A DNA stretch of 64,000 nucleotides, taken from Terriglobus tenax (lineage in GTDB: Bacteria > Acidobacteriota > Terriglobia > Terriglobales > Acidobacteriaceae). The DNA is taken from contig NZ_JAGSYA010000004.1 in the NCBI RefSeq assembly GCF_025685395.1, positions 2,666,001 through 2,730,000 on the forward strand. Reading direction: 5' to 3'. Below the pieces are notes generated by a model that was given only the letters and a program-made list of their open reading frames with translations, was not told the DNA's origin and did no database searches. This document shows, piece by piece, positions 1 through 64,000 of this stretch; position 1 is the stretch's first letter, and each line of letters begins with the position of its first letter. The position numbers were made by a program, and so were the translations under genes.

Positions 1-1
1 A

Positions 2-775
2 GCGGTGGTGGCCAACGGCAACGTGGTTTCCATGGACATCTCCCCGGACGGCAAGTGGCTGTTCGCCCTGGACGGCGACGGCACGACGGTGCGCGAGTAC
101 TCCATTGACGGCTCGACCGGCCTGCTGACGGCACAGACAGGCGCGGCGTATAGCTATAGCTCGACGGTGACCGTGGTGCCGAAGATGATCAAGGTCTCTC
201 CCGGTGGCAGCTACGTCATGGTGGCCCTGGGAACGGCCGGAGAGATTGTCTACACGCTGAACACAACCACGGGCGTGATTGCAGAGAGTCAGCGGCTCTC
301 CGCACCGACCACGACCAGTGACAATGCCATTGCCATGGATAAGAACACGGCCTTCCTCTTCATTGCGCGCAGCGGCAATGCAGGTGGGCTGGCGGTGTTC
401 ACCATCGGAACGGCCGGAGCGCTGAACATTGTTGGCGGTTCGCCCTTTACCACTGGCACCCAGGCCAACTCGGTGGTGGTCGATAACACGGCGAAGTATG
501 TCTACGTGGGCAACCGGGGAGACGGTACGATCTCCGCCTTCAGCATTGGCACCACCGGAGCGCTGACGGCCATCAGTGGCTCGCCGTATTCCAGCGGAAC
601 GACTGTTACGGCGCTGGCGGCCGATTCGACAGGCAAGTACATTCTGGCTGCGGCCAGCGGCGGCGCACCGGACCTGGGCATGTATGCGTTTGATACGTCG
701 GTGCTGGGCCGCATCTACACGGTCAGTTCCACTACCTCAGCCTATGGCCCTGTGGCCGTAGCAGTGACGCACTAG
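2..775 (+). CDS. Beta-propeller (lactonase/YVTN-like) protein, C-terminal part
   Basis: The open frame runs in from the left edge, so the 5' end is missing; about 257 residues are visible. They contain repeating units of the kind seen in 6-phosphogluconolactonase-like and YVTN propellers: segments such as YVYVGNRGDGTISAFSI and KYILAAASGG, recurring about every 45-50 residues, with G-x-L-T and SPDGKWLF-type strand starts. Such proteins are usually exported in Acidobacteriota, but the N-terminus is outside the window, so location cannot be judged. Enzymatic lactonase activity is not shown; it may simply be a surface propeller. The stop precedes the next gene by 45 nt, with a small GCAGCC/GGCTGC hairpin between. 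Confidence 0.75.
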   Translation, partial: AVVANGNVVSMDISPDGKWLFALDGDGTTVREYSIDGSTGLLTAQTGAAYSYSSTVTVVPKMIKVSPGGSYVMVALGTAGEIVYTLNTTTGVIAESQRLSAPTTTSDNAIAMDKNTAFLFIARSGNAGGLAVFTIGTAGALNIVGGSPFTTGTQANSVVVDNTAKYVYVGNRGDGTISAFSIGTTGALTAISGSPYSSGTTVTALAADSTGKYILAAASGGAPDLGMYAFDTSVLGRIYTVSSTTSAYGPVAVAVTH

Positions 776-791
776 GTGCGGGCGGAAAACC

Positions 792-808
792 GCAGCCTGC
801 AAGGCTGC
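792..808. repeat. Short hairpin between propeller and SH3 lipoprotein genes
   Basis: GCAGCC and GGCTGC (6 bp) flank a 5-nt loop, 17 nt after the propeller stop codon. No T-tract follows, so it is only a weak terminator candidate; it could also shape the leader of the next gene. Confidence 0.35.
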
Positions 809-820
809 ATCCGCAGGAGT

Positions 821-1975
821 ATGCTCGGATCAGTCTTGGGCGTGAACCTCCCGTCGATCCAACGCAAACTTTTCGTGCTCGCCACTGTCCTTGTGCTGCT
901 GTCGGGATGCAGTCGCCTGCGCCCCAAACCCAAGGATGAGTATGTCTACGTTACGGCGAAGACAACCTACCTGCGCGACCGCCTGGCTGCTGTCTCCAAC
1001 CGCACCGGCAATGTGGACAACGGGCAGAAGCTGAAGGTGCTGGAGCACCAGCGCCACTACTATCGCGTGTCGACCGACAAGGGTGAGAGCGGCTGGATTA
1101 ACGAACGCGCCGTGGCCACGCAGGACATCGTCGATCAGTTTGAGGCGCTACAGAAGCAGTACGCCCGCGTGACCGTTGTCGCCAAAGGCACTGTGCGCGA
1201 CGACGTCTACCTGCATGTGAAGCCGGGCCGCGACACGGAGCATTACTACCGCCTGAATGAAGGCGACAAGCTCAGCCTGGTTACCCGCGCCACACTGCCG
1301 CGCCCCATGCCCGGTGGCGCTCCCAAGCCCAAGGAGGGCGAGGCTCCGGCTCCACCGCCGATGGAAGACTGGTGGCTGGTGCGCTCCGGCGACCGCGTGG
1401 GCTGGATGCTCTCGCGCATGATGGATGTGGACGTGCCGGACTCTGTGGCGCGCTACGCCGAGGGCCAGCGCATTGTCGGCAACTACATCCTCACCAAGGT
1501 GCAGGACGACGCGATTGAAGGCGACGACAAGATGGTGCCCATCTTCGTCACGCTGATGAACAGTTGGAAGGCTGGCCTGCCGTATGACTACGACCAGGTG
1601 CGCGTCTTTACCTGGAACCGCGCCAAGCACCGCTATGAAACGGCCTTCCGCGACCGCAATATCCAGGGCTTCCTGCCGGTAGAGATCAAGACCGATCCCG
1701 GACAGCCTTCGGCGAACGGACGGCCGTCGGCAAGCACCGGCCCTGCTCCTGCCTTTACGTATCGCGTGCTGGCGGCTGAGAATGGCCCGGTCATCCCCGA
1801 TCCGGAGACGGGTATCTCCACGCCGAAGAAGCTGGTGGAGAAGACCTACCGGCTGGAGGGCAACATCACGCGCCGTGTGCTGAAGCCGGGCGAGGTGGCT
1901 CCGGAAGAAGCGAAGGCAAGCCAGGAAGAAGCCAACAAGGCGGCCGCGAAGAAATCGGTGAAAAAGCGCAAGTAG
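821..1975 (+). CDS. SH3-domain lipoprotein
   Basis: A 384-residue protein with a type II signal peptide: a basic start, a hydrophobic run VLATVLVLL and a lipobox ending SGC, so it is predicted to be lipidated and envelope anchored. Two SH3-like segments follow, one right after the lipobox (TTYLRDRL ... GWINERAV) and one in the middle (DDVYLHVKPG ... GWMLSRMM), separated and followed by Pro/Lys-rich linkers. The C-terminus is very Lys/Ala rich. I chose the ATG at 821, which has AGGAG just upstream but unusually close; a GTG at 842 would give a more compact signal peptide. Bacterial SH3 domains often bind cell wall, but no ligand is evident here. Confidence 0.7.
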   Translation: MLGSVLGVNLPSIQRKLFVLATVLVLLSGCSRLRPKPKDEYVYVTAKTTYLRDRLAAVSNRTGNVDNGQKLKVLEHQRHYYRVSTDKGESGWINERAVATQDIVDQFEALQKQYARVTVVAKGTVRDDVYLHVKPGRDTEHYYRLNEGDKLSLVTRATLPRPMPGGAPKPKEGEAPAPPPMEDWWLVRSGDRVGWMLSRMMDVDVPDSVARYAEGQRIVGNYILTKVQDDAIEGDDKMVPIFVTLMNSWKAGLPYDYDQVRVFTWNRAKHRYETAFRDRNIQGFLPVEIKTDPGQPSANGRPSASTGPAPAFTYRVLAAENGPVIPDPETGISTPKKLVEKTYRLEGNITRRVLKPGEVAPEEAKASQEEANKAAAKKSVKKRK

Positions 1976-2074
1976 TTGTGTGGCAAGAGGTTGCCGGCAA
2001 CGCCCGGAGAGGGACTTTACAGGTGCAGACCTCTTCAGGCATTCTCATCTGCACTGAGCCGCTTACGTGCGGTT

Positions 2075-2104
2075 TATAACGCAGAACTCAATCAAACGGT
2101 TTGA
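2075..2104 (+). promoter_or_regulatory. pqqA leader: -10-like box and 13-nt palindrome
   Basis: TATAAC at 2075-2080 resembles a sigma70 -10 box, although no good -35 is visible. Just downstream, TCAAAC-G-GTTTGA (2092-2104) is a perfect inverted repeat with a one-base centre, placed where a repressor would block early transcription. It abuts the purine-rich ribosome-binding site of pqqA. An operator role is inference. Confidence 0.4.
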
Positions 2105-2118
2105 GAGGAAGAAGCGAT

Positions 2119-2199
2119 ATGAAGACCTGGACCCGCCCTGATTTCAAAGAAGTAAGCCTCGGCTGCGAGATCAACTGCTACGCCCCTGCCGAAATCTAA
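2119..2199 (+). CDS. pqqA: Coenzyme PQQ precursor peptide PqqA
   Basis: A 26-residue peptide (MKTWTRPDF ... CYAPAEI). It carries the Glu-x3-Tyr pair of PqqA peptides, here E17 and Y21 in CEINCY. In the known pathway PqqE cross-links these two residues with PqqD as chaperone, and they become the PQQ skeleton. GAGGAAG lies 8 nt before the ATG. The gene sits 3 nt upstream of pqqB and is followed by pqqC, D and E, so identification is secure although it is far below usual ORF cut-offs. The leader has a palindrome that may act in regulation. Confidence 0.95.
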   Translation: MKTWTRPDFKEVSLGCEINCYAPAEI

Positions 2200-2202
2200 A
2201 CC

Positions 2203-3105
2203 TTGTTCACTCTGGAGTTGCTGGGAACCGCCGCTGGCGGCGGTTTTCCGCAATGGAATTGTGCCTGCGCTCTGTGTGATCTGAGCCGCAGGAATCCCGT
2301 ACGCTGCACGCCCCGGCTGCAGTTGCAGGCTGTGGTGTCTTCTGGCGGGCGGAATGTTCTGCTGAATGCTGGACCGGATCTGCGGGTTCAGATCGAGTCG
2401 ACCCCGAAGCTGCAGCCCCAGCCGGAGCGCGGCCGGCGGAACACGCCGGTCGACGGCATCGTATTGACCTCAGCCGACCTGGACCAGGTACTGGGGCTGT
2501 TGCTGATGCGCGAGTTCCAGCCGCTGCGTGTCTACGCCACACCGCTGGTGCACCGCGTGCTCACGGCGAACAGCTTCTTCCGCATGATGGAACGCGTGCC
2601 GCAACAACTCACATGGATCACCATGCTGCCCAACGAACCGTTTGAGCTGCTGCCAGGGGTGCAGTGCACTGCGCTGCCCATGTCCGACGAGCTTCCGCAT
2701 TATGCGAAAAGCTTTGCCGAAGGCGCGGAGCCGGGTCAGGCGGTGGTGGGGCTTGTGCTTGCCAGCAGCGAAAAGAAGATCGTCTACACGCCTGCGGTGG
2801 GCGAGGTGACGGATTCGCTCTACCAGGAATATGCGACGGCGGATGTGATCGCCGTCGACGGCACCTTCTGGAGCAACGATGAGCTGCAGCGGGCGCAGCC
2901 GGGAACGCCGCTGGCACGTCAGATAGGACATGTCCCCATCAGTGGAGAAGACGGCATGATGGCCAGCATGGCGGGGCTGGAGAAGCCGCGCCGGGTTTTT
3001 GTACATCTGAACAACACCAACCCCATCCTGGACCGGGAGAGCGGCGAGCGGTCGGCCGTGCTGGCCGGCGGGTGGGAGATCGCGGAGGATGGATGTCTGC
3101 TGTGA
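2203..3105 (+). CDS. pqqB: PQQ biosynthesis protein PqqB
   Basis: A 300-residue metallo-beta-lactamase-fold protein of usual PqqB length. The N-terminal GGGFPQWNCACALC signature of the family is present (residues 12-25), with its cysteines. PqqB is an iron-dependent hydroxylase-like enzyme acting on the released Glu-Tyr intermediate in PQQ synthesis. The start is a TTG three nt after the pqqA stop; no nearby ATG keeps the conserved N-terminus. The 3' end overlaps the start of pqqC by 13 nt. It is part of pqqABCDE. Confidence 0.95.
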   Translation: MFTLELLGTAAGGGFPQWNCACALCDLSRRNPVRCTPRLQLQAVVSSGGRNVLLNAGPDLRVQIESTPKLQPQPERGRRNTPVDGIVLTSADLDQVLGLLLMREFQPLRVYATPLVHRVLTANSFFRMMERVPQQLTWITMLPNEPFELLPGVQCTALPMSDELPHYAKSFAEGAEPGQAVVGLVLASSEKKIVYTPAVGEVTDSLYQEYATADVIAVDGTFWSNDELQRAQPGTPLARQIGHVPISGEDGMMASMAGLEKPRRVFVHLNNTNPILDRESGERSAVLAGGWEIAEDGCLL

Positions 3106-3830
3106 TGTTGACGCCGGAGGAGCTGCGTGCTCGTCTGCAGGCGGTAGGAGAGGCGAAGTACCACCACCTGCACCCGTTTCACCTGCGCATGCACCAGGGC
3201 GAGCTGACGCGTGGTCAACTGCAGGCCTGGGCGCTGAACCGGTACTACTACCAGAGCCGCATTCCCATCAAAGATTCGCTGGTGCTGGCCAAGAGCGACG
3301 ATCCCGCGTTTCGCCGGGCGTGGCGGAAGCGCATCGTGGACCACGACGGCGACGAGAGCGGCTATGGCGGCGTGGAGAAGTGGATCCAGTTGGCAGAGGC
3401 CGCGGGTGTCTCGCGGGAGGACACGATTGCGTGCAAGGGCGTTCTGCCTGCGGTGATCTTTGCCGTGGATGCCTATCTGGCTCTGGTACGCGAGAGCTCT
3501 CTGCTGGTAGCTGTTGCGTCCAGCCTGACGGAGCTGTTCTCGCGCCAGTTGATCAGCCTGCGTATGGACAAGATGAAGATTCACTATCCCTACCTGGAGC
3601 CCGGGCTGGCCTACTTTGTGGGCCGTTTGACGCAGGCCCCGGAGGACGCTGCCTTCGCCCTGGATTATGTAACGAAGCATGCCCGCAACCGCGAGGAGCA
3701 GGAACAGGTGATCCGCGCCCTGGAGCGCAAGTGCGAGATTCTGTGGGCGCAGCTGGATGCGATTGAGCACGCCTATGTGGTGCCGGGCACGCCGCCTCCG
3801 GGCTGCTTTGTGCCAAAGGAGAACGCATGA
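3093..3830 (+). CDS. pqqC: Pyrroloquinoline-quinone synthase PqqC
   Basis: A 245-residue protein matching PqqC in length and content (motifs YHHLHPFHLRMH, RIVDHDGDE and ALDYVTKHA). PqqC is the cofactor-free oxidase that performs ring closure and eight-electron oxidation of AHQQ to PQQ in the cytosol. The ATG at 3093 is preferred because GGAGG lies four nt upstream, inside the end of pqqB; an ATG at 3105 overlapping the pqqB stop is the alternative. The C-terminus overlaps pqqD by ATGA, indicating translational coupling. Histidines typical of the active-site helices are visible near residues 20-30 and 150-160. Confidence 0.95.
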   Translation: MSAVMLTPEELRARLQAVGEAKYHHLHPFHLRMHQGELTRGQLQAWALNRYYYQSRIPIKDSLVLAKSDDPAFRRAWRKRIVDHDGDESGYGGVEKWIQLAEAAGVSREDTIACKGVLPAVIFAVDAYLALVRESSLLVAVASSLTELFSRQLISLRMDKMKIHYPYLEPGLAYFVGRLTQAPEDAAFALDYVTKHARNREEQEQVIRALERKCEILWAQLDAIEHAYVVPGTPPPGCFVPKENA

Positions 3831-4087
3831 CGGCTGAGACGATTCCGCAGATGACGCCGGGGTACCGTCTGCATCCCACGCAGGACGTTGTTCTGATTCC
3901 CGAGGGTGCGCTGGAGCTGAGCGGCCCCACGCGGGACATTCTTCTGCTGGTGGATGGCACCCGCTCGGTGAAGCAGATTGTGCACGACCTGGCCGCGCAG
4001 TACGCAGGCGTAGACGAAAACGAGATGCTGGGCGACGTGATCGCTCTGCTGGGCCGCCTTGCCGAGCGCGGTGTGCTGCAGGGATAG
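3827..4087 (+). CDS. pqqD: PQQ biosynthesis peptide chaperone PqqD
   Basis: An 86-residue winged-helix PqqD protein, which binds the PqqA leader and presents it to the radical SAM enzyme PqqE. Conserved segments include YRLHPTQDVVLIPEGALEL at the N-terminus, then LLLVDGTRSVKQIV and LLGRLAERGVL. It is a stand-alone protein here rather than fused to PqqC or PqqE. Its ATG overlaps the pqqC stop (ATGA) and pqqE follows after 6 nt. Confidence 0.93.
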   Translation: MTAETIPQMTPGYRLHPTQDVVLIPEGALELSGPTRDILLLVDGTRSVKQIVHDLAAQYAGVDENEMLGDVIALLGRLAERGVLQG

Positions 4088-4093
4088 ACGAAT

Positions 4094-5164
4094 ATGCCTC
4101 CGACGACACGGCCGCAATCGCTGATCTGCGAGGTGACGCATCGTTGCCCGCTGCACTGCCTGTACTGCTCCAACCCGCTGGAGATGCAGAAGGCGGATGC
4201 GGAGCTGGATACGGCTGCGTGGAAGCGCGTCTTCACGGAGGCGGCGCAGATGGGCATTCTGCACCTGCACCTGACCGGTGGTGAGCCGCTGGCCCGGAAG
4301 GACCTTACGGAGTTGATCCAGGCCGGTCACGACGCGGGACTGTACGTGAACATGATCACCTCCGGTGTAGGGATGACGGAGGCCAGGCTGGAGGCGCTGG
4401 TCGAGGCCGGGCTGGAGCACCTGCAACTGAGCTTTCAGGATGTGGACGAGGCGCGGGCCAACTTTATTGCCGGAACGCGGGCGCATGCATGGAAGCTGCA
4501 ACTGGTTCCGCTCGTCAAGCGGCAGCGGCTGGCCTTTACGGTCAACCTGGTGGTGCACCGGCAGAATCTTGACCGGCTCCCGGAAATGATCGCTCTGGCC
4601 GAGTCGCTGGAGCCGAACCGCGTGGAGATTGCCCACGTGCAGTACTACGGCTGGGCGCTGAAGAACCGCGACCTGCTGATGCCTGCAGAGGAGCAGGTGC
4701 AGCGCGCATTGCCCATTGTGGAAGCGGCGCGTCAGAGGCTGAAGGGGAAGATTCACCTGGATGCCGTACTGCCGGACTACTACGGCAGCTTTCCCAAGGC
4801 GTGCGTGGGCGGATGGGGGCGGCAGATGCTGCTGATTGATCCTGCCGGACGTGCTTTGCCGTGCCATGCGGCGGGCGTCCTGCCCGGGATGGAGTTCGAC
4901 AATGTGAAGGAACATAGTTTGCCGTGGATCTGGCAGCAGTCGGTCGCGTTTGAACGTTTCCGCGGTGAGACGTGGATGCCGGAGACCTGCAAAGGCTGTG
5001 AGCGGAAGGCACGCGATTTTGGCGGGTGCCGTTGCCAGGCGTTTCTGCTGACCGGGGATGTGGAAGCCATCGACCCGGTGTGTACCTACAGCCCGCAGCA
5101 CGGGCTGATGGAAGAGCTGCGCAAGCCGGTGACGGCTGACCCTCTGCCGATTTACCGGGGATGA
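4094..5164 (+). CDS. pqqE: PqqA peptide cyclase PqqE (radical SAM/SPASM)
   Basis: A 356-residue radical SAM enzyme. The SAM cluster motif is C18-PLH-C22-LY-C25, followed by LHLTGGEPLARKDL, the usual GGEP strand. The C-terminal SPASM region has the expected cysteines (CVGGWG, CHAA, CKGC, GGCRC and DPVC) for auxiliary Fe-S clusters. PqqE forms the carbon-carbon bond between Glu and Tyr of PqqA. It is the last gene of the operon; a strong GC hairpin lies 33 nt beyond. No pqqF-like protease or PQQ-dependent dehydrogenase lies nearby, so the apo-enzymes must be encoded elsewhere. Confidence 0.95.
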   Translation: MPPTTRPQSLICEVTHRCPLHCLYCSNPLEMQKADAELDTAAWKRVFTEAAQMGILHLHLTGGEPLARKDLTELIQAGHDAGLYVNMITSGVGMTEARLEALVEAGLEHLQLSFQDVDEARANFIAGTRAHAWKLQLVPLVKRQRLAFTVNLVVHRQNLDRLPEMIALAESLEPNRVEIAHVQYYGWALKNRDLLMPAEEQVQRALPIVEAARQRLKGKIHLDAVLPDYYGSFPKACVGGWGRQMLLIDPAGRALPCHAAGVLPGMEFDNVKEHSLPWIWQQSVAFERFRGETWMPETCKGCERKARDFGGCRCQAFLLTGDVEAIDPVCTYSPQHGLMEELRKPVTADPLPIYRG

Positions 5165-5196
5165 CAAAACAAAACGGGCCACGCTGAGCGCCATAC

Positions 5197-5223
5197 CCCG
5201 CCCTTCGCTTCGCGAAGGGCGGG
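5197..5223. terminator. Hairpin between convergent pqqE and aminotransferase genes
   Basis: CCCGCCCTTCGC and its exact complement GCGAAGGGCGGG pair over 12 bp around a TTC loop. It lies between pqqE (ending 5164, rightward) and the aminotransferase (ending 5234, leftward), where a bidirectional terminator is expected. Neither side has a clear T-tract, so it may instead be a palindromic repeat or mRNA stabiliser. Confidence 0.55.
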
Positions 5224-5233
5224 CAACGGACGT

Positions 5234-6415
5234 TTAGCGATAGAACTCTGCAATGCGCTGGACCACCAGTTCCTGCTCCTCAAGACGAAGGCCGGGGAAG
5301 ATGGGCAGGGCCAGGACCTCGTGCGCGGCCTGTTCGGTGTGCGGCAGCGATCCATGCTTGTAGCCCAGGTACTCGAGTGCCGGCTGCAGATGAATGGGCA
5401 GCGGGTAATAGATCTCGGTACCGATCTGGTGGTTGGTCAGATGCGCCCTCAGGTCGTCGCGGCGCGGTGCACGGATGACGTACTGGTGCCATGCTGAGTG
5501 GGCGTGGCTCAGCGTCTCCGGCAGCGTGACCGTGCCGATCAGGTCAGCCTGCTGGAACAGGTGCAGGTAGTTTTCCGCGATCTGCGCGCGCTCGGCGTTG
5601 CCCTCGTTCACATACTTCAGGCGGACGTTCAGCACGGCCGCCTGAAAGCTGTCCAGGCGGGCGTTCCAGCCCACTTCGTCGTGGAAGTAGCGCTTGCGCA
5701 TGCCGTGGGTGCGCAGAGCGCGGGCGCGGTCGGCCACGGCGGGGTCATTGGTGCTGACCAGGCCGGCGTCGCCCATGGCGGCCAGGTTCTTGGTGGGGTA
5801 GAAGCTGAAGGCGGCCGAGATTCCGAGCGCTCCGGCAGGCGTGTCCTTCCAGCGTGCTCCCCAGGCCTGCGCCGCATCTTCCACCAGCAGCAGCTTGTGG
5901 CGATCGGCGACCTGCTGCAGGTGATCCCAGTCCACCGGCTGGCCGTAGAGGTGGACGGGCAGAACGGCCCTGGTCCCCGGCGTGATGGCGGCTTCTGCCG
6001 CAGCCGCGGAAAGATTGAAGGTCACCGGGTCAATGTCGGCGAAGACAGGGGTCGCCCCGGCGCGCAGGATGGCGCTGGTGGAGGCGAAGAAGCTGAATGG
6101 AGTGGTGATGACCTCATCGCCCGGGCCAACGCCTGCAGCGGCAAGGGCCAGCCACAGCGCATCGGTACCGCTGGCACAGCCGATGGCGTATTTCGCCTGC
6201 AGGGCTTCGGCTGCGGCTGCTTCAAAGCGGTCGACCTCGGGGCCGAGGATGAACTTCTGCGAGTCGGCAACCAGTTCCAGGGCGGCGAGAATCTCCTCGC
6301 GGTGGACCCGGTATTCACGGGAAAAATCGAGCAACGGGACAGCGTTCGGCACGAGGTTGATCTTAAGCTTCCCGGCGTGGGAAAGAAAGCCGGGTGTTGC
6401 CGGGAAGAGGTCCAT
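5234..6415 (-). CDS. DegT/DnrJ/EryC1-family aminotransferase
   Basis: A 393-residue PLP enzyme of the sugar aminotransferase family. The family hallmarks are present: the substrate/PLP region ALGCASGTDALWLAL-like (here AIGCASGTDALWLAL), EDAAQAWGA, the PLP lysine in FSFYPTKNLAAMGDAG, and the C-terminal WHQYVIR plus PLPIHLQPA. Such enzymes transfer an amino group to a keto-sugar nucleotide in surface polysaccharide or natural-product synthesis. No partner sugar genes are adjacent, so the substrate is unknown. The ATG at 6415 has no clear ribosome-binding site; starts slightly downstream near LVPNAVPLLDF are possible. The gene is transcribed away from hfq. Confidence 0.88.
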   Translation of the reverse strand: MDLFPATPGFLSHAGKLKINLVPNAVPLLDFSREYRVHREEILAALELVADSQKFILGPEVDRFEAAAAEALQAKYAIGCASGTDALWLALAAAGVGPGDEVITTPFSFFASTSAILRAGATPVFADIDPVTFNLSAAAAEAAITPGTRAVLPVHLYGQPVDWDHLQQVADRHKLLLVEDAAQAWGARWKDTPAGALGISAAFSFYPTKNLAAMGDAGLVSTNDPAVADRARALRTHGMRKRYFHDEVGWNARLDSFQAAVLNVRLKYVNEGNAERAQIAENYLHLFQQADLIGTVTLPETLSHAHSAWHQYVIRAPRRDDLRAHLTNHQIGTEIYYPLPIHLQPALEYLGYKHGSLPHTEQAAHEVLALPIFPGLRLEEQELVVQRIAEFYR

Positions 6416-6469
6416 GCAAATTTTGAGCAGCCAGATGGCATCGTTGTGCGTCTATTAGGGCAGCGTGTG

Positions 6470-6499
6470 TTGAAAAATCGACACAATGCTCGTATTGTG
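6470..6499 (+). promoter_or_regulatory. Candidate sigma70-type promoter of hfq with overlapping dyad
   Basis: TTGAAA (6470-6475), a 17-nt spacer and TATTGT (6493-6498) form a good promoter match. The inverted repeat CACAAT-GCTCGT-ATTGTG (6482-6499) spans the spacer and -10 box, as an operator would. A start near 6505 would give hfq a leader of about 120 nt. Confidence 0.5.
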
Positions 6500-6626
6500 A
6501 ACTCGCTCAAGACTTTTTTGAGTCTGGACGCCGCAGAAGTTTTCCGTCGCTGACGGAAGGCGGTGCAGCTCCACTTATTTCCAGCAACGCAGGTTTGAAC
6601 CAGAAAATTAAAGGAGATCGGCCTTT

Positions 6627-6923
6627 ATGGAATCGAAGCCGGCGCAGAACATCCAGGACACCTTCCTCAACACTGTCCGTAAAGACAAGAGCCCCATCAC
6701 GATCTATCTCGTTAGTGGCGTGAAACTGACGGGCCGCATCCGTTCCTTTGACAAGTACTCTGTTCTGCTGGAGAACAACAGCCAGGAGCAGTTGATTTTC
6801 AAACACGCTATCTCTACCGTGGTCAGCGGTCGCTCTACGTCCAGCCATGGCGAGCGTCCGCACGGCGCAGCAACGGCGCACAGTGCGCACGCTGCTGTCG
6901 CGAATGAGCCCGCAGGCGCCTAA
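6627..6923 (+). CDS. hfq: RNA chaperone Hfq
   Basis: A 98-residue Sm-fold protein. The Sm1 region ([23 protein letters not shown], residues about 9-31) and the Sm2 region ([10 protein letters not shown]) are clear, including the KH pair of the nucleotide-binding proximal face. A 28-residue polar tail follows the Sm core. Hfq hexamers pair small RNAs with mRNAs and influence RNA turnover. AGGAG sits about 10 nt before the ATG. The next gene, hflX, starts 2 nt after the stop, the same order as the classical hfq-hflX unit, so the two are probably co-transcribed. Hfq is not universal in Acidobacteriota, so its presence implies an active small-RNA network. Confidence 0.95.
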
Positions 6924-6925
6924 CC

Positions 6926-8380
6926 TTGGCAGACACTCAGAAGCCGCGGCTTCTCGTTGAGAAGCTGCGGCAGGCTGACGAACTACGCGAGCGCAGTCTT
7001 AACGCGCACACGGAAAAAGCCGTGCTGGTCGCCGTGGAATTTACCGGCGAGCGGCGGCGTCTTTCCTCCGTGGCTGCGCAGGCGCGCGCCTCCGCGGCCA
7101 TTGATGCCGGAGAGATCGACACTCCCGCTGTTCCACAGGCCGATCTCGACTTTGAGGCCGGGCTGGAGGAGTTCCGCGAGCTGGCGCGTTCAGCCGGAGC
7201 GGAGATTGCCTCGGTGATGATCCAGCGCCGCCTGAAGCCCGACCCCGCATTGCTGGTGGGTCATGGCAAGGCCGAAGAGATTGCCGCGATGATTGAGAGC
7301 ACCGGGGCTGACCTGGTGCTGTTTGACCACGACCTCTCTCCTTCGCAGCTTCGCAACCTGGACGAGTTGCTGCCCTGCCGCGTGATTGACCGTACGCAGT
7401 TGATCCTCGACATTTTTGCCCGCCACGCCCGCACCCGCGAAGGCCAGTTGCAGGTGGAGCTTGCTCAGCTCGAATACCAGTTGCCGCGCCTGGCAGGTAA
7501 GGGCAAGGCGATGAGCCAGCTTGGTGGTGGCATCGGCACACGTGGTCCGGGCGAAACCAAGCTTGAGACAGATCGCCGCCGCATCCGTGTCCGGATTGAC
7601 CATGTGAAAGCCCAGCTCGAACAGGTGCGGCGCATCCGCCGCCAGCAAAGAGCGCGGCGTGAAGGCGTTCCCGTGCCGGTGGTGGCTCTGGTTGGCTACA
7701 CCAACGCGGGCAAAAGCACGTTGTTCAACGCATTGACGGAGGCCGGGGTGCTGGAGTCCAGCCGTATGTTCGCCACGCTGGACCCCAAGCTGCGCCAACT
7801 CGCGCTGCCGTCGCGGCGCAAGGTGCTGCTGAGTGATACCGTCGGCTTCATCCGCAACCTGCCGCATACGCTGGTCACCAGCTTCCGCGCCACGCTGGAA
7901 GAGGTGGAGCGGGCGGAGATTCTGCTGCATGTCCGTGACTCTTCCTCGCCCATGATGGACGAGCAGAAGGTGCAGGTGGAGAAGGTTCTGGGCGAACTGG
8001 AAGCCGCGCGTAAGCCTGTCATCGAGGTGATGAACAAGGCTGATCTGCTAAGCGCGAGCGAGCGTGCCACGCTGTGGCAGCGTTCAGGGCTTGGGGATGT
8101 GGTGACCGTGAGCGCGAAGACCGGAGAAGGTCTTTCGCGTTTGATCGAACTGATCGACGAGCGGATCGGCGGCGAAGGCGCGGCCGATCCCACGGCCGAA
8201 GCGGAGTTCCGCATTCCGCAGAAGCAGGGCGCGGCTCTAGCGGCAATCGAGGCGGGAGCTTTCATTGAAAAGAAGCGGTTCGAAGGGAACCTGGTCTATC
8301 TGCATGTAAAGGGACCGGCCAGCCTGCTGGGACGCTACCGGCGTTTCCAGATCGCTTCCGCTGTGCCGGGTCATGCGTGA
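6926..8380 (+). CDS. hflX: GTPase HflX
   Basis: A 484-residue ribosome-associated GTPase. The N-terminal HflX domain includes [17 protein letters not shown] and a helical linker ([19 protein letters not shown]). The G domain has G1 at about residues 257-265 (GYTNAGKST), G3 as DTVGF, and G4 as NKAD. HflX rescues or splits stalled 70S ribosomes under stress. The start is TTG, 2 nt after hfq, which keeps the frame and explains the short spacing. [14 protein letters not shown], a family signature, is present. It is longer than E. coli HflX (426) because of an N-terminal extension of roughly 80 residues. Confidence 0.95.
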
Positions 8381-8485
8381 TTGTTGCTATTTCCTCTTCG
8401 GGTTTCGATGACGCAAACAATGGCTGGCAGGAACTTATAGACCGGATGCGCGGATTCTGATAACTAACTGCTAGGAACCCAACGT

Positions 8486-9331
8486 TTGCCAGAAAAATTG
8501 CTCAGAGCGGCGATCCTCTCCGATGCTGATGTGGCGAAGTCTGCCCGTCTGCAGAAGCATCACGTTACCGTGTCCGGGACGGATGGTCCGCTTGTGGTGC
8601 TGTTGCACGGCTTCGGAACCGATCTGACCGTATGGCACAAGGTCTTGCCCTCGCTTGAATCCCGTTTCCGCGTGCTCCGCATGAACATGGCCGGCGCAGG
8701 GCCGCATGGCGCCGAGTCCTATGAGGCAGGCCGCTATGACGAGTTGGAAACCCATGCCGATGATCTGCTGATGGTGATGGAAGAGGCCGGCGTTGAAGAG
8801 TGCTGCTTCGTGGGCGCTTCGGTCGGTTCCATGATTGGCCTTCTGGCTTCGATCGAGCGTCCGAATCTCTTCCGCAAACTCATCGGAATTGGTGTTTCGC
8901 CACGCTACCTGAATGATGGAGAGTATGTCGGCGGCTTCGAACAGGAACAGCTCAATGGCATGTTCGAGATGATGAGCCGCGACTACCAGGGATGGATCAC
9001 CGGCTTTGCTCCGCTGGCTGTTCGCGGTCTGCCCTCCAGTGAGGCCGTGAAGGAGTTTTCCGACAGCCTGTTTTCCCTGCGTCCCGATATCGCGTTAAGC
9101 GCGGCGCGGTCTATCTTCCAGTGCGACTTCCGCCGTCACCTCGCCCTGATGGAACGGCCGACCGTGTTGTTGCAGACTCGGAACGACATTGCGGTGCCGG
9201 ACCAGGTGGGCGAATATCTGCGGAGCCACATGCCGAATGCCGCGCTGGAGATTCTGCCAGCCGAAGGGCATTTCCCTCATCTTTCTGCACCAGAAGTTGT
9301 TTCCGGCGCGCTGTTGAAGCACTTGAACTAA
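8486..9331 (+). CDS. RsbQ-like alpha/beta hydrolase
   Basis: A 281-residue alpha/beta hydrolase resembling Bacillus RsbQ, the positive regulator that acts with the PAS-domain phosphatase RsbP in the energy-stress branch of sigma-B control. The catalytic triad is visible: S112 in VGASVGSM, D234 in TRNDIAVPD and H262 in AEGHFPHLSAP. SPRYLND and YVGGFE are also typical of the RsbQ/KAI2/DAD2 group. The start is TTG at 8486 with AGGA nine nt upstream. The next gene, a PAS-GGDEF protein, starts 10 nt later, suggesting that this hydrolase feeds a diguanylate cyclase rather than a PP2C phosphatase. The ligand is unknown. Confidence 0.85.
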   Translation: MPEKLLRAAILSDADVAKSARLQKHHVTVSGTDGPLVVLLHGFGTDLTVWHKVLPSLESRFRVLRMNMAGAGPHGAESYEAGRYDELETHADDLLMVMEEAGVEECCFVGASVGSMIGLLASIERPNLFRKLIGIGVSPRYLNDGEYVGGFEQEQLNGMFEMMSRDYQGWITGFAPLAVRGLPSSEAVKEFSDSLFSLRPDIALSAARSIFQCDFRRHLALMERPTVLLQTRNDIAVPDQVGEYLRSHMPNAALEILPAEGHFPHLSAPEVVSGALLKHLN

Positions 9332-9341
9332 GAAACGGAGG

Positions 9342-10817
9342 ATGGCTATCCCGGAGACGGTTTCCAAGTTGCCCGACACAGGCCTCGCAGCTCTGCTGGG
9401 TCTGGTTCTGGCCACCTTGTGTGCGGATGGTGCCCTGGTCTCTTCCGGCGCTCCGGGCATGGATGCATCAGTGCTGGCCTCGGTTCCGTCGGGTCTTGCA
9501 GGGCGCAGGCTGCCGGTTTCGCCTGCCCTCCATGCCGTTTGCGGTTCCGGTGTTCAACCCACTGAGAAGGTTCTTCTCCCCTCGTCGGTGACCGGCTGGC
9601 TGGGTTTCCGTCCGCAGTATCTTGCCTCCTGCAGGGTGTCATGGGCAGACGGAGAAGGCTGCCTGTACTTCCTTTGGAAGCAGGCGCCGCCGGAGAATCC
9701 GCGTTTTGCAGAGCTGCTGGAACAGGCAACTCGCCTGGTGGGGGAATATACCGGCCGCCAGGTTGCGGCGGTCTCGCAGCAACAGGTGCAGGAACGGCTG
9801 GATACGATTCTGGCAAAGGTCGAGCTGGGCATCGTCTTTGTCGACCTGCTTGCGGGCAGCGTGGTGAACCCTGTCGCCGCTCGCATCCTGGAACTGCCGG
9901 AGGAGACGCGCGATACAGCCACGGTCGCCGCGGCCATTCAGCGGGTACGGTCGCAGTGCGCCGTCGAGAGATCGGAGACCCGCGATGGCAGGGCCGAAGG
10001 TTCGGCAGCCGGTGAGGAGTACTGGATTTGTTCCAGCAGAGGGATCGTGCTGCGTGTGGAGAGCCATGAGGTGGGCACGGCGCAGGTTCCCGGCAGGTTC
10101 TGGCTGTTCACCGATGTAAAGCCCCTGTGGGAGAGCGCGGAGAAGGTGAAGGTTGCCAACCAGGTGCTGGAGCGCAACCTGTCACAGCTCAACACCGAGA
10201 TGGAGCGCCGTATGGAGGCCGAAGACGAGCTGCGGAAGTACACCCAGGGTCTGCAGCGGCAGAACGAAGAGCTGGAGATTGCCAAGCTGCACAGCGACCT
10301 GCTGGCCAACCAGGACTCCCTGACCGGTCTGGCCAATCGCCGCCGCTTCCGGAACGGTCTGGACGAGATGGTTGACCATGCCCGGATGAGTCACGGTAAG
10401 GTGGCCGTGCTTTACCTGGACCTGGACAAGTTCAAGCCGGTGAATGACACCCTTGGGCACGAGCGCGGCGACGAGTTGCTGCGCAAGGTGGCCGATACCC
10501 TGACCCGAAGCCTGCGCAAGGACGATCTGATTGCGCGCCTCGGCGGTGACGAGTTTGCCTGCGCTCTGAGCCTGGATGGCGAGATGGACGAGGCCGGGCT
10601 GGAAGACCTGGTGCTGCAGGTGCGGCAGCGGCTGCACATTCCGGTCAGCACCGGCTCGGGGAGTATTGAAGTCAGCGCCACGGTCGGCGTCGCTGTTTTT
10701 CCGGAGGATGCCGAGGATGGGGTAAGCCTGCTGCGGGCGGCGGACAATGCCATGTATTTGGGTAAGAGCCGCGGCGGGAACGTGGTGAACCTGTTTTCGC
10801 GAAAAAGACTGAGTTAA
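9342..10817 (+). CDS. PAS-GGDEF diguanylate cyclase, probable RsbQ partner
   Basis: A 491-residue signalling protein. Residues 1-130 are a poorly conserved, possibly GAF-like region. Residues about 148-260 look like a PAS domain (ILAKVELGIVFVDL ... FWLFTDV), 262-320 a coiled coil, and 325-485 a GGDEF domain with an intact GGDEF motif at 401-405. An R392-x-x-D395 inhibitory site lies five residues before it, so active c-di-GMP synthesis with product feedback is likely. No transmembrane segment is seen. GGAGG directly abuts the ATG, so a slightly later start cannot be excluded. Pairing with the RsbQ-like gene suggests that the PAS domain receives the hydrolase-derived signal. Confidence 0.85.
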   Translation: MAIPETVSKLPDTGLAALLGLVLATLCADGALVSSGAPGMDASVLASVPSGLAGRRLPVSPALHAVCGSGVQPTEKVLLPSSVTGWLGFRPQYLASCRVSWADGEGCLYFLWKQAPPENPRFAELLEQATRLVGEYTGRQVAAVSQQQVQERLDTILAKVELGIVFVDLLAGSVVNPVAARILELPEETRDTATVAAAIQRVRSQCAVERSETRDGRAEGSAAGEEYWICSSRGIVLRVESHEVGTAQVPGRFWLFTDVKPLWESAEKVKVANQVLERNLSQLNTEMERRMEAEDELRKYTQGLQRQNEELEIAKLHSDLLANQDSLTGLANRRRFRNGLDEMVDHARMSHGKVAVLYLDLDKFKPVNDTLGHERGDELLRKVADTLTRSLRKDDLIARLGGDEFACALSLDGEMDEAGLEDLVLQVRQRLHIPVSTGSGSIEVSATVGVAVFPEDAEDGVSLLRAADNAMYLGKSRGGNVVNLFSRKRLS

Positions 10818-11014
10818 ATACATCAGGCCGCCTCTAAGAGGGGGAGCGGAGAGTGTCCCCGGCGAGGCGGCCTGACTGACCCTGAATTGGGTCCAGGTGG
10901 TGAATTTAAGGGTACGCCTGTTCTACCGGGCGTCAAGTGGTTAAGGGGAAGTTTTCAGCCGGGTGAATTGGTGCGAATAGCGACGCGTCCGTTCTTTTAT
11001 CGCACGACTATCCA
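10818..11014 (+). other. Intergenic region with three successive hairpins
   Basis: No gene is seen here. Hairpin 1 pairs TCAGGCCGCCTC (10823-10834) with GAGGCGGCCTGA (10864-10875), 12 perfect bp, and encloses GGGGA/TCCCC (10841-10845/10856-10860). Hairpin 2 is GACCC/GGGTC (10878-10893). Hairpin 3 is ACGCC/GGCGT (10914-10933). No T-tract follows. It could be a 3' UTR structure of the GGDEF gene, a small RNA or an attenuator ahead of the ATP synthase operon; it does not resemble the c-di-GMP-I or -II riboswitch consensus. Confidence 0.5.
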
Positions 11015-11044
11015 TTGACACTATCGAAAGTGGCTTGTTACAAA
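11015..11044 (+). promoter_or_regulatory. Candidate promoter of the ATP synthase operon
   Basis: A consensus -35 TTGACA (11015-11020), an 18-nt spacer and TACAAA (11039-11044) lie about 90 nt before the first ATP synthase start codon. This is the best sigma70-like match in the interval; the transcription start is inferred near 11051. Confidence 0.5.
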
Positions 11045-11135
11045 TAAAAGTGTCGAAGGGAAGACAAAGACAGCCTCTTTCGCTGCCCTGTAGATCCGAT
11101 CCCGCGGTTACGGCAGCTTCCTGACAAGCCATTTC

Positions 11136-11600
11136 ATGAATGAGATCCTAGCTACACTTAGCGAACTTGTGCTCGGCTCCGTGCCGACCATTGTGTTGTT
11201 TGCGTTCGTCGTTATTGCGTACAGCGTTCTGGTGCGTCGTCCTCTTGAGAAGACGCTGGCCGAGCGCCGCGCGCGCACCTCTGGAGCCATGGAGCAGGCG
11301 AAGTCTGCCGTGGCTTCTGCTGAAAACATGACGTCGGACTACGAAGAACGGTTGCGCATTGCCCGCGCGGAGATCTTTGAGGCCCGCCAGCAGCGTCTGC
11401 AGAAGTTCAACACGGAGCGTGACGCCGCCCTGGGCGAGGCCCGCGAGCAGGCGCAGATTCGTGTGGATGCTGCCCGCCAGCAGGTGGAGCAGAGCATTGC
11501 CGAGGCCAAGAAGCAGATTGAGACCGTCAGCGAGCAGCTTTCGGCCCAGGTGGTCAAAGCCATCCTGCCCGCGGGACTTCCGGCTGGAGGCACGCAGTGA
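11136..11600 (+). CDS. atpF: ATP synthase F0 subunit b' (short b-type)
   Basis: A 154-residue b-type stalk subunit: one N-terminal membrane helix (SVPTIVLFAFVVIAYSVLV) followed by a long charged coiled coil to the C-terminus. It anchors the peripheral stalk that holds F1 against F0. It is the first of seven ATP synthase genes and is followed by a second, different b-type gene, so the stalk is probably a b/b' heterodimer. The ATG at 11136 has no clear ribosome-binding site. The stop overlaps the next start (GTGA). Genes for subunits a and c are not in this operon. Confidence 0.85.
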   Translation: MNEILATLSELVLGSVPTIVLFAFVVIAYSVLVRRPLEKTLAERRARTSGAMEQAKSAVASAENMTSDYEERLRIARAEIFEARQQRLQKFNTERDAALGEAREQAQIRVDAARQQVEQSIAEAKKQIETVSEQLSAQVVKAILPAGLPAGGTQ

Positions 11601-12304
11601 AGCTGAAAAAGATCATGTTTGTGGCGATGCTCGCCGGAGTTCTTGCTGTGCCCGCACCTCTGACCTTTGCGCAGGAGTCCGCTCCGGCCGCAACGCAGGG
11701 CGTGCCGCGCACGGCGCCTGAAGACCAGAAGTCAGAGAAGAAGGAAGTCGAGAACGAGAACGACGCTTTCCTGAAGAGCCCCATGGTCGTCAAGCTCGGC
11801 CACGCGCTGGGCATGGAGCCGGAGACGGCTGCCACGGTCTTCCAGGTGCTGAACTTCGCGATCCTGGCGATTGCCGTTCTGTATGGCCTGATGAAGGCGC
11901 TGCCCAAGGCCTTCCGCAAGCGCTCCGAGGACATTGGCAGGCAGCTCAACGAGGCGCGTTCGGCGACCGAGGCGGCCAACGCCCGCATGTCGGCCGTGGA
12001 AGCCCGCCTCGCGAAGCTGGATGGCGAGCTCTCGGCTCTGCGTTCGCAGGCTGCTGCGGAGGCCGCTGCTGAAGAAGCCCGTCTGCGAGCTCAGCTTGAG
12101 GACGAAAAGCACAAGATTGTTGCCGCCGCCGAGCAGGAGATTGCCGCGGCCAGTTCGCACGCACAGCGCGCGATCAAGGAATTTGCCGCTGACCTGGCGA
12201 TCTCGCAGGCTGCCCAGAAGCTGCAGGTAACGGCTGAGACCGACCGTCTTCTGATCCGCAGCTTCGCAGAGCGTCTGGGCGGATCGAACGGAGGGCAGAA
12301 CTAA
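11597..12304 (+). CDS. ATP synthase F0 subunit b with signal-peptide extension
   Basis: A 235-residue b-type subunit, longer than the usual 156-170. Residues 1-25 look like a cleavable signal peptide ending LTFA before QES. A polar, charged stretch of about 55 residues follows, then the usual membrane helix (about 83-102, VFQVLNFAILAIAVLYGLM) and a long Ala/Glu-rich coiled coil. The predicted mature N-terminus would lie in the periplasm, which fits the known b topology. It starts with GTG overlapping the previous stop, and the delta gene overlaps its own stop (TAATG). The extension is unusual and is discussed in the findings. Confidence 0.83.
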   Translation: MKLKKIMFVAMLAGVLAVPAPLTFAQESAPAATQGVPRTAPEDQKSEKKEVENENDAFLKSPMVVKLGHALGMEPETAATVFQVLNFAILAIAVLYGLMKALPKAFRKRSEDIGRQLNEARSATEAANARMSAVEARLAKLDGELSALRSQAAAEAAAEEARLRAQLEDEKHKIVAAAEQEIAAASSHAQRAIKEFAADLAISQAAQKLQVTAETDRLLIRSFAERLGGSNGGQN

Positions 12305-12843
12305 TGTCACAGGTTGCTCTTCGTTACGCACAGGCGTTTGCTGACGTGGTTTCCGCGCAGAATCTGAACCGCGAGCAGGTTCGCCAGCAGTTGATTGATT
12401 TTCAGCTGACTCTGGCTGGCAGTCGCGAGCTGAAGGAATTGCTGGAGAACCCCTCCATCGACCAGACCACGAAGGTAAAGGTGCTGGATGCGGTGGGCGG
12501 CAAGATCGGCTATGACAAGCAGGTCCGCAACTTCCTGGCTGTGCTGACCGCACATGACCGCATGGAGATGCTGGCCGAGGTGCTGGATGAGTACAATTCC
12601 ATCGCCGACCGGCAGGCTGGTATCGCCGAGGCGGAGATTGTCAGTGCGCATCCGCTGACCGACGAGGACAAGGCCCTGCTGGAGCAGAAGGCTGGAGCCC
12701 TGGCCGGTGGCAAGGTTCGCGCCAGCTACCGTCAGGATGCAACGCTGCTGGGCGGAGCGGTGATCAGGATTGGATCGACGCTGTACGACGGCTCGGTCAA
12801 GGCGCAGTTGGCCCAGTTGAAGCAGAAACTGGTCAACGCGTAA
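12304..12843 (+). CDS. atpH: ATP synthase F1 subunit delta
   Basis: A 179-residue OSCP/delta subunit, normal length. The N-terminal helical domain begins VALRYAQAFADVVSAQ, and the C-terminal region carries the conserved GGAVIRIGSTLYDGSVKAQL strand motif. Delta joins the b stalk to the top of the alpha3-beta3 head. Its ATG overlaps the stop of the b gene; atpA follows after 70 nt, the largest gap in the operon, containing an AGAGGAAACG ribosome-binding site. Confidence 0.95.
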   Translation: MSQVALRYAQAFADVVSAQNLNREQVRQQLIDFQLTLAGSRELKELLENPSIDQTTKVKVLDAVGGKIGYDKQVRNFLAVLTAHDRMEMLAEVLDEYNSIADRQAGIAEAEIVSAHPLTDEDKALLEQKAGALAGGKVRASYRQDATLLGGAVIRIGSTLYDGSVKAQLAQLKQKLVNA

Positions 12844-12898
12844 ACGCGGCGGAAACGCACACGACATACCCGCGAAAAATTTAGAAGCAAAAGATTGA

Positions 12899-14461
<1,563 letters not shown>

Positions 14462-14467
14462 CCGACT

Positions 14468-17007
<2,540 letters not shown>

Positions 17008-17010
17008 GCC

Positions 17011-17445
17011 ATGGCCGAGACGACAAACAATTCGGGACTGCTGACCGTACGGCTGGTCACGCCGCAGCGCGTGGTGATTGACACCACGGCTGAGGCGGTC
17101 GAGCTGCCGTCGATGTCCGGCTACCTGGAGGCGCTCTACGGCGCGTCTCCGCTGCTGGCTGAGCTTGGCGCCGGCGAGGTTCGTCTGCATGGCGGTGCTT
17201 CCGGCAACGAGACGTTCTTCGTGGCGTGGGGCTTTGCCGAGGTACTGCCGGAGCGTGTCACCATCCTGGCGGAGCAGGCGATGAAGCCGGCTGAGATTAA
17301 CGTGGAGAAGGCCAAGGCCGACCTCGCCAAGGGCGAGAAGGACTGGGCCGACGCCGGCGACGACGCCAACGCCTACGATGAAGCCAATGCGGAAATTCGC
17401 GTGGCCGAGGAGAAGCTCAACTCTGCCCAGGGCAAGTCGCACTAA
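17011..17445 (+). CDS. atpC: ATP synthase F1 subunit epsilon
   Basis: A 144-residue epsilon subunit. The N-terminal beta-sandwich has LTVRLVTPQRVVIDTTAEAVELPS and GYLEALYGASPLLAELGAGE, close to the usual L-x-G-x-x-x-L turn. The C-terminal helices are charged and long enough to play the inhibitory role known for epsilon. It is the last gene of the operon, followed 25 nt later by a strong intrinsic terminator. Confidence 0.95.
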   Translation: MAETTNNSGLLTVRLVTPQRVVIDTTAEAVELPSMSGYLEALYGASPLLAELGAGEVRLHGGASGNETFFVAWGFAEVLPERVTILAEQAMKPAEINVEKAKADLAKGEKDWADAGDDANAYDEANAEIRVAEEKLNSAQGKSH

Positions 17446-17470
17446 CTTCTTTTCACCAGAAACAGCAAAG

Positions 17471-17495
17471 GCGCGGACTTCGGTCCGCGCTTTTT
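17471..17495 (+). terminator. Intrinsic terminator of the ATP synthase operon
   Basis: An 8-bp GC stem (GCGCGGAC/GTCCGCGC) closed by a TTCG tetraloop is followed directly by five T. It lies 25 nt after the atpC stop. Confidence 0.9.
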
Positions 17496-17582
17496 GTTTG
17501 CCCTGGATTTGACCGCGAAGATTGGCGGACCGTAGTATGAGCGCGAAAGCACCTCATCCCACTCCGTGAGCCGACACATACG

Positions 17583-19208
17583 ATGCCGTGGCCGCAGGAC
17601 TATCTGCTGTTTCACCTGGGACTCGGCTGGTCGGCTGCTCTGGCGGCGCTTCCCATCTTCACCTTGTTGTTGCTGCTGGGCGTGCTGCGCAAGCCGTCTT
17701 GGATGGCGGGGCTGGCCGGACTTGCGGTCACCTTTGTGCTGGCAGTCGGCGGTTATCAGATGCCCGTTCTGCAGGCCGTCAGTGCGGCCGCGCATGGCGC
17801 GGCTTTCGGCCTGTTTCCCATCTCGTGGATCATCTTCTGGGCCATCGCACTTTTCCGTGTCACCGAACAGACAGGCAAGTTCGAGATCATCAAGGAGTCC
17901 GTCAGCCGGTTGACGCCGGATCTTCGGCTGCAGGCCTTACTGATCGCCTTTGCCTTCGGAGCCTTCCTTGAAGGCGCGGCTGGTTTTGGCGCTCCGGTGG
18001 CCATTGCCGCCACCATGTTGATGGGGCTTGGGTTTTCCGGTTTCGATGCGGCTGCGCTTTGCCTGCTGGCCAATACGGCGCCAGTGGCCTTTGGGTCAAT
18101 TGGAATCCCGGTGGTCACGCTTGCCGGAACCACCGGCCTGCCGCTGGACAAGCTGAGCGGAGCAGTAGGCAGCTTCTGCGCTCCGGTCTCGCTGCTGCTG
18201 CCAACGTATCTTGTGCTGGCGATGTGGGGCCGTGCGGGCTTTGCCGGGGTCTGGCTTCCGTGCCTTGCCGGAGGAGCCGCCTTCGCCTCGGTGCAGTACA
18301 CGGTGTCAAACTTCATTGGCCCGCAGCTAACAGACATCCTGGCATCACTTGCGGCCATTGCGGTACTGGTGGTGGTGCTGCGCCTGCGCAAGTCGCAGCC
18401 GCCCGCTGCGTATCTGCGCACCCCGGTGGAAGAGGCAGCGCAGCGATATTCCGCGCGCGAGATCGTGCTGGCATGGATGCCGTACGGCCTGCTGGTGCTG
18501 TGCGTCCTGCTGTGGGGCTACCAGCCCTTTCAGCGGCTGCTGAACCGCGGCAGCATCCTGATTCCCTGGCCGTACCTGAACAACATCGTTCTGCGCATGC
18601 CGCCGCTGGTGCCGAAGATGTCGCCGTACCCGGCGATCTTCAATCTGAACTTCTTCTCGGCTGCGGGAACATCGTGCATGATGGCCACGCTGCTTTCGGT
18701 GCTGCTGCTGCGCGTGCGCCCGGGACATCTGCTGCGCATCATCGTTTCTGTCGTGCGTACGCTCATGCTGCCCACACTTACTGTGGCGTCGGTGCTGGCC
18801 ATCGCCTTCCTGATGAACTACTGCGGAGCCACGGCTACGCTCGGGCTGGCCTTCGCGGCAACGGGCGTCCTGTTCCCGTTCTTCAGCGCGCTGCTGGGCT
18901 GGCTGGGTGTCTTCCTTACCGGCTCGGATACCTCAGCCAACGCACTCTTCGGCAGCCTGCAGGAGGTAACAGCAGGCCGTCTTGGCCTGGATGCCGTGCT
19001 GATGGCCGCGGCGAACTCCGCTGGCGGCGTGATGGGAAAGATGATCAGCCTGCAGACCATCGCCGTGGCCGCTGCCGCTACAGGGATGAAACAGGAGGAG
19101 CAGTCAAAGCTCTTCAGCTTTTCGCTGCGGCATAGCCTTCTGCTGGTAACGGTGATTGGCCTCTTGTCCGTGCTGTATGTCTACGTGCTGCACGTGAAGT
19201 GGCTGTGA
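17583..19208 (+). CDS. lctP: L-lactate permease (LctP family)
   Basis: A 541-residue polytopic membrane protein with about 13-14 hydrophobic helices. The LctP signature segments are visible: FGAFLEGAAGFGAPVAIAAT, TAPVAFGSIGIPVV, and GWLGVFLTGSDTSANALFG. The family imports lactate or glycolate with protons at the inner membrane. No lactate dehydrogenase genes are adjacent. The gene has its own leader after the ATP synthase terminator and converges on the ArnT-like gene with only a 16-nt gap. There is no strong ribosome-binding site before the ATG at 17583. Confidence 0.92.
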   Translation: MPWPQDYLLFHLGLGWSAALAALPIFTLLLLLGVLRKPSWMAGLAGLAVTFVLAVGGYQMPVLQAVSAAAHGAAFGLFPISWIIFWAIALFRVTEQTGKFEIIKESVSRLTPDLRLQALLIAFAFGAFLEGAAGFGAPVAIAATMLMGLGFSGFDAAALCLLANTAPVAFGSIGIPVVTLAGTTGLPLDKLSGAVGSFCAPVSLLLPTYLVLAMWGRAGFAGVWLPCLAGGAAFASVQYTVSNFIGPQLTDILASLAAIAVLVVVLRLRKSQPPAAYLRTPVEEAAQRYSAREIVLAWMPYGLLVLCVLLWGYQPFQRLLNRGSILIPWPYLNNIVLRMPPLVPKMSPYPAIFNLNFFSAAGTSCMMATLLSVLLLRVRPGHLLRIIVSVVRTLMLPTLTVASVLAIAFLMNYCGATATLGLAFAATGVLFPFFSALLGWLGVFLTGSDTSANALFGSLQEVTAGRLGLDAVLMAAANSAGGVMGKMISLQTIAVAAAATGMKQEEQSKLFSFSLRHSLLLVTVIGLLSVLYVYVLHVKWL

Positions 19209-19224
19209 CAGAACCCAACCCTGG

Positions 19225-21072
19225 CTACGGATGGTTGGTCAGCACCGTCTTGCCGCCCTCGGACTTGAGCACGTAGACACCGCCGAAGGGTGTCAGGTCA
19301 GCGGTACGTTTCTTCGGTTCATAGGTCATCAGGAAGACGCGTTCCTTGCCGGCCCATGCTTCATACAGAGAGTTGTTGTCCTCGAAGATATCGGCTGCAT
19401 CCGGCCAGAAGCTGCCGTACCAGGGGCCATTTACGCGGCCATTGATCAGGTGCAGCGGCTGGCGCGTGTAGAAGGCGATAGACGAGCCCGAGGTCAGCTC
19501 GCCATCCAGCATGATCTGGTCGCCGGGCTGGAACTCGGCCGTGATGGCATCCGCCAGCCCCTTCGAGCCAAGGATGGGATAGAAGCGCGCCAGCCCCTCA
19601 TGCATCCCCCAGAGGTTCCCCATCATGGCCACCGCCAGGGTCACATTGGCCGCATAGAATCTGCCTGCGCGGCGCAGCAGCCAGGCCGTCAGACCCGCAG
19701 CGTACATGGAGACAGCCACCAGAATCAGCGGGAAATGGAAGAAGCCCATCGCCTGACCGGTCAGGTCATACAAGTGGCCCAGCGCCAGGGTATAGCGGTC
19801 CGGGTTGGTGGTCAGCAGGGCGGAGATGTCCGTGCCTGCGGGCGGAATCGGCGCTGTGATCGCGAACCATGTGCAGACCACCGCGGCCAGCGTGGTGATG
19901 GGAAGCAGTAGCCATACGGTCCAGAAGTAGGCGGCTTTACGAGCGCCAGGATGCCCCGGCTCTTCGGCGCGGGCAAGCTGCCCACCGGCCAGCAATGCCA
20001 GCGCAGGCAGCGCGGGCAGCGCGTAATACTCCTGCCGGCTGCCCAGGGAGAAGAAGCCAATGACGATGATGGCCCAGAGAAACAGGGCGAGCGGAGCTTC
20101 CGACTCGCGGGCCTTCAGGCCCGCAGAGCGCAGCGTGGTAACACTCCAGCGCACGGCGCGCGGCAGAAAGACCGCCCACGGCAGCAGCCACGCCAGGATC
20201 ATGCCCCAGAAGATAAGCACTGGCACCTGGCCGTAGTCATGCGGAATGCGTTTGCCGACAAAGCGCATGAAGTGCTCATTGATGACGTAGAACCAGAACC
20301 ACCCGCGCGCGTCGGTGTTGATGGCCGGGTTGCGCAACGCCGCCAGCACATGCCATGGCAGCGTGATGAGCAGGAACAGCGCGGTGGAGGCCAGCAGATG
20401 CAGCCTGCGCAGCGCAGCAAGCTGCCCCGTCAACAGCAGAAAGATCAGGGCGAAGCCTACCGGGAAGACCAGGCCGATCAGACCCTTGGTCAGCACATTC
20501 AGCGCGGTGATGGTCGCAAAGCCCAGCATGGGCTTGAGCGCGGACTGCTGTGCCCGGACGCGGTCCAGAGCGATGAGCAGCAGGTGGATCGAAACCGTCA
20601 TCCACAACGCCAGCGGCACGTCAGGAATATAAAAACGCGTAAACAGGTAGGTGCCGATGGAGGTGGCAATGGCGAGGCCGGAGTAGAAGCCTCCGCGTTC
20701 GCCGAACAAGCGCTTGCCCAGCGCATAGACCGAGAGGGTAAGCCCAAGCACCAGCAGAGCCAGTGGAAGCCGTCCGGCCCAGTCATGTGGCCCGAAGATC
20801 TTCATACTGCCCGCGGCCAGCCAGTACATCAGTGGCGGCTTGTCGAAGAAGCGGATGCCGTCGACATAGGGCGTCACGTAGTCGTGACGGACAAGCATCT
20901 CGCGCGCTACCTCGAGGTAGACCGAGTCGACGTCGTCCAGAAGGCCGGGCGTGAAGATACCGCCAAGCTGCAGAATGGCCCAGATGGCGACAAGGATCGC
21001 GACGGACTTCCTGCGTGCAGCAGCGAACGGGGCGGCGGGTTCCGCCACAGCGAATGAAGTGGGGATGCTCAC
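19225..21072 (-). CDS. ArnT/GT39-like glycosyltransferase 1
   Basis: A 615-residue GT-C fold membrane enzyme. The first loop carries DDVDSVYLEVAREMLVRHDY, with the catalytic acidic pair, then FFDKPPLMYWLAAG, which closely follows ArnT and protein O-mannosyltransferase relatives. About 11-12 membrane helices follow and a soluble C-terminal domain ends at residue 615. The family moves a sugar from a polyprenyl-phosphate donor to lipid A, glycans or proteins on the periplasmic side. It lies 39 nt downstream of a paralogue of exactly the same length, so the two probably arose by tandem duplication. The acceptor is unknown. Confidence 0.85.
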   Translation of the reverse strand: MSIPTSFAVAEPAAPFAAARRKSVAILVAIWAILQLGGIFTPGLLDDVDSVYLEVAREMLVRHDYVTPYVDGIRFFDKPPLMYWLAAGSMKIFGPHDWAGRLPLALLVLGLTLSVYALGKRLFGERGGFYSGLAIATSIGTYLFTRFYIPDVPLALWMTVSIHLLLIALDRVRAQQSALKPMLGFATITALNVLTKGLIGLVFPVGFALIFLLLTGQLAALRRLHLLASTALFLLITLPWHVLAALRNPAINTDARGWFWFYVINEHFMRFVGKRIPHDYGQVPVLIFWGMILAWLLPWAVFLPRAVRWSVTTLRSAGLKARESEAPLALFLWAIIVIGFFSLGSRQEYYALPALPALALLAGGQLARAEEPGHPGARKAAYFWTVWLLLPITTLAAVVCTWFAITAPIPPAGTDISALLTTNPDRYTLALGHLYDLTGQAMGFFHFPLILVAVSMYAAGLTAWLLRRAGRFYAANVTLAVAMMGNLWGMHEGLARFYPILGSKGLADAITAEFQPGDQIMLDGELTSGSSIAFYTRQPLHLINGRVNGPWYGSFWPDAADIFEDNNSLYEAWAGKERVFLMTYEPKKRTADLTPFGGVYVLKSEGGKTVLTNHP

Positions 21073-21111
21073 GGGATTCTTACCTAATCGTCCCGGTTTT
21101 GCCGCCCCACG

Positions 21112-22959
21112 TCAATTCAGGGGACGGTCGGTGATCAGCGAGTTGCCGGAGGTCTCCTTCAGCAGCACGTAGTGGCCACCCAGCAGCTTCTCCACCTCTT
21201 CGTGCTGGTCCGATGGAACAAACAGCAGGTGGCGAACGCCCGTTCCCCATGTATGCAGCAGGTCCTGCGAGTTCAGGAAGATGTGCGGAGCGTCCGGAAA
21301 GGTGCTGCCGAAGATCAGGGAACTGGAGCGGCCGTTGACCAGCAGTGCGCGATGGTCGGTATAGAAGATCACCGACGAGCCGTAGGACTGGTCCCCGTAC
21401 AGCATCAGTTGATAGTTCGGCTCAATGCGCCTGGTGGCCACCAGGTCATTGGCCGTATCGGCAAGCTGGCTGCAGCTCAGCATGGACCCGAAGCGCACCA
21501 GAGCAATGTGAGCGGCGATAAAGAACAGCGCCATGGTGAAGGCAATTACGGCCAGCCCGGCGGTATTGCGCCGGTGCAGACGAAGGTTCCACGCCACGGC
21601 AGGTCCGAACGCAAAGGCGAGCATGGCCAGAGCGGCGGGCAGGCGCAGGGCCGCGAACGATGCTCCGGTCAGGTCAAAGAAGTGCGACATCGACAACGTG
21701 TAGTTGCCCACGGCGCGATGCGCCAGCAGGTCGCCGATGCTGGGTTCAAAGGGCAGGTGGCGAGAGCTCCACAGGCCGTAGAACAGCGCTCCGGCAATCA
21801 GGAAGCCAATCGCTGCGAAGACAATGTGCGCGGCTGACATCATGCGGCCTCGCAGAACATTGCTCTCGCGCCGCGCCAGCGACAGCGTGATCAGCAGAAG
21901 GATGGGCAGGTACGCCGGGAAGGTGTAGTACTCCTGGTTGGTGGAGATGGAGAAGAAGACCAGAACCAGCGCCGCATAGATGCCGCACAGCAGCATGGTC
22001 TGGTTGGCAAAGGTCTTCGGCCGCAGGTAGTCCTTGCGGTTGCGCCACAGGTCCAGCACGGCTACGGGCAAAAACAGTGACCAGGGGAAGAGCCAGACCA
22101 GGTGCAGCACCCAGAACAGGTATCCAGGCAGCTTGTTGTAGTCCTTGGGATAGCGCTTGCCCAGGAAGCGCAGCACGTGCTCGTTGATGAAGTAAAACCA
22201 GAAGAAGCCGTGGCCGTTCATGCCGCCGGTGTTCCGCAGGCCGGCAAGAATATGCCACGGAGCAGCGATGGCCAGGAAGAGCAGACCCCCGGTGACAACG
22301 CGGAACTCGCGCCAGCGGCGCCACTCCCCCGTAATCGCCAGGTAGACACCGGCCGCGCCCAGGGGGAAGACCAGGCCAATCAACCCCTTGGTCATCACGG
22401 CCAGCGCCAGGGCGGCCCACATGCCGTAGAAGTAGCCCTTCCGGCTTGTCTCAAGCCCTCGCAGCATGCAATATAGCGCCGCGCAGAGAAAGACAGACAG
22501 CAGCACCTCCGGAATGAAGATGCGTGTGAACAGGAAGACGCCGGTGGTGGTCAGCGTGGCCAGGGCGGCGTAGAAGCCCGCGGTCTGCGAGATGGCATGC
22601 TTGGCCCAGCGATACGCCAGCGCGGCCAGCAGGCCCACGCCAAGCGCCAGTGGCAGGTGTGTAGCAAAAGAGTTGAAGCCGAAGATGCGATAGTCGGCGG
22701 CGGCCAGCCAGTAGGGCAGGGCGGCCTTCTCCAGGTAACGGATGCCATTAACGTACAGCGTGACGTAGTCGCCGGTACGCGCCATGGTGGCGGCGGCCTG
22801 CGCGTGGGTAGCATCCGCATCGTCCAGCAGCGGGGGCGAAAAAAGGCTCGCGAAATACACCGCCACCCACACAATCGACAGTATCCAGAGCCTGCGATTG
22901 CGGGTGCTCGTCAGTCGTGACTGCGTCACGGCGGGCTTCGGGGCGTACATGGTGACCAT
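21112..22959 (-). CDS. ArnT/GT39-like glycosyltransferase 2
   Basis: A second 615-residue GT-C membrane enzyme, upstream paralogue of the previous gene. The acidic loop reads DDADATHAQAAATMARTGDY and the conserved lysine segment is YLEKAALPYWLAAA, so the usual KPPL is changed to KAAL. YFINEHVLRFLGKRYPKD matches YVINEHFMRFVGKRIPHD in copy 1, supporting common ancestry. The altered loop may signal a different sugar donor or acceptor. The ATG at 22959 or the one at 22950 could be used; neither has a strong ribosome-binding site. It is transcribed away from ppx across a 108-nt promoter region. Confidence 0.84.
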   Translation of the reverse strand: MVTMYAPKPAVTQSRLTSTRNRRLWILSIVWVAVYFASLFSPPLLDDADATHAQAAATMARTGDYVTLYVNGIRYLEKAALPYWLAAADYRIFGFNSFATHLPLALGVGLLAALAYRWAKHAISQTAGFYAALATLTTTGVFLFTRIFIPEVLLSVFLCAALYCMLRGLETSRKGYFYGMWAALALAVMTKGLIGLVFPLGAAGVYLAITGEWRRWREFRVVTGGLLFLAIAAPWHILAGLRNTGGMNGHGFFWFYFINEHVLRFLGKRYPKDYNKLPGYLFWVLHLVWLFPWSLFLPVAVLDLWRNRKDYLRPKTFANQTMLLCGIYAALVLVFFSISTNQEYYTFPAYLPILLLITLSLARRESNVLRGRMMSAAHIVFAAIGFLIAGALFYGLWSSRHLPFEPSIGDLLAHRAVGNYTLSMSHFFDLTGASFAALRLPAALAMLAFAFGPAVAWNLRLHRRNTAGLAVIAFTMALFFIAAHIALVRFGSMLSCSQLADTANDLVATRRIEPNYQLMLYGDQSYGSSVIFYTDHRALLVNGRSSSLIFGSTFPDAPHIFLNSQDLLHTWGTGVRHLLFVPSDQHEEVEKLLGGHYVLLKETSGNSLITDRPLN

Positions 22960-23067
22960 CCGTTGGGGAACTCAACTTACTTGAAAGATTGGCGCTGCTT
23001 CCTGTTAGACACAGAAATCGCCTAGATGATTCGATGCACGAACCGTGTATCCTGACGCGAGGAAAAC

Positions 23068-24609
23068 ATGCCGACGTTTGCAGCTATCGATATCGGGTCC
23101 AACTCCTGCCGGCTGAAGATTGCCGCCGTGCAGATGCACAAACTGAAGACGTTGTATGAAGACCGCGAGGTCACACGTCTCGGTGAAAGCGTCTTTGAGA
23201 CCGGCGTGATCTCTCCTGAAGCGATGGCGACCACCATCCGAGCCCTGAAACGCTTTCATAAAGCCGTGCAGGCCCATGTGGTGGACAAGGTGCGCGTTGT
23301 GGCCACCTCCGCAACGCGCGATGCCCGCAACGCAGATGCCTTTGCTGCCTGGGTCAAGTCGGCCACCGGTTGGACCCTGGAGGTGATCTCCGGTCTGGAA
23401 GAGGGCCGCCTGATCCACCTGGGCGTGGTGACACTGGAGCCAGGAGCGCGCGGCCGCTGCATGATGATCGACCTTGGCGGCGGAAGCTGCGAAATTACGC
23501 ACAGCGAGAACGGCCGCATCAAGGCCATGGTCAGCACGCCGCTGGGCGCGGTGCGTCTGCAGCAGGAATTTCTGCACAGCGACCCGGCCAGCAAGGAAGA
23601 CCTGGCGCAACTTGACCGCTTTATTCATCGTGAACTGCAGCGTGCCGAGAAGAAGCTTGGCCATGTGCGTGTTCCCCTGGTGATCGCCACCAGCGGAACG
23701 GCTGCCGCACTCGCCGAGGCTGCTGCCGTTCTGTTCAAGAAAGCCGCGCAGCGCACCAAGAAGAAGACAACGCTGGAAGCAGATACTGCAAGTATTCGCA
23801 AGGTGGCGGGCATGCTGGCCAAGATGACCAATGCCGAGCGTGTGCAGGTGCCGGGCATTGGTCCCAAGCGCAGTGAGATTATCGTGGGCGGTGCCTTCGT
23901 CTACGCCTCACTGCTGGAGCGCATGGAGCTGAAGGGCTTCCGCTACTCTCCGCTGGGTCTGCGCGACGGTGTATTGGCGCAGATGCTGGCCGAGACCGAT
24001 ATTCGCGCCGGTGTTCACCAGCAGGTGGAGGACGAGCGCTGGAACGGCATCCGCGAACTGTGCCGCCGCTACGGTGTGGACCCCAGGAAGAACGAGCCCA
24101 TCCGCGCGCATGTGGCGCAGTTGTTTGACGGTCTGCAGGCCGTGCATGAACTTTCGCCCGAGTACCGCCTGTGGCTGGAAGCTGCGGCCATGATGCAGGA
24201 CGTGGGCAAGTACATGAACCACCAGGGCCATCACCGGCATACGCAGTACATCCTGGCGAACTCGGAAATTTATGGCTTTTCGCCGGAGCAGCGCGCCACG
24301 GTCAGCGCCATTGCCCGCTACCTGGGCAAGAGCCGACCGGATGCGATGGACCGTGTGATGCGCGCCGTTCCGGTGGAGGAGCATACCTCGGTGACGCGCG
24401 CCATCTGCCTGCTGCGGCTGGCTGTGGCCTTGAACCAGGATCGCGCCACGGCCGCGGTGAAGCTGCATACCAAGGTCTACCCAAAGCGTGTGCTGCTTGA
24501 CCTGGCGGCGGCACGTGGTGGGGCTGAGCTGGAGATGTGGGCCCTGAGGAAAGAGTCCGTTTACTTCCGCGAGATCTTCCGCCGTGAACTTGTCGTCGAA
24601 GCCGTATAA
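23068..24609 (+). CDS. ppx: Ppx/GppA phosphatase with HD-like domain
   Basis: A 513-residue exopolyphosphatase/guanosine pentaphosphatase. The N-terminal ASKHA fold is shown by AAIDIGSNSCRLKI, MMIDLGGGSCEIT and VIATSGTAAALAEAA (residues about 4-300). The C-terminal third is an HD-type helical domain with DVGKYMNHQGHHRHTQYIL. The family degrades polyphosphate or converts pppGpp to ppGpp; which activity dominates cannot be read from sequence. It is isolated from any ppk gene here. The last 49 nt overlap the convergent sixA-like gene. Confidence 0.92.
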   Translation: MPTFAAIDIGSNSCRLKIAAVQMHKLKTLYEDREVTRLGESVFETGVISPEAMATTIRALKRFHKAVQAHVVDKVRVVATSATRDARNADAFAAWVKSATGWTLEVISGLEEGRLIHLGVVTLEPGARGRCMMIDLGGGSCEITHSENGRIKAMVSTPLGAVRLQQEFLHSDPASKEDLAQLDRFIHRELQRAEKKLGHVRVPLVIATSGTAAALAEAAAVLFKKAAQRTKKKTTLEADTASIRKVAGMLAKMTNAERVQVPGIGPKRSEIIVGGAFVYASLLERMELKGFRYSPLGLRDGVLAQMLAETDIRAGVHQQVEDERWNGIRELCRRYGVDPRKNEPIRAHVAQLFDGLQAVHELSPEYRLWLEAAAMMQDVGKYMNHQGHHRHTQYILANSEIYGFSPEQRATVSAIARYLGKSRPDAMDRVMRAVPVEEHTSVTRAICLLRLAVALNQDRATAAVKLHTKVYPKRVLLDLAAARGGAELEMWALRKESVYFREIFRRELVVEAV

Positions 24610-25091
24610 AGCGCGCGTACGGTGCGCGGATCCAGCAGCCACTGCAGGATGCCTGAGCTGCGGTCATAATTGACGCGCGCAATGGAGCCCTTCCTGAGGC
24701 GCACACGCGCCGGCTTCGGCATGGCAATCAATGAGCCAAGGAACTGCGTCAGGTTGGGGTTGTGGCCCACCACCAGCAGGTTCTCAGCCTCGGCGCATTC
24801 GCTCAGCAGCTTCTGGAAGTCGGCAAAGGTTGCGCCGGGAGCCAGAGCGTTCGACAGCAGAACCGAGGCGTCGTAGCCGGTCTCCATGCCGATCAGTGAG
24901 GCCGTCTGCAGGCTGCGCTTCAACGGGCTTGAGACGATCAGGTCAAAGTGCAGCCGCATGCCGTTCAGCACATGGCCAAGCTGCAGGCACTGCTTCTTAC
25001 CCTCTTTGTCGAGAGGGCGGCGCGTGTCCAGCAGGGGATTCACACGGCGGGTTCCGGCGCTTGCATGGCGAAGCAGATAAAGGTTCATCAC
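24561..25091 (-). CDS. sixA: SixA-like phosphohistidine phosphatase
   Basis: A 176-residue member of the histidine phosphatase superfamily. LYLLRHASAGTR at the N-terminus carries the catalytic RH pair; SSPLKRSLQTA and VVGHNPNLTQ give the other conserved Arg and His. SixA removes phosphate from histidine phosphotransfer or PTS proteins. MM at the start leaves two possible ATGs (25091, 25088). A Ser/Arg/Lys-rich C-terminus extends into the 3' end of ppx on the opposite strand. It is the last gene of the leftward group. Confidence 0.85.
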   Translation of the reverse strand: MMNLYLLRHASAGTRRVNPLLDTRRPLDKEGKKQCLQLGHVLNGMRLHFDLIVSSPLKRSLQTASLIGMETGYDASVLLSNALAPGATFADFQKLLSECAEAENLLVVGHNPNLTQFLGSLIAMPKPARVRLRKGSIARVNYDRSSGILQWLLDPRTVRALYTASTTSSRRKISRK

Positions 25092-25125
25092 TTAGAAGAA
25101 TGCCAGAGAGCGAGGCTGCGTGGGG

Positions 25126-26073
25126 TTAACCCTCAAAGACACTGTTCTCCTCAGGCGGGTAAAACGGGGCATCCGGCGAGGAGATTGGTTCGATAACGGG
25201 CTCTGGCTCCACGGCATCTTCCACCAGGGTGACCTCCATGCCGCGCTGCCAGAAGCGCGTGAACAGGTCAACGAAGATGCCGCTCTGTAAAAGAACAAAG
25301 ATGCCGAAGGCGTGCGGCGCGGCCAGCCGATGAACAGCGAACCATGCGGCCAGGGCAATGGTTCCTATACCGCCAAAGGTCAGCAGGGCAAAGCTGAGAT
25401 ACGGCCCCCAAAAACGAGAGCGCAGCAGTCGCAGCGCGGGGAAAAAGGCGCCGTGGCTGCCGGGTTCGGTCAGCCTTGCGCGAACGGCGTAGACCTCCAC
25501 CAGGTCAAAGTACAGTCGCAGCACGCAGGCCACCAGCAGCAATACCGCCAGCATCGTCATGGAGACGAGGAAGCCCGGTTTGCCGAAGAAGCTGGCCGCG
25601 TCCAGGTGGTTATTGATTGCGGTACGGATGGCTGACAGCGGCCCGAGTACAACCGCGAAACCAATGCCCGCAGCCAGCGCGAGGAAGGCAAATCGCCAGA
25701 ACATCCGAAAGCCCTGGAAGAGCAGACGGTGCAGGCAGGCGCGCTCGCCGGTCAGGTAGGCGTACAGCGTACCCGGCGTCAGGATCAGGTACAGCAGCGC
25801 GAACAGAAGGCTGGAGAGTAGAAACTGCTGCGGCCCGGCGTTGGGAAACTGGTTCACGCGCTTCATTGCCTCCAGCAGAACGACAAGGTCAAAGCCCGAG
25901 CTCAGCCGCGCCGAGGCCAGCGAGTGTGCCAGCAGAGACGAGAGCTGGTGCGTAAGCCCCCATGCAAACAGCACGGTTAGCAGCAGTTGCAGGGCATAGG
26001 TCCATACGACGGCGCGCCAGTGGCGTACGGCCAGTCCAAAGCCGGTGAGCAGGAGCGGGCGGCGGGTCTTCAT
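25126..26073 (-). CDS. Polytopic membrane protein of unknown function
   Basis: About 315 residues with at least five or six hydrophobic helices and an acidic C-terminal tail rich in Glu and Pro (VEDAVEPEPVIEPISSPD). I do not recognise a family. The ATG at 26073 (MKTRRPLLLTG) lies 2 nt after the stop of the upstream M1 peptidase gene, so coupling is likely; earlier ATGs at 26109 and 26088 would overlap that gene. Basic residues right before the first helix suggest a cytoplasmic N-terminus. Confidence 0.75.
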   Translation of the reverse strand: MKTRRPLLLTGFGLAVRHWRAVVWTYALQLLLTVLFAWGLTHQLSSLLAHSLASARLSSGFDLVVLLEAMKRVNQFPNAGPQQFLLSSLLFALLYLILTPGTLYAYLTGERACLHRLLFQGFRMFWRFAFLALAAGIGFAVVLGPLSAIRTAINNHLDAASFFGKPGFLVSMTMLAVLLLVACVLRLYFDLVEVYAVRARLTEPGSHGAFFPALRLLRSRFWGPYLSFALLTFGGIGTIALAAWFAVHRLAAPHAFGIFVLLQSGIFVDLFTRFWQRGMEVTLVEDAVEPEPVIEPISSPDAPFYPPEENSVFEG

Positions 26074-26075
26074 GC

Positions 26076-28043
26076 TTATACGATCCATGTGGCGAACTGG
26101 CTGAGGCACTGTTCCAGGAACAGCATCATGGCGGTGAGTTTGTGCGCGGCGGTGTTGTCCGGCGTTACGCGGTAGCTGTTGTTGAACTGGTCTTTGTCGA
26201 GTACCACAATGTGGTCGGGGTCAACCTCCGCCGAGACGACCTTCACGCCGCGTTTGGTGAAGGCGAATTTCTTCCAGCGGTCAGCGCCATCCCACCACAG
26301 GCGCGTGCTGCTGCCGTCGTCAAACCGGACTTCGACCGTGACAGGAAGAACGAAGTCGCCCTTGCGATGCACCACAACGGTGCTCCGGTAGTCGGTGCTC
26401 TTCGTGTCCTTCGGTTCTGGCTTCCACCATTGCACGGGTTCCGAGACGGCCTGGTCGATAGCGTAGTCAAGCACGGCTGTACCGTAGACAGCCTGGTGGA
26501 AGTAGAAGCGTAGAGCGGGAGAGATGCCGCCGGCAGACTCGACACGATGCGTCGCAATCGCGGTCTGTTCCACCTCACGCAGAAAGTCATCTGTCGTCGG
26601 ATGCGTGAAGCGATACTTCGTGAAGTAATTTCGTACGGCCTCACGCATCGTTGCTTCGCCAATCAGCCCTTCCAGTGTCAGCAGCGCGCTTGCCGTCTTG
26701 CCATAGGTCACGCCGCCATAGGAGTTCGCGTTGCGGAACTTGTAGGCAAAGCGTGTCAGCGGGTCATAGTCCGGCGCCAGAAGATACTCATACCGTTGCG
26801 CTCCGCGATCTCCCAGGTTAGCGTACCGGCCGCCCAGGATGCCGTTGTCCTTTCCGAAGAGCGACTCCATCACCTTCACCTCGGTGTAGGAGTTGATGCC
26901 TTCATCGAGCCATGCCTCTTCAAATTCGTTGGTAGCCACCATGCCATACCAGTACTGGTGGCCGAACTCATGTTCGGTGGTCACCTCCAGCAGGCGAGAC
27001 CACCTGGGCTCCAGCCAGCTTGTGCCGCCCGTCACCAGCGTGGGGTATTCCATGCCCTCCATGCCGGAGCCTGGCTCGGGATCAATCACGGTGATCTGCT
27101 TGTACGGATACGGGCCATACCACTGCTCAAACTTCGCCATCGTCTGCCTGATGGTGGCAGCATAGCGTGGGCCTGCATCCGGGTGCGACTTCAGTGCCAG
27201 CACGCGAATACGTACCGGGCCCATGCCGGAGAGATACGTCTCGGTCGTCTCCTGGAAGCGTGGAGAAGCAGCCCAGGCAAAGTCATGTACATCTTCGGCG
27301 TAGAAGCTCATCGTCTTACGTCCGCTGCTGCGCGTGGTGCCAGTGGAGATCCCGGTCGTGCCCACGGTGTAGTTCTCCGGCACGGTCAGCTTCACGTTGT
27401 AGGTGCCGAAGTCCGAGAAGAACTCGGTGGTGGCGTGATACTGGTGACAGTTCCACGCGCCGTGCCAGAAGACGCCCACCTTCGGGAACCACTGGCCGCC
27501 CATCATGAAGTCGCGCTTGTAGCCGTTGCGCGCAATCGACTCCGGGAACTTGTCATGGAAGGCGATGTGGAAGGTAATGGTCTCGCCTGGTTCCAATGCG
27601 TGCGGCAGCGGAACCTCCATTACGGTGCGGTCTTCCATGTTGCCATCGTCAGGTGCGGTGAAACGCTGTGCCTTGGTCAGGTCTCCGAAACCATCCGCTG
27701 TGATGGAGGCAATGGTGATGGCGCCGATGCGTTTCTCCGGGTACTCGCGCTCTTCCTCACGCACGCTGCCACCCTCGGCGGTCTCACGCGAGAAGGTGGA
27801 CTCAGGACGGAAGGCGTTCAGGTACAGGTGGAAGGGAACGCTGGTCAGCCGCTGGCCGGTCAGGTTGCGGTAGACAAGTGTCTCGGTTGCATCGACTGTG
27901 TGCTTTACGGGGTCAACCTGCGCATCGATGGTGTAGGCGACCACGCGCTCGGCAAGCGGCTGTGCGGAATTCGTGGCAAGCGATGTCTGCGCTGCAAGCG
28001 ACGCGGCGAGAGAAAGCAGAGCGAGCGGGAGAGCCTTCCTCAT
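26076..28043 (-). CDS. M1-family metallopeptidase, exported
   Basis: A protein of about 655 residues with a signal peptide (MRKALPLALLSLAASLAAQ). The zinc site is HEFGHQYWYGMV followed by NEFEEAWLDEG, that is HExxH-18-E of gluzincins. GMEGMEYPTLV replaces the usual GxMEN exopeptidase motif, as in many secreted M1 relatives. It should cleave peptides in the periplasm or outside the cell. I chose the ATG at 28043, because the longer frame adds 20 polar residues before the signal peptide. It sits between a methyltransferase gene (10 nt upstream) and a membrane protein gene (2 nt downstream). Confidence 0.88.
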   Translation of the reverse strand: MRKALPLALLSLAASLAAQTSLATNSAQPLAERVVAYTIDAQVDPVKHTVDATETLVYRNLTGQRLTSVPFHLYLNAFRPESTFSRETAEGGSVREEEREYPEKRIGAITIASITADGFGDLTKAQRFTAPDDGNMEDRTVMEVPLPHALEPGETITFHIAFHDKFPESIARNGYKRDFMMGGQWFPKVGVFWHGAWNCHQYHATTEFFSDFGTYNVKLTVPENYTVGTTGISTGTTRSSGRKTMSFYAEDVHDFAWAASPRFQETTETYLSGMGPVRIRVLALKSHPDAGPRYAATIRQTMAKFEQWYGPYPYKQITVIDPEPGSGMEGMEYPTLVTGGTSWLEPRWSRLLEVTTEHEFGHQYWYGMVATNEFEEAWLDEGINSYTEVKVMESLFGKDNGILGGRYANLGDRGAQRYEYLLAPDYDPLTRFAYKFRNANSYGGVTYGKTASALLTLEGLIGEATMREAVRNYFTKYRFTHPTTDDFLREVEQTAIATHRVESAGGISPALRFYFHQAVYGTAVLDYAIDQAVSEPVQWWKPEPKDTKSTDYRSTVVVHRKGDFVLPVTVEVRFDDGSSTRLWWDGADRWKKFAFTKRGVKVVSAEVDPDHIVVLDKDQFNNSYRVTPDNTAAHKLTAMMLFLEQCLSQFATWIV

Positions 28044-28053
28044 GCTGTGAATT

Positions 28054-28701
28054 CTATGCCTTGCGCGTCCGTTTGTATTCGCTCGAAAGAATGAGTCCGG
28101 CAAAAATCTCTCTTCGTTGCATCAGGTCAAAGCCTGCCTGTTGCAGCGCCGTAGCGTAATCAGGAATCTGCCGCGTGCGCAGCCCCGTCATCACGCGAAA
28201 CGCAGCGTACAGTGACGGTACAAGCGCTGCGGCGACAGGCCGCCCCACGCCTTGTTGCGGAATGTCAAAGTCGCTGACCAGCCACATGGCATCCGTTGTC
28301 AGCGCCGGTAGCAGCGTTCGGATCAATTGCTCCACCTGCTGCCGCGTAAGGCAGTCCAGAAAGAAGTGCGTCGTCACCAGGTCATATCGCGTATCCGGTA
28401 CAAACTCCATCGCATCGCAGTGCGTGGTACGCACGCGGTCCGCATACGGGGCGCAACGCAGGCGGAGCTGTGCCAGCATGCCCGCACTCAGGTCAACGGC
28501 ATGCGCGTGGACCTGCGGATTGAAGGCCAGCAGGTCGCGCGTAAAGCGCCCGTCGCCATCGCCGAGTACGAGGGCGCTGCGCGCATGGCTCAGGTCTTCC
28601 AGCCACGCCGTGCGTGCGCGGTGCAGCAGCGGGCCAAAGCTCAGCCACTCCATCCAACGGTATGGCTTGGCAATGCGATCGAAGTTGGGTTTGGCGTTCA
28701 C
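28054..28701 (-). CDS. Class I SAM-dependent methyltransferase
   Basis: A 215-residue Rossmann methyltransferase. Motif I is ALVLGDGDGRFTRDLL, motif II HAVDLSAGMLAQL, and motif IV DLVTTHFFLDCLT. The YRWMEWLSFGPLLHRAR start is typical of small UbiE-like enzymes. The substrate is unknown. Its ATG overlaps the stop of the upstream polytopic membrane protein by 4 nt (ATGA), so the two are translationally coupled and may act on the same lipid-like product. Confidence 0.85.
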   Translation of the reverse strand: MNAKPNFDRIAKPYRWMEWLSFGPLLHRARTAWLEDLSHARSALVLGDGDGRFTRDLLAFNPQVHAHAVDLSAGMLAQLRLRCAPYADRVRTTHCDAMEFVPDTRYDLVTTHFFLDCLTRQQVEQLIRTLLPALTTDAMWLVSDFDIPQQGVGRPVAAALVPSLYAAFRVMTGLRTRQIPDYATALQQAGFDLMQRREIFAGLILSSEYKRTRKA

Positions 28702-29498
28702 CGCAGCAGCAGCAGGATGACCGGCGTCAGCAGGGCCGCATCCGCGGCCGCACGCAGGGTCACGGCAGAGATAGGCCGCTGGATACGGTCAATGGCCAGC
28801 AGCAGCAGTGCGGAACTCGCCGTGCACAGGTTCAACACGGCAAAGGGATGCGGCGCGGGAGTGAAGGGCGTGACGACGCACAACGCGGCAAGCGCGACTG
28901 CCAGCGCGGGGAAGTTGCGAGCAGACCAGTCAGCGGTCCCTGGGTTCTCCCAGCGCAGAATCGCCACGCAGTTCAGCCAGCACAGCAGCGCAAAGAAGGT
29001 GGTGGCAATGGCGACGCGCGGCGTCAGAACCTCCGGCAAAAAGACCGCCGCGGCGAAGAAGACGCCGACCACGGCCTCCTTCGGAGCCTTGTAGCGAAGG
29101 CGTGTCTTGTGAATGACGGCGAAGTACAGGCCCAGCGGAAGGCACAGCAGCGTGTACGCCAGCAGAGCGTGCGAGGGCATCTTCAGCATCAGCACCAGCA
29201 ACGCCGGAATTGCCGCAAAGGCCGCGACAAGAAACTGTTTGCGGAAGCGGCCGTGAAAACGGTGACGCGCTTCCAGTTCCTCGCCCTGCTTGTAGTCCAG
29301 CAGGCGGTCCGCCACGTAGACCAGCCACACCGCCAGGAACATGGCCGCAGGCACATACCAGGAGAGCGTGTGGTGCGTTATGTGCGCCGCCGCCAGGGTC
29401 CACACCACGGCCACCGTCGGGGCATCCAGAGACAGCAGGTGCCAGCGGTGCAGCACGCTGTAACGGTGAGCCGGAAGTGTGGGAAGAGCGACAGCCAT
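28698..29498 (-). CDS. Polytopic membrane protein, possibly UbiA-like
   Basis: A 266-residue protein with about eight hydrophobic helices. A conserved-looking polar patch, YVADRLLDYKQGEE followed by RHRFHGRFRK, lies after the second helix, where UbiA prenyltransferases carry their NDxxD motif; here spacing and the Asn differ. A second patch, AIDRIQRPISAV, lies near the C-terminus. UbiA-family membership is therefore only a suggestion. Coupling to a methyltransferase gene would fit isoprenoid or quinone chemistry. Confidence 0.6.
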   Translation of the reverse strand: MAVALPTLPAHRYSVLHRWHLLSLDAPTVAVVWTLAAAHITHHTLSWYVPAAMFLAVWLVYVADRLLDYKQGEELEARHRFHGRFRKQFLVAAFAAIPALLVLMLKMPSHALLAYTLLCLPLGLYFAVIHKTRLRYKAPKEAVVGVFFAAAVFLPEVLTPRVAIATTFFALLCWLNCVAILRWENPGTADWSARNFPALAVALAALCVVTPFTPAPHPFAVLNLCTASSALLLLAIDRIQRPISAVTLRAAADAALLTPVILLLLR

Positions 29499-29617
29499 AG
29501 ACGAGTTGCGAGGTGTGAGTTTCCCTCAACGCTCTCTTTAACTCTACTTGGAGCGACGAAAGTTGGGCGCAAGAAGAACGCCGGGGAGAATTCCCCAGCG
29601 TAACTCACAATTCACAA

Positions 29618-31354
29618 CTAGCTCGCCTTGGCTCCAGCGGCCCAGTACTCCGGATGAATATCCGGGAAGACTGAGTCCCGGATCTCAAGCTCCGAAAGGC
29701 GGCGATCTTCCGTCTCGTTCAGCGAGCCGTTCTGTTCAAAGGCCTGCCAGATGGCTTTCACCTCGAGGAACTGCTCGTTGTGGACGTTGAAGCGTTTCTC
29801 GGCATAGTCGCGCGCCGCTCCGGTGGTGATCAGGAACTGCCAGTCGGAAGACTCCAGCAGCAGAAGCTCACGGCAAAGCTGCTTCATAATGCGCTCGCCC
29901 AGGGCTCCGTCCTTCCACTTGTCGGCTGTTGCCACCTCGCGGGTGTACAACTCCGCCGGATAGATGTGGTTGTAGGTCCAGCTCGTATCCGGGTTCATCC
30001 ACACATGGTTGGTGCCCTCGGCTCCCCAGCTTCCCTCGTGCATGGAGATGAAACCGGCGCGGGGATACTTGTCCAGGTAGTCCGAGCAGGAGATCAGTTC
30101 GATGCCAGTGGGATATTCGGCCAGCGTGCGTGCCACGGCCTCCAGCCACAGCGGACCTTCAAACCACCAGTGGCCGAAGAGCTCGGCGTCAAACGGAGCG
30201 CAGAGAATCGGCGGAATGGTGTCATTGAAACCGTCTTTCAGAGCCTCATACACCAGGTGGACGAAGTGGCCGGCGTGCTCCTTCACCTTCTCCGCGGCTT
30301 CCTGCGGGTAGTAAGGCTGCTTGAAGGCCATGTCCAGCTTCGGTCCGGTCACGCGCCAGTAGCGGTGGCCGCCGGGCCAGCGCTTCTTATGGAAGTCCAG
30401 GTAGCTGCCGTCGCCCGGGTAACCGGTGTCTCCGGACCACACCTGGACGCCGGTGCGCGGGTCGCGCGGAAAGATGGTGGTGGCATAACGCTTGTCGTAC
30501 GGACCATCGACATAATAGGGCTGGTACAGCCCGCGGTGGTTCTCGTGCGTCATGCGGATGGTGGCTTCGTCGCGAGGCACCTGCCCGTTCAGCAATTCAT
30601 AGGGAGAAGGAATGCGCTCGGACTCTTCCACCAGGTGCGTGTCGACGAAGAAGTACTCGATCTTCGACTCGCTCAGTGCCTGTTCCACGCCAATGCGGTC
30701 AAAGCCCTTGTGCGTGGTGCCGTCGTCATCCGGGACGGGGTAGTTCCAGAAACCGGCGGGGCGGTAGCCGCACTCCGGAGCCCAGATGCCGCGCGGATGC
30801 TTGCCGATGTGACGCTTGTGCGCATCCACAGCGGTGCGGACCTGTGCGCGGACGCTTTCATCGGTCCCCAGCAGCGGCATGTATCCATGTGTCGCGCCGC
30901 AGGTAATGATCTCAATCAGGCCCTTGTCATTGAAGTGACGGAAGCCTTTGATGATGTCGCCGCCAAGGGCGTGGAAGTCGTCGAGAGCCTCCTGGAAGAA
31001 GGCCTGCCAGAAACGGGCGGTCTCCGCATAGTGGGTCTCGCCACCCTGCAGGAAAAAGGCTTCATCTTCCGTTGCGGCGGTGATCTTCCGGTCCAGATAT
31101 TTGGGGAACTCGGCCTTGAAGACCGGGTGGGATAGCTGCTCCAGCAGAATGGGCGAAAGGTTTACATTCGCCTTCAGTGCGAGCCCGTCCTTCTCCAGCC
31201 GTCCGAGGACGCGAAGCAGCGGAAGATACGTCTCAGCTGCTGCTTCGTGGAGCCACTCCATGCCATGGGGCCACGTACCGTGGTTCACCACATAGGGCAG
31301 GTGGGAGTGCAACGTAAAAGTCAGAAATCCTGCAGTTTTCTTCGGCGATGCCAA
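29618..31354 (-). CDS. GH57 glycoside hydrolase (branching-enzyme type, DUF1957)
   Basis: About 578 residues. GH57 hallmarks are FTLHSHLPYVVNHG at the N-terminus, the nucleophile glutamate in GIWAPECGYRPAG, and the acid/base region PFDAELFGHWWFEGP. The closing helical domain (DUF1957-like) includes HVWMNPDTSWTYNHIYP. These enzymes are usually 1,4-alpha-glucan branching enzymes or amylases of glycogen metabolism. The frame is open further upstream, but homology begins right after TTG at 31354, which has GAGGT eight nt upstream, so I use that start. No glg genes are adjacent. Confidence 0.88.
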   Translation of the reverse strand: MASPKKTAGFLTFTLHSHLPYVVNHGTWPHGMEWLHEAAAETYLPLLRVLGRLEKDGLALKANVNLSPILLEQLSHPVFKAEFPKYLDRKITAATEDEAFFLQGGETHYAETARFWQAFFQEALDDFHALGGDIIKGFRHFNDKGLIEIITCGATHGYMPLLGTDESVRAQVRTAVDAHKRHIGKHPRGIWAPECGYRPAGFWNYPVPDDDGTTHKGFDRIGVEQALSESKIEYFFVDTHLVEESERIPSPYELLNGQVPRDEATIRMTHENHRGLYQPYYVDGPYDKRYATTIFPRDPRTGVQVWSGDTGYPGDGSYLDFHKKRWPGGHRYWRVTGPKLDMAFKQPYYPQEAAEKVKEHAGHFVHLVYEALKDGFNDTIPPILCAPFDAELFGHWWFEGPLWLEAVARTLAEYPTGIELISCSDYLDKYPRAGFISMHEGSWGAEGTNHVWMNPDTSWTYNHIYPAELYTREVATADKWKDGALGERIMKQLCRELLLLESSDWQFLITTGAARDYAEKRFNVHNEQFLEVKAIWQAFEQNGSLNETEDRRLSELEIRDSVFPDIHPEYWAAGAKAS

Positions 31355-31576
31355 GGCGGTAGACCTCGTACAAGTCTGGTTGCAGGTGATTCGTTGTATC
31401 TCTTTGAGGGAAGAAAAGATTTCCCCCGGGGCATCCGGTGCCTCCGAGTCTACTACACGCAAACTCACCTTCGTTTTGTCCGATAGGACGCATAAACATC
31501 GTCCCTGAGTTGTCAGACCCAAGCTGGGACAACAGGGTCGCAGTCCGGTCTTGCACGTAAGATGCGCGCACCAAGG

Positions 31577-31613
31577 AAAAGGCTCCATACCCGTTGCGGG
31601 CATGGAGCCTTTT
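31577..31613. terminator. Long hairpin, candidate bidirectional terminator
   Basis: AAAAGGCTCCAT (31577-31588) pairs with ATGGAGCCTTTT (31602-31613) over 12 bp, with an inner CCCG-TTG-CGGG stem. It lies 18 nt beyond the BON lipoprotein stop (leftward) and upstream of the GH57 leader, with A- and T-tracts paired at its base. Confidence 0.7.
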
Positions 31614-31631
31614 GGGTTAAGCCTGCGGAAT

Positions 31632-32702
31632 TTACTCCTGCATGGGACGACGCGACGAAGATCCATCGCTGCCCGCGCCCGCCGGCGTGGCGGTGACGGA
31701 GAAGGCATTCGTCAGGCGGAAGCGGATCAGCGTTTCCGAAGGAATCTGCACCTGCTGGCCCTTGGTGATGGCATTGACGCCCACACCGCCGGCACCGCCC
31801 GCAGCGGCTCCAATTGCAGCGCCCTTGCCGCCGCCGAAAATGCCGCCCAGGATTGCGCCCGCGGCTGCGCCTACGCCAGCCTTGGTGGCCGTGTTCTTGC
31901 CGCGGCCAGTGCCTTCCTTGCTGAAGCTCTCGGTGGAGACGGCAATGCGCTCGCCGCGCTTGGAGATGCTGGTCAGCTCAATGGTCAGCAGCGAGCTGCC
32001 CTTGAAGTGAGCCGCATCCTTGGCCTCGACCACGCGGCCGCTGACCGGGGTTCCCTGGCGAAGAGCGACCCAGCCATCCACAATGATGTCGTTGGAGACA
32101 ACACCGGTGAAGGAGTCACCCGTCTGCGTGGTGGCCGAATCCAGACCCTGTGTAATACGTACCGGAAGGAAGGTGCCGGCTGCAACCGTCACGGTCTTGG
32201 TGGTGGGGGCCGGCGGCGGAGGCGGCGGGCCCTGAACAACCGGAGCCAGGGTAGTATGGACCGGAGCTGGCGCCGGGGCCGGTGCGGGAGCAGGCGCTGG
32301 CTTGCGCTCAATCACAACCGGCTTCGGCTTGGGAGCTCTCTCCACCTTGACCGGAGGCGGCTCAACAGCAGCCACGGGAGCCGGGGCTGGCTCAGCCACG
32401 TTCAGGTTGTTGATCACGGTTTTGACGCCCGCGACGGTGGCGGCATCGTTGGAGGCCAGGGTCTTGGCGGCGGCATTGCTGACGTTGCCGCTCAGGGTGG
32501 CCACACCACCGGCCACGCCGACCTGGATCTGTTCGGTGCTCAGGGCGGAGTCGCCGCTGATCTTGCTCTGGATCGAAGAGGCAAGGGCGTTATCGTCCGG
32601 AGCAGCCGGAGCGTCGGCCTTTTTGCATCCGGTGGCCGCCATGGCCAGTACCAGGCTCAGGCCTGCGATGAGAAATGTGTTGTGCATACGGTCAAGATTC
32701 AT
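31632..32702 (-). CDS. BON-domain lipoprotein with Pro-rich linker and glycine zipper
   Basis: A 356-residue lipoprotein; the signal peptide ends in AATGC. A BON domain follows (about residues 38-100, ALASSIQSKISGDSAL ... VAGVKTVINNL), then a Pro/Ala/Lys-rich linker of about 70 residues, a beta-rich domain (FLPVRITQGLDSATTQTGDSF) and a glycine-zipper segment (GAAAGAILGGIFGGGKGAAI) able to insert in membranes. BON domains bind phospholipid and support envelope integrity. An AAGGAGAGG ribosome-binding site precedes the ATG. The gene faces away from the ytxH-like gene. Confidence 0.85.
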   Translation of the reverse strand: MNLDRMHNTFLIAGLSLVLAMAATGCKKADAPAAPDDNALASSIQSKISGDSALSTEQIQVGVAGGVATLSGNVSNAAAKTLASNDAATVAGVKTVINNLNVAEPAPAPVAAVEPPPVKVERAPKPKPVVIERKPAPAPAPAPAPAPVHTTLAPVVQGPPPPPPAPTTKTVTVAAGTFLPVRITQGLDSATTQTGDSFTGVVSNDIIVDGWVALRQGTPVSGRVVEAKDAAHFKGSSLLTIELTSISKRGERIAVSTESFSKEGTGRGKNTATKAGVGAAAGAILGGIFGGGKGAAIGAAAGGAGGVGVNAITKGQQVQIPSETLIRFRLTNAFSVTATPAGAGSDGSSSRRPMQE

Positions 32703-32913
32703 AGGGTATCCCTCTCCTTACGCGGGACGTTCGTCCTGATCTTTCTCTGTTTTCCCGGCACGCGCCAGGGGGAATGTGTCGTCACCCATCTTAGACGCCA
32801 AATTTGGGCTGGATGTTTCTGTGTGAAGAAAGGGAATGTTGTGGGTAAACCTGCAACGCAGGAGTGGCATCCTCTTTAGTTAGGGAGCTTTGTGCGGACC
32901 GGCTTGGGTGCGT

Positions 32914-32942
32914 TTGCCGCCCGAAGGTGGATTTGCTACCAT
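32914..32942 (+). promoter_or_regulatory. Candidate promoter of the YtxH-like gene
   Basis: TTGCCG (32914-32919), a 17-nt spacer and TACCAT (32937-32942) match the sigma70 consensus at 4 of 6 positions each. They lie 60 nt before the start codon. The rest of the 300-nt divergent region shows no gene. Confidence 0.4.
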
Positions 32943-33002
32943 CCGAATCTCCGCAACCTGAAGGTTCCACACACGAATCTCGCTCACGAAAGAGGGAAGC
33001 AA

Positions 33003-33371
33003 ATGGCAGAGAATGAAAATGGCTCGAACGGAATTGGCTGGTTTCTTGCAGGTCTGGGCATCGGTGCGCTGGTAGGTGTGCTCTACGCGCCTAAGTCCGG
33101 CAAGGAGACCCGTGAGGAGCTTGTGCTCTCCGCCAAGGAAGCCCGGGACAAGGCCAACCAGTATGTGGAGAAGGGCAAAGAACAGCTGGACGAATACGTG
33201 GACCGCAGCCGCCAGTACTACGAGCGTGGCCGCAACCAGTGGACCGAGTATGTGGAGAAGGGCAAAGGCTTTGTCCATGAGCAGCAGGACAAGGTAGCCG
33301 CCGCGGTTGAGGCGGGCAAGCAGGCCTACGTCAAGACCACTGCCGAACCCTCCAGCGAGCCCACGGCGTAA
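33003..33371 (+). CDS. YtxH-domain protein
   Basis: A 122-residue small protein. After a polar start, one membrane helix with the YtxH signature (GIGWFLAGLGIGALVGVLYAPKSGKETRE) is followed by a charged amphipathic, coiled-coil region with a repeated YVEKGK/YVDRSR pattern. YtxH proteins are membrane-linked stress proteins of unclear function; in Bacillus they form an operon with YtxG. The ATG at 33003 follows AGAGGGAAGC. A structurally similar membrane/coiled-coil gene follows 78 nt later. Confidence 0.8.
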   Translation: MAENENGSNGIGWFLAGLGIGALVGVLYAPKSGKETREELVLSAKEARDKANQYVEKGKEQLDEYVDRSRQYYERGRNQWTEYVEKGKGFVHEQQDKVAAAVEAGKQAYVKTTAEPSSEPTA

Positions 33372-33384
33372 ACTCAGTTACGGA

Positions 33385-33411
33385 CAGGCCCGGCACTCCG
33401 GTGCGGGCCTG
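33385..33411 (+). terminator. GC hairpin after the YtxH-like gene
   Basis: CAGGCCC-g-GCAC and GTGC-GGGCCTG form an 11-bp stem with one bulged G and a TCCG loop, 13 nt after the stop. No T-tract follows; it may attenuate rather than end transcription. Confidence 0.4.
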
Positions 33412-33449
33412 AATCCCCCTACTTCCCGGAAAGAAGGCGCGGCCTACTC

Positions 33450-34013
33450 ATGCTCACAGCAGCCATCCTCTGGCAAAGCCAGCTGGCCCAGGACCACTCC
33501 AACCTGCTCATTGGGTTTATCGCGGTCGTTGCCGCAGCCGTCGTGCTGCAGGCCATTGTGTTGATTGGCATGGCTGTAGGCGCAACCAAGACGCAGAAGC
33601 AGATGCTCGGCATTGTGCAGGAGCTGCAGAGTAAGGCCTTCCCCATCATCGATTCGATCGGACGCGTGGTCGAAAGCACCACGCCCAAGGTAGACCGCAT
33701 CACCGACAACCTGGTGGAGACCACAAACATCCTGCGCGACAAGGCGCATGAGCTGGACCTGGTCGTCTCCGAGGCAACCACCCGGGCTCGCGCCCAGATT
33801 GTCCGCGCCGACACTGCCGTAACCCACAGCTTTGACACCGTTGGCCGCGTGACCGCGGAGGTTCAGCACGCCATCATGGTGCCGGTAAAACATATCTCCG
33901 GAGTATTGAACGGTCTTCGCGCCGGAATCGAATCCTTCGTCAGCCGCGCCAAAAGCTGGAAGGATGTCGCCGCCTCCGCCATGCAGTCGCACGACGACGA
34001 TCCCTACGAATAA
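33450..34013 (+). CDS. Membrane-anchored coiled-coil protein, YtxG/DUF948-like
   Basis: A 187-residue protein. One N-terminal membrane helix (LLIGFIAVVAAAVVLQAIVLIGMAV) is followed by a long helical region with heptad-like spacing (PIIDSIGRVVESTTPKVDRI and later RARAQIVRADTAV) and a polar acidic end. This layout resembles DUF948/YtxG proteins, and the position next to a YtxH-like gene supports it, but I recognise no diagnostic motif. It could scaffold envelope stress responses. A two-hairpin repeat element begins 10 nt after the stop. Confidence 0.65.
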   Translation: MLTAAILWQSQLAQDHSNLLIGFIAVVAAAVVLQAIVLIGMAVGATKTQKQMLGIVQELQSKAFPIIDSIGRVVESTTPKVDRITDNLVETTNILRDKAHELDLVVSEATTRARAQIVRADTAVTHSFDTVGRVTAEVQHAIMVPVKHISGVLNGLRAGIESFVSRAKSWKDVAASAMQSHDDDPYE

Positions 34014-34022
34014 AACGAGGGA

Positions 34023-34113
34023 GCAGTGGCCTTTAGGCCACTGAAATCGTGATCAGGATAGAAGGGCTTTAGCCCTGGGCTTTTTACCAAAGACCCCAGG
34101 GCTAAAGCCCTTT
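34023..34113. repeat. Two-hairpin palindromic element, family 1, copy 1
   Basis: Hairpin a is CAGTGGCC-TTTA-GGCCACTG (34024-34043). Hairpin b is an 18-bp perfect inverted repeat (34062-34079 with 34095-34112; core GGGCTTTAGCCCTGGG). A homologous element with the same order and spacing lies at 47422-47511. Confidence 0.85.
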
Positions 34114-34182
34114 CTTTTCGAGACATGTCTCAAAGGAGGTCCGAAGGCCCTGCTTCCTTCCCTGGAAGCGAAGCTTTTCCAG

Positions 34183-35307
34183 CTAGCGGATCCAGCCGCC
34201 GCCTACAACCTCATCGTCCTGGTAGAACACCGCGGACTGGCCCGGCGTTACAGCGCGCTGCGGCTCGTCAAAGATCGCTTCCACTTCGCCGTCGCCGACG
34301 GGTTGAATTGTCGCCCACGCCGGTTCATGGCGATGGCGAATCTTTGCCTGCACCCGCATCGGTTCAGTGAGTGCAGGAAGGGAAATCCAGTTCATCTCCC
34401 CCACGTGCATCACCTTCGTCAGCAACTCGTCTTCCGTGCCGACCGTCACCTGGTGCGATGCCGGATCAATCTGCAGCACATAGAACGGATTCGGCTGATG
34501 GCCCTTCAGTCGCTGCTGGATGCCCTTGCGCTGTCCCACCGTAAAGTGATGGACGCCCTCGTGCGCTCCCACTACCTGTCCGGTGCTGGTAACCAGCTCG
34601 CCGGCTGTGTCGGGCAGCGTCTGCTCCTGCTCTTCCAGGTAGGCTTCCATAAACAGCTTGTAGTCGCCGCCGGGGATAAAGCAGATCTCCTGCGAGTCGG
34701 GCTTCTTGGCCAGCGCCAACTCGTAGCCCTCGGCCAGGTCGCGCACCTCGGGCTTGGTCATGTGGCCCAGAGGGAACATCGTCCGCGAAAGCTGTTCCTG
34801 CGTCAGTCCAAACAGGAAGTAGGTCTGGTCCTTGGCCTTGTCGGCCGGGCGCTTCAGAATCCACCGGTCGCGCGCTGGGTCATAGTCGTTGCGCGCGTAA
34901 TGGCCGGTGGCGATGCGGTCGGCCCCAATGGAACGTGCCGTCAGCAGCAACTGGTCAAACTTCAGATGGTTGTTGCACAGCGTACAGGGAATCGGCGTGC
35001 GCCCGCGCAGGTACTCGCTGACAAAGGGCTTCACCACGTCGCGCTCAAAGCGCTCTTCCTGGTTGACCACGTAGTAGGGAATACCGATCTGCTCAGCGAC
35101 ACGTCGCGCGTCGTAGACATCGTCAATCGAGCAACAGCGCCCCTGCACAGCCTCCGGCATGCCCTCATGCCCGGAGAGACGGCGCTGGTTCCACAGTTGC
35201 AGTGTCAGGCCAACAACGGTGTGCCCCTCGGCGCGCAGCATGGCCGCAACGGTCGAGGAGTCCACTCCTCCCGACATCGCAACGGCAATGGTCTCCTGCT
35301 CGCTCAT
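34183..35307 (-). CDS. mnmA: tRNA 2-thiouridylase MnmA
   Basis: A 374-residue enzyme that thiolates U34 in the anticodon of Lys, Glu and Gln tRNAs. The ATP-pyrophosphatase P-loop is VAMSGGVDSSTVAAML; the catalytic cysteines appear in TPIPCTLCNNHLKF and QEICFIPGGDY. ATGHYARN and the RKGIQQRLK region are also typical. It receives sulfur from a cysteine desulfurase, and such a gene lies directly upstream on the same strand (103-nt gap). An AGAAGAG stretch precedes the ATG at 35307. Confidence 0.95.
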   Translation of the reverse strand: MSEQETIAVAMSGGVDSSTVAAMLRAEGHTVVGLTLQLWNQRRLSGHEGMPEAVQGRCCSIDDVYDARRVAEQIGIPYYVVNQEERFERDVVKPFVSEYLRGRTPIPCTLCNNHLKFDQLLLTARSIGADRIATGHYARNDYDPARDRWILKRPADKAKDQTYFLFGLTQEQLSRTMFPLGHMTKPEVRDLAEGYELALAKKPDSQEICFIPGGDYKLFMEAYLEEQEQTLPDTAGELVTSTGQVVGAHEGVHHFTVGQRKGIQQRLKGHQPNPFYVLQIDPASHQVTVGTEDELLTKVMHVGEMNWISLPALTEPMRVQAKIRHRHEPAWATIQPVGDGEVEAIFDEPQRAVTPGQSAVFYQDDEVVGGGWIR

Positions 35308-35410
35308 CTCTTCTATTTTCGCTGATTTTTCGCAGTGGTGGGGGGCTTCTGCATGGTCATCTCGACCGAAGCGAAGTGGAGAGACCTGTATTTAAAGGGC
35401 AAAGGCGGCG

Positions 35411-36598
35411 TTATGCCGGAACAGCCAGCGCCTGTTGCCACGCGGGCGAGAGCGACCGCAGCCGCGCCACCACCTCCGGCACCACGGCCAGAACAGCGTC
35501 GATTTCCTCTTCGGTCGTCGTCCGCGAGAGCGAGAAGCGGATGCTGGCACGCGAGCGTTCCGGCGAAAGTCCCATGGCCAGAAGCACATGCGACGGGTCC
35601 GTGGCTCCGGACTGGCAGGCCGAGCCGCCGCTGACAGCCACGCCCTTCAGATCCATCGCGATCACCAGGGCTTCGGCCTCCAGGTGCGCGAAGTACAGGT
35701 TGGTGGTGTTCACCACGCGTTCCGCGCCTGCTCCGTTGACCTCCACCTGCGGTACGGAGGCCAGAATGCCGGCCTCCAGCTTGTCGCGCAGGCGGGCAAG
35801 CTCTGCCGTACCACCGCTTTCCAGAAAACCACGGGCAATCTCCGCCGCGCGGCCCAGGCCGGCGATGCCCGGAAGGTTCTCCGTCCCGGCGCGGCGCTGG
35901 CGCTCATGGCTGCCGCCATACAGCAGCGGACGCAGGTGCAGCCCACGACGCACGTACAACGCTCCGGTGCCCTGCGGGGCGTACATCTTATGGCCGGAGA
36001 TCGACAGCAGGTCCACGCCCAGCGCTTTCACATCGATGGCCAGCTTACCCGCGGCCTGCACGGCGTCGGTATGGAACAGGGCGTTGCCCTCATGCGCAAT
36101 GGCAGCCAGCTCTTTGATCGGCTGAATCACGCCGGTTTCATTGTTGGCCATCATGATGGAGACCAGCCGCGTATTTTCCCGCATGGCGGAGCGCAGTGTC
36201 TCCGGCTGGATGACGCCCGCACTGTCCGGACGCAGGATGGTCACCTCGACGCCCCGGCGCTCCAGCTCCTCGGCGGCGTTCAGAATGGCATGGTGTTCGA
36301 TCGCGCTGGTGATCAGGTGATCGCCGCGATTGATCTCGGTTGCAACCTGCAGGGTGCCGAACAGGGCCAGGTTGTCGCTCTCGGTGCCACCGCTGGTAAA
36401 GACGACCTCCGCGGCGCGGCATTTCAGCAGCGCGGCAACGGCATTGCGCGCCTGCTCCACGGCGGCCCGGGCCTGCTGTCCCGGCTGGTGGATCGACGAC
36501 GCATTCCCGAAGCGCTGCGTATAGAAGGGGAGCATCGTCTCCAGAACTTCCGGCAGCACCTGTGTGGTCGCGTTGGCATCCAGATAAACCCGGCGCAT
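35411..36598 (-). CDS. Cysteine desulfurase (NifS/IscS family)
   Basis: A PLP enzyme of about 395 residues that removes sulfur from cysteine to form a persulfide. YLDANATTQVLPEVLE opens the fold; the PLP lysine is in ISGHKMYAPQGTGAL, and the catalytic cysteine loop is GGSACQSGATDPSHVLL. The length and short cysteine loop fit group I (NifS/IscS). No iscU or iscA is adjacent; the neighbouring mnmA suggests a role in tRNA thiolation. I use the ATG at 36598 (MRRVYLD), with GGAAG just upstream; MEDM at 36607 is the alternative. It faces away from the DinB-like gene. Confidence 0.92.
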   Translation of the reverse strand: MRRVYLDANATTQVLPEVLETMLPFYTQRFGNASSIHQPGQQARAAVEQARNAVAALLKCRAAEVVFTSGGTESDNLALFGTLQVATEINRGDHLITSAIEHHAILNAAEELERRGVEVTILRPDSAGVIQPETLRSAMRENTRLVSIMMANNETGVIQPIKELAAIAHEGNALFHTDAVQAAGKLAIDVKALGVDLLSISGHKMYAPQGTGALYVRRGLHLRPLLYGGSHERQRRAGTENLPGIAGLGRAAEIARGFLESGGTAELARLRDKLEAGILASVPQVEVNGAGAERVVNTTNLYFAHLEAEALVIAMDLKGVAVSGGSACQSGATDPSHVLLAMGLSPERSRASIRFSLSRTTTEEEIDAVLAVVPEVVARLRSLSPAWQQALAVPA

Positions 36599-36680
36599 AT
36601 CTTCCATTCTAGTCTTGATGACGGCTCTGCCCGCGGCTTGGTACGCTGATGGCTCAGTCAGGCGCACCTAAGGAGAAGCA

Positions 36681-37286
36681 ATGAAGACCAGGATCCTCGC
36701 GATTGCGATGGCCGCTGTGTGTAGTGCAACCATGTTCGGGCAGATGCCCGCTGCCGCGCCCTCCGGCCCGGTGGAACCGGCCAAGGCCGCCGACTTCCTC
36801 GTCTCCGGCGCGGAGAAGGACTTCATCAGCCTGCTGGAAGCCATGCCGGCCGACAAGTACAGCTTTGCCCCCTCGGCCAGCCTGTTCAAGGCCCCGGAGT
36901 CGGTCGACTTCAAAGGCGTGCGCACCTTCGCGCAACTGGTCACGCACACCGTGCAGGCCAACTACTTTTACTGGGCTCCGGTACTGGGCGAGAAACTCGA
37001 CCAGGAGAAGATCGCCGCCATCGGTAAACTCACCGACAAGGACGCCATCGTGAAGGCCGCCAAGGAGTCCATGGAGTACGGCCACAAGGCCGCCGCTTCC
37101 ATCACCGCCGCCAACGCCTTTGAGGGCGCGGGCCGTGGCGCTGCCTCCACCAAACTCATCTCGCTCGCCGGTGGCGTCATCCACATCCGCGACGAATATG
37201 GCCAGATGGTTGTCTGGGGCCGCATGGTCGGCGTCGTACCCCCCGCCAGCGCCGGACGTCCGGCTGCGAACCCCACCAACAAATAA
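36681..37286 (+). CDS. Exported DinB-like protein
   Basis: A 201-residue protein with a signal peptide (MKTRILAIAMAAVCSATMFGQ). The rest resembles the DinB/YfiT four-helix bundle: FISLLEAMPADKYSFAP, then TFAQLVTHTVQANYFYW and GGVIHIRDEYGQMVVWGRM near the end. The DinB fold normally binds a metal through three histidines; here H in VTHTV and H in VIHIRDEYGQ are visible, and a third is uncertain. Cytosolic DinB proteins are often thiol S-transferases, so an exported version is unusual; exported DinB-like proteins are, however, common in Acidobacteriota as I recall. An AGGAGAAG ribosome-binding site precedes the ATG. Confidence 0.75.
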   Translation: MKTRILAIAMAAVCSATMFGQMPAAAPSGPVEPAKAADFLVSGAEKDFISLLEAMPADKYSFAPSASLFKAPESVDFKGVRTFAQLVTHTVQANYFYWAPVLGEKLDQEKIAAIGKLTDKDAIVKAAKESMEYGHKAAASITAANAFEGAGRGAASTKLISLAGGVIHIRDEYGQMVVWGRMVGVVPPASAGRPAANPTNK

Positions 37287-37304
37287 AGAAGCGGCAGAAA
37301 GAGC

Positions 37305-37337
37305 AAAAGAGCACGGCGACTCAGCCGTGCTCTTTTT
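37305..37337 (+). terminator. Intrinsic terminator of the DinB-like gene
   Basis: GAGCACGGC (37309-37317) pairs with GCCGTGCTC (37324-37332) over 9 bp, followed by five T and preceded by AAAA. It lies about 20 nt after the stop. Confidence 0.9.
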
Positions 37338-37363
37338 GTGTTTCCAGGAGTCTTCGTTATCGA

Positions 37364-37405
37364 TGCACCCGGGGTGCACCCTCACGGAGTAAGGGTGGGT
37401 GAGGC
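37364..37405. repeat. Perfect 15-nt palindrome plus possible family 3 hairpin
   Basis: TGCACCC-G-GGGTGCA (37364-37378) is a perfect inverted repeat. The overlapping CACCCT (37377-37382) pairs with AGGGTG (37392-37397). Read on the minus strand, the second hairpin resembles the ACCCACCC...AGGGTG..CAC layout of family 3, but the match is weak. Confidence 0.4.
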
Positions 37406-37439
37406 AGACACTGAATGCCCAACCAAACCGAGGTAGGGT

Positions 37440-38465
37440 CTATGGCGTGCCCTGGTATGAGCGATGGAAAGGGTTGCGCAGTGAGAGGATGACCGAAACG
37501 CCCGTGGTGTCGTAGTTCAGACGCGTGCTGTGGCTGTAAAAGCCGGAGACGCTCATCGTACGGTTCAAGGGGACATCGAGGATCGTGTCAAAGCCGTTGT
37601 CCTCCGCCAGGCCCACACCCACCGCCTGCTGCGTCCAGCTATTGCCGCGCCGGAACTGGCGATAGATCTTCTGGTCGCCAAGGGGCAGGTTCTCAAAGGC
37701 CGATGCCGTGAAGGCGGCGCGGAAGGGCAGAAGGAACTGTGCCCCGGCCTGGAAGTGCGCAATGTGGCCGACGGTGGTGTAGTTCCGCTGGATCTGCCGG
37801 TCCACCAGGCTCGAGGTATCGCCAATGCCGGTCTCGGCAAACGGAGCGACGCGGCTGAAGATGTAGTCCAGCCGGTGGTTCAGGTTATAGGTCGCCTGGC
37901 CATTCCCCAGGCCCACGCTGTCGGCCCCGCTGGGCAAGGAGAGCGTGGCGGAGCCGGTGTAGGTAAACGCCCTGCCAAAGTCCGTGGTGTAGCGCGTCGC
38001 AATCGAGGTGTCCCCCATCAGGTTGCGCATTGACTTGAGCGAGTATGTCGTTGGAGCAGCCGGTCCGTTTCCACCGGATGGAGACGCCGGGGCAGCCTTG
38101 GCGGCATAGGCATGCACGCTCAGAAACGCGGGGACCGACAGGTCCATGGACCAGTGCTGATTGAAGCGGTAAGCGATGACCGGAATGGTCATCTGCGTCC
38201 AGCCCAGGGCCGAGTTATGCACGGAGGAGGAGATCAGCCTGAAGGTGAAGACGTGCCGGCTGGGCTCGGGCAGGCTTTCAAGCTGGTAGCCGTTGCGTAC
38301 TTCGGCCATGGCCAGTTCGGCGGCAACCGCATCGTCCAGGGCGCTGTCATCGGCTGTGGGTGCTTGCGAGATGGAGACCTCGGTTACGGCGTTCTGCGCG
38401 TGTGCGGCGGCGGCAAAACATACCGGCAGCAGGCATAGGCCCACAATGGTTCGCACCAGGCGCAA
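37440..38465 (-). CDS. Secreted or outer-membrane protein, possible beta-barrel
   Basis: A protein of about 341 residues with a clear signal peptide ending AAAAHAQ. The mature part is rich in alternating polar and aromatic stretches (SVHNSALGWTQMTIPVIAYRF, TRYTTDFGRAFTYTGSATLS), as expected for outer-membrane beta-strands, and ends with RNPFHRSYQGTP. I do not recognise a family with confidence; it may belong to the transporter-like barrels (phenol MetA-type). The start is uncertain: TTG at 38465 has GGAG six nt upstream and gives a compact signal peptide; the frame is open to 38522. No functional partner is adjacent. Confidence 0.62.
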   Translation of the reverse strand: MRLVRTIVGLCLLPVCFAAAAHAQNAVTEVSISQAPTADDSALDDAVAAELAMAEVRNGYQLESLPEPSRHVFTFRLISSSVHNSALGWTQMTIPVIAYRFNQHWSMDLSVPAFLSVHAYAAKAAPASPSGGNGPAAPTTYSLKSMRNLMGDTSIATRYTTDFGRAFTYTGSATLSLPSGADSVGLGNGQATYNLNHRLDYIFSRVAPFAETGIGDTSSLVDRQIQRNYTTVGHIAHFQAGAQFLLPFRAAFTASAFENLPLGDQKIYRQFRRGNSWTQQAVGVGLAEDNGFDTILDVPLNRTMSVSGFYSHSTRLNYDTTGVSVILSLRNPFHRSYQGTP

Positions 38466-38539
38466 AAAACACTCCAAGGGAAGACTAGGCCAAGGGTATC
38501 CCTGGCCTGGTCTCTGTTGCAATGAAATTTTCGTGTGAT

Positions 38540-39685
38540 TTAGCGCTGTTCCAGCGGAATATACGGTGCCGGATACTCCGGCCCGATGTAGTTGGCGCGC
38601 GGCCGGATCAGACGGTTATCGTCATGCTGTTCAATCACATGCGCCGCCCAGCCGGAGATACGCGAGACCGCGAAAATCGGCGTGAACAGGTCAATGTCAA
38701 TGCCCAGCATGGTGTAGGTGCTGGCGGAATAGAAGTCCACATTCGCGTTCAGCTTCTTCTCGCCCTTTACATACAGCTCAATCTCGCGCGACATGCCGTA
38801 CCACTTGCTTCCGGTGGACTGGGACAGCTCCTCGCTCATCTTGCGCAGGTGCGTGGCGCGCGGATCTTCGGTCTTGTAGACGCGATGGCCAAAGCCGGAG
38901 ATCTTTTCCTTGCGGGCGAACATGTCCTTGACGTACTCGACTGGGTCCGCACCGGCCTTTTCGATGGCGTACAACAGGCGCATCGTGGCCTCGTTGGCGC
39001 CGCCGTGCAGGGGCCCCTTCAGAGCGCCGATGGCGCCGGTAATAGCGGAGTGCATGTCTGAGAGGGTTGCCGCGATGACCCGGGCGGCGAAGGTAGAAGC
39101 GTTCAGTTCGTGGTCGGCGTGGAGGATCAGGGCCACGTCCATGGTCTTGGTGGCGGTCTCGGAGGGTTTCTCGCCATTCAGCATCCACAGGAAGTTCGCG
39201 GCATGCGAGAGCGATTTATCCGCCTCGACCACAGGTTTTCCTTTTCGAATGCGATCGAAGCTGGCCACGATCATCGCTACCTGCGCGGTCAGGCGGAAGG
39301 CCTTGATCACGTTGGCGTCATGCGTGACGGCGTTCTCGGCGGGGTCATTGCCTTCCGGATAGATCGACAGCAGGCTGGTGGCCGTGCGCAGAACCTCCAT
39401 CGGAGTCGCGTCCTTCGGTACCGTCTTCAGAAACTCGATCACAGCCGGGGGCAGCGAGCGCGCCTCGGCCAGCTTCTGGGTGAAGTCCGCCAGCTCTGCC
39501 TTGTTCGGCAGCTTGCCGAACCACAGCAGGTAGGTGGTTTCTTCAAAGGTAGACTTCGGTGCAAGCTCATGAATGTCGATGCCGCGGTAGGAAAGAACAC
39601 CGGCTTCTCCGTCGATCCAGCAGATACCAGAGTTCGCGGCAATAATGCCTTCCAGGCCTTTCGGTGCGGCGGTCGTCGTTGACAT
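38540..39685 (-). CDS. gltA: Citrate synthase
   Basis: A 381-residue citrate synthase of the short, dimeric type shared with 2-methylcitrate synthases. The catalytic residues are visible in LILHADHELNAS, PLHGGANEATM (His), ISGFGHRVYKTEDPRA (His) and VDFYSASTYTMLGI (Asp). It condenses acetyl-CoA with oxaloacetate at the entry of the TCA cycle. No prpB, prpD or other propionate genes are adjacent, which favours citrate over methylcitrate synthase. The ATG at 39685 is preceded by TAGAGCTCAGC without an ideal ribosome-binding site. Confidence 0.92.
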   Translation of the reverse strand: MSTTTAAPKGLEGIIAANSGICWIDGEAGVLSYRGIDIHELAPKSTFEETTYLLWFGKLPNKAELADFTQKLAEARSLPPAVIEFLKTVPKDATPMEVLRTATSLLSIYPEGNDPAENAVTHDANVIKAFRLTAQVAMIVASFDRIRKGKPVVEADKSLSHAANFLWMLNGEKPSETATKTMDVALILHADHELNASTFAARVIAATLSDMHSAITGAIGALKGPLHGGANEATMRLLYAIEKAGADPVEYVKDMFARKEKISGFGHRVYKTEDPRATHLRKMSEELSQSTGSKWYGMSREIELYVKGEKKLNANVDFYSASTYTMLGIDIDLFTPIFAVSRISGWAAHVIEQHDDNRLIRPRANYIGPEYPAPYIPLEQR

Positions 39686-39778
39686 GCTGAGCTCTACTCC
39701 ATAAGAGAACGTGAAATTCGTTCTAACGGTTATAGCGCAGGCCCGCGACGCTTGTCATGACCGCCGTGCGAATAGCGG

Positions 39779-40792
39779 TCAGAATGTGCGATTTGCGGCA
39801 TACGCCGTCATGATCTGCGGCAACGCCTCTCCGGCTACTTCCAGCCCAAGGGCGCGGGCCGTTGCCGCCACCAGTTGAATGCCGTTGCGATAGTGTCCCA
39901 TCGCGGCATACAGACCCTCTTCCAGGGCGCCGATCAATGGCAGTCCGTCCGGGCTTCCAGGCCGCAGACCGGCCCATGTTTCCACCACCCGCGCCGCGGC
40001 CACGGGCGGAAACAGTTTCTCCGCGCGCATCTTCAGCGCGGCAATATCGGCCGCATGCACGGTCTTGTCATAGCCGGCGTCTTCAATGGTTGCGCCTATC
40101 ACCAGCCGGTTGCCTCCGCGCGGAATCAGGTAGATCTCCGGCGTGCGCACCACGGTGTCCAGCGGAGCTTCCATCTCCACGGCCATCATCTGTCCCTTGC
40201 GCGGGAAAACCGGAAGTTGGCGCGGTCCACTCCAGCTACCCGTGCATAGCACAACGCGCGCGGCGGCAATCTCTCCCTGAGATGTGGCCAGCTTCCACCC
40301 GTCCAGCTCACGCGTGATGGCCTCAACCGCGCACATCGTCTTCACGGCAATGCCGTTGCGATCGCAAGCCGCACGCAACGCCGCACCCAGGTCGCGCGGG
40401 TCCAGCGAGCCTTCGGTTTGCAGCGTCCAGGCATAACCATCGCCCTTGAGTCCAAGCTCGTTGACCAGTTGCAGGGCCTCCAGCGACGACTCGCCCTCAT
40501 GCGCGCCCTGCAGGCAGCGGTGGGTACGCAGCGGAATCCGCAGGTCGCTCAGGTCTTCCACGCGGGCAAGAAACTCCGGGTACAGCTCGCGCGACCAGGC
40601 CGAGAGCGGCCATAGTTCCGCCGGGTTCTCCGGATCATCGACAGCCAGCATGCCGCCCGCGGCCCAGCTTGCTTCCTTCGCCGGTTCTCCTTTGTCAGCC
40701 ACAACCACGGAGAATCCCCGCCCACGCAGCTCCAACGCCACGGCCAGACCGATGACTCCTGCTCCTACGACGGCAACATCCAACCTCTGCAT
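39779..40792 (-). CDS. thiO: Glycine oxidase ThiO (FAD-dependent)
   Basis: A 337-residue D-amino-acid-oxidase-fold flavoprotein. The FAD-binding GxGxxG motif is VAVVGAGVIGLAVALEL; ASWAAGGMLA and GLRPGSPDGLPLIG are ThiO-type signatures. ThiO oxidises glycine to the iminoacetate needed for the thiazole ring of thiamine. The usual thiS, thiG and thiE neighbours are absent, so it could be another DAO-family oxidase, though the motifs favour ThiO. It ends 93 nt from the citrate synthase start on the same strand, and faces away from the coiled-coil protein gene. Confidence 0.85.
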   Translation of the reverse strand: MQRLDVAVVGAGVIGLAVALELRGRGFSVVVADKGEPAKEASWAAGGMLAVDDPENPAELWPLSAWSRELYPEFLARVEDLSDLRIPLRTHRCLQGAHEGESSLEALQLVNELGLKGDGYAWTLQTEGSLDPRDLGAALRAACDRNGIAVKTMCAVEAITRELDGWKLATSQGEIAAARVVLCTGSWSGPRQLPVFPRKGQMMAVEMEAPLDTVVRTPEIYLIPRGGNRLVIGATIEDAGYDKTVHAADIAALKMRAEKLFPPVAAARVVETWAGLRPGSPDGLPLIGALEEGLYAAMGHYRNGIQLVAATARALGLEVAGEALPQIMTAYAANRTF

Positions 40793-40868
40793 ACGGCTAT
40801 TGTAGAAACTCGTCTACCAGTGCAGGTGGGCGGGCTATACTTTGCCCCAGCAAGGAGAACGGGTCAAC

Positions 40869-41666
40869 ATGAGCGAAAACGAACAAAGGCAGATGTCCGG
40901 AGCTTTTATTGCGGTGGTCTTCATCGCGCTGGCACTTGGAATTGGATCCCTTATCTGGTGCTACGGTCTGCAGAACCACATCGGCGAAGCGGAGAAGAAC
41001 CTGACCGCCGCCAAGGCCGAAAACGCCGCTCTGAAAGAGAGCCTCGCTTCCACCAATGCCCGCCTGAAGGCCGCCACCGAGACGCTGGGCGCCAGCGTCG
41101 GCATGACGCAGAAGCAACTGGAGCAGCGCGCCCAGAGCATCCTTGCAGCTCAGAAGGCTGCCGATGAAAAGCTGATCGCCGCTCAGGAAGCCACCAGCAA
41201 GCAGGTCGCTTCGGTGTCCAGCGAGGTCAGCAATGTGAAGACCGATGTTGGTGGCGTGAAGACCGATGTGGCCACCACGAAGGCTGACCTGGATTCCACC
41301 AAGAGCCAGATGCAGCGCATGATGGGCGACGAAGGCAAGATGAGCGGTCTGATCGCCGCCAACCACGACGAGCTGGAGATTCTGAAGCACAAGGGCGACC
41401 GCAACTACTACGAGTTCACCCTGCAGAAGGGCGCACAGCCCACGCTGCTCTCCACCATCAAGGTCAAGCTGAAGAAGGTCGACCAGAAGAAGGGCAAGTA
41501 CACGCTGGAGATCTCCTCCGACGACCGCACCATTGAGAAGAAGGACAAGACCATGATGGAGCCGGTGCAGTTCTACTCCGGCAAGTCGCCCGCTCTGTTT
41601 GAGATTGTGGTCAACAACGTGAACAAGAACCAGGTCAGCGGCTACCTCTCCACACCCAAGAGCTAA
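40869..41666 (+). CDS. Membrane-anchored coiled-coil protein of unknown function
   Basis: A 265-residue protein. One N-terminal membrane helix (GAFIAVVFIALALGIGSLIW) is followed by about 140 residues of coiled coil (SLASTNARLKAATETLGASV and SNVKTDVGGVKTDVATTKAD, with a repeated VKTDV) and a beta-rich C-terminal domain of about 95 residues (NYYEFTLQKGAQPTLLSTIK). I recognise no family. The layout suggests a sensor or scaffold with the coiled coil and tail outside the cytoplasm. AGGAGAACGG precedes the ATG at 40869. A 13-bp hairpin follows the stop. Confidence 0.75.
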   Translation: MSENEQRQMSGAFIAVVFIALALGIGSLIWCYGLQNHIGEAEKNLTAAKAENAALKESLASTNARLKAATETLGASVGMTQKQLEQRAQSILAAQKAADEKLIAAQEATSKQVASVSSEVSNVKTDVGGVKTDVATTKADLDSTKSQMQRMMGDEGKMSGLIAANHDELEILKHKGDRNYYEFTLQKGAQPTLLSTIKVKLKKVDQKKGKYTLEISSDDRTIEKKDKTMMEPVQFYSGKSPALFEIVVNNVNKNQVSGYLSTPKS

Positions 41667-41684
41667 CCACAGCTTTTGAAGTAC

Positions 41685-41719
41685 CACGGGCAGGGCCAAC
41701 GGCCCTGCCCGTGTGTTTT
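41685..41719 (+). terminator. Terminator after the coiled-coil protein gene
   Basis: CACGGGCAGGGCC (41685-41697) pairs perfectly with GGCCCTGCCCGTG (41701-41713) around an AAC loop, followed by TGTTTT. It lies between convergent genes. Confidence 0.85.
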
Positions 41720-41756
41720 CCCGGAAGGAGCAGGGGGCGCCTTCAGCCCCGGTCTG

Positions 41757-42329
41757 CTACTTCAGCTCCGCCTTCACCGCATCCATGTGATACGGAGCCA
41801 CGGCCACCTCGGCACTCTTGCGCTTGTCCCAGGTCGCCTGCGTCGCATCCTTGAAGCCAAGCAGCAGAATGCCTTCCAGGTCTCCCTTGGCAGGCACCTC
41901 ACTGTCGCGCAGCAGCAGCTTGCCGTTGGCCGCTGCCGCCCTCACCTCAGGAAACGCCGTGAAGACCGCGGGCGCATCGTCTTTCTCCGATGCGCTGGTC
42001 TCCAGCTCCGCGCCCTCTGCCGTCGTCAGTTTGGCGGTGTAGTTCTTCAGCGAAAGTGGCGTGTCCAGGTTGTTATGCACCTTCACCGTGGCCACGACGA
42101 ACAGCGTGTTCTCATCGGCGTCCGTCTTGCCAAGGATCTTCAACGTGTTGCTGTCGTTGGAGTACGTCACCTTGGTGGGCACAATCTTCATCTGCGTAAG
42201 TGCGACGGTAGCCGGAGTATGCGGGCTGTGGAAGTAGATGCCGGCGGCAACCGCGGCTAGAACAACGCCGGCAATCACGATAGGCAACAGAAGGGCATTG
42301 GCAGGGCGGTGCGTCTGCTGAAACTGCAT
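41757..42329 (-). CDS. Single-pass membrane protein of unknown function
   Basis: A 190-residue protein. After a short basic N-terminus comes one membrane helix (LLLPIVIAGVVLAAVAAGIYF); the rest is a beta-rich soluble domain (NTLFVVATVKVHNNLDTPLS) like the DUF4352/FxLYD sandwich seen in many periplasmic proteins, though I cannot assign it firmly. The ATG at 42329 follows AAGGAGA; the open frame upstream overlaps polX and is not needed. It lies 17 nt downstream of polX, so the two probably share a transcript. Confidence 0.72.
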   Translation of the reverse strand: MQFQQTHRPANALLLPIVIAGVVLAAVAAGIYFHSPHTPATVALTQMKIVPTKVTYSNDSNTLKILGKTDADENTLFVVATVKVHNNLDTPLSLKNYTAKLTTAEGAELETSASEKDDAPAVFTAFPEVRAAAANGKLLLRDSEVPAKGDLEGILLLGFKDATQATWDKRKSAEVAVAPYHMDAVKAELK

Positions 42330-42346
42330 CAGGGGCTCAGGTCTCC

Positions 42347-44089
42347 TTATGGCCTTGGACGAAGCGCGCGAAGAAACTCTTCCGGCGTGTAGGTATTGAT
42401 CACATCGAGCGGCGTCAGCCATGCGCGACGCAGTTGCGCTATGCCAAACGGCATCTGGTCAAAGTCAGTAATGGAGTGCGCATCGGTGTTGATGGAGATG
42501 CGGCAGCCCAGCTCTTTCGCAAGCCGCAGGTTGCGGTCGCTCAGGTCAAGCCGCGGCATGCCTGTATTGTGCTCGACGACAACACCCAGCTCGGCGCAGC
42601 GGCGCAGAACGCGCTCCAGGTCAAAGTTGAAGGGCTCGCGCGCCAGCAGAAGGCGGCCCGTGGGATGGCCGAGAATCCGCAGGTAAGGGTTCTCCACCGC
42701 GCGCAAAATACGGTCGGTCATCTCCTCGTACGGCTGGTTGAACAGCGTATGTACGGAGCCGATCACAACATCCATCTGCGCCAGCGTGCTGTCTTCCAGG
42801 TCCAGCGTTCCGTCGCCAAGAATGTCGACCTCCATGCCGGCGAAGACACGGATGCGGCCTTCCATCGCGCGGTCGACTTCGCGGATGGCGGCAATGTGTT
42901 CGATCGCGCGCGCATCGTCCAGGCCGTTGGTCATGGCCAGGTTCTTGGTGTGGTCGGTAATGGCCAGAAAGCTGTAGCCCTTGGCCAGCGCCGCTTCAGC
43001 CATCTCGCGGATCGTCGCCTTGCCGTCGCTGGCCGTGGTGTGCGCATGCACATCCCCGCGAATATCTCTCAGATCGATCAATCCAGGCAGCGTGTGGTTC
43101 TGCGCGGCTTCAATCTCGCCATTGTTCTCGCGCAGCTCGGGCGCAATGTAATCCAGGCCCAGCGCGTTGTAGATCTCTGCTTCGCTGGCTGCCGCGACCA
43201 CGGAGTTATCGTCCATGCGCGCCAGGGCATACTCGCTCAGCGTGTAGCCCATCTTGATGGCCCGCTGCCGCAGCGCAACATTGTGCATCTTCGATCCCGT
43301 GAAGTACTGCAACGCCGCGCCGTAGCTTGCCCTGGGCAGCATGCGGACATCCACCTGCAGGCCGTTGCGCAGGTTGAAGCTCACCTTGTTCTGCCCCTTG
43401 GCGATCAGGTTGGCGATCAGCGGCAGGCTGGCGACATGTTCCACCACCTCTGCCACGCGGTCGGTTTCGCAGGCCGGACCGGTCACCAGCAGATCCAGGT
43501 CGCCAACGGTTTCCTTCCCGCGGCGGAGTGATCCAGCCGGCGTGACGGATTCAATGCCGGGAAACTCGCGGATCAGCGCAGAGATGCGCTCGGCGGTCGC
43601 CGTGGCGTCGTCAATGCGATAGCGGCCGCTGTTCTTGCGGAAGTCTTCAATGCCCTTCAGAATTTTGTCGACCTGCTTCTGTCCGAAGCGCGGAAGGTCG
43701 TTCAGCTTGCCTTCTTTCGCGGCGGTTTCCAGCGAATCGATGTCGGCCACGCCCAGCGCGCTCCAGATCAGGGCGACTGTCTTCGGTCCCATGCTGGGCA
43801 GCTTCAACAGGTCCAGCATGGTGGGTTTGTATTTCAGCAGCAGCTCCTCACGCATGGGCATGGAGCCGGTCTTGACCAGCTCCACAATGTTGGCGGCCAT
43901 GCCTTTGCCAATGCCCGCAATGGCAAGCAACTGCTTGGGCTCGTCCACAAGGGTGGCAAGCTGCGTGGTCTGCTGCTCTACGGCCTCTGCGGCGCGGCGG
44001 TAGCTGCGGATACGGAACGGGTCGGCGGCGTCGATCTCCAGCAGATCGGCGGTCTCATCCAACAGGCGTGCAATGGTGACATTTTCCAT
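42347..44089 (-). CDS. polX: DNA polymerase/3'-5' exonuclease PolX
   Basis: A 580-residue family X polymerase. The N-terminal helix-hairpin-helix region (LLAIAGIGKGMAANIVELV, LLKLPSMGPKTVALIW), the nucleotidyltransferase motif PAGSLRRGKETVGDLDLLV, and the C-terminal PHP domain starting at GDVHAHTTASDGKATIREM are all in order. The PHP metal ligands appear intact (HAH, LAITDHTKN, GMEVDIL, NTDAHS). Such enzymes fill short gaps in base-excision repair and have PHP exonuclease activity. Length matches Bacillus PolX. Confidence 0.95.
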   Translation of the reverse strand: MENVTIARLLDETADLLEIDAADPFRIRSYRRAAEAVEQQTTQLATLVDEPKQLLAIAGIGKGMAANIVELVKTGSMPMREELLLKYKPTMLDLLKLPSMGPKTVALIWSALGVADIDSLETAAKEGKLNDLPRFGQKQVDKILKGIEDFRKNSGRYRIDDATATAERISALIREFPGIESVTPAGSLRRGKETVGDLDLLVTGPACETDRVAEVVEHVASLPLIANLIAKGQNKVSFNLRNGLQVDVRMLPRASYGAALQYFTGSKMHNVALRQRAIKMGYTLSEYALARMDDNSVVAAASEAEIYNALGLDYIAPELRENNGEIEAAQNHTLPGLIDLRDIRGDVHAHTTASDGKATIREMAEAALAKGYSFLAITDHTKNLAMTNGLDDARAIEHIAAIREVDRAMEGRIRVFAGMEVDILGDGTLDLEDSTLAQMDVVIGSVHTLFNQPYEEMTDRILRAVENPYLRILGHPTGRLLLAREPFNFDLERVLRRCAELGVVVEHNTGMPRLDLSDRNLRLAKELGCRISINTDAHSITDFDQMPFGIAQLRRAWLTPLDVINTYTPEEFLRALRPRP

Positions 44090-44175
44090 GAATCAAAAGC
44101 GGACAAGGCTATCCTGAGCCCTGTCCGCTAGTATGCACCGTGGATGCAGGTGGAAGAAATTCGTTGCTGTCTTCG

Positions 44176-44394
44176 CTAAGACGCTTCTTTCAGGCGGATG
44201 ACCTGATCCGCCTGTGGACCCTTCTGGCCTTCGATAATGTCGAACTCGACTTCATCGCCTTCCTTCAGGCTTTTGTAGCCGTCTAGCTGAATGGAGCTGT
44301 AGTGGACAAAAACGTCCGGGCCGTCGTCGCGGCCCAGGAAGCCGTAGCCTTTTGCGTTATTGAACCACTTCACTTTGCCCTTGTACTGTGCCAC
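44176..44394 (-). CDS. Cold-shock protein (CspA family)
   Basis: A 72-residue cold-shock domain protein. RNP1 is KGYGFLGRD and RNP2 is VFVHYSSI, preceded by KVKWFNNA. It binds single-stranded RNA and DNA as a chaperone. The start is GTG (44392-44394), with GAGG ten nt upstream. The leader has a 9-bp GCGCGGGAA/TTCCCGCGC hairpin (44424-44448) about 30 nt before the start; cold-shock mRNAs often have structured leaders, but a thermosensor role is inference. The name cspA is not assigned because several copies per genome are usual. Confidence 0.92.
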
Positions 44395-44543
44395 GTTCGT
44401 CGAACCTCGGGGAGGGGAAGTCGGCGCGGGAACAGACTCTTCCCGCGCGTGACAGATATGACGCGGGTGATGGGGAGGAAGGTTTTCTGGAAGATGAATG
44501 GGCGGCCCCGCACCGGCAGCCGCCCAAAATGGTTTTGACCGGG

Positions 44544-45170
44544 CTAAACTGTTCCCGCGCGGCGCAGAGCCTCATACACGGACAGCCCGATAATCGTCTT
44601 TCCGTCGTGAATCCTGCCCTCGTTGCGCATCTTCAACAACTCCGACAGGCGGATGCGCAGAATCTCGATCTTCTCGTCCTCTTCCGGCTGGGCCACGCCT
44701 TCGGTCAGCTCCGTGGCCAGGAAGATTTCCATCCACTCGCCCAGGAATCCGGGACTGGCGTAATAGCGAACCAGCTTGCGCCACTTCTTGGCGCGGTACC
44801 CGGTCTCTTCAATCATTTCGCGCTTGGCGGCGGCCAGCGGCTTCTCGTCGGCCTCACGCCGGCCCGCGGGCAGCTCCAGAAGGAACTGCTGTGCCGCCTG
44901 GCGGTACTGCCGCTCCATGATGATGAACGGATCACGCTTGTTGGTGCGGTCGTCGACGGCCAGAATCACCACTGATCCGTTATGCCGGATAATGTCGCGC
45001 TGCGAGACCACGCCGCCCGGTTCCTTCACGGTCTCAGACCATACCTTGAACAGCGGGCCGTCGTAGGCCAGCTTCTGGTCCAGCAGTTTGGCTTTGCCGG
45101 TGCGCTTTGCCGGGGCTTTCTTCGCCGTGGTTTTCACGGATTTCTTAATCGCGGTTGTCTTGGTCGCCAT
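44544..45170 (-). CDS. Nudix hydrolase with basic N-terminal tail
   Basis: A 208-residue Nudix enzyme of the ADP-ribose pyrophosphatase group. The Nudix box is complete: [22 protein letters not shown]. Flanking ELPAG and the helical C-terminus ([17 protein letters not shown]) fit that group. The first 30 residues are Lys/Thr/Ala rich ([19 protein letters not shown]), like histone-H1-type tails, and are not part of the usual fold. I use the ATG at 45170; a longer frame starts at 45197. Likely substrates are ADP-ribose or related nucleotides. Confidence 0.85.
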
Positions 45171-45356
45171 AAAACTAAACCTAACACTCTGCATCATATG
45201 GACGTGCTGGTGAATCTAACCGTGAAACGCGAATTTCATGATGCACCCAATGACCAAACTCGCATGGCAAACGTCTCTTCCTTACAGTGAAAGTTTAGGA
45301 AACGAGTTGTGCCAGTGTGCGAGACTCATCTGTGTGCCTCTGCACGAGTAAATTTC

Positions 45357-46955
45357 ATGCGGTCTGAGTGCTACCCCATCACGGTGCTGCCCGGCGTCTC
45401 GCGTCTTTTTCGCGAGTACCTTGCCCATTGGGAAAATCCCATCTTTTCTGAGAGCTTCGGCGGCCATCCGCTCGACACGGCCTGGCACCAGAAGGCGCCC
45501 ACGCTGACCCCGGAGCATCGCGCCCGTCTGGTCTCGCTGCTGGAAGCCCAGAACCCTGACCCATCGCCCGCGGCCCGCAAGCATCTTGACATGCTGCGCG
45601 ACGGAGCCGGTGTGGTGGTCAGCGGACAGCAGGTCGGCATCTTCGGCGGCCCGCTCTTCACGCTGTTCAAGGCCGCCACCGCCATTCGCCGCGCGCAGGA
45701 GGCCACCGAGGCCGGACATCCGCATGTACCCATCTTCTGGCCGGCGACGGAAGACCACGACCTGGACGAAGTGAACCAGGTCGAGCTTCTGAGCAAGTCC
45801 GCGCCGGAGCATCTGAAGCTCACCACGCTGGAGCACCGCGCCATCGCCGTCGGCAAGGTGACCTTGCCCGAGGAGATTACCGCGCTGGTCGACCAGGTAA
45901 CCGACCTGCTGGCATGGGCTCCAATTACCGAGAGCCTGAAGCGCCACTATGTTCCCGGCAAGACGCTTTCCGACGCCTTTACAGGTCTGTTGCGCGAGAT
46001 CTTCGCCGCCGAAGGTCTGCTGACCCTTGACGCAGCCGAGCGCGGCTACCACGAACTTGGCGCCCCGGTTCTGCTGGCTGCCCTGGAGCAGGCTGCGCAG
46101 CTGGAAGCCTCCGTGCGTGCCCGTTCGCAGGCTCTGGTCGATGCCGGGTACCACGCACAGGTCCTCCTGCCCGACGATGGCAGCCTGCTCTTCCTCTTCG
46201 ACGAGCAAACTGGCCAGCGCCATCCGTTGCGGCACAAGGACGGTGCATGGAAGGCCGGCCATGCCACCTACACGACGGAAGATCTGAAGTCTCTGCTGGC
46301 TGTATCGCCGGAACGTTTCAGCCCGAATGCTCTGTTGCGTCCCGTTTTCCAGGACCAGATTCTGCCCACCTCCGCCTACATCGGCGGACCGGCGGAGATT
46401 GCCTACTTCGCGCAGTCAGGCGTGCTCTATGACGCCATCCTCGGCCGCCGTACCGTCATCATGCCGCGTATGTCAGCCACGCTGATTGAGCCCGCGATTG
46501 AAAAGGTCATGGCTCAGCATGAGCTCAGCCTGGGCGACGGCTTCACCAGGGCCGAAGATCTGGCTCTGCGCCTCGGCGCACGCGCCATGCCGATTGAGGG
46601 CAAGAAGAAGCTGCAGGCCGCGGGCAATGCCCTGGACCGCGAGCTGGACGCGCTGCTGGGCTGGATGAAGTCGGTGGATGCGGAGCTGGCACGCTCGGGT
46701 GAGGTCTCGGCCTCCAAGATGCGCTACCAGATGAATCGTCTGCGCCGCATGTCCGCTCGCTTTGAGCAGCAGAAGAACGATTCGCTGCGCAAGCACGCCG
46801 ATGCCATCACGCTGAACCTGTACCCCGAAGGCCATGTGCAGGAGCGCGCCATCGCCGGTATCTGGTACCTGGCCCGCACCGGCGACGACTTCCCCTCGGA
46901 GCTCGTCCGCCACGCCGGGCAGGAGTGTACGGGGCACAAGGCGATCTATCTCTAG
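45357..46955 (+). CDS. bshC: Bacillithiol biosynthesis cysteine-adding enzyme BshC
   Basis: About 532 residues, the normal BshC length. The family region VVVSGQQVGIFGGPLFTLFKAATAI (read in two parts) and PIFWPATEDHDLDEVNQ are well conserved; a coiled-coil dimerisation segment lies toward the C-terminus (MNRLRRMSARFEQQKND). BshC adds cysteine to glucosaminyl-malate, the last step to bacillithiol, the low-molecular-weight thiol used instead of glutathione. bshA and bshB are not in the window. I use the ATG at 45357; the frame is open to 45309 but those residues are not conserved-looking. Confidence 0.92.
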   Translation: MRSECYPITVLPGVSRLFREYLAHWENPIFSESFGGHPLDTAWHQKAPTLTPEHRARLVSLLEAQNPDPSPAARKHLDMLRDGAGVVVSGQQVGIFGGPLFTLFKAATAIRRAQEATEAGHPHVPIFWPATEDHDLDEVNQVELLSKSAPEHLKLTTLEHRAIAVGKVTLPEEITALVDQVTDLLAWAPITESLKRHYVPGKTLSDAFTGLLREIFAAEGLLTLDAAERGYHELGAPVLLAALEQAAQLEASVRARSQALVDAGYHAQVLLPDDGSLLFLFDEQTGQRHPLRHKDGAWKAGHATYTTEDLKSLLAVSPERFSPNALLRPVFQDQILPTSAYIGGPAEIAYFAQSGVLYDAILGRRTVIMPRMSATLIEPAIEKVMAQHELSLGDGFTRAEDLALRLGARAMPIEGKKKLQAAGNALDRELDALLGWMKSVDAELARSGEVSASKMRYQMNRLRRMSARFEQQKNDSLRKHADAITLNLYPEGHVQERAIAGIWYLARTGDDFPSELVRHAGQECTGHKAIYL

Positions 46956-46985
46956 TTGTCAGGGAAGAACCCCTGATTTTGAAAT

Positions 46986-47021
46986 GTGTGCCCACCCTCA
47001 TGACGTCGGGGTGGGTTCAAC
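46986..47021 (-). repeat. Family 3 palindrome, intergenic copy after bshC
   Basis: CCCACCC (46991-46997) pairs with GGGTGGG (47009-47015). Read on the minus strand the element is GAACCCACCCC...GAGGGTGGGCAC, close to the copy at 63372. It lies 30 nt after the bshC stop and may end transcription. Confidence 0.55.
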
Positions 47022-47052
47022 GCCGTCACCCTGCCGGAGTAAAATCCTCCTC

Positions 47053-47367
47053 ATGGCGAAGTCGAAGGTGGAACAAGCGTTTGAAGTGATGTGTCCGGAT
47101 TGCGATGCAATCCTGAAGATTGATCCCGTTACCCACCAGGTCATCAGCCATACACCCGCGCCCAAAAAGCGCACCTTTGACAGCCTCTCGCAGGCATCCG
47201 CCGCTCTGAAGGAGCAGGACGAGCGCCGCGACTCGCTTTTCCGCCAGTCGGTCGAGGCCGAGAAGAACAAGGACGACCTGCTGTCAAAGAAGTTCGCCGA
47301 AGCCGTGAAGAAGGCAAAGGAATCTCCACTCACCGGCAAACCACTGCGCGACTTCGATCTGGATTAA
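47053..47367 (+). CDS. Small CPDC-motif protein of unknown function
   Basis: A 104-residue cytosolic protein. The N-terminus has VMCPDCDAILKIDPVTHQVI, a CxxC pair that looks like half of a zinc ribbon, followed by a strongly charged helix rich in Lys and Glu (RQSVEAEKNKDDLLSKKF) and a short LTGKPLRDFDLD tail. I recognise no family. The ATG at 47053 lacks a strong ribosome-binding site; the longer frame into bshC is a shadow. It may pair with another subunit to complete a metal site. A family 3 hairpin lies just upstream and a family 1 element downstream. Confidence 0.62.
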   Translation: MAKSKVEQAFEVMCPDCDAILKIDPVTHQVISHTPAPKKRTFDSLSQASAALKEQDERRDSLFRQSVEAEKNKDDLLSKKFAEAVKKAKESPLTGKPLRDFDLD

Positions 47368-47388
47368 GCCAAATCGGTAGATGGACTT

Positions 47389-47414
47389 TTTTTGAAAGCT
47401 TCAGCTTTCAAAAA
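47389..47414. terminator. A/T-flanked hairpin, candidate bidirectional terminator
   Basis: TTTTTGAAAGC (47389-47399) pairs perfectly with GCTTTCAAAAA (47404-47414) around a TTCA loop, 22 nt after the stop of the CPDC gene and 141 nt beyond the leftward UBP gene. A-tracts and T-tracts are on both strands. Confidence 0.6.
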
Positions 47415-47421
47415 GGATGAA

Positions 47422-47511
47422 GCAGTGGCCTCCAGGCCGCTGAAAGAGCGGGCAAAGATGGAAGGGCTTTAGCTCTGGGTCTTATTCGAACTCCCAGAAC
47501 TAAAGCCCTTT
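47422..47511. repeat. Two-hairpin palindromic element, family 1, copy 2
   Basis: Hairpin a is CAGTGGCC-TCCA-GGCCGCTG (one G-T pair). Hairpin b pairs AAGGGCTTTAGCTCTGGG (47460-47477) with CCCAGAACTAAAGCCCTT, one mismatch in 18. Order and spacing match copy 1 at 34023; several base changes in the stems keep pairing. Confidence 0.85.
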
Positions 47512-47555
47512 CTCTGTCTCTCTGTTTTTGGGGCTTAAATCTTTCCTGCAAACGG

Positions 47556-47864
47556 CTACGCCGGCAGGTCTTCCACAACCTCATCCACAAAGCACCATCC
47601 CCAGGCCTCGCCCGGCTCAATCGAACGCATGATGGGGTGCTTGGTGTCGTGGAAGTGCTTGGTCGCATGCTTGTTGGGCGAGGAGTCGCAGCAGCCCACA
47701 TGGCCGCAGATCAGGCACATGCGCAGGTGAACCCAGGTGCTACCCATCTTCAGGCATTCCTCGCAGCCCTTGGCGGAAGGAACAACCGGGTGCAGATGGG
47801 CAAAGTGCTTACAGGCATGCTGGGACACGAGGGGAATCTCCTGAAAAAGCGGTATATGAGGCAA
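47556..47864 (-). CDS. UBP-type zinc finger protein
   Basis: A 102-residue protein made almost entirely of a ZnF-UBP domain. The ligands are visible in CEECLKMGSTWVHLRMCLIC, GHVGCCDSS, KHATKHFHDTKHP and WGWCFVDE. In eukaryotic deubiquitinases this finger binds the free ubiquitin C-terminus; bacteria lack classical ubiquitin, so the ligand is unknown, but stand-alone copies are widespread in soil bacteria. The ATG at 47864 is plausible though a few upstream residues before CKHF may not be conserved. It faces away from the TolC-like gene. Confidence 0.88.
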   Translation of the reverse strand: MPHIPLFQEIPLVSQHACKHFAHLHPVVPSAKGCEECLKMGSTWVHLRMCLICGHVGCCDSSPNKHATKHFHDTKHPIMRSIEPGEAWGWCFVDEVVEDLPA

Positions 47865-48012
47865 CTCGTCGAAAGCGGCTGCCGGGAACTCTCAAAACAA
47901 TCGTACTTGGACATTCTTTCACGCCGGGAGTGCAACGTGTCCTGCAGACCCATCTTTTGCAGGAAGCAATTTGTACTATGGGTAAAGCCTGCAACTATCT
48001 GGAAGGTTTCTC

Positions 48013-49350
48013 TTGAAACTCATACCGCTGTGTTTTTCCTGTGCACGTCTTATGTGCCTGCTGCTTGTTTCGATGAACCTTCACGGACAGATTTCATTTA
48101 CCTCCGCGGTTAATCTGGCGCTTCGCAACAGCCCGCGTGTGAAGATGGCCGAAGCGGATATTGCGAAGGCAATCGCTGTTCTCTCAGAGTCGCGTACTGT
48201 CTATATTCCGCAGCTGAATTTCGGTTCGGGATTAGGCTATTCCTACGGGTTTCCCGTCGGTCAGCCGACGCTCTATAACGTTGGAATCCAATCCCTCGTC
48301 TTTGATCAATCGCAGGTCAATTCCATTCGTGCGGCAAAGAGAGCTCTGGAGAGCGCGAAATATGCCTTGGTGGATGCACGTCAGGGGGTCGCCGAAGATA
48401 CGGCTCTCACGTACATTGCCCTCGCCTTTGATCGTCAACGTCTCACCGTTTTGCAGCAACAGCAGGGAATCGCCATTCATCTCATGGAGATAGTGCGTGC
48501 CCGTCAGCAGGCGGAACAGGACAGCGCCATGGAACTCACGAGATCGCGCCTGACCTCGGCACGAGCCAACCTTGCCAGGCTCCATACGGAATCCGATATT
48601 TCATCTCATCTGGCGCACTTATCTTCTTTGACAGGTCTTCCGGTCGAAGCGCTGGCCATTGACCCGGACAGCATTCCATCGGCGTCGGGTATTCCAGATA
48701 CCAAGCAGGAAAAAGAGAAAGGTGCCGTGGCCAGCAAGGCCGCATACCTGAATGCGGAGTCCAAATCCCAGATAGCATCCGGAGATTCACGCAAGCTATA
48801 CCGGCCACAGGTCAGTTTTACATTCCGGTACGACCGTTATGCAGAGTTTAACAATTATCAGGACTACTACAGAAAGGACTCCTTTCACGTAAATAACCTC
48901 ACGGTTGGCACATTGGTGAATCTTCCCATCTTCAATCCCCAACTCAAGGCCAAGGCGCGTGAATCGCTGGCTGACGCCATGCACGCGCGGTATGACGCAG
49001 ATCGCCTGAAGCTGGAGTTCCTTGAGAGCCGGGCAAAAACGATTGCTTCGCTTGCAGAGTTATCCGCCAAAAGTGAGATTGCTTCTCTTGAGCGAGAAAT
49101 TGCAGAGCAGGATTTAGAAGTATTACAAATCCGGCTTCAACAGGGGAGTGGAAGCCTCTCCCCGCCCGCCACTCCGAAGGATGAGCAGAATGCCCGTCTG
49201 CAGGAGCGGCAGAAATATATTGATCTGCTGGAGGCAGAGCATCAGCTTTATGCCGCGCAGATCAGCGCCTTGCGGATGACGGGCCAGCTTGAGGAATGGC
49301 TCAGGGCATCTGTTCGGGGAAGTCTCAACCCCCAAACGGTTGTTCCATGA
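48013..49350 (+). CDS. TolC-family outer-membrane efflux protein
   Basis: A 445-residue OEP-type protein with a signal peptide (cleavage near LHGQ). The repeated pair of helical and barrel modules is visible: FTSAVNLALRNSPRVKMAEAD at the start, and QVSFTFRYDRYAEF, NLPIFNPQLKAKARESLADA in the second half. TolC proteins form the exit channel of RND, ABC or type I systems. No membrane-fusion or pump genes are adjacent, so it is an orphan here. TTG at 48013 is used, with GGAAGG seven nt upstream. By eye the gene is less GC-rich and uses A/T-ending codons more than its neighbours, suggesting transfer. Confidence 0.83.
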   Translation: MKLIPLCFSCARLMCLLLVSMNLHGQISFTSAVNLALRNSPRVKMAEADIAKAIAVLSESRTVYIPQLNFGSGLGYSYGFPVGQPTLYNVGIQSLVFDQSQVNSIRAAKRALESAKYALVDARQGVAEDTALTYIALAFDRQRLTVLQQQQGIAIHLMEIVRARQQAEQDSAMELTRSRLTSARANLARLHTESDISSHLAHLSSLTGLPVEALAIDPDSIPSASGIPDTKQEKEKGAVASKAAYLNAESKSQIASGDSRKLYRPQVSFTFRYDRYAEFNNYQDYYRKDSFHVNNLTVGTLVNLPIFNPQLKAKARESLADAMHARYDADRLKLEFLESRAKTIASLAELSAKSEIASLEREIAEQDLEVLQIRLQQGSGSLSPPATPKDEQNARLQERQKYIDLLEAEHQLYAAQISALRMTGQLEEWLRASVRGSLNPQTVVP

Positions 49351-49426
49351 GAGAACACGCACCGCGTGAAGCATGCTATCTGAAGTCTCAAGATTGCTGA
49401 CATTGGCGGGAGGGGACGGAATCTGC

Positions 49427-49503
49427 TGGTAGGCGAGGCAGGGATCGAACCTGCAACCCCGAGCTTAGAAGGCTCGTGCTCTATCCAATTGAGCTACTCG
49501 CCC
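49427..49503 (-). tRNA. tRNA-Arg (anticodon TCT)
   Basis: A complete cloverleaf on the minus strand: acceptor GGGCGAG/CTCGCCT (with a G-T end pair), D arm GCTC/GAGC, anticodon stem CGAGC/GCTCG with loop CTTCTAA (anticodon TCT), T arm GCAGG-TTCGATC-CCTGC, and an encoded CCA. It reads AGA codons. It lies just past the low-GC tolC gene. Confidence 0.95.
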
Positions 49504-49595
49504 GCCTGTGTTGATTGTATGCGAGGGTGGCTTGGGCTGTGCCAGGAGAATCAAATCCACTTGTTGCGGCGTATTTTCCGTGGGATGATGGCGGC

Positions 49596-50066
49596 ATGAT
49601 GCGCCGGTCTGTTCGTGCAGTTCTCGTGCTGTCTGCCGGAATGCTGCTGCCCTTTTCCTATGCGCAGCAGCCTTCGAATGCCGCCAATGAATTTCATGTG
49701 GACGGCTCGTGCCACATCTATGAAACGGTTCCCGGACCAAAGGGGCCAATCGCGCGACGGTACAAAGATCGTGGCATCTGCGACGCGGGCACCGTCCATG
49801 AATCTTCCCGGACAGAGACCGACATGAGCCTCCCCAGACGAAACCGCATCCATGTCACCATCCGTGAGCGAACCTTCACGTTGCACAACCCCACGCCGGA
49901 GCCGGCAACCTTCGTTCTGGAACAGAAAGTACCGAAGGGCTGGGAGGTGGATTCCGATCCGCAGCCGAACAAGTTGGAGGGCACTGTGGCAACGTACGTG
50001 GTATTGCTGGCCCCGCGACAGACGGTAAGCCTGCATGTGGGCGAGCGGAATCCGCCACCGCTATAA
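49596..50066 (+). CDS. Small exported protein of unknown function
   Basis: A 156-residue protein with a signal peptide (MMRRSVRAVLVLSAGMLLPF ... YAQQ). The mature part has two cysteines (GSCHIYE, RGICDAG) that could form a disulfide and a C-terminal beta-rich segment (RIHVTIRERTFTLHNPTPEP) resembling domains that decorate protein surfaces. I recognise no family. Adjacent ATGs at 49596 and 49599 are equally possible. It converges on the isomerase-like gene across a strong hairpin. Confidence 0.68.
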   Translation: MMRRSVRAVLVLSAGMLLPFSYAQQPSNAANEFHVDGSCHIYETVPGPKGPIARRYKDRGICDAGTVHESSRTETDMSLPRRNRIHVTIRERTFTLHNPTPEPATFVLEQKVPKGWEVDSDPQPNKLEGTVATYVVLLAPRQTVSLHVGERNPPPL

Positions 50067-50068
50067 GA

Positions 50069-50110
50069 AAGATTGCGCCCGTGCACCGTGCGGTACACGG
50101 GCGCAATCTT
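50069..50110. terminator. Bidirectional terminator between convergent genes
   Basis: AAGATTGCGCCCGTG (50069-50083) pairs perfectly with CACGGGCGCAATCTT (50096-50110), 15 bp, with an inner ACC/GGT stem. It starts 2 nt after the rightward gene and covers the stop of the leftward gene. Confidence 0.85.
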
Positions 50111-50990
50111 ATGCGTCCTGCAGTGCGGTTACGGCTTCTTCTCGTGCCTTGGTCAGCGTCTTCACCCAGTCGCCTACGGGCTTGAACTCCATGCAGATCA
50201 CGCCGGTGTACTTCAACTCGGCCAGCTTCTTATAGATATTCGGCCAGTACATCTCGCCGGTGCCGGGCTCATGGCGTCCGGGGACGTCGGCCACGTGGAC
50301 CAGGCCCACCAGATCGATATTGCCATCCAGCTTCTCGATCAGATTCCCGGCCTGCCGCTGCTCATGGTAGAAGTCGTACAACACCTTGATGCGCGGGCTG
50401 TTCACCTCGCGGCAGATGGCGAAGGCTTCGCTTACGCTCACCACCGCCTCTTCCTTGTGCTCCAGCAGGTCGATCGGTTCCAGCACAATCTCCATCTGGT
50501 CTTTCTCCAGCACATCGGCGGCATACTTCAGCGTGTCCACAATGGCGGCGCGCTGCTCGGCGGGCGTCTGCGTGGGCACGCGGTTGAAGGCGGTGTAGAT
50601 GAACTGTTTGCAGCCAAGCTCCTTGGCTCCCGGAATCGCCTTCACCAGGTCGTCATGCAGGGCGGTGCGCTTGGTGTGGTCGGCCAGGGCATTGCGGCCT
50701 GGTACGGCGGAGTCCACGCCCAGCTTCAGCCGCTTCAGCGCAGCCTGGTTGGTCTTCCATTCCTCGGGAGTCCACTTCTCGTACTCATTGCCTACCTCCA
50801 CCGAGGTGTATCCCGCCGCAGCCACCATCTCCAGCTTCTGCACAAAGCTGATTTTGTTGTCGATGGTCCACAGCATGACAGAGAAGGTGTTCTTCGGCGC
50901 CGGTGCGGCCACGGCCGCTTCTACTCCGCCCAGAAACGGCATAACGGCTGCGCCAAACGAAAGCTTATGAAAGTCGCGACGGTTCATCAT
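50109..50990 (-). CDS. Tat-exported sugar isomerase/epimerase (hydroxypyruvate isomerase-like)
   Basis: A 293-residue TIM-barrel protein of the AP-endonuclease-2 fold. The N-terminus MNRRDFHKLSFGAAVM is a twin-arginine signal. Metal-site segments include IVLEPIDLLEH, VLYDFYHEQRQAG, GLVHVADVPGRHEPG and CMEFKP, which resemble hydroxypyruvate isomerase and related epimerases. An exported, folded, metal-bearing isomerase is typical of soil bacteria, but the substrate is unknown. Start is either 50990 (MM) or 50987. Confidence 0.85.
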   Translation of the reverse strand: MMNRRDFHKLSFGAAVMPFLGGVEAAVAAPAPKNTFSVMLWTIDNKISFVQKLEMVAAAGYTSVEVGNEYEKWTPEEWKTNQAALKRLKLGVDSAVPGRNALADHTKRTALHDDLVKAIPGAKELGCKQFIYTAFNRVPTQTPAEQRAAIVDTLKYAADVLEKDQMEIVLEPIDLLEHKEEAVVSVSEAFAICREVNSPRIKVLYDFYHEQRQAGNLIEKLDGNIDLVGLVHVADVPGRHEPGTGEMYWPNIYKKLAELKYTGVICMEFKPVGDWVKTLTKAREEAVTALQDA

Positions 50991-51143
50991 GAGTCCTCAG
51001 AAATCTCCCAGTGCAACGCGTGTACGATCACGGCGGCTGCCAGAGAAGTATAACGATGCGCGGAGAATTACCGCGACAAATCGGCTGGCGCGGGGTATGA
51101 GTTATGCATAGCATTCATCCCTGCCTTGTGAGCCCATGCCCGT

Positions 51144-52115
51144 ATGCGCCAGCGTTTGCTTCGCCGCGGTCTTCTTGTCTTGAGTCTTCTCTATGGTGCC
51201 GCCGCCGCACAGCAGCCGGCTCCACCCCCTCCCATGAACGCGCAGGAACAAGCCGGGCTGGATGCCTTGGCCGTGGCCTACGATCCTGCCATCTTCCGGA
51301 ATCTTCTGCCCACTGCGCAGCTGGACGCCCTGAAGGTGTACGACGGCCAGCCCGCAAAGGCGATTTTCAAGGACAAGCAGTTCAAAGCCATCTTCAAAAG
51401 CATCGTTCCGGACTGCATGTTTCATTACGGCAAAGACATGGACTCCCGCGATGCCGTGCAGATGGTCATGGATGGCTCCAAAACGCCCATTCGATTACGC
51501 GAGGGGCGCTACCTACTGGTCTCAGGGGATGACGGTCCTTATCTGGCGGGCCGGGCATTTGTATGGATCGATCTTCAGGAGGGAATCGGGCTCGCCGGTT
51601 TCTACTTCCATCCCACCAACGGTGAGCCTACGCCGACAGTTACCGTCTTCTCCCGCCAGGTGAAGGAGACCTCCATGAGCATGGGCCAGCTTCCGCCCGA
51701 GTTTGCACGCGACGTGGAAAGCTGGTCGCGCAGCGAGCGCGTGCCGTTGGTCACCACGCGCTACTTCATCGGCGAAAACAAGAAGCGTCTTCTGCTGGCG
51801 CATGATGAGGAGTACTGCACGCAGTTGGATGGGGCCACGGCTGCGCCCGGCAGCGGCTGCCAGCAGATGGATGCCGACTCCGCCGAACTGGACATGAATG
51901 CCGCGTATTACCTGCAACAGGTGCACTATGCCACCAACGCCACGGCATGGATGATCAACGGTCCCGAGCAGGTGGCGTGGCTAGACATCCGCACGCGAAC
52001 CTGCGGTGTGGATACGGCATGCCGTGTGCGCGTCACTCGCGAGCATACAGCGGTGATGATCGGGCGTCCGGTGCATGCTCCGCACCCGGTGCCACATCCC
52101 ATTGGGCATCGGTAA
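51144..52115 (+). CDS. Exported protein of unknown function
   Basis: A 323-residue protein with a signal peptide (RRGLLVLSLLYGAAAAQQ) and a short Pro-rich linker. Six cysteines are visible, including ones in PDCMFHY, EYCTQL, GSGCQQM, TRTCGVDTACRV, which could form disulfides. The C-terminus is His/Pro rich (GRPVHAPHPVPHPIGHR) and might bind metal. No family recognised. It stands alone between divergent and convergent neighbours; the ATG at 51144 has no clear ribosome-binding site. Confidence 0.72.
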   Translation: MRQRLLRRGLLVLSLLYGAAAAQQPAPPPPMNAQEQAGLDALAVAYDPAIFRNLLPTAQLDALKVYDGQPAKAIFKDKQFKAIFKSIVPDCMFHYGKDMDSRDAVQMVMDGSKTPIRLREGRYLLVSGDDGPYLAGRAFVWIDLQEGIGLAGFYFHPTNGEPTPTVTVFSRQVKETSMSMGQLPPEFARDVESWSRSERVPLVTTRYFIGENKKRLLLAHDEEYCTQLDGATAAPGSGCQQMDADSAELDMNAAYYLQQVHYATNATAWMINGPEQVAWLDIRTRTCGVDTACRVRVTREHTAVMIGRPVHAPHPVPHPIGHR

Positions 52116-52126
52116 AAGGAATTCTG

Positions 52127-52714
52127 TTAGGGCGCGGCGTCTTTGCTGCGCAGCAGTACCACCACGTCGCCCAGCGCATCCGCCCAATGGCGGTAAGCTT
52201 CATTTGCGTCCTGCCCCAGCGCTTTCACATACAGCGTGACAGCGTAGCCTTCCTGCACCATGCCGAAGTCCGTCACCGCGGGGCGCAGAATGAACTCAAG
52301 CTTCGCCATCGGGTGCTCCAGCTTGCCGGCAAGCCGTGTCAGCCGGTCCAGCAGCGGAGTCAGCTTGTGTGGCGACAGGAAGGCATTCCGGTCGCGCCAC
52401 AACAGGTCAATGTAGCTGGCAAAGCCGCAGGGAGCCTCGTCCGGCTCCAGCAGCATCTCCATCTGCAGCATCTCCAGCTCAGAGTCGTACATCTCCCACG
52501 CATCGCACTTGGCGGTGTAGACCGGCGAGCGTGCAGCGTTCAGCGAGCGCAGGGCATGCAGCAGAGCAGCATGGTCGTCTGCCTCGGGAATCGAGTCCAG
52601 CGCATCCGGATCTTCGCGCAGATCTACAAAGGCATGCGCCGTGCCTTCGGCCTGCCAGGGAATCACGAGCACCGGGTCATGTGCTCCGGTCTCGGTCGAC
52701 CACTCAGCCTGCAT
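52127..52714 (-). CDS. Conserved-looking cytosolic protein of unknown function
   Basis: A 195-residue acidic protein without signal peptide or membrane helix. It contains Trp- and Asp-rich stretches (AFVDLREDPDALD, SYIDLLWRDRNAF) and no motif I can place. The ATG at 52714 has AGGAGG three nt upstream and lies inside the end of the YheT-like hydrolase gene (11-nt overlap), so it is translationally coupled to it. It is the last gene of the DUF72 - hydrolase - hypothetical operon. Confidence 0.7.
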   Translation of the reverse strand: MQAEWSTETGAHDPVLVIPWQAEGTAHAFVDLREDPDALDSIPEADDHAALLHALRSLNAARSPVYTAKCDAWEMYDSELEMLQMEMLLEPDEAPCGFASYIDLLWRDRNAFLSPHKLTPLLDRLTRLAGKLEHPMAKLEFILRPAVTDFGMVQEGYAVTLYVKALGQDANEAYRHWADALGDVVVLLRSKDAAP

Positions 52715-53720
52715 GGGCCTCCTGGGGAACGGGTGCGGGCACGCGGACATGCCCGGTCAGGAAGGCCAGCGTTGTGTGCTCGGCCCAGTAACCGTCGTAA
52801 CTTGCGGTCCGGTCGGCAAGAAAGGCGCAATGGCCGCCGTGCGCGGTCTCCACAAAGGTAAGGTGCGGGTTCGCAGCCATCACGGAGCGGGTCTGTCGCG
52901 TTACGCGGATGAAAGGATCATCCGCTGCGTGCAGAATCAGCGTGGGCACAGCGATGCGGTCCAGCACGCGCGCGGCCGCGGCGCGGTGATAGTAGTCATC
53001 AGCCCCGGTAAAGCCGGAGTACGGCCCGGTGATGCGCTCGTCAAAGTCGCGGATAGAACGAATGTTCTTCACGCGCGCCGGATCGTAGATCTTCGGGAAG
53101 AGTTCGCATTTGCGCTGATACCGCGCCAGCAGACCGCGCAGAAACTTCCACTCATACACGCGGTTGCGTCCCTCGTGCAGTTTGTCGGCGGAGGGGCCAA
53201 GATCCATCGCGGGCGAAACGCCGACAACGCCTGCAAGCTCCGGCATGGAGCTGCCCAGCTCACCCGCCAGCTTCAACACAATGTTGCCGCCCATCGAATA
53301 GCCGATCAGGCTGATGCTGCGAACGCCATGCGTGCGGATGGCCCAGCGCATCACCTCCAGCATGTCGACGGACAGACCGGAGTGATACAAGGTCGGCGTC
53401 AGGTTCTCCGTGCCGCCGCAATTGCGCATGTTCATCCGGATGACCGACCATCCCGCATCCCACAGCTTGGCCGCGTTGCCACGCATGTACTGGGATGCCG
53501 ACGAGCCCTCAAGCCCATGCAGAAGAATGGCCAGGGGCGCTTCGGCCGCTGCGGGCTGCCAGTTGCACTGGCACAGTACCTGCGTCTCCGGCTCGGTCTG
53601 GATGTATACCGCCTCGGACTCCGGTGGCTCGGCACCGCGCTTGAGAAAATTACCCACCAGCGTCTGCAGGTCGCCATGGCGAACCCAGCGGCGCGGTGTG
53701 AAATGGCGTTGATGGCTCAT
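52704..53720 (-). CDS. YheT-like alpha/beta hydrolase
   Basis: A 338-residue alpha/beta hydrolase of the YheT/ABHD1-3 group. HLLHG is seen as AILLHGLEGSSAS; the nucleophile is in ISLIGYSMGGNIVLKLAGEL; the Asp and His lie in LILHAADDPFI and ETAHGGHCAFL. NMRNCGGTENLTP and HSGLSVDMLEVM are typical for this group. Physiological substrates are unknown, perhaps lipids or short esters. Its ATG overlaps the stop of the DUF72 gene (ATGA). Confidence 0.87.
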   Translation of the reverse strand: MSHQRHFTPRRWVRHGDLQTLVGNFLKRGAEPPESEAVYIQTEPETQVLCQCNWQPAAAEAPLAILLHGLEGSSASQYMRGNAAKLWDAGWSVIRMNMRNCGGTENLTPTLYHSGLSVDMLEVMRWAIRTHGVRSISLIGYSMGGNIVLKLAGELGSSMPELAGVVGVSPAMDLGPSADKLHEGRNRVYEWKFLRGLLARYQRKCELFPKIYDPARVKNIRSIRDFDERITGPYSGFTGADDYYHRAAAARVLDRIAVPTLILHAADDPFIRVTRQTRSVMAANPHLTFVETAHGGHCAFLADRTASYDGYWAEHTTLAFLTGHVRVPAPVPQEAHAG

Positions 53721-54463
53721 CGTGCGGCCACCTGTTCCAGCAGGGCAGCGGCTGCCAGCACGCCGGCCGGCTCATCCTCATGCTTGAAGTAAGCAAAGAC
53801 GTCGCGCTGCTTTGTCAGCTCAGCGAACTGCGCCGTGTAGCGCGGTAGATCCTCGGCCGTGTAGTGCACCGGGTTGCGAAGGCGGTATGAGGTGAAGTCC
53901 GCTGCGGTATGCACCTCGGGCGTCACCAGGTCTTCGCTTTCGGCAATGCAGAGCGCGGTGTTGTGCTCGCGCAGCAGGTCATAGGTGGCATCGGCAAACC
54001 AGCTCTCATGGCGGAACTCAAAGGCTACGCGGTACTCCCGCAGCGTGGGTAGCGTCAGAAAGGCGGCAAGGCGGTCAAGGTCGGCCTTGAAGTTCGGCGG
54101 AAGCTGGAAGAGCAGCAGCCCCAGCTTGTTGGCCGCATAGGCATGTGCCAGGGCGCCGGTAAAGGCATCCACCGGCGAGCCACAGTCGCGCAGCCGCTTG
54201 ATATGGGTAATGGTCTGCGGAGCCTTGAAGCTGAAGCGGAAGTTCTCTGGCACGGCAGCCACCCAGCCCTGCACCATGGCGTTGGTCGGCAGCGCGCGGA
54301 AGGTGTAGTTCACCTCAACCGAGTTGCAGCGTGTGCCGTAATGGGCAAGAAACTGTTTTGCGGGTGTTTTTGCAGGATAAAAGCCCGGCTTCCAGGTGGG
54401 ATAGGCCCAGCCTGAACTGCCTGCGTAAAGCGTGTGCGTGGAGGTGACGGGCGATTCGCTCAA
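53717..54463 (-). CDS. DUF72 family protein
   Basis: About 248 residues, the usual DUF72 size. Family signatures are YAGSSGWAYPTWKPGFYP at the N-terminus, NSVEVNYTFRALP, FRFSFKAPQTITH, and RVAFEFRHESWF; VFAYFKHEDEPAGVLAA ends the protein. The fold is a TIM-like barrel; function unknown. The open frame continues into the tRNA-His gene, so the start must be downstream of it: TTG at 54463 or 54472 are the candidates. It is the first gene of a three-gene operon only 24 nt from the tRNA. Confidence 0.85.
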   Translation of the reverse strand: MSESPVTSTHTLYAGSSGWAYPTWKPGFYPAKTPAKQFLAHYGTRCNSVEVNYTFRALPTNAMVQGWVAAVPENFRFSFKAPQTITHIKRLRDCGSPVDAFTGALAHAYAANKLGLLLFQLPPNFKADLDRLAAFLTLPTLREYRVAFEFRHESWFADATYDLLREHNTALCIAESEDLVTPEVHTAADFTSYRLRNPVHYTAEDLPRYTAQFAELTKQRDVFAYFKHEDEPAGVLAAAALLEQVAAR

Positions 54464-54487
54464 GGCACGCAATGGAAGGGGGGTGTT

Positions 54488-54564
54488 TGGGGCGGCTAGC
54501 GGGATTTGAACCCGCGACATCGGGTGCCACAGACCCGCGTTCTAACCCCTGAACTATAGCCGCC
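54488..54564 (-). tRNA. tRNA-His (anticodon GTG)
   Basis: A complete cloverleaf on the minus strand with the extra G(-1) of tRNA-His pairing with C73. Acceptor GCGGCTA/TAGCCGC, D arm GTTC/GAAC, anticodon stem CGGGT/ACCCG with loop CTGTGGC (anticodon GTG), T arm GCGGG-TTCAAAT-CCCGC, encoded CCA. Confidence 0.96.
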
Positions 54565-54612
54565 GTACCTCTGCAATTGTAGCAAAGGACGGCGGCCAGT
54601 GCTCAGCGAGCG

Positions 54613-55230
54613 CTAGTAGTACAGGTATTTGCGCCAGTTCGCATCGCTTGACCCGATCATCCGCATAATGTGGCGGCTGGTGTGCAGACTGAACGATCGC
54701 GGCTCGCGCGCCAGCTTCATGTCCGTCAGTTCATGCAGCAGGGAGTTGCCCTTTCTGCGATTGCAGCTATGGCAGCAGGCCACCAGGTTCTCCCAGGTGG
54801 ACAGGCCGCCGCGTGAACGCGGCAGAACGTGGTCCAGCGTCAGTTCACCCGCCGTCAGAATAATGCCGCAGTACTGGCAGGTATTGCGGTCGCGCAGAAG
54901 AATGTTCTTCCGCGACAGTGCCCGCGTCTGGTGCGGAATACGGCGATACTCCAGCAGGCGGATGACCGAGGGCATCTCCACCTTCACGCGCGCGGAGTGC
55001 AGTTGTGCTCCCTGCGCCTCCTCCGTGCGGGCAACGCCCTTCAATACCAGCACCAGGGCGCGTCGCGCACCGCAGATATTGATGGGCTCATACGAGGCAT
55101 TCAGCACCAGCACCGGGGTCTGTAGCGGAGACGATCCGCGCGTGCGTTCGGGTGCGTGGACCGGGTCCAGTCCATGTTGCATGGTGTGACACTTCGCCAG
55201 GGACTTCTGCTTGCGCGCCTTGCCGTGCAT
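54613..55230 (-). CDS. HNH endonuclease-like protein
   Basis: A 205-residue protein with a stand-alone HNH domain. The metal and zinc sites are in [40 protein letters not shown]. The N-terminal part ([20 protein letters not shown]) is shared by a widespread housekeeping HNH family, not by restriction or homing enzymes. It may nick structured DNA, but the role is unknown. It follows comF by 28 nt on the same strand. The ATG at 55230 is used; the first 30 residues are less conserved-looking. Confidence 0.85.
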
Positions 55231-55258
55231 TCGTGTGCTCTCCTCGCTACGTTATCGT

Positions 55259-56137
55259 TCAAACCTGGTTCTGATTCGTCTCTCGAAGTCCTTCAGGAAC
55301 TGCAAACTTACCCGTCCATAGCACCGGAACATCCCTCTGCGCCCGTGCCACGGTGGCAACGCGGACACTGGCCGCTCCGCCGCGCAGCAGCACGCGGCTG
55401 CACTCGCGGGCGGTCGCCCCGGTGGTGTAAATGTCATCGATCAGCAGCACATGCTGCCCTGCAATCGCGGCTTTACCCTGCACCGCAAACGCTGCGCGCA
55501 GGTTCAGCCGGCGCTGCCGCGGGGTCAACAGGTACTGGCTTTCCGTCGGCTTCACCCGCACCATCACCTCGGCCACGGCAAGACGGTAGTCATACCGGCG
55601 GTTCAGGACGCGGCATATCTGCCGGGCCAGCAGCAGGGACTGGTTATAGCCGCGCTCATTCTGCTTGCGGCGGAACAGGGGGACAGGCACCACCACCGCC
55701 CGGCTTGAGAGCCCCGGCATCTGGCGAACCTCTTCGGCCAGCTTTTCGCCCAGCAGGTGGCTGAGCACGGCAACCCGTTCAAATTTGAACAGCCCCACCA
55801 TCTCCCGCAGCGTGCCCGTGTAATGACCATAGGCCACGGCCTGGGCAAAGGGAGGAGGAGAGACGCGGCAGATGCGGCACAGCGGCGCGTCCTCAAGCCG
55901 GATGGACTCAAAGCCAAGAGCTTCGCCACACAGGGCGCACATCGAGAATGTCTGGGGAGCGAGAAGTCCGCGACAGGCATCGCAGACCGGCACGCGCGAG
56001 GCGCGCAACAAGGGGCCGCGGCAAACGCGGCAATCCGAGGGGAACAGAACCGTTGAGACAGGATCCAGCAGGGGGGCGCAACTTCGCGGGAACGCGTGAC
56101 TTCGCAGGTAGCGGACGCGTGCGCGCCACCGTTCCAC
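55259..56137 (-). CDS. comF: ComF-family phosphoribosyltransferase-like protein
   Basis: A 292-residue ComF protein. The N-terminal zinc-binding region has CRVCRGPLL, VCDACRGLL, CALCGEAL and CRICRVS. The PRPP loop is HVLLIDDIYTTGATARECSR. ComF supports DNA uptake in competent bacteria, though related proteins occur in non-competent species. No comE or pil genes lie nearby. It is upstream of the HNH gene, and DNA uptake plus a nuclease would make sense, but that is inference. Confidence 0.9.
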   Translation of the reverse strand: MERWRARVRYLRSHAFPRSCAPLLDPVSTVLFPSDCRVCRGPLLRASRVPVCDACRGLLAPQTFSMCALCGEALGFESIRLEDAPLCRICRVSPPPFAQAVAYGHYTGTLREMVGLFKFERVAVLSHLLGEKLAEEVRQMPGLSSRAVVVPVPLFRRKQNERGYNQSLLLARQICRVLNRRYDYRLAVAEVMVRVKPTESQYLLTPRQRRLNLRAAFAVQGKAAIAGQHVLLIDDIYTTGATARECSRVLLRGGAASVRVATVARAQRDVPVLWTGKFAVPEGLRETNQNQV

Positions 56138-56345
56138 ACCGAGTTTCAGGTCAGCACTCTGACTGAAGACGCACCTCGATTGGCCGGGCGCAGCTAGAGG
56201 GAGGAAAAGCAGTCACATCTTGCGCCGGTTGCCCGAAGTATACCCACAGGTTGTGCTTCAGCGCCAGTCAACAGACAGAGAATTCCCTTGGGGTGCCTTC
56301 GCGGGTGCTTCCGTCGTTGTGTGGAAGCTGCTGGAACAACGGCAG

Positions 56346-57335
56346 TTAGCGGTCGCGATCGACCACGTAGCCAGGCACCCACAAAAGGGCACGCTTGGCG
56401 TCGGTGTCCGGCAGGTCGGCGATGGAAAGACGTGCTGCTTCGGCGTACGCGCGCGCGGTATCGTGCGCATATTCCAGCGATCCATGACGCTTCAGGATTT
56501 CCAGAATCTGCGTATGCGCTACGCGCTCAAAGCTGCGGTCCGCCAGCACGGTGCGAATCGCTTCGCGGTCGGCGCCGGTGCCGCGCTCCAGGGCGTGGAT
56601 CACGGCCATGGTGGCCTTGCCCTCGCGCAGGTCGCTGGCCACAGGCTTGCCCAGCGTGGACTCGGTTGCCGTCAGGTCCAGTACATCGTCAATAATCTGG
56701 AAGGCCAGGCCCAGGTTGCGGCCATATTCGCCCAGCTGTGCTTCCACCGCATCCGTGCTGCCGGCCAGCGTTGCGCCCAGTTGCATGGAGACCTTGAACA
56801 GGCATGCGGTCTTGCGGTAGATCAGGTCGAAATACTCTTCCTCGTTGATCAGATGGCCCAGCTTCTGCATTTGCAGCAGCTCGCCCTCCACCATCTGCTG
56901 GGTCAGGGTGATCAGCAGGTCGAGGATATGGAAATTCTTCTCCTGCAGCGCCACGTTGAAGGCCTGCATATAGAGCCAGTCGCCGGCCAGAACGCACTTG
57001 GAGTTGCCCCAGGTGGTGTTGGAGCTGGGGCGACCGCGGCGCGTGTCCGCATCGTCAATAATGTCGTCATGCACCAGCGTGGCGGTGTGCAGCATCTCCA
57101 CCACGGAGCCGAGGCGGATGCGCGAATCGCCATTGAAGCCAAGAGCCTTCGCGCTGAGCAGCAGCAGCAGCGGACGGATGCGCTTGCCGCCGCCCGCAAT
57201 CAGGTACTGTGCAATGTCGGTGATTACGTCGACGTTGGAAGCCGATTGGCGTGAAAACTCATGCTCAATGGCTTCAAGATCTTCACGAAGAAGGTCAAAG
57301 ACCTGAGCTGCCGTCGCAATGGGGAGAATATTCAC
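56346..57335 (-). CDS. Polyprenyl diphosphate synthase (trans-type)
   Basis: A protein of about 329 residues. The two aspartate-rich motifs are VHDDIIDDADTRRGRPS and AFQIIDDVLDLTA; KRIRPLLLLLSAKAL and LAGDWLYMQAF are also conserved. It elongates farnesyl or geranylgeranyl diphosphate with IPP to the long tail of menaquinone or ubiquinone. Chain length cannot be read from sequence. The frame is open to a GTG at 57389, but GTG at 57335 begins the conserved part; neither has a strong ribosome-binding site. Confidence 0.92.
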   Translation of the reverse strand: MNILPIATAAQVFDLLREDLEAIEHEFSRQSASNVDVITDIAQYLIAGGGKRIRPLLLLLSAKALGFNGDSRIRLGSVVEMLHTATLVHDDIIDDADTRRGRPSSNTTWGNSKCVLAGDWLYMQAFNVALQEKNFHILDLLITLTQQMVEGELLQMQKLGHLINEEEYFDLIYRKTACLFKVSMQLGATLAGSTDAVEAQLGEYGRNLGLAFQIIDDVLDLTATESTLGKPVASDLREGKATMAVIHALERGTGADREAIRTVLADRSFERVAHTQILEILKRHGSLEYAHDTARAYAEAARLSIADLPDTDAKRALLWVPGYVVDRDR

Positions 57336-57413
57336 GTTAGGCTTCAAAAATTCAATTATATCCGGCAGCAAAGCCGCCGCTCTTTCCACGGTTTGCAGTT
57401 ATTTTGAACGATC

Positions 57414-58637
57414 TTAAATCCTGCTGTTTCCCACAAAAATCCGCTCCGCCCACTGCTTTGCCTCTTCGGCTTTGAACTCGGTAAAGCAGGCAAAGATCCA
57501 GGCATAAAGAAGTGCGGCCGCGCAAAAGGCAAGGGCAAGTCCAACGGTTACGCTATTGGGGAACCAGCGCGTGTTAGATACAGTCAGACCGGCCAGAAAA
57601 ATCATCAGCGGCATATGCGTCAGGTATAGCGTGTACGAAAACCGTGCCGTGCCGCGAGCCAGCTTCTCCCCCGTCTTGCCGGAGGAGCGTTCCTTGGCTC
57701 CCAGCAGCAGCCAGATATAGGCCGTGGTGAGGATGGCAAGGATGTAGTCGGAGAGCAGCATCCTGGTTCTGGCCAGTTGCAGGGCAAGCATGGTGGCAAC
57801 GGCGTAAACCACCGTTGCGGAGGCACGCAGCGCGAAACTGGTTCTGGGTGCGGGAAGATAGATCAGCACCGCGCCAAGAATCCACAGCGGAAACGAAAAG
57901 ACGATCGACTTGCCGACGAACAGGCACACCCCAAGAAAGGCCAGCGCATACAGAACGCGCATCAGCGGGCTGTAACGCGACCGGATGGCCAGCAGCCCCA
58001 GCGGGAAAAGGATGTAGTACCAGAACTCGTTGGCAAGGCTCCAAAGCGCTTCGTTGGTGCCGAAGGTTGGAACCAGGATGGTCTGCACAAAGAAGACGTT
58101 TCCAAAGAACGTCGCCCCGTCGGAACGCGGATGCAGGTCGATGCGCTGGGCGAGGGGCTGGGCCGGAGCGACTCCTGGAATATGCTGCAGCAGCGCGGTT
58201 GGCTGTACCGCGTGGCTGTGAAGATAGCTGCCAAGGGAATCCCACGCCATGCACGCGAGCAGCGCCGGAATCAGTACCAGCCACAGGCGGACAAACCGGT
58301 GCGTCAGGTAACGCTTCCACGACCAGCGGTCCTGTTGCACAGACCGCAGCGCACTGCCTCCCACCAGGAAGCCGCTTAGTACAAAGAAGATGACCACCGC
58401 CTGGTGACCGAGAACGGTCACCAGGTAGGGCAGAAAATACAGCTTGCTGCCAAGGTCGTGATACTCCACAAAAAAGAAATGCCTGCAGTGGTCAGCCAGC
58501 ACCAGAAGAGCCGCCGCTCCACGCAGAGCGTCGAGCGAAACCGATGCCTTCGACTTTCCAAAAGGCACAGGTGCGCTGCTGGTGAGCGGACGGTCCTCTG
58601 CCTCTACCTTCTGGGAGGTACTCTTCTTTGCGATCAA
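57414..58637 (-). CDS. Acyltransferase 3 family membrane protein
   Basis: A 407-residue protein with about ten membrane helices. The family start is SVSLDALRGAAALLVLADHCRHF, with the Arg-His pair of acyltransferase 3 enzymes, followed by VVIFFVLSGFLVGG. The family O-acetylates or succinylates sugars and lipids at the inner membrane. The first 30 residues are polar. It is the last gene of the metG - tatD - yajQ - acyltransferase run (8-nt gap from yajQ). The target glycan is unknown. Confidence 0.9.
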   Translation of the reverse strand: MIAKKSTSQKVEAEDRPLTSSAPVPFGKSKASVSLDALRGAAALLVLADHCRHFFFVEYHDLGSKLYFLPYLVTVLGHQAVVIFFVLSGFLVGGSALRSVQQDRWSWKRYLTHRFVRLWLVLIPALLACMAWDSLGSYLHSHAVQPTALLQHIPGVAPAQPLAQRIDLHPRSDGATFFGNVFFVQTILVPTFGTNEALWSLANEFWYYILFPLGLLAIRSRYSPLMRVLYALAFLGVCLFVGKSIVFSFPLWILGAVLIYLPAPRTSFALRASATVVYAVATMLALQLARTRMLLSDYILAILTTAYIWLLLGAKERSSGKTGEKLARGTARFSYTLYLTHMPLMIFLAGLTVSNTRWFPNSVTVGLALAFCAAALLYAWIFACFTEFKAEEAKQWAERIFVGNSRI

Positions 58638-58645
58638 AGACGATC

Positions 58646-59146
58646 CTAGTTCGAGCGGTAGTTGGTGAACTGCAAATCGATGCCGAGGTCTTTGTTCTTC
58701 AGCAGAGCAATCACGCTCTGCAGTACATCGCGGTCCTTGCTGGTGACGCGTACCGTGTCGCCCTGAATGGAAGCCTGCGCCTTTACCTTTGAGTCCTTGA
58801 CCAGGGCGACAATCTGCTTGGCCTTATCCGAAGGAATACCCTGCTGCAGCTTGATCTTCTGGCGAGCCGAACCGTGCGAACCCTCAACCACCTTTTCAAA
58901 GGTCAGGTTCTTGATGGAAACGCCGCGCTTGACCAGCTTCTGCTGCAGGATTTCGATGACGGACTTGAGCTTGTACTCGTCCGAGGCGCCGGTGTTGATG
59001 GCGTCCTGCCCTTCCATATCAATCTCGCCCTTGGCGTCCTTCAGGTCGAAACGGGCTTTCACTTCCTTCAGCGCCTGATCAATGGCGTTGCGTACTTCCT
59101 GAATATCTACTTTGCTTACAACGTCGAACGAATTCTCTCCAGCCAT
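58646..59146 (-). CDS. yajQ: YajQ-family nucleotide-binding protein
   Basis: A 166-residue YajQ protein of normal length (two RRM-like domains). It starts NSFDVVSKVDIQEVRNAIDQ and ends KDLGIDLQFTNYR, both family hallmarks. Members in Xanthomonas bind c-di-GMP and act as transcription co-regulators; here the window also contains a diguanylate cyclase, so a link is possible but unproven. It lies 15 nt after tatD. Confidence 0.93.
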   Translation of the reverse strand: MAGENSFDVVSKVDIQEVRNAIDQALKEVKARFDLKDAKGEIDMEGQDAINTGASDEYKLKSVIEILQQKLVKRGVSIKNLTFEKVVEGSHGSARQKIKLQQGIPSDKAKQIVALVKDSKVKAQASIQGDTVRVTSKDRDVLQSVIALLKNKDLGIDLQFTNYRSN

Positions 59147-59161
59147 GTTCTTCTCCGAGGT

Positions 59162-59989
59162 TTACTTTACGCCAAAGATGCGCTGGAAGTTGGCCGTGGT
59201 GGCCTGTGCAAAGGCTTCAACGGTCATCCCACGAGCCGCTGCAATGGCCGCGGCGGTGTGCGCGGTATAGGCCGGTTCGTTGCGCTGGCCGCGGTGCGGA
59301 ATGGGCGCAAGGTAAGGTGCGTCGGTCTCCACCAGGATCTTGTCGAGCGGGGTGGCCGCAGCAATCGCCATCAGGTCTTTGGACTTGGGAAAGGTGGTGT
59401 GCCCCGCGAAGGAGAGCACAAAGTTGTTGGCCAGGCTGCGCCGGGCATGCTCTTCCGATCCGCTGAAGCAGTGCATGACGCCGGTCAGGCCGCTTGGGGT
59501 CCAGTGCTCTTCGATCACTTCGAAGAGATCGTTCCAGACGTCGAGGCCGGGAAAGTTGGGAGTACCGTCGTTCGGGCGGCAGTGGATCAGGATGGGCTTC
59601 TGTGCGTCGACGGCGATCCGTATCTGACGGAGAAAGCAGGACTTCTGGATCTCCGGAGAGGGGGATTCGGCGTGGTAGTAGTCCAGGCCGATCTCGCCGA
59701 CGGCGATGCAGTTCGGCTCCTGAATCAACGCTGCAAGCTGGGTGTACTCGGCTTCGGTGGCCTCATGCGCATTTCCCGGATAGATGCCTGCCGAGGCGTA
59801 AACCGCTGGTGTGGAAGCAGTTGCGGGCCGGGCGAGAGCCAGGGCGCGGGACATCTTCGAGGGCGGTTCGCCGATGCCGATGGTGAGGATCGTCTTGATT
59901 CCAGCGGAAAAAGCGCGCTCGAGGACGGCGTCGAAGTCGTCCTCAAAGCGCGGGTTGTCCAGGTGGCAGTGCGAGTCAACCAGATGCAT
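59162..59989 (-). CDS. tatD: TatD-family metal-dependent hydrolase
   Basis: A 275-residue TIM-barrel nuclease. Metal ligands are seen in LVDSHCHLDNPRFEDD, VGEIGLDYYH, LIHCRPNDG, MHCFSG and VETDAPYLAP. TatD proteins are 3'-5' deoxyribonucleases and D-aminoacyl-tRNA deacylase candidates. The gene lies directly after metG (1-nt overlap), the conserved metG-tatD arrangement found in many bacteria. Confidence 0.93.
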   Translation of the reverse strand: MHLVDSHCHLDNPRFEDDFDAVLERAFSAGIKTILTIGIGEPPSKMSRALALARPATASTPAVYASAGIYPGNAHEATEAEYTQLAALIQEPNCIAVGEIGLDYYHAESPSPEIQKSCFLRQIRIAVDAQKPILIHCRPNDGTPNFPGLDVWNDLFEVIEEHWTPSGLTGVMHCFSGSEEHARRSLANNFVLSFAGHTTFPKSKDLMAIAAATPLDKILVETDAPYLAPIPHRGQRNEPAYTAHTAAAIAAARGMTVEAFAQATTANFQRIFGVK

Positions 59990-62202
59990 TACTTCAGGCG
60001 TGCTCCGAGCGGTACATCTTCCAGAAAAGAAGCCAGATAGGGGTGGCCGTGGTCGCCAACGGAGGCGGCTACGATCATGCCGTTCGATTCGAGTCCGCGC
60101 ATCTTGCGGGGCGCTAAGTTGGCTACAATCACGACTTTGCGGCCTACCAGTGCTTCGGGCTCGTAGAATTCGGCGATGCCGGAGAGGATCTGGCGCTGTT
60201 CAAAGCCGAGATCGACCTGCAGTTTCAGCAACTTATCGGCCTTCGGGATGCGCTCGACGGAGAGTACTTTGGCGACGCGCAGGTCGAGCTTAGCGAAGTC
60301 GTCGATGGTGATGACCGGCGCGATCGGAGCGATTCCGGGGGAGACCTCGGCCGGAGTTTCGTCGATTCTGGTGTCGTTCGGTGCGCTTAAAACGGCATTT
60401 TCGGCGCTGTTTGGCGCGTTTTCGGCGGGCTTCTGTTCGGAGTCAGTCATGGTCTGGATCAGTTCCTTGGGTGCGCGGGGGAAGATGGGGCCAAGCGTGC
60501 CGAGCTTTGTGCCGGGCTTCAGGCCACCCCACTGCAGGTTAGTGAGTTCGCCTTTTTGGGCGGATTCTTCAATATTTCCGAGTCCGAGCTGCGCCCAGAC
60601 CTTGGCAGTGGTGTTGGGGAGATACGGGTAAAGCGCCGCCGTGATGTGGCGAATAGCTTCGGCGGCGTAGTAAAGCACTTCGGCCAAAAGAGACCGCTTG
60701 GTCTCATCGGCGGCCAGCTTCCAGGGAACGTTTGAGGTCAGGTAGCCGTCGGTGGAGGCGATCTCGCTCCAGATGGATTGGAGCTGGGTACCGAAGTCGT
60801 AGTTCGATGGCTCCGAACCCTCCCTAGCGTTACGAGGGAGAGGCACACCGGCCGGGGGAATTTCGCCGAAGTATTTTTCGATCATGGCGAGGGTGCGGCT
60901 GACGAGGTTGCCGTAGCCGTTGGCGAGGTCGGAGTTGTAGCGCTGGACCAGGGCGTCGAAGCTGAAGCTGCCGTCGTTGCCGAAAGGAATCTCGCGGAGG
61001 AGGAAGTAGCGGAGGACGTCGGTGCCGAAGAGGTCCTGTTCCTGCTTACTTGCTTCTGGCTTCAGAGAGCCGAAGGCGTCGAGGATGGATTCGGCGCGGA
61101 CGATGTTGCCGCGGGACTTGCTCATCTTGCTTTCTTCAAAGAGCAGCCAGCCGTGGGCCTGAACCTTTTTGGGCAGAGGCAGACCTGCTGCCAGAAGGAA
61201 GGCGGGCCAGTAGATGCAGTGAAAGCGGATGATCTCTTTGCCTACAAGGTGGAGGTCGGCGGGCCAGAATTTTTCGAAGAGATTCCCACCCACCCCGCTT
61301 TGCGGTGTGGATGGGGCACCCGGATTGGTGGCTGTGTCCTGACCGTAGCCGAGGGCGGTCATGTAGTTGGCGAGAGCGTCGAGCCAGACGTAGATGACGT
61401 GCTTCTGCTTCGAGAGCGAGGCTGCGGGTTCGGGGACGGGGATGCCCCAGTCGAAGCTGCTGCGGGAGATGGAGAGGTCCTTGAGTGCGCCGGGGAGGTA
61501 GGGGGTTCCTTGTGCCGAGTAGGCGAGATTCCCACCCACCCCGCTTTGCGGTGTGGATGGGGCACCCAGATTGGTGGCATCCGGATCAGTGGCCGCGTTG
61601 ACGTTGCCGCGGAGGAAGCTGAGGACTTCGTTGCGGCGGGCTTCTGGTTCTACTGCGAAGCGTCCGGACTCGATGAGGTCGATGAGCTGGAGCTGGTAGT
61701 TCGAGAGCTTGAAGAAGAAGTTCTCTTCGGTGACGAGCTCGAGCAGGCGGCCGCAATCGGGGCAGGGGGTCCCGACGGGCAGGTCCATGAAGGCCTCGTC
61801 GGAGACGCAGTAGCTGCCGGTGTAGCTGTTGAGCTCGATGTGTCCACCTTCGTAGAGGCGGTTGAAGAGGGCCTGGACGCCCTGGGCGTGGCGCGGCTCG
61901 GTGGTGCGGATGTAGTCGTTGTAGGTGATGCCCATGCGGTCCCACAGCGCGAGGAAGGTGGCGGAGACCTGGTCGGTGAACTGCTGGGGCGAGATGCCGG
62001 CGGCTTCTGCGGAGCGCTGGACTTTCTGGCCGTGCTCGTCGGTTCCGGTGAGGAAGTAGACGTTGTCATTGCCGAGCTGGAGGCGCTGGCGGCGCGCGAT
62101 AGTGTCAGCCGCGAGCGTGGTGTACGCGTGGCCGATGTGGGGGCGCGCGTTGACGTAGTAGATCGGCGTGGTGAGGTAGAAGGTCTTCTGCGGCTCGGAC
62201 AT
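59989..62202 (-). CDS. metG: Methionine-tRNA ligase with repeat-derived insertions
   Basis: A 737-residue class I synthetase that charges tRNA-Met. HIGH is intact at 22-25, the zinc CPDC is at 147-150, KMSKS is at 359-363, and a C-terminal tRNA-binding domain starts near 635 (IDDFAKLDLRVAKVLSVERI). Three stretches do not belong to the usual fold: residues 209-226 and 291-308, both reading ATN-x-GAPSTPQSGVGGNL, and about 452-464 (GVPLPRNAREGSE). They are encoded by palindromic repeat DNA that also occurs in intergenic regions. All keep the frame. Catalytic motifs are unaffected, so the enzyme should work. Confidence 0.95.
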   Translation of the reverse strand: MSEPQKTFYLTTPIYYVNARPHIGHAYTTLAADTIARRQRLQLGNDNVYFLTGTDEHGQKVQRSAEAAGISPQQFTDQVSATFLALWDRMGITYNDYIRTTEPRHAQGVQALFNRLYEGGHIELNSYTGSYCVSDEAFMDLPVGTPCPDCGRLLELVTEENFFFKLSNYQLQLIDLIESGRFAVEPEARRNEVLSFLRGNVNAATDPDATNLGAPSTPQSGVGGNLAYSAQGTPYLPGALKDLSISRSSFDWGIPVPEPAASLSKQKHVIYVWLDALANYMTALGYGQDTATNPGAPSTPQSGVGGNLFEKFWPADLHLVGKEIIRFHCIYWPAFLLAAGLPLPKKVQAHGWLLFEESKMSKSRGNIVRAESILDAFGSLKPEASKQEQDLFGTDVLRYFLLREIPFGNDGSFSFDALVQRYNSDLANGYGNLVSRTLAMIEKYFGEIPPAGVPLPRNAREGSEPSNYDFGTQLQSIWSEIASTDGYLTSNVPWKLAADETKRSLLAEVLYYAAEAIRHITAALYPYLPNTTAKVWAQLGLGNIEESAQKGELTNLQWGGLKPGTKLGTLGPIFPRAPKELIQTMTDSEQKPAENAPNSAENAVLSAPNDTRIDETPAEVSPGIAPIAPVITIDDFAKLDLRVAKVLSVERIPKADKLLKLQVDLGFEQRQILSGIAEFYEPEALVGRKVVIVANLAPRKMRGLESNGMIVAASVGDHGHPYLASFLEDVPLGARLK
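60812..60848. repeat. Family 3 palindrome inside metG, diverged copy
   Basis: GAACCCTCCCTAGCGTTACG followed by AGGGAGAGGCAC matches the intergenic copy at 63372 (GAACCCACCCTAGCGTTGCG, then GGGGTGGGGCAC). CCTCCCT can pair with AGGGAGAGG. It encodes about 12 residues near position 452-464 of MetG in frame. Confidence 0.75.
61281..61332. repeat. Family 3 palindrome inside metG, copy A
   Basis: A 52-nt element. Arms 61285-61298 and 61302-61315 pair at 12 of 14 positions around a TTT loop, followed by the conserved tail GGGGCACCCGGATTGGTGGC. It differs from copy B at one base and encodes MetG residues 291-307 in frame. Confidence 0.9.
61527..61578. repeat. Family 3 palindrome inside metG, copy B
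   Basis: A 52-nt element identical to copy A at 51 of 52 bases, in the same orientation and the same reading frame, 246 nt away. It encodes MetG residues 209-225. Confidence 0.9.
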
Positions 62203-62429
62203 GGTCGTATTTAAGGATAAATGGGGGGAGTTGTCCGTGCTCTGTTCTCAGGGGTACGCCGACCATCGAGGCCGGCGTTGGGTTGTTGTTTGGGAATGGG
62301 TTGCGGCACGGCTGAAGCCGTGCCCTGACGGGTTTGTTGGAGAAGCAGATCCTTGCAGGATGACAAGGGACAAGAAAGGCGATCGCGCGTTGCGCGAGGC
62401 CCAAATCCGGACATGGGCACCCGGGAGAG
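62203..62429. other. Intergenic region between metG and the TIGR03435 gene
   Basis: No gene is supported here. It holds the first 77-nt family 2 repeat (62256-62332) followed by GGATGACAAGGGACAAGAAAGG; the bases nearest 62203 are the metG leader on the minus strand (short, no clear promoter recognised). Confidence 0.6.
62256..62332. repeat. 77-nt two-hairpin repeat, family 2, copy 1
   Basis: Hairpin a ACGCCGACC-ATCGA-GGCCGGCGT (one mismatch) and hairpin b GGCACGGC-TGAA-GCCGTGCC are joined by a 27-nt spacer. It is 76/77 identical to copy 2 at 63230-63306 in the same orientation; the two flank the TIGR03435 gene. Confidence 0.92.
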
Positions 62430-63170
62430 CTAGGAGGCGAGGCTGGGGTGGCTGGCGGAGTCGATCACGTAGACCGGGATCTTTGCTTTATCGCGCTTGA
62501 GGGTGAGTCCCAGTTGTTCCTGCAGTGCGGTGAACAGTTCCGGCGTATTCGCGTCAGGGCTGGCTGTTCCTTCGGGGGTGAAATGGAGGGTGAGGTCGTA
62601 TCGGCCTTCGATTCCGGTTGCATCGACAACGGGGCGGTCGATGATTGGGCCTGCGAAGCGCTGGAGATACATGGCAAAGTCCACCATGGTCCCATTGCGC
62701 ATTCCGATGGTTCCGTGTCCGTCGCTGCCTCCAGCGGGCATGGAGGTATTGGCTGTGCTGGCGGTGAGTTTGGGAGGAGCCGTGCCTGCTTGTTGGAGTG
62801 CGAAGACGGGAAGCTCCCGGCCCTCCTGGTGCAGGGAGACATGAAAGCGTTCCAGGAGCAGCTGTTGTACGAGCGCTTTCATCTGGTCGGAGCTGGGACG
62901 CTGCTCTCCGTCGGGATCGGCGGTGACGTCGAACCTTTCTGAACGCAGCCAGTCTGGGCCTCCCACGAGTTGGCTGTCGTGGACGCCGTAGGCGTACTTG
63001 AAGAGGTCAAGAAAAGTGGTGCCTACGGTGACGAAGCGTTTGCCACGAATCTGGGTGAGGGGGAGAGTGTCGGTTGTGCTCGGACGGATGGTGGCGACGG
63101 AAAAGCCTGGCTGTTGGGCATAGATCGCGGTGGTGAGAGTAGCGAGGAGGAGAAGCGCAAGTTTCCGCAT
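62430..63170 (-). CDS. TIGR03435 (DUF3738) family exported protein
   Basis: A 246-residue protein with a signal peptide (MRKLALLLLATLTTAIYAQQ). The family pattern is clear: FSVATIRPS after the signal, FLDLFKYAYGVHDSQLVGGPDW, ERFHVSLHQEGRELPVFALQ, and IDRPVVDATGIEGRYDLTL. TIGR03435 proteins are strongly expanded in Acidobacteriota and have no assigned function. I use the ATG at 63170; the longer frame would translate a family 2 repeat. The gene is bracketed by two near-identical 77-nt direct repeats, as if carried in a cassette. Confidence 0.9.
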   Translation of the reverse strand: MRKLALLLLATLTTAIYAQQPGFSVATIRPSTTDTLPLTQIRGKRFVTVGTTFLDLFKYAYGVHDSQLVGGPDWLRSERFDVTADPDGEQRPSSDQMKALVQQLLLERFHVSLHQEGRELPVFALQQAGTAPPKLTASTANTSMPAGGSDGHGTIGMRNGTMVDFAMYLQRFAGPIIDRPVVDATGIEGRYDLTLHFTPEGTASPDANTPELFTALQEQLGLTLKRDKAKIPVYVIDSASHPSLAS

Positions 63171-63229
63171 GATGGGGATACTGTGCCACAGGGTTGGAGG
63201 TTTGGCATTGGGAAAATGCTGGAAAGGGG

Positions 63230-63306
63230 ACGCCGGCCATCGAGGCCGGCGTTGGGTTGTTGTTTGGGAATGGGTTGCGGCACGGCTGAAGCCGTGCCCT
63301 GACGGG
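63230..63306. repeat. 77-nt two-hairpin repeat, family 2, copy 2
   Basis: Hairpin a ACGCCGGCC-ATCGA-GGCCGGCGT is perfect (9 bp); hairpin b is GGCACGGC-TGAA-GCCGTGCC. It lies 60 nt upstream of the TIGR03435 start codon and matches copy 1 at all but one base. Confidence 0.92.
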
Positions 63307-63371
63307 GAATGACAAAGCAAGAATGGGGCAACCGACTTCTGCTGATAGGAATGGCATATGGGTGAGTGGCT

Positions 63372-63416
63372 TCGAACCCACCCTAGCGTTGCGGGGGTGG
63401 GGCACCCGGTTCCGTG
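63372..63416. repeat. Family 3 palindrome, intergenic copy C
   Basis: CGAACCCACCCTAGCGTTGC followed by GGGGGTGGGGCACCC and CGTGGC. CCCACCC pairs with GGGTGGG, and the GGGGCACCC tail is shared with the metG copies. It is the closest relative of the diverged metG copy at 60812. Confidence 0.8.
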
Positions 63417-63421
63417 GCCCT

Positions 63422-63470
63422 CAACCCACTCATCCGCTTCGCGTATGAATGGGGCACCCAGAGTGGTGGC
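63422..63470. repeat. Family 3 palindrome, intergenic copy D
   Basis: Arms CCCACTCATCCGC and GCGTATGAATGGG pair around TTC with the same two mismatch positions as the metG copies, while other pairs changed from C-G to T-A on both sides. The tail is GGGGCACCCAGAGTGGTGGC. It ends 11 nt before the kinase stop. Confidence 0.85.
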
Positions 63471-63481
63471 AGACGGAAGGA

Positions 63482-64000
63482 TTAGTCGCGGGGGAGGAAG
63501 AGGGAGAAGACGGTGCCGTGGTGGATGGGGTGTTGAGTGGAGCGGAAGGTGAGGCGGCCTTTGTGTTGCTGGACGATGTCGGTGGAGATCCAGAGGCCGA
63601 GGCCGGTGCCGTTCAGTTCCTTGGTGGTGAAGAAGGCTTCGAAGATGCGTTTGCGGGCGGCCGGTGGGATGCCGGCGCCGTTGTCTGCGACGGTGATACG
63701 GAGGCCTTTGCGGCCGGTGGCGGCGTCGGTGACATCGTGCGCTCGGACGGAGATGCGGCCGCCGGTGCCGCGCATGGCGTCCATGGCGTTGGAGATGAGG
63801 TTGTTGAGCACCTGGCGGATGTTGTTTTCAAAACAGAGGACGGGCTTGGAGCTGAGGTAGCGGGTAGTGACGTCGATGCCGGAGTTGGTGAGGCGTCCCT
63901 GGTAGAGGTTGAGGACTGAGCTGACGAGCTGCTGCGCGGTGACCAGCGTGGGCGCTGTGGCCTGGCGGTGGAAGCGCAGGGTCTCCGTGGCAATGTGGGA
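63482..64000 (-). CDS. Sensor histidine kinase, C-terminal part
   Basis: The open frame enters from the right edge, so the N-terminus and sensor are missing; about 172 residues are visible. HIATETLRFHRQ near the start fits the end of the dimerisation helix of PAS/HAMP-type kinases. The catalytic ATPase domain has the N box VLNNLISNAMDAM, the G1 box VADNGAGIP, the F box FEAFFTTK and the G2 box GTGLGLWIS. The phosphoacceptor His is outside or at the edge of the window, and no receiver domain follows before the stop. Confidence 0.85.
   Translation of the reverse strand, partial: SHIATETLRFHRQATAPTLVTAQQLVSSVLNLYQGRLTNSGIDVTTRYLSSKPVLCFENNIRQVLNNLISNAMDAMRGTGGRISVRAHDVTDAATGRKGLRITVADNGAGIPPAARKRIFEAFFTTKELNGTGLGLWISTDIVQQHKGRLTFRSTQHPIHHGTVFSLFLPRD

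Follow-up and report, generated by a model that had tools for sequence, protein, structure and literature searches.

The 64,000-nt window of the Terriglobus tenax genome analyzed here contains, at 59989–62202 on the minus strand, the gene metG for methionyl-tRNA synthetase (737 amino acids; Pfam tRNA-synt_1g, 5.7e-93, and tRNA_bind, 5e-30). The source genome (4.36 Mb, 98.4% complete, 4 contigs; G000 in our comparisons) shares this gene with nearly all others, metG homologs being present in 40 of the 41 genomes compared with our own counted. The gene hosts two copies of a palindromic element oriented along the + strand, opposite to the gene itself. Copy 1 lies at 61279–61332 (residues 291–308; model match 61286–61321) and copy 2 at 61525–61578 (residues 209–226; model match 61532–61567), both scoring 33.8 bits (E 1.3e-7) with the covariance model introduced below. 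The copies are 54 nt long and identical at 53 of the 54 positions, lie 246 nt apart from start to start in the same strand and frame, and each encodes a peptide of 18 codons, ATN(L/P)GAPSTPQSGVGGNL. The initial annotation had recognized this pair and its spacing as well as the peptide in both copies, but took the elements to be 52 nt long (51/52 identical) and quoted 14 codons. The diverged third copy that it placed near residues 452–464 is only probable: the stretch at 60808–60846 (+; residues 453–465) is 85% identical over 39 nt to 63367–63405 and looks like a decayed copy, but it was missed by the covariance model in a search of the window with E values up to 5. Its stem has CCCT...AGAGG in place of CCCA...TGGGG, that is, one compensated change (A–T to T–A) plus one mismatch, and it reads VPLPRNAREGSEP where another copy of the family reads VPHPRNARVGSEP. 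Copies 1 and 2 agree at 54 of 58 positions, compared with 40 of 58 for the best other among 68 copies compared, and one was therefore probably derived from the other.

The window holds further members of the family outside metG. The strongest, at 63374–63407 (+; 39.7 bits, E 2.6e-9), was negative in our coding screen (score −0.40; L047 at 399) and is adjoined by another at 63422–63459 (+; 37.0 bits, E 1.5e-8). A weak member at 37372–37402 (−; 17.8 bits, E 0.0044) is located between the ends of convergent reading frames (37286 and 37440) and overlaps another listed frame, 36654–37385 (−), at its first bases. The same region as metG also contains a different 81-nt repeat, at 62252–62332 and 63226–63306, with 98% identity between its copies and the palindromes ACGCCGGCCATCGAGGCCGGCGT and GGCACGGCTGAAGCCGTGCC.

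The unit of the family is a hairpin of the form CCCA-stem-loop-stem-TGGGG followed by CACCC. The core TGGGGCACCC has 77 matches in the genome and the reversed pattern only 2, so that the repeats are not due to chance. With a covariance model built from 48 copies, we scored 150 candidates of the source genome, of which 94 matched at E ≤ 0.01; this is a lower bound on its model matches. The model was positive in all 12 genomes of Acidobacteriaceae tested, the other eleven having 3 to 146 matches (150 candidates were scored per genome, and counts near this number are lower bounds), and had no match in the 4 genomes tested from outside the family. Across 297 sampled genomes of the phylum, tallied by eye, the motif count was at least three times that of the control in 27 of the 31 Acidobacteriaceae genomes, with a maximum of 265 matches. 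Outside the family the counts were low and mostly near the control, the largest excesses seen being 55 versus 27 (G136) and 20 versus 2 (G211); high copy number was thus seen in one family only among these 297 genomes.

The hairpin is kept by compensatory change while the inner stem varies between copies. Inner pairs 6, 7, 8, 10, and 11 were formed in 63, 65, 63, 52, and 57 of 68 copies, respectively, whereas with the arms swapped between copies the proportions were 0.58, 0.83, 0.45, 0.49, and 0.60. Pair 9 was less clear (48 of 68 paired, 0.60 with swapped arms), and pair 5 was a C·A mismatch in 36 of the 68. This count used 68 of the 77 motif matches (4 had been dropped earlier, and 5 lacked CCCA), at least one of which (L024) is ordinary coding sequence; the matches in L018 and L011 (2568), also ordinary coding sequence, had been dropped. 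The left arms were chosen for maximal pairing, which favors the true copies, but RNAalifold, whose count is free of that choice, found 15, 8, and 20 two-sided changes at three inner pairs among 48 copies. Because copies were picked by the exact core TGGGGCACCC, the core itself is invariant by construction.

In a screen of frame and codon usage, 11 of 64 hairpin copies lay inside coding sequence and in frame, distributed over nine genes: two each in metG and ligD and one each in glmS, tgt, rnr, nadB, hemH, dnaX, and a mutM/nei-like gene. Seven of the hosts (tgt, glmS, rnr, mutM-like, hemH, ligD, and nadB) were named by sequence matches to PDB entries and metG by Pfam; dnaX is what we take the ninth to be from its sequence. 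The remaining 53 copies failed the coding screen, in agreement with the earlier observation that the family also occurs between genes, and copies beyond the window were many, including nine in-gene copies in the eight genes other than metG. Antisense to the element, one frame (GAP...) is used twice in metG and in glmS, rnr, ligD, and dnaX, and another (VPH...) in ligD and hemH; the sense frames are PTH...GAPS in tgt and the mutM-like gene and SHPF...WGTQ in nadB. The element is thus read in four ways, two frames per orientation, which argues that it is the DNA and not the peptide that has spread and been conserved. The linker of dnaX (L015:907-3009, −) contains at least three repeat-like stretches, SSRPERSGVEG, EPGAPYLAKADVGEP, and VILSDSEGPP, the second of which belongs to the hairpin family.

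Comparison with relatives reveals empty sites. In an alignment of MetG from 68 of 110 loci, with four species represented twice (L053/L081, L054/L087, L066/L091, and L067/L108), the residues of copy 1 were missing from all 67 other rows, duplicates included; a native MetG loop at this site is thereby ruled out, and no distant MetG among these rows encoded the same peptide with diverged DNA. The net gain at copy 1 is 15 codons over the four nearest relatives and 12 over three others, less than the length of the element, which implies replacement or loss of a few host codons there. Copy 2 is also missing in the four nearest relatives, and its net gain over relatives is 17 or 19 codons, 17 in the case of these four. 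Other Acidobacteriaceae (L066/L091, L083, L084, and L088) have other repeat-like stretches in the copy 2 loop, after RNEVLSFLRGN: GTCATCCTGAGCGAAGCGAAGGATC, reading VILSEAKDL, and GTCATCTCGACCGAAGCGCAGCGCAGTGGAGAGATCC, reading VISTEAQRSGEIP. We take both to be common repeats; three exact 19-nt motifs had no match in the loci of the source genome or in the window.

Judged by alignment, tgt is the cleanest empty site. The insert amounts to a net 17 codons (51 nt) between VPW and LEGKHQALFG, where the three nearest species carry VPWHNELD, and was found in none of the 19 aligned relatives, 13 of the same genus and 6 of the same order (the 22 searched also included G010, without a match, and G025 and G030, which were left out of the alignment). 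No target-site duplication is evident at tgt, the relatives being too diverged to exclude a short one, and at the family insertions in general we recognized neither a target-site duplication nor a target motif; as regards a comparison with MITEs, the unit is a single hairpin. The gain in glmS is six codons over the two nearest relatives, less than one element, in a loop that has unrelated insertions in other species. At the element, HemH exceeds its PDB match by eight residues, and nadB showed no net gain relative to PDB entry 1chu, presumably the Escherichia coli protein. In rnr, the segment in the three nearest relatives is only four codons shorter, and the insertion may thus be old, while the N terminus of the mutM-like protein aligned too poorly for an empty-site comparison. 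The source genome also has a second full-length GlmS-like gene (G000:C3:496662-498536), 78% identical to the element-bearing glmS.

A search for the transposase domain PF01797 (Y1_Tnp) found it in 78 of 90 genomes of the bacterial family but not, at E ≤ 0.001, in the source genome. Among 24 Y1_Tnp loci, four from the Pfam search and twenty hand-picked from its list (21 distinct places, three pairs being the same place), L265 was the sole one with the Y1 gene bracketed by inverted family hairpins, which there have an A–T to G–C change in the stem. In three others (L261, L270, and L274), a model match at E < 0.01 was one-sided or more distant, and the low yield counts against such an enzyme as the mover. 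The L265 protein matches NF047646, REP-associated tyrosine transposase (RAYT), with 107.2 bits (cut-off 80), and the other RAYTs described here were identified as its homologs. Only with this protein as the query did the link become clear: homologs at E ≤ 1e-20 were found in 128 of 200 genomes of the family, none of them in the source genome. We inspected 30 RAYT loci, one best match per genome from 30 genomes, the seed (L305 = L265) included. Inverted hairpins bracketed 13 of these, 7 had a one-sided or other arrangement, and 10 had no family hairpin nearby, the last group again counting against a RAYT mover. Elsewhere in the same 30 loci we found 8 hairpins in 60,830 nt, and under a uniform model with 700-nt windows, the chance of at least 20 of the 30 loci having any hairpin is about 1e-14. 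A second set of 19 loci was reduced to 14 further distinct ones by dropping four repeats of the first set (L336, L342, L351, and L352) and a distant one (L257, 28%); 9 were bracketed, 4 were one-sided, and 1 had none. This set was hand-picked, and the same-genus genome G002 was taken because motifs had already been seen on both sides; it is among the bracketed cases together with G009, G008, and G007 of the same genus. The flank scan demands CCC and GGGGCAC, equally in the control stretches, and contig ends truncate some loci. The stem sequences vary among loci, while the CCC...GGGGCAC frame, demanded by the scan, stays. In G009 (C57:77196-79559), a RAYT gene directly adjoins glmS, one of the element-bearing genes of the source genome. 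A rule by which more Y1 transposases give more copies is ruled out by a negative rank relation between Y1_Tnp and motif counts in 13 genomes (rho −0.67, P = 0.012).

The reading that we favor, with a probability of roughly 0.86, is that the elements are REP-type hairpins moved by a RAYT, some of which have been kept in frame in permissive loops of proteins in a genome where no RAYT is now detected. The family would consist of nonautonomous DNA units that form the hairpin as single strand, with the conserved foot 5′-GGGTGCCCC...GGG-3′ as read from the tail, and the mover would be a REP-associated tyrosine (HUH, Y1) transposase. Copies would have spread through the genome of a Terriglobus-like ancestor, in part into genes, where those that kept the frame in permissive loops would have survived. 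The survivors would now encode short loops, tolerated rather than useful, in MetG, GlmS, Tgt, RNase R, LigD, HemH, NadB, the MutM-like glycosylase, and DnaX. The RAYT would then have been lost, or may lie within the missing 1.6% of the assembly, leaving the copies as orphans.

The strongest competitor, which we nevertheless consider improbable, is a spread without transposase, by template switching or gene conversion between hairpins in replication, with the RAYT genes as passengers in hairpin-rich regions. It would fit the two metG copies being closest to each other at a distance of 246 nt, the negative ranking of Y1_Tnp and motif counts, and the lack of detected Y1_Tnp both in the source genome and in G076, a genome with 180 motif matches. 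Against it, RAYT ends are bracketed by inverted hairpins in one orientation in 13/30 and 9/14 loci, far above the density of hairpins elsewhere, and this is the published REPtron arrangement and not expected if the RAYT genes were passengers.

The source genome differs from RAYT-bearing relatives in the share of in-gene copies: the 11 of 64 compare with 0 of 55 in G002 and 0 of 22 in G009 (0/77 together; Fisher P = 1e-4), although the samples are not random. That of G002 consists of 70 loci in the first 1.56 Mb with the RAYT pair left out, of which 55 hairpins passed, and that of G009 of 20 of the best model scores, with 22 hairpins. Although its coding score was trained on source-genome genes, the screen recognized 1,598 of 1,600 points in eight orthologs of these two relatives and 1,596 of 1,600 when the four test gene families were left out of training. 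Same-genus genomes with no RAYT match had 94 (own), 41 (G006), 4 (G003), and 4 (G014) model matches. Loss of the RAYT, a smaller genome, or a past burst may explain the contrast. A rather unlikely variant is that after RAYT loss the lineage kept amplifying hairpins by a transposase-independent route that also copied them into genes. If true, the twin metG copies and the 11/64 versus 0/77 contrast would be the signature of such amplification, which would continue to supply essential enzymes with new in-frame peptides. Many of the G002 hairpins (L161-L190) follow another small hairpin, for example TCGAGCTTCGCTCGA; several occur in opposite-strand pairs 124–261 nt apart, in a REPIN-like layout.

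The AlphaFold model of MetG, computed with 28 sequences, had a mean pLDDT of 84.8 and a core that matched MetRS structures in a fold search. Four segments fell below a pLDDT of 50: residues 211–222, 290–305, and 458–465, which are the three copies, and the linker at 598–627. Because the low confidence falls on the copies and the core matches MetRS, the inserts are probably flexible loops outside the folded core. The prediction agrees with the placement of the peptides in loops by the initial annotation, and its proposal that a mobile palindrome entered an essential gene without breaking it gains support from these predicted loops together with the empty sites and the genomic copies. That the inserted peptides or mRNA hairpins were retained as helpful and not merely harmless would be in keeping with the higher share of in-gene copies in the source genome, but we find it very improbable given unrelated host enzymes, four different readings of the element, and predicted disorder of the MetG loops. 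Least credible of all is that the segments are native, fast-evolving linkers resembling the repeat by chance: the metG copy 2 loop and the glmS loop do vary in length and sequence in many relatives and nadB lacks a net gain, but a genomic repeat read in four ways is conserved as DNA and not as peptide, and the segment in tgt has no counterpart in relatives.

Rickettsia offers the best-known cases of in-frame palindromes within core genes, and the initial annotation had noted a likeness to the palindromic elements (RPEs) found there. RPEs are inserted in frame in genes likely encoding functional proteins (PMC3733652), and the copies of our family likewise lie in frame in presumably functional genes. 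The likeness holds for behavior but not for membership, because the family belongs with the RAYT-associated REP sequences. According to PMC3733652, RPE-4 and RPE-6 are CGTC-tagged repeats not associated with transposase genes, whereas our family is tied to RAYT and showed, by eye, no recurrent CGTC at either end in 73 copies; for lack of this tag, we rejected RPE membership. Like the RAYT-associated REPs and REPtrons as described in PMC3733652 and PMC6006769, the elements are short imperfect hairpins in high copy number with conserved foot bases; inverted copies bracket a Y1 tyrosine transposase (in relatives, the source genome having no detected RAYT); and some copies lie inside genes, tRNA synthetases being among the hosts in PMC3733652 as well. 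They differ from the GTAG REPs described there in having the foot GGGTGC (GGGGCACCC on the other strand) and not GT[AG]G. On the tail strand, GGGTGC precedes the hairpin, its invariance being by construction as the core was used for picking; on the other strand, no recurrent GTAG was found in 73 copies, although two G047 copies have GTAG three bases before CCC. The GGGTGC foot and the lack of a recurrent GTAG rule out membership in the canonical GTAG REPs. Unlike these REPs, the family has many in-frame copies in a genome with no detectable RAYT, and its high copy number was seen in only one acidobacterial family in our sample. Intragenic REPs of the GTAG and CGTC families, several in genes for DNA replication and repair or tRNA-related functions, have been described from other organisms and phyla (PMC3733652), and those inside tnpA_REP genes sit in a peripheral extension (PMC6006769); these belong to other REP families, and no acidobacterial host was seen in the sections consulted.

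Full-text searches of open-licence literature, judged by title or abstract, found neither in-frame palindromes nor this hairpin family in Acidobacteriota, in line with the initial annotation, which knew of no earlier description. The family appears to be a new RAYT-associated REP family, with the foot GGGTGC instead of GTAG and with the behavior, but not the identity, of an RPE. The RPE-like behavior is thus seen in a soil bacterium whose repeat, in congeneric sister species, can be linked to a transposase, and this makes the entry and survival of repeats in core genes testable. Odd peptides of acidobacterial enzymes (GAPS..., VPHP..., PTHP...) are also explained by the family and should not be taken for functional motifs. 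Part of it may already be in print as acidobacterial TIRs: PMC3733652 describes TIRYTs/TIRtrons, Y1 transposase genes with flanking inverted repeats, from T. saanensis, G. mallensis, K. versatilis, and A. capsulatum, with the shared motif GGGGWSAS. This resembles the GGGGCAC of our family, with GGGGCACC giving no exact fit, in a comparison made by the published motif alone. Two of the Y1_Tnp loci of the bacterial family (L255 and L258) have different, TIRtron-like inverted repeats of 47 nt.
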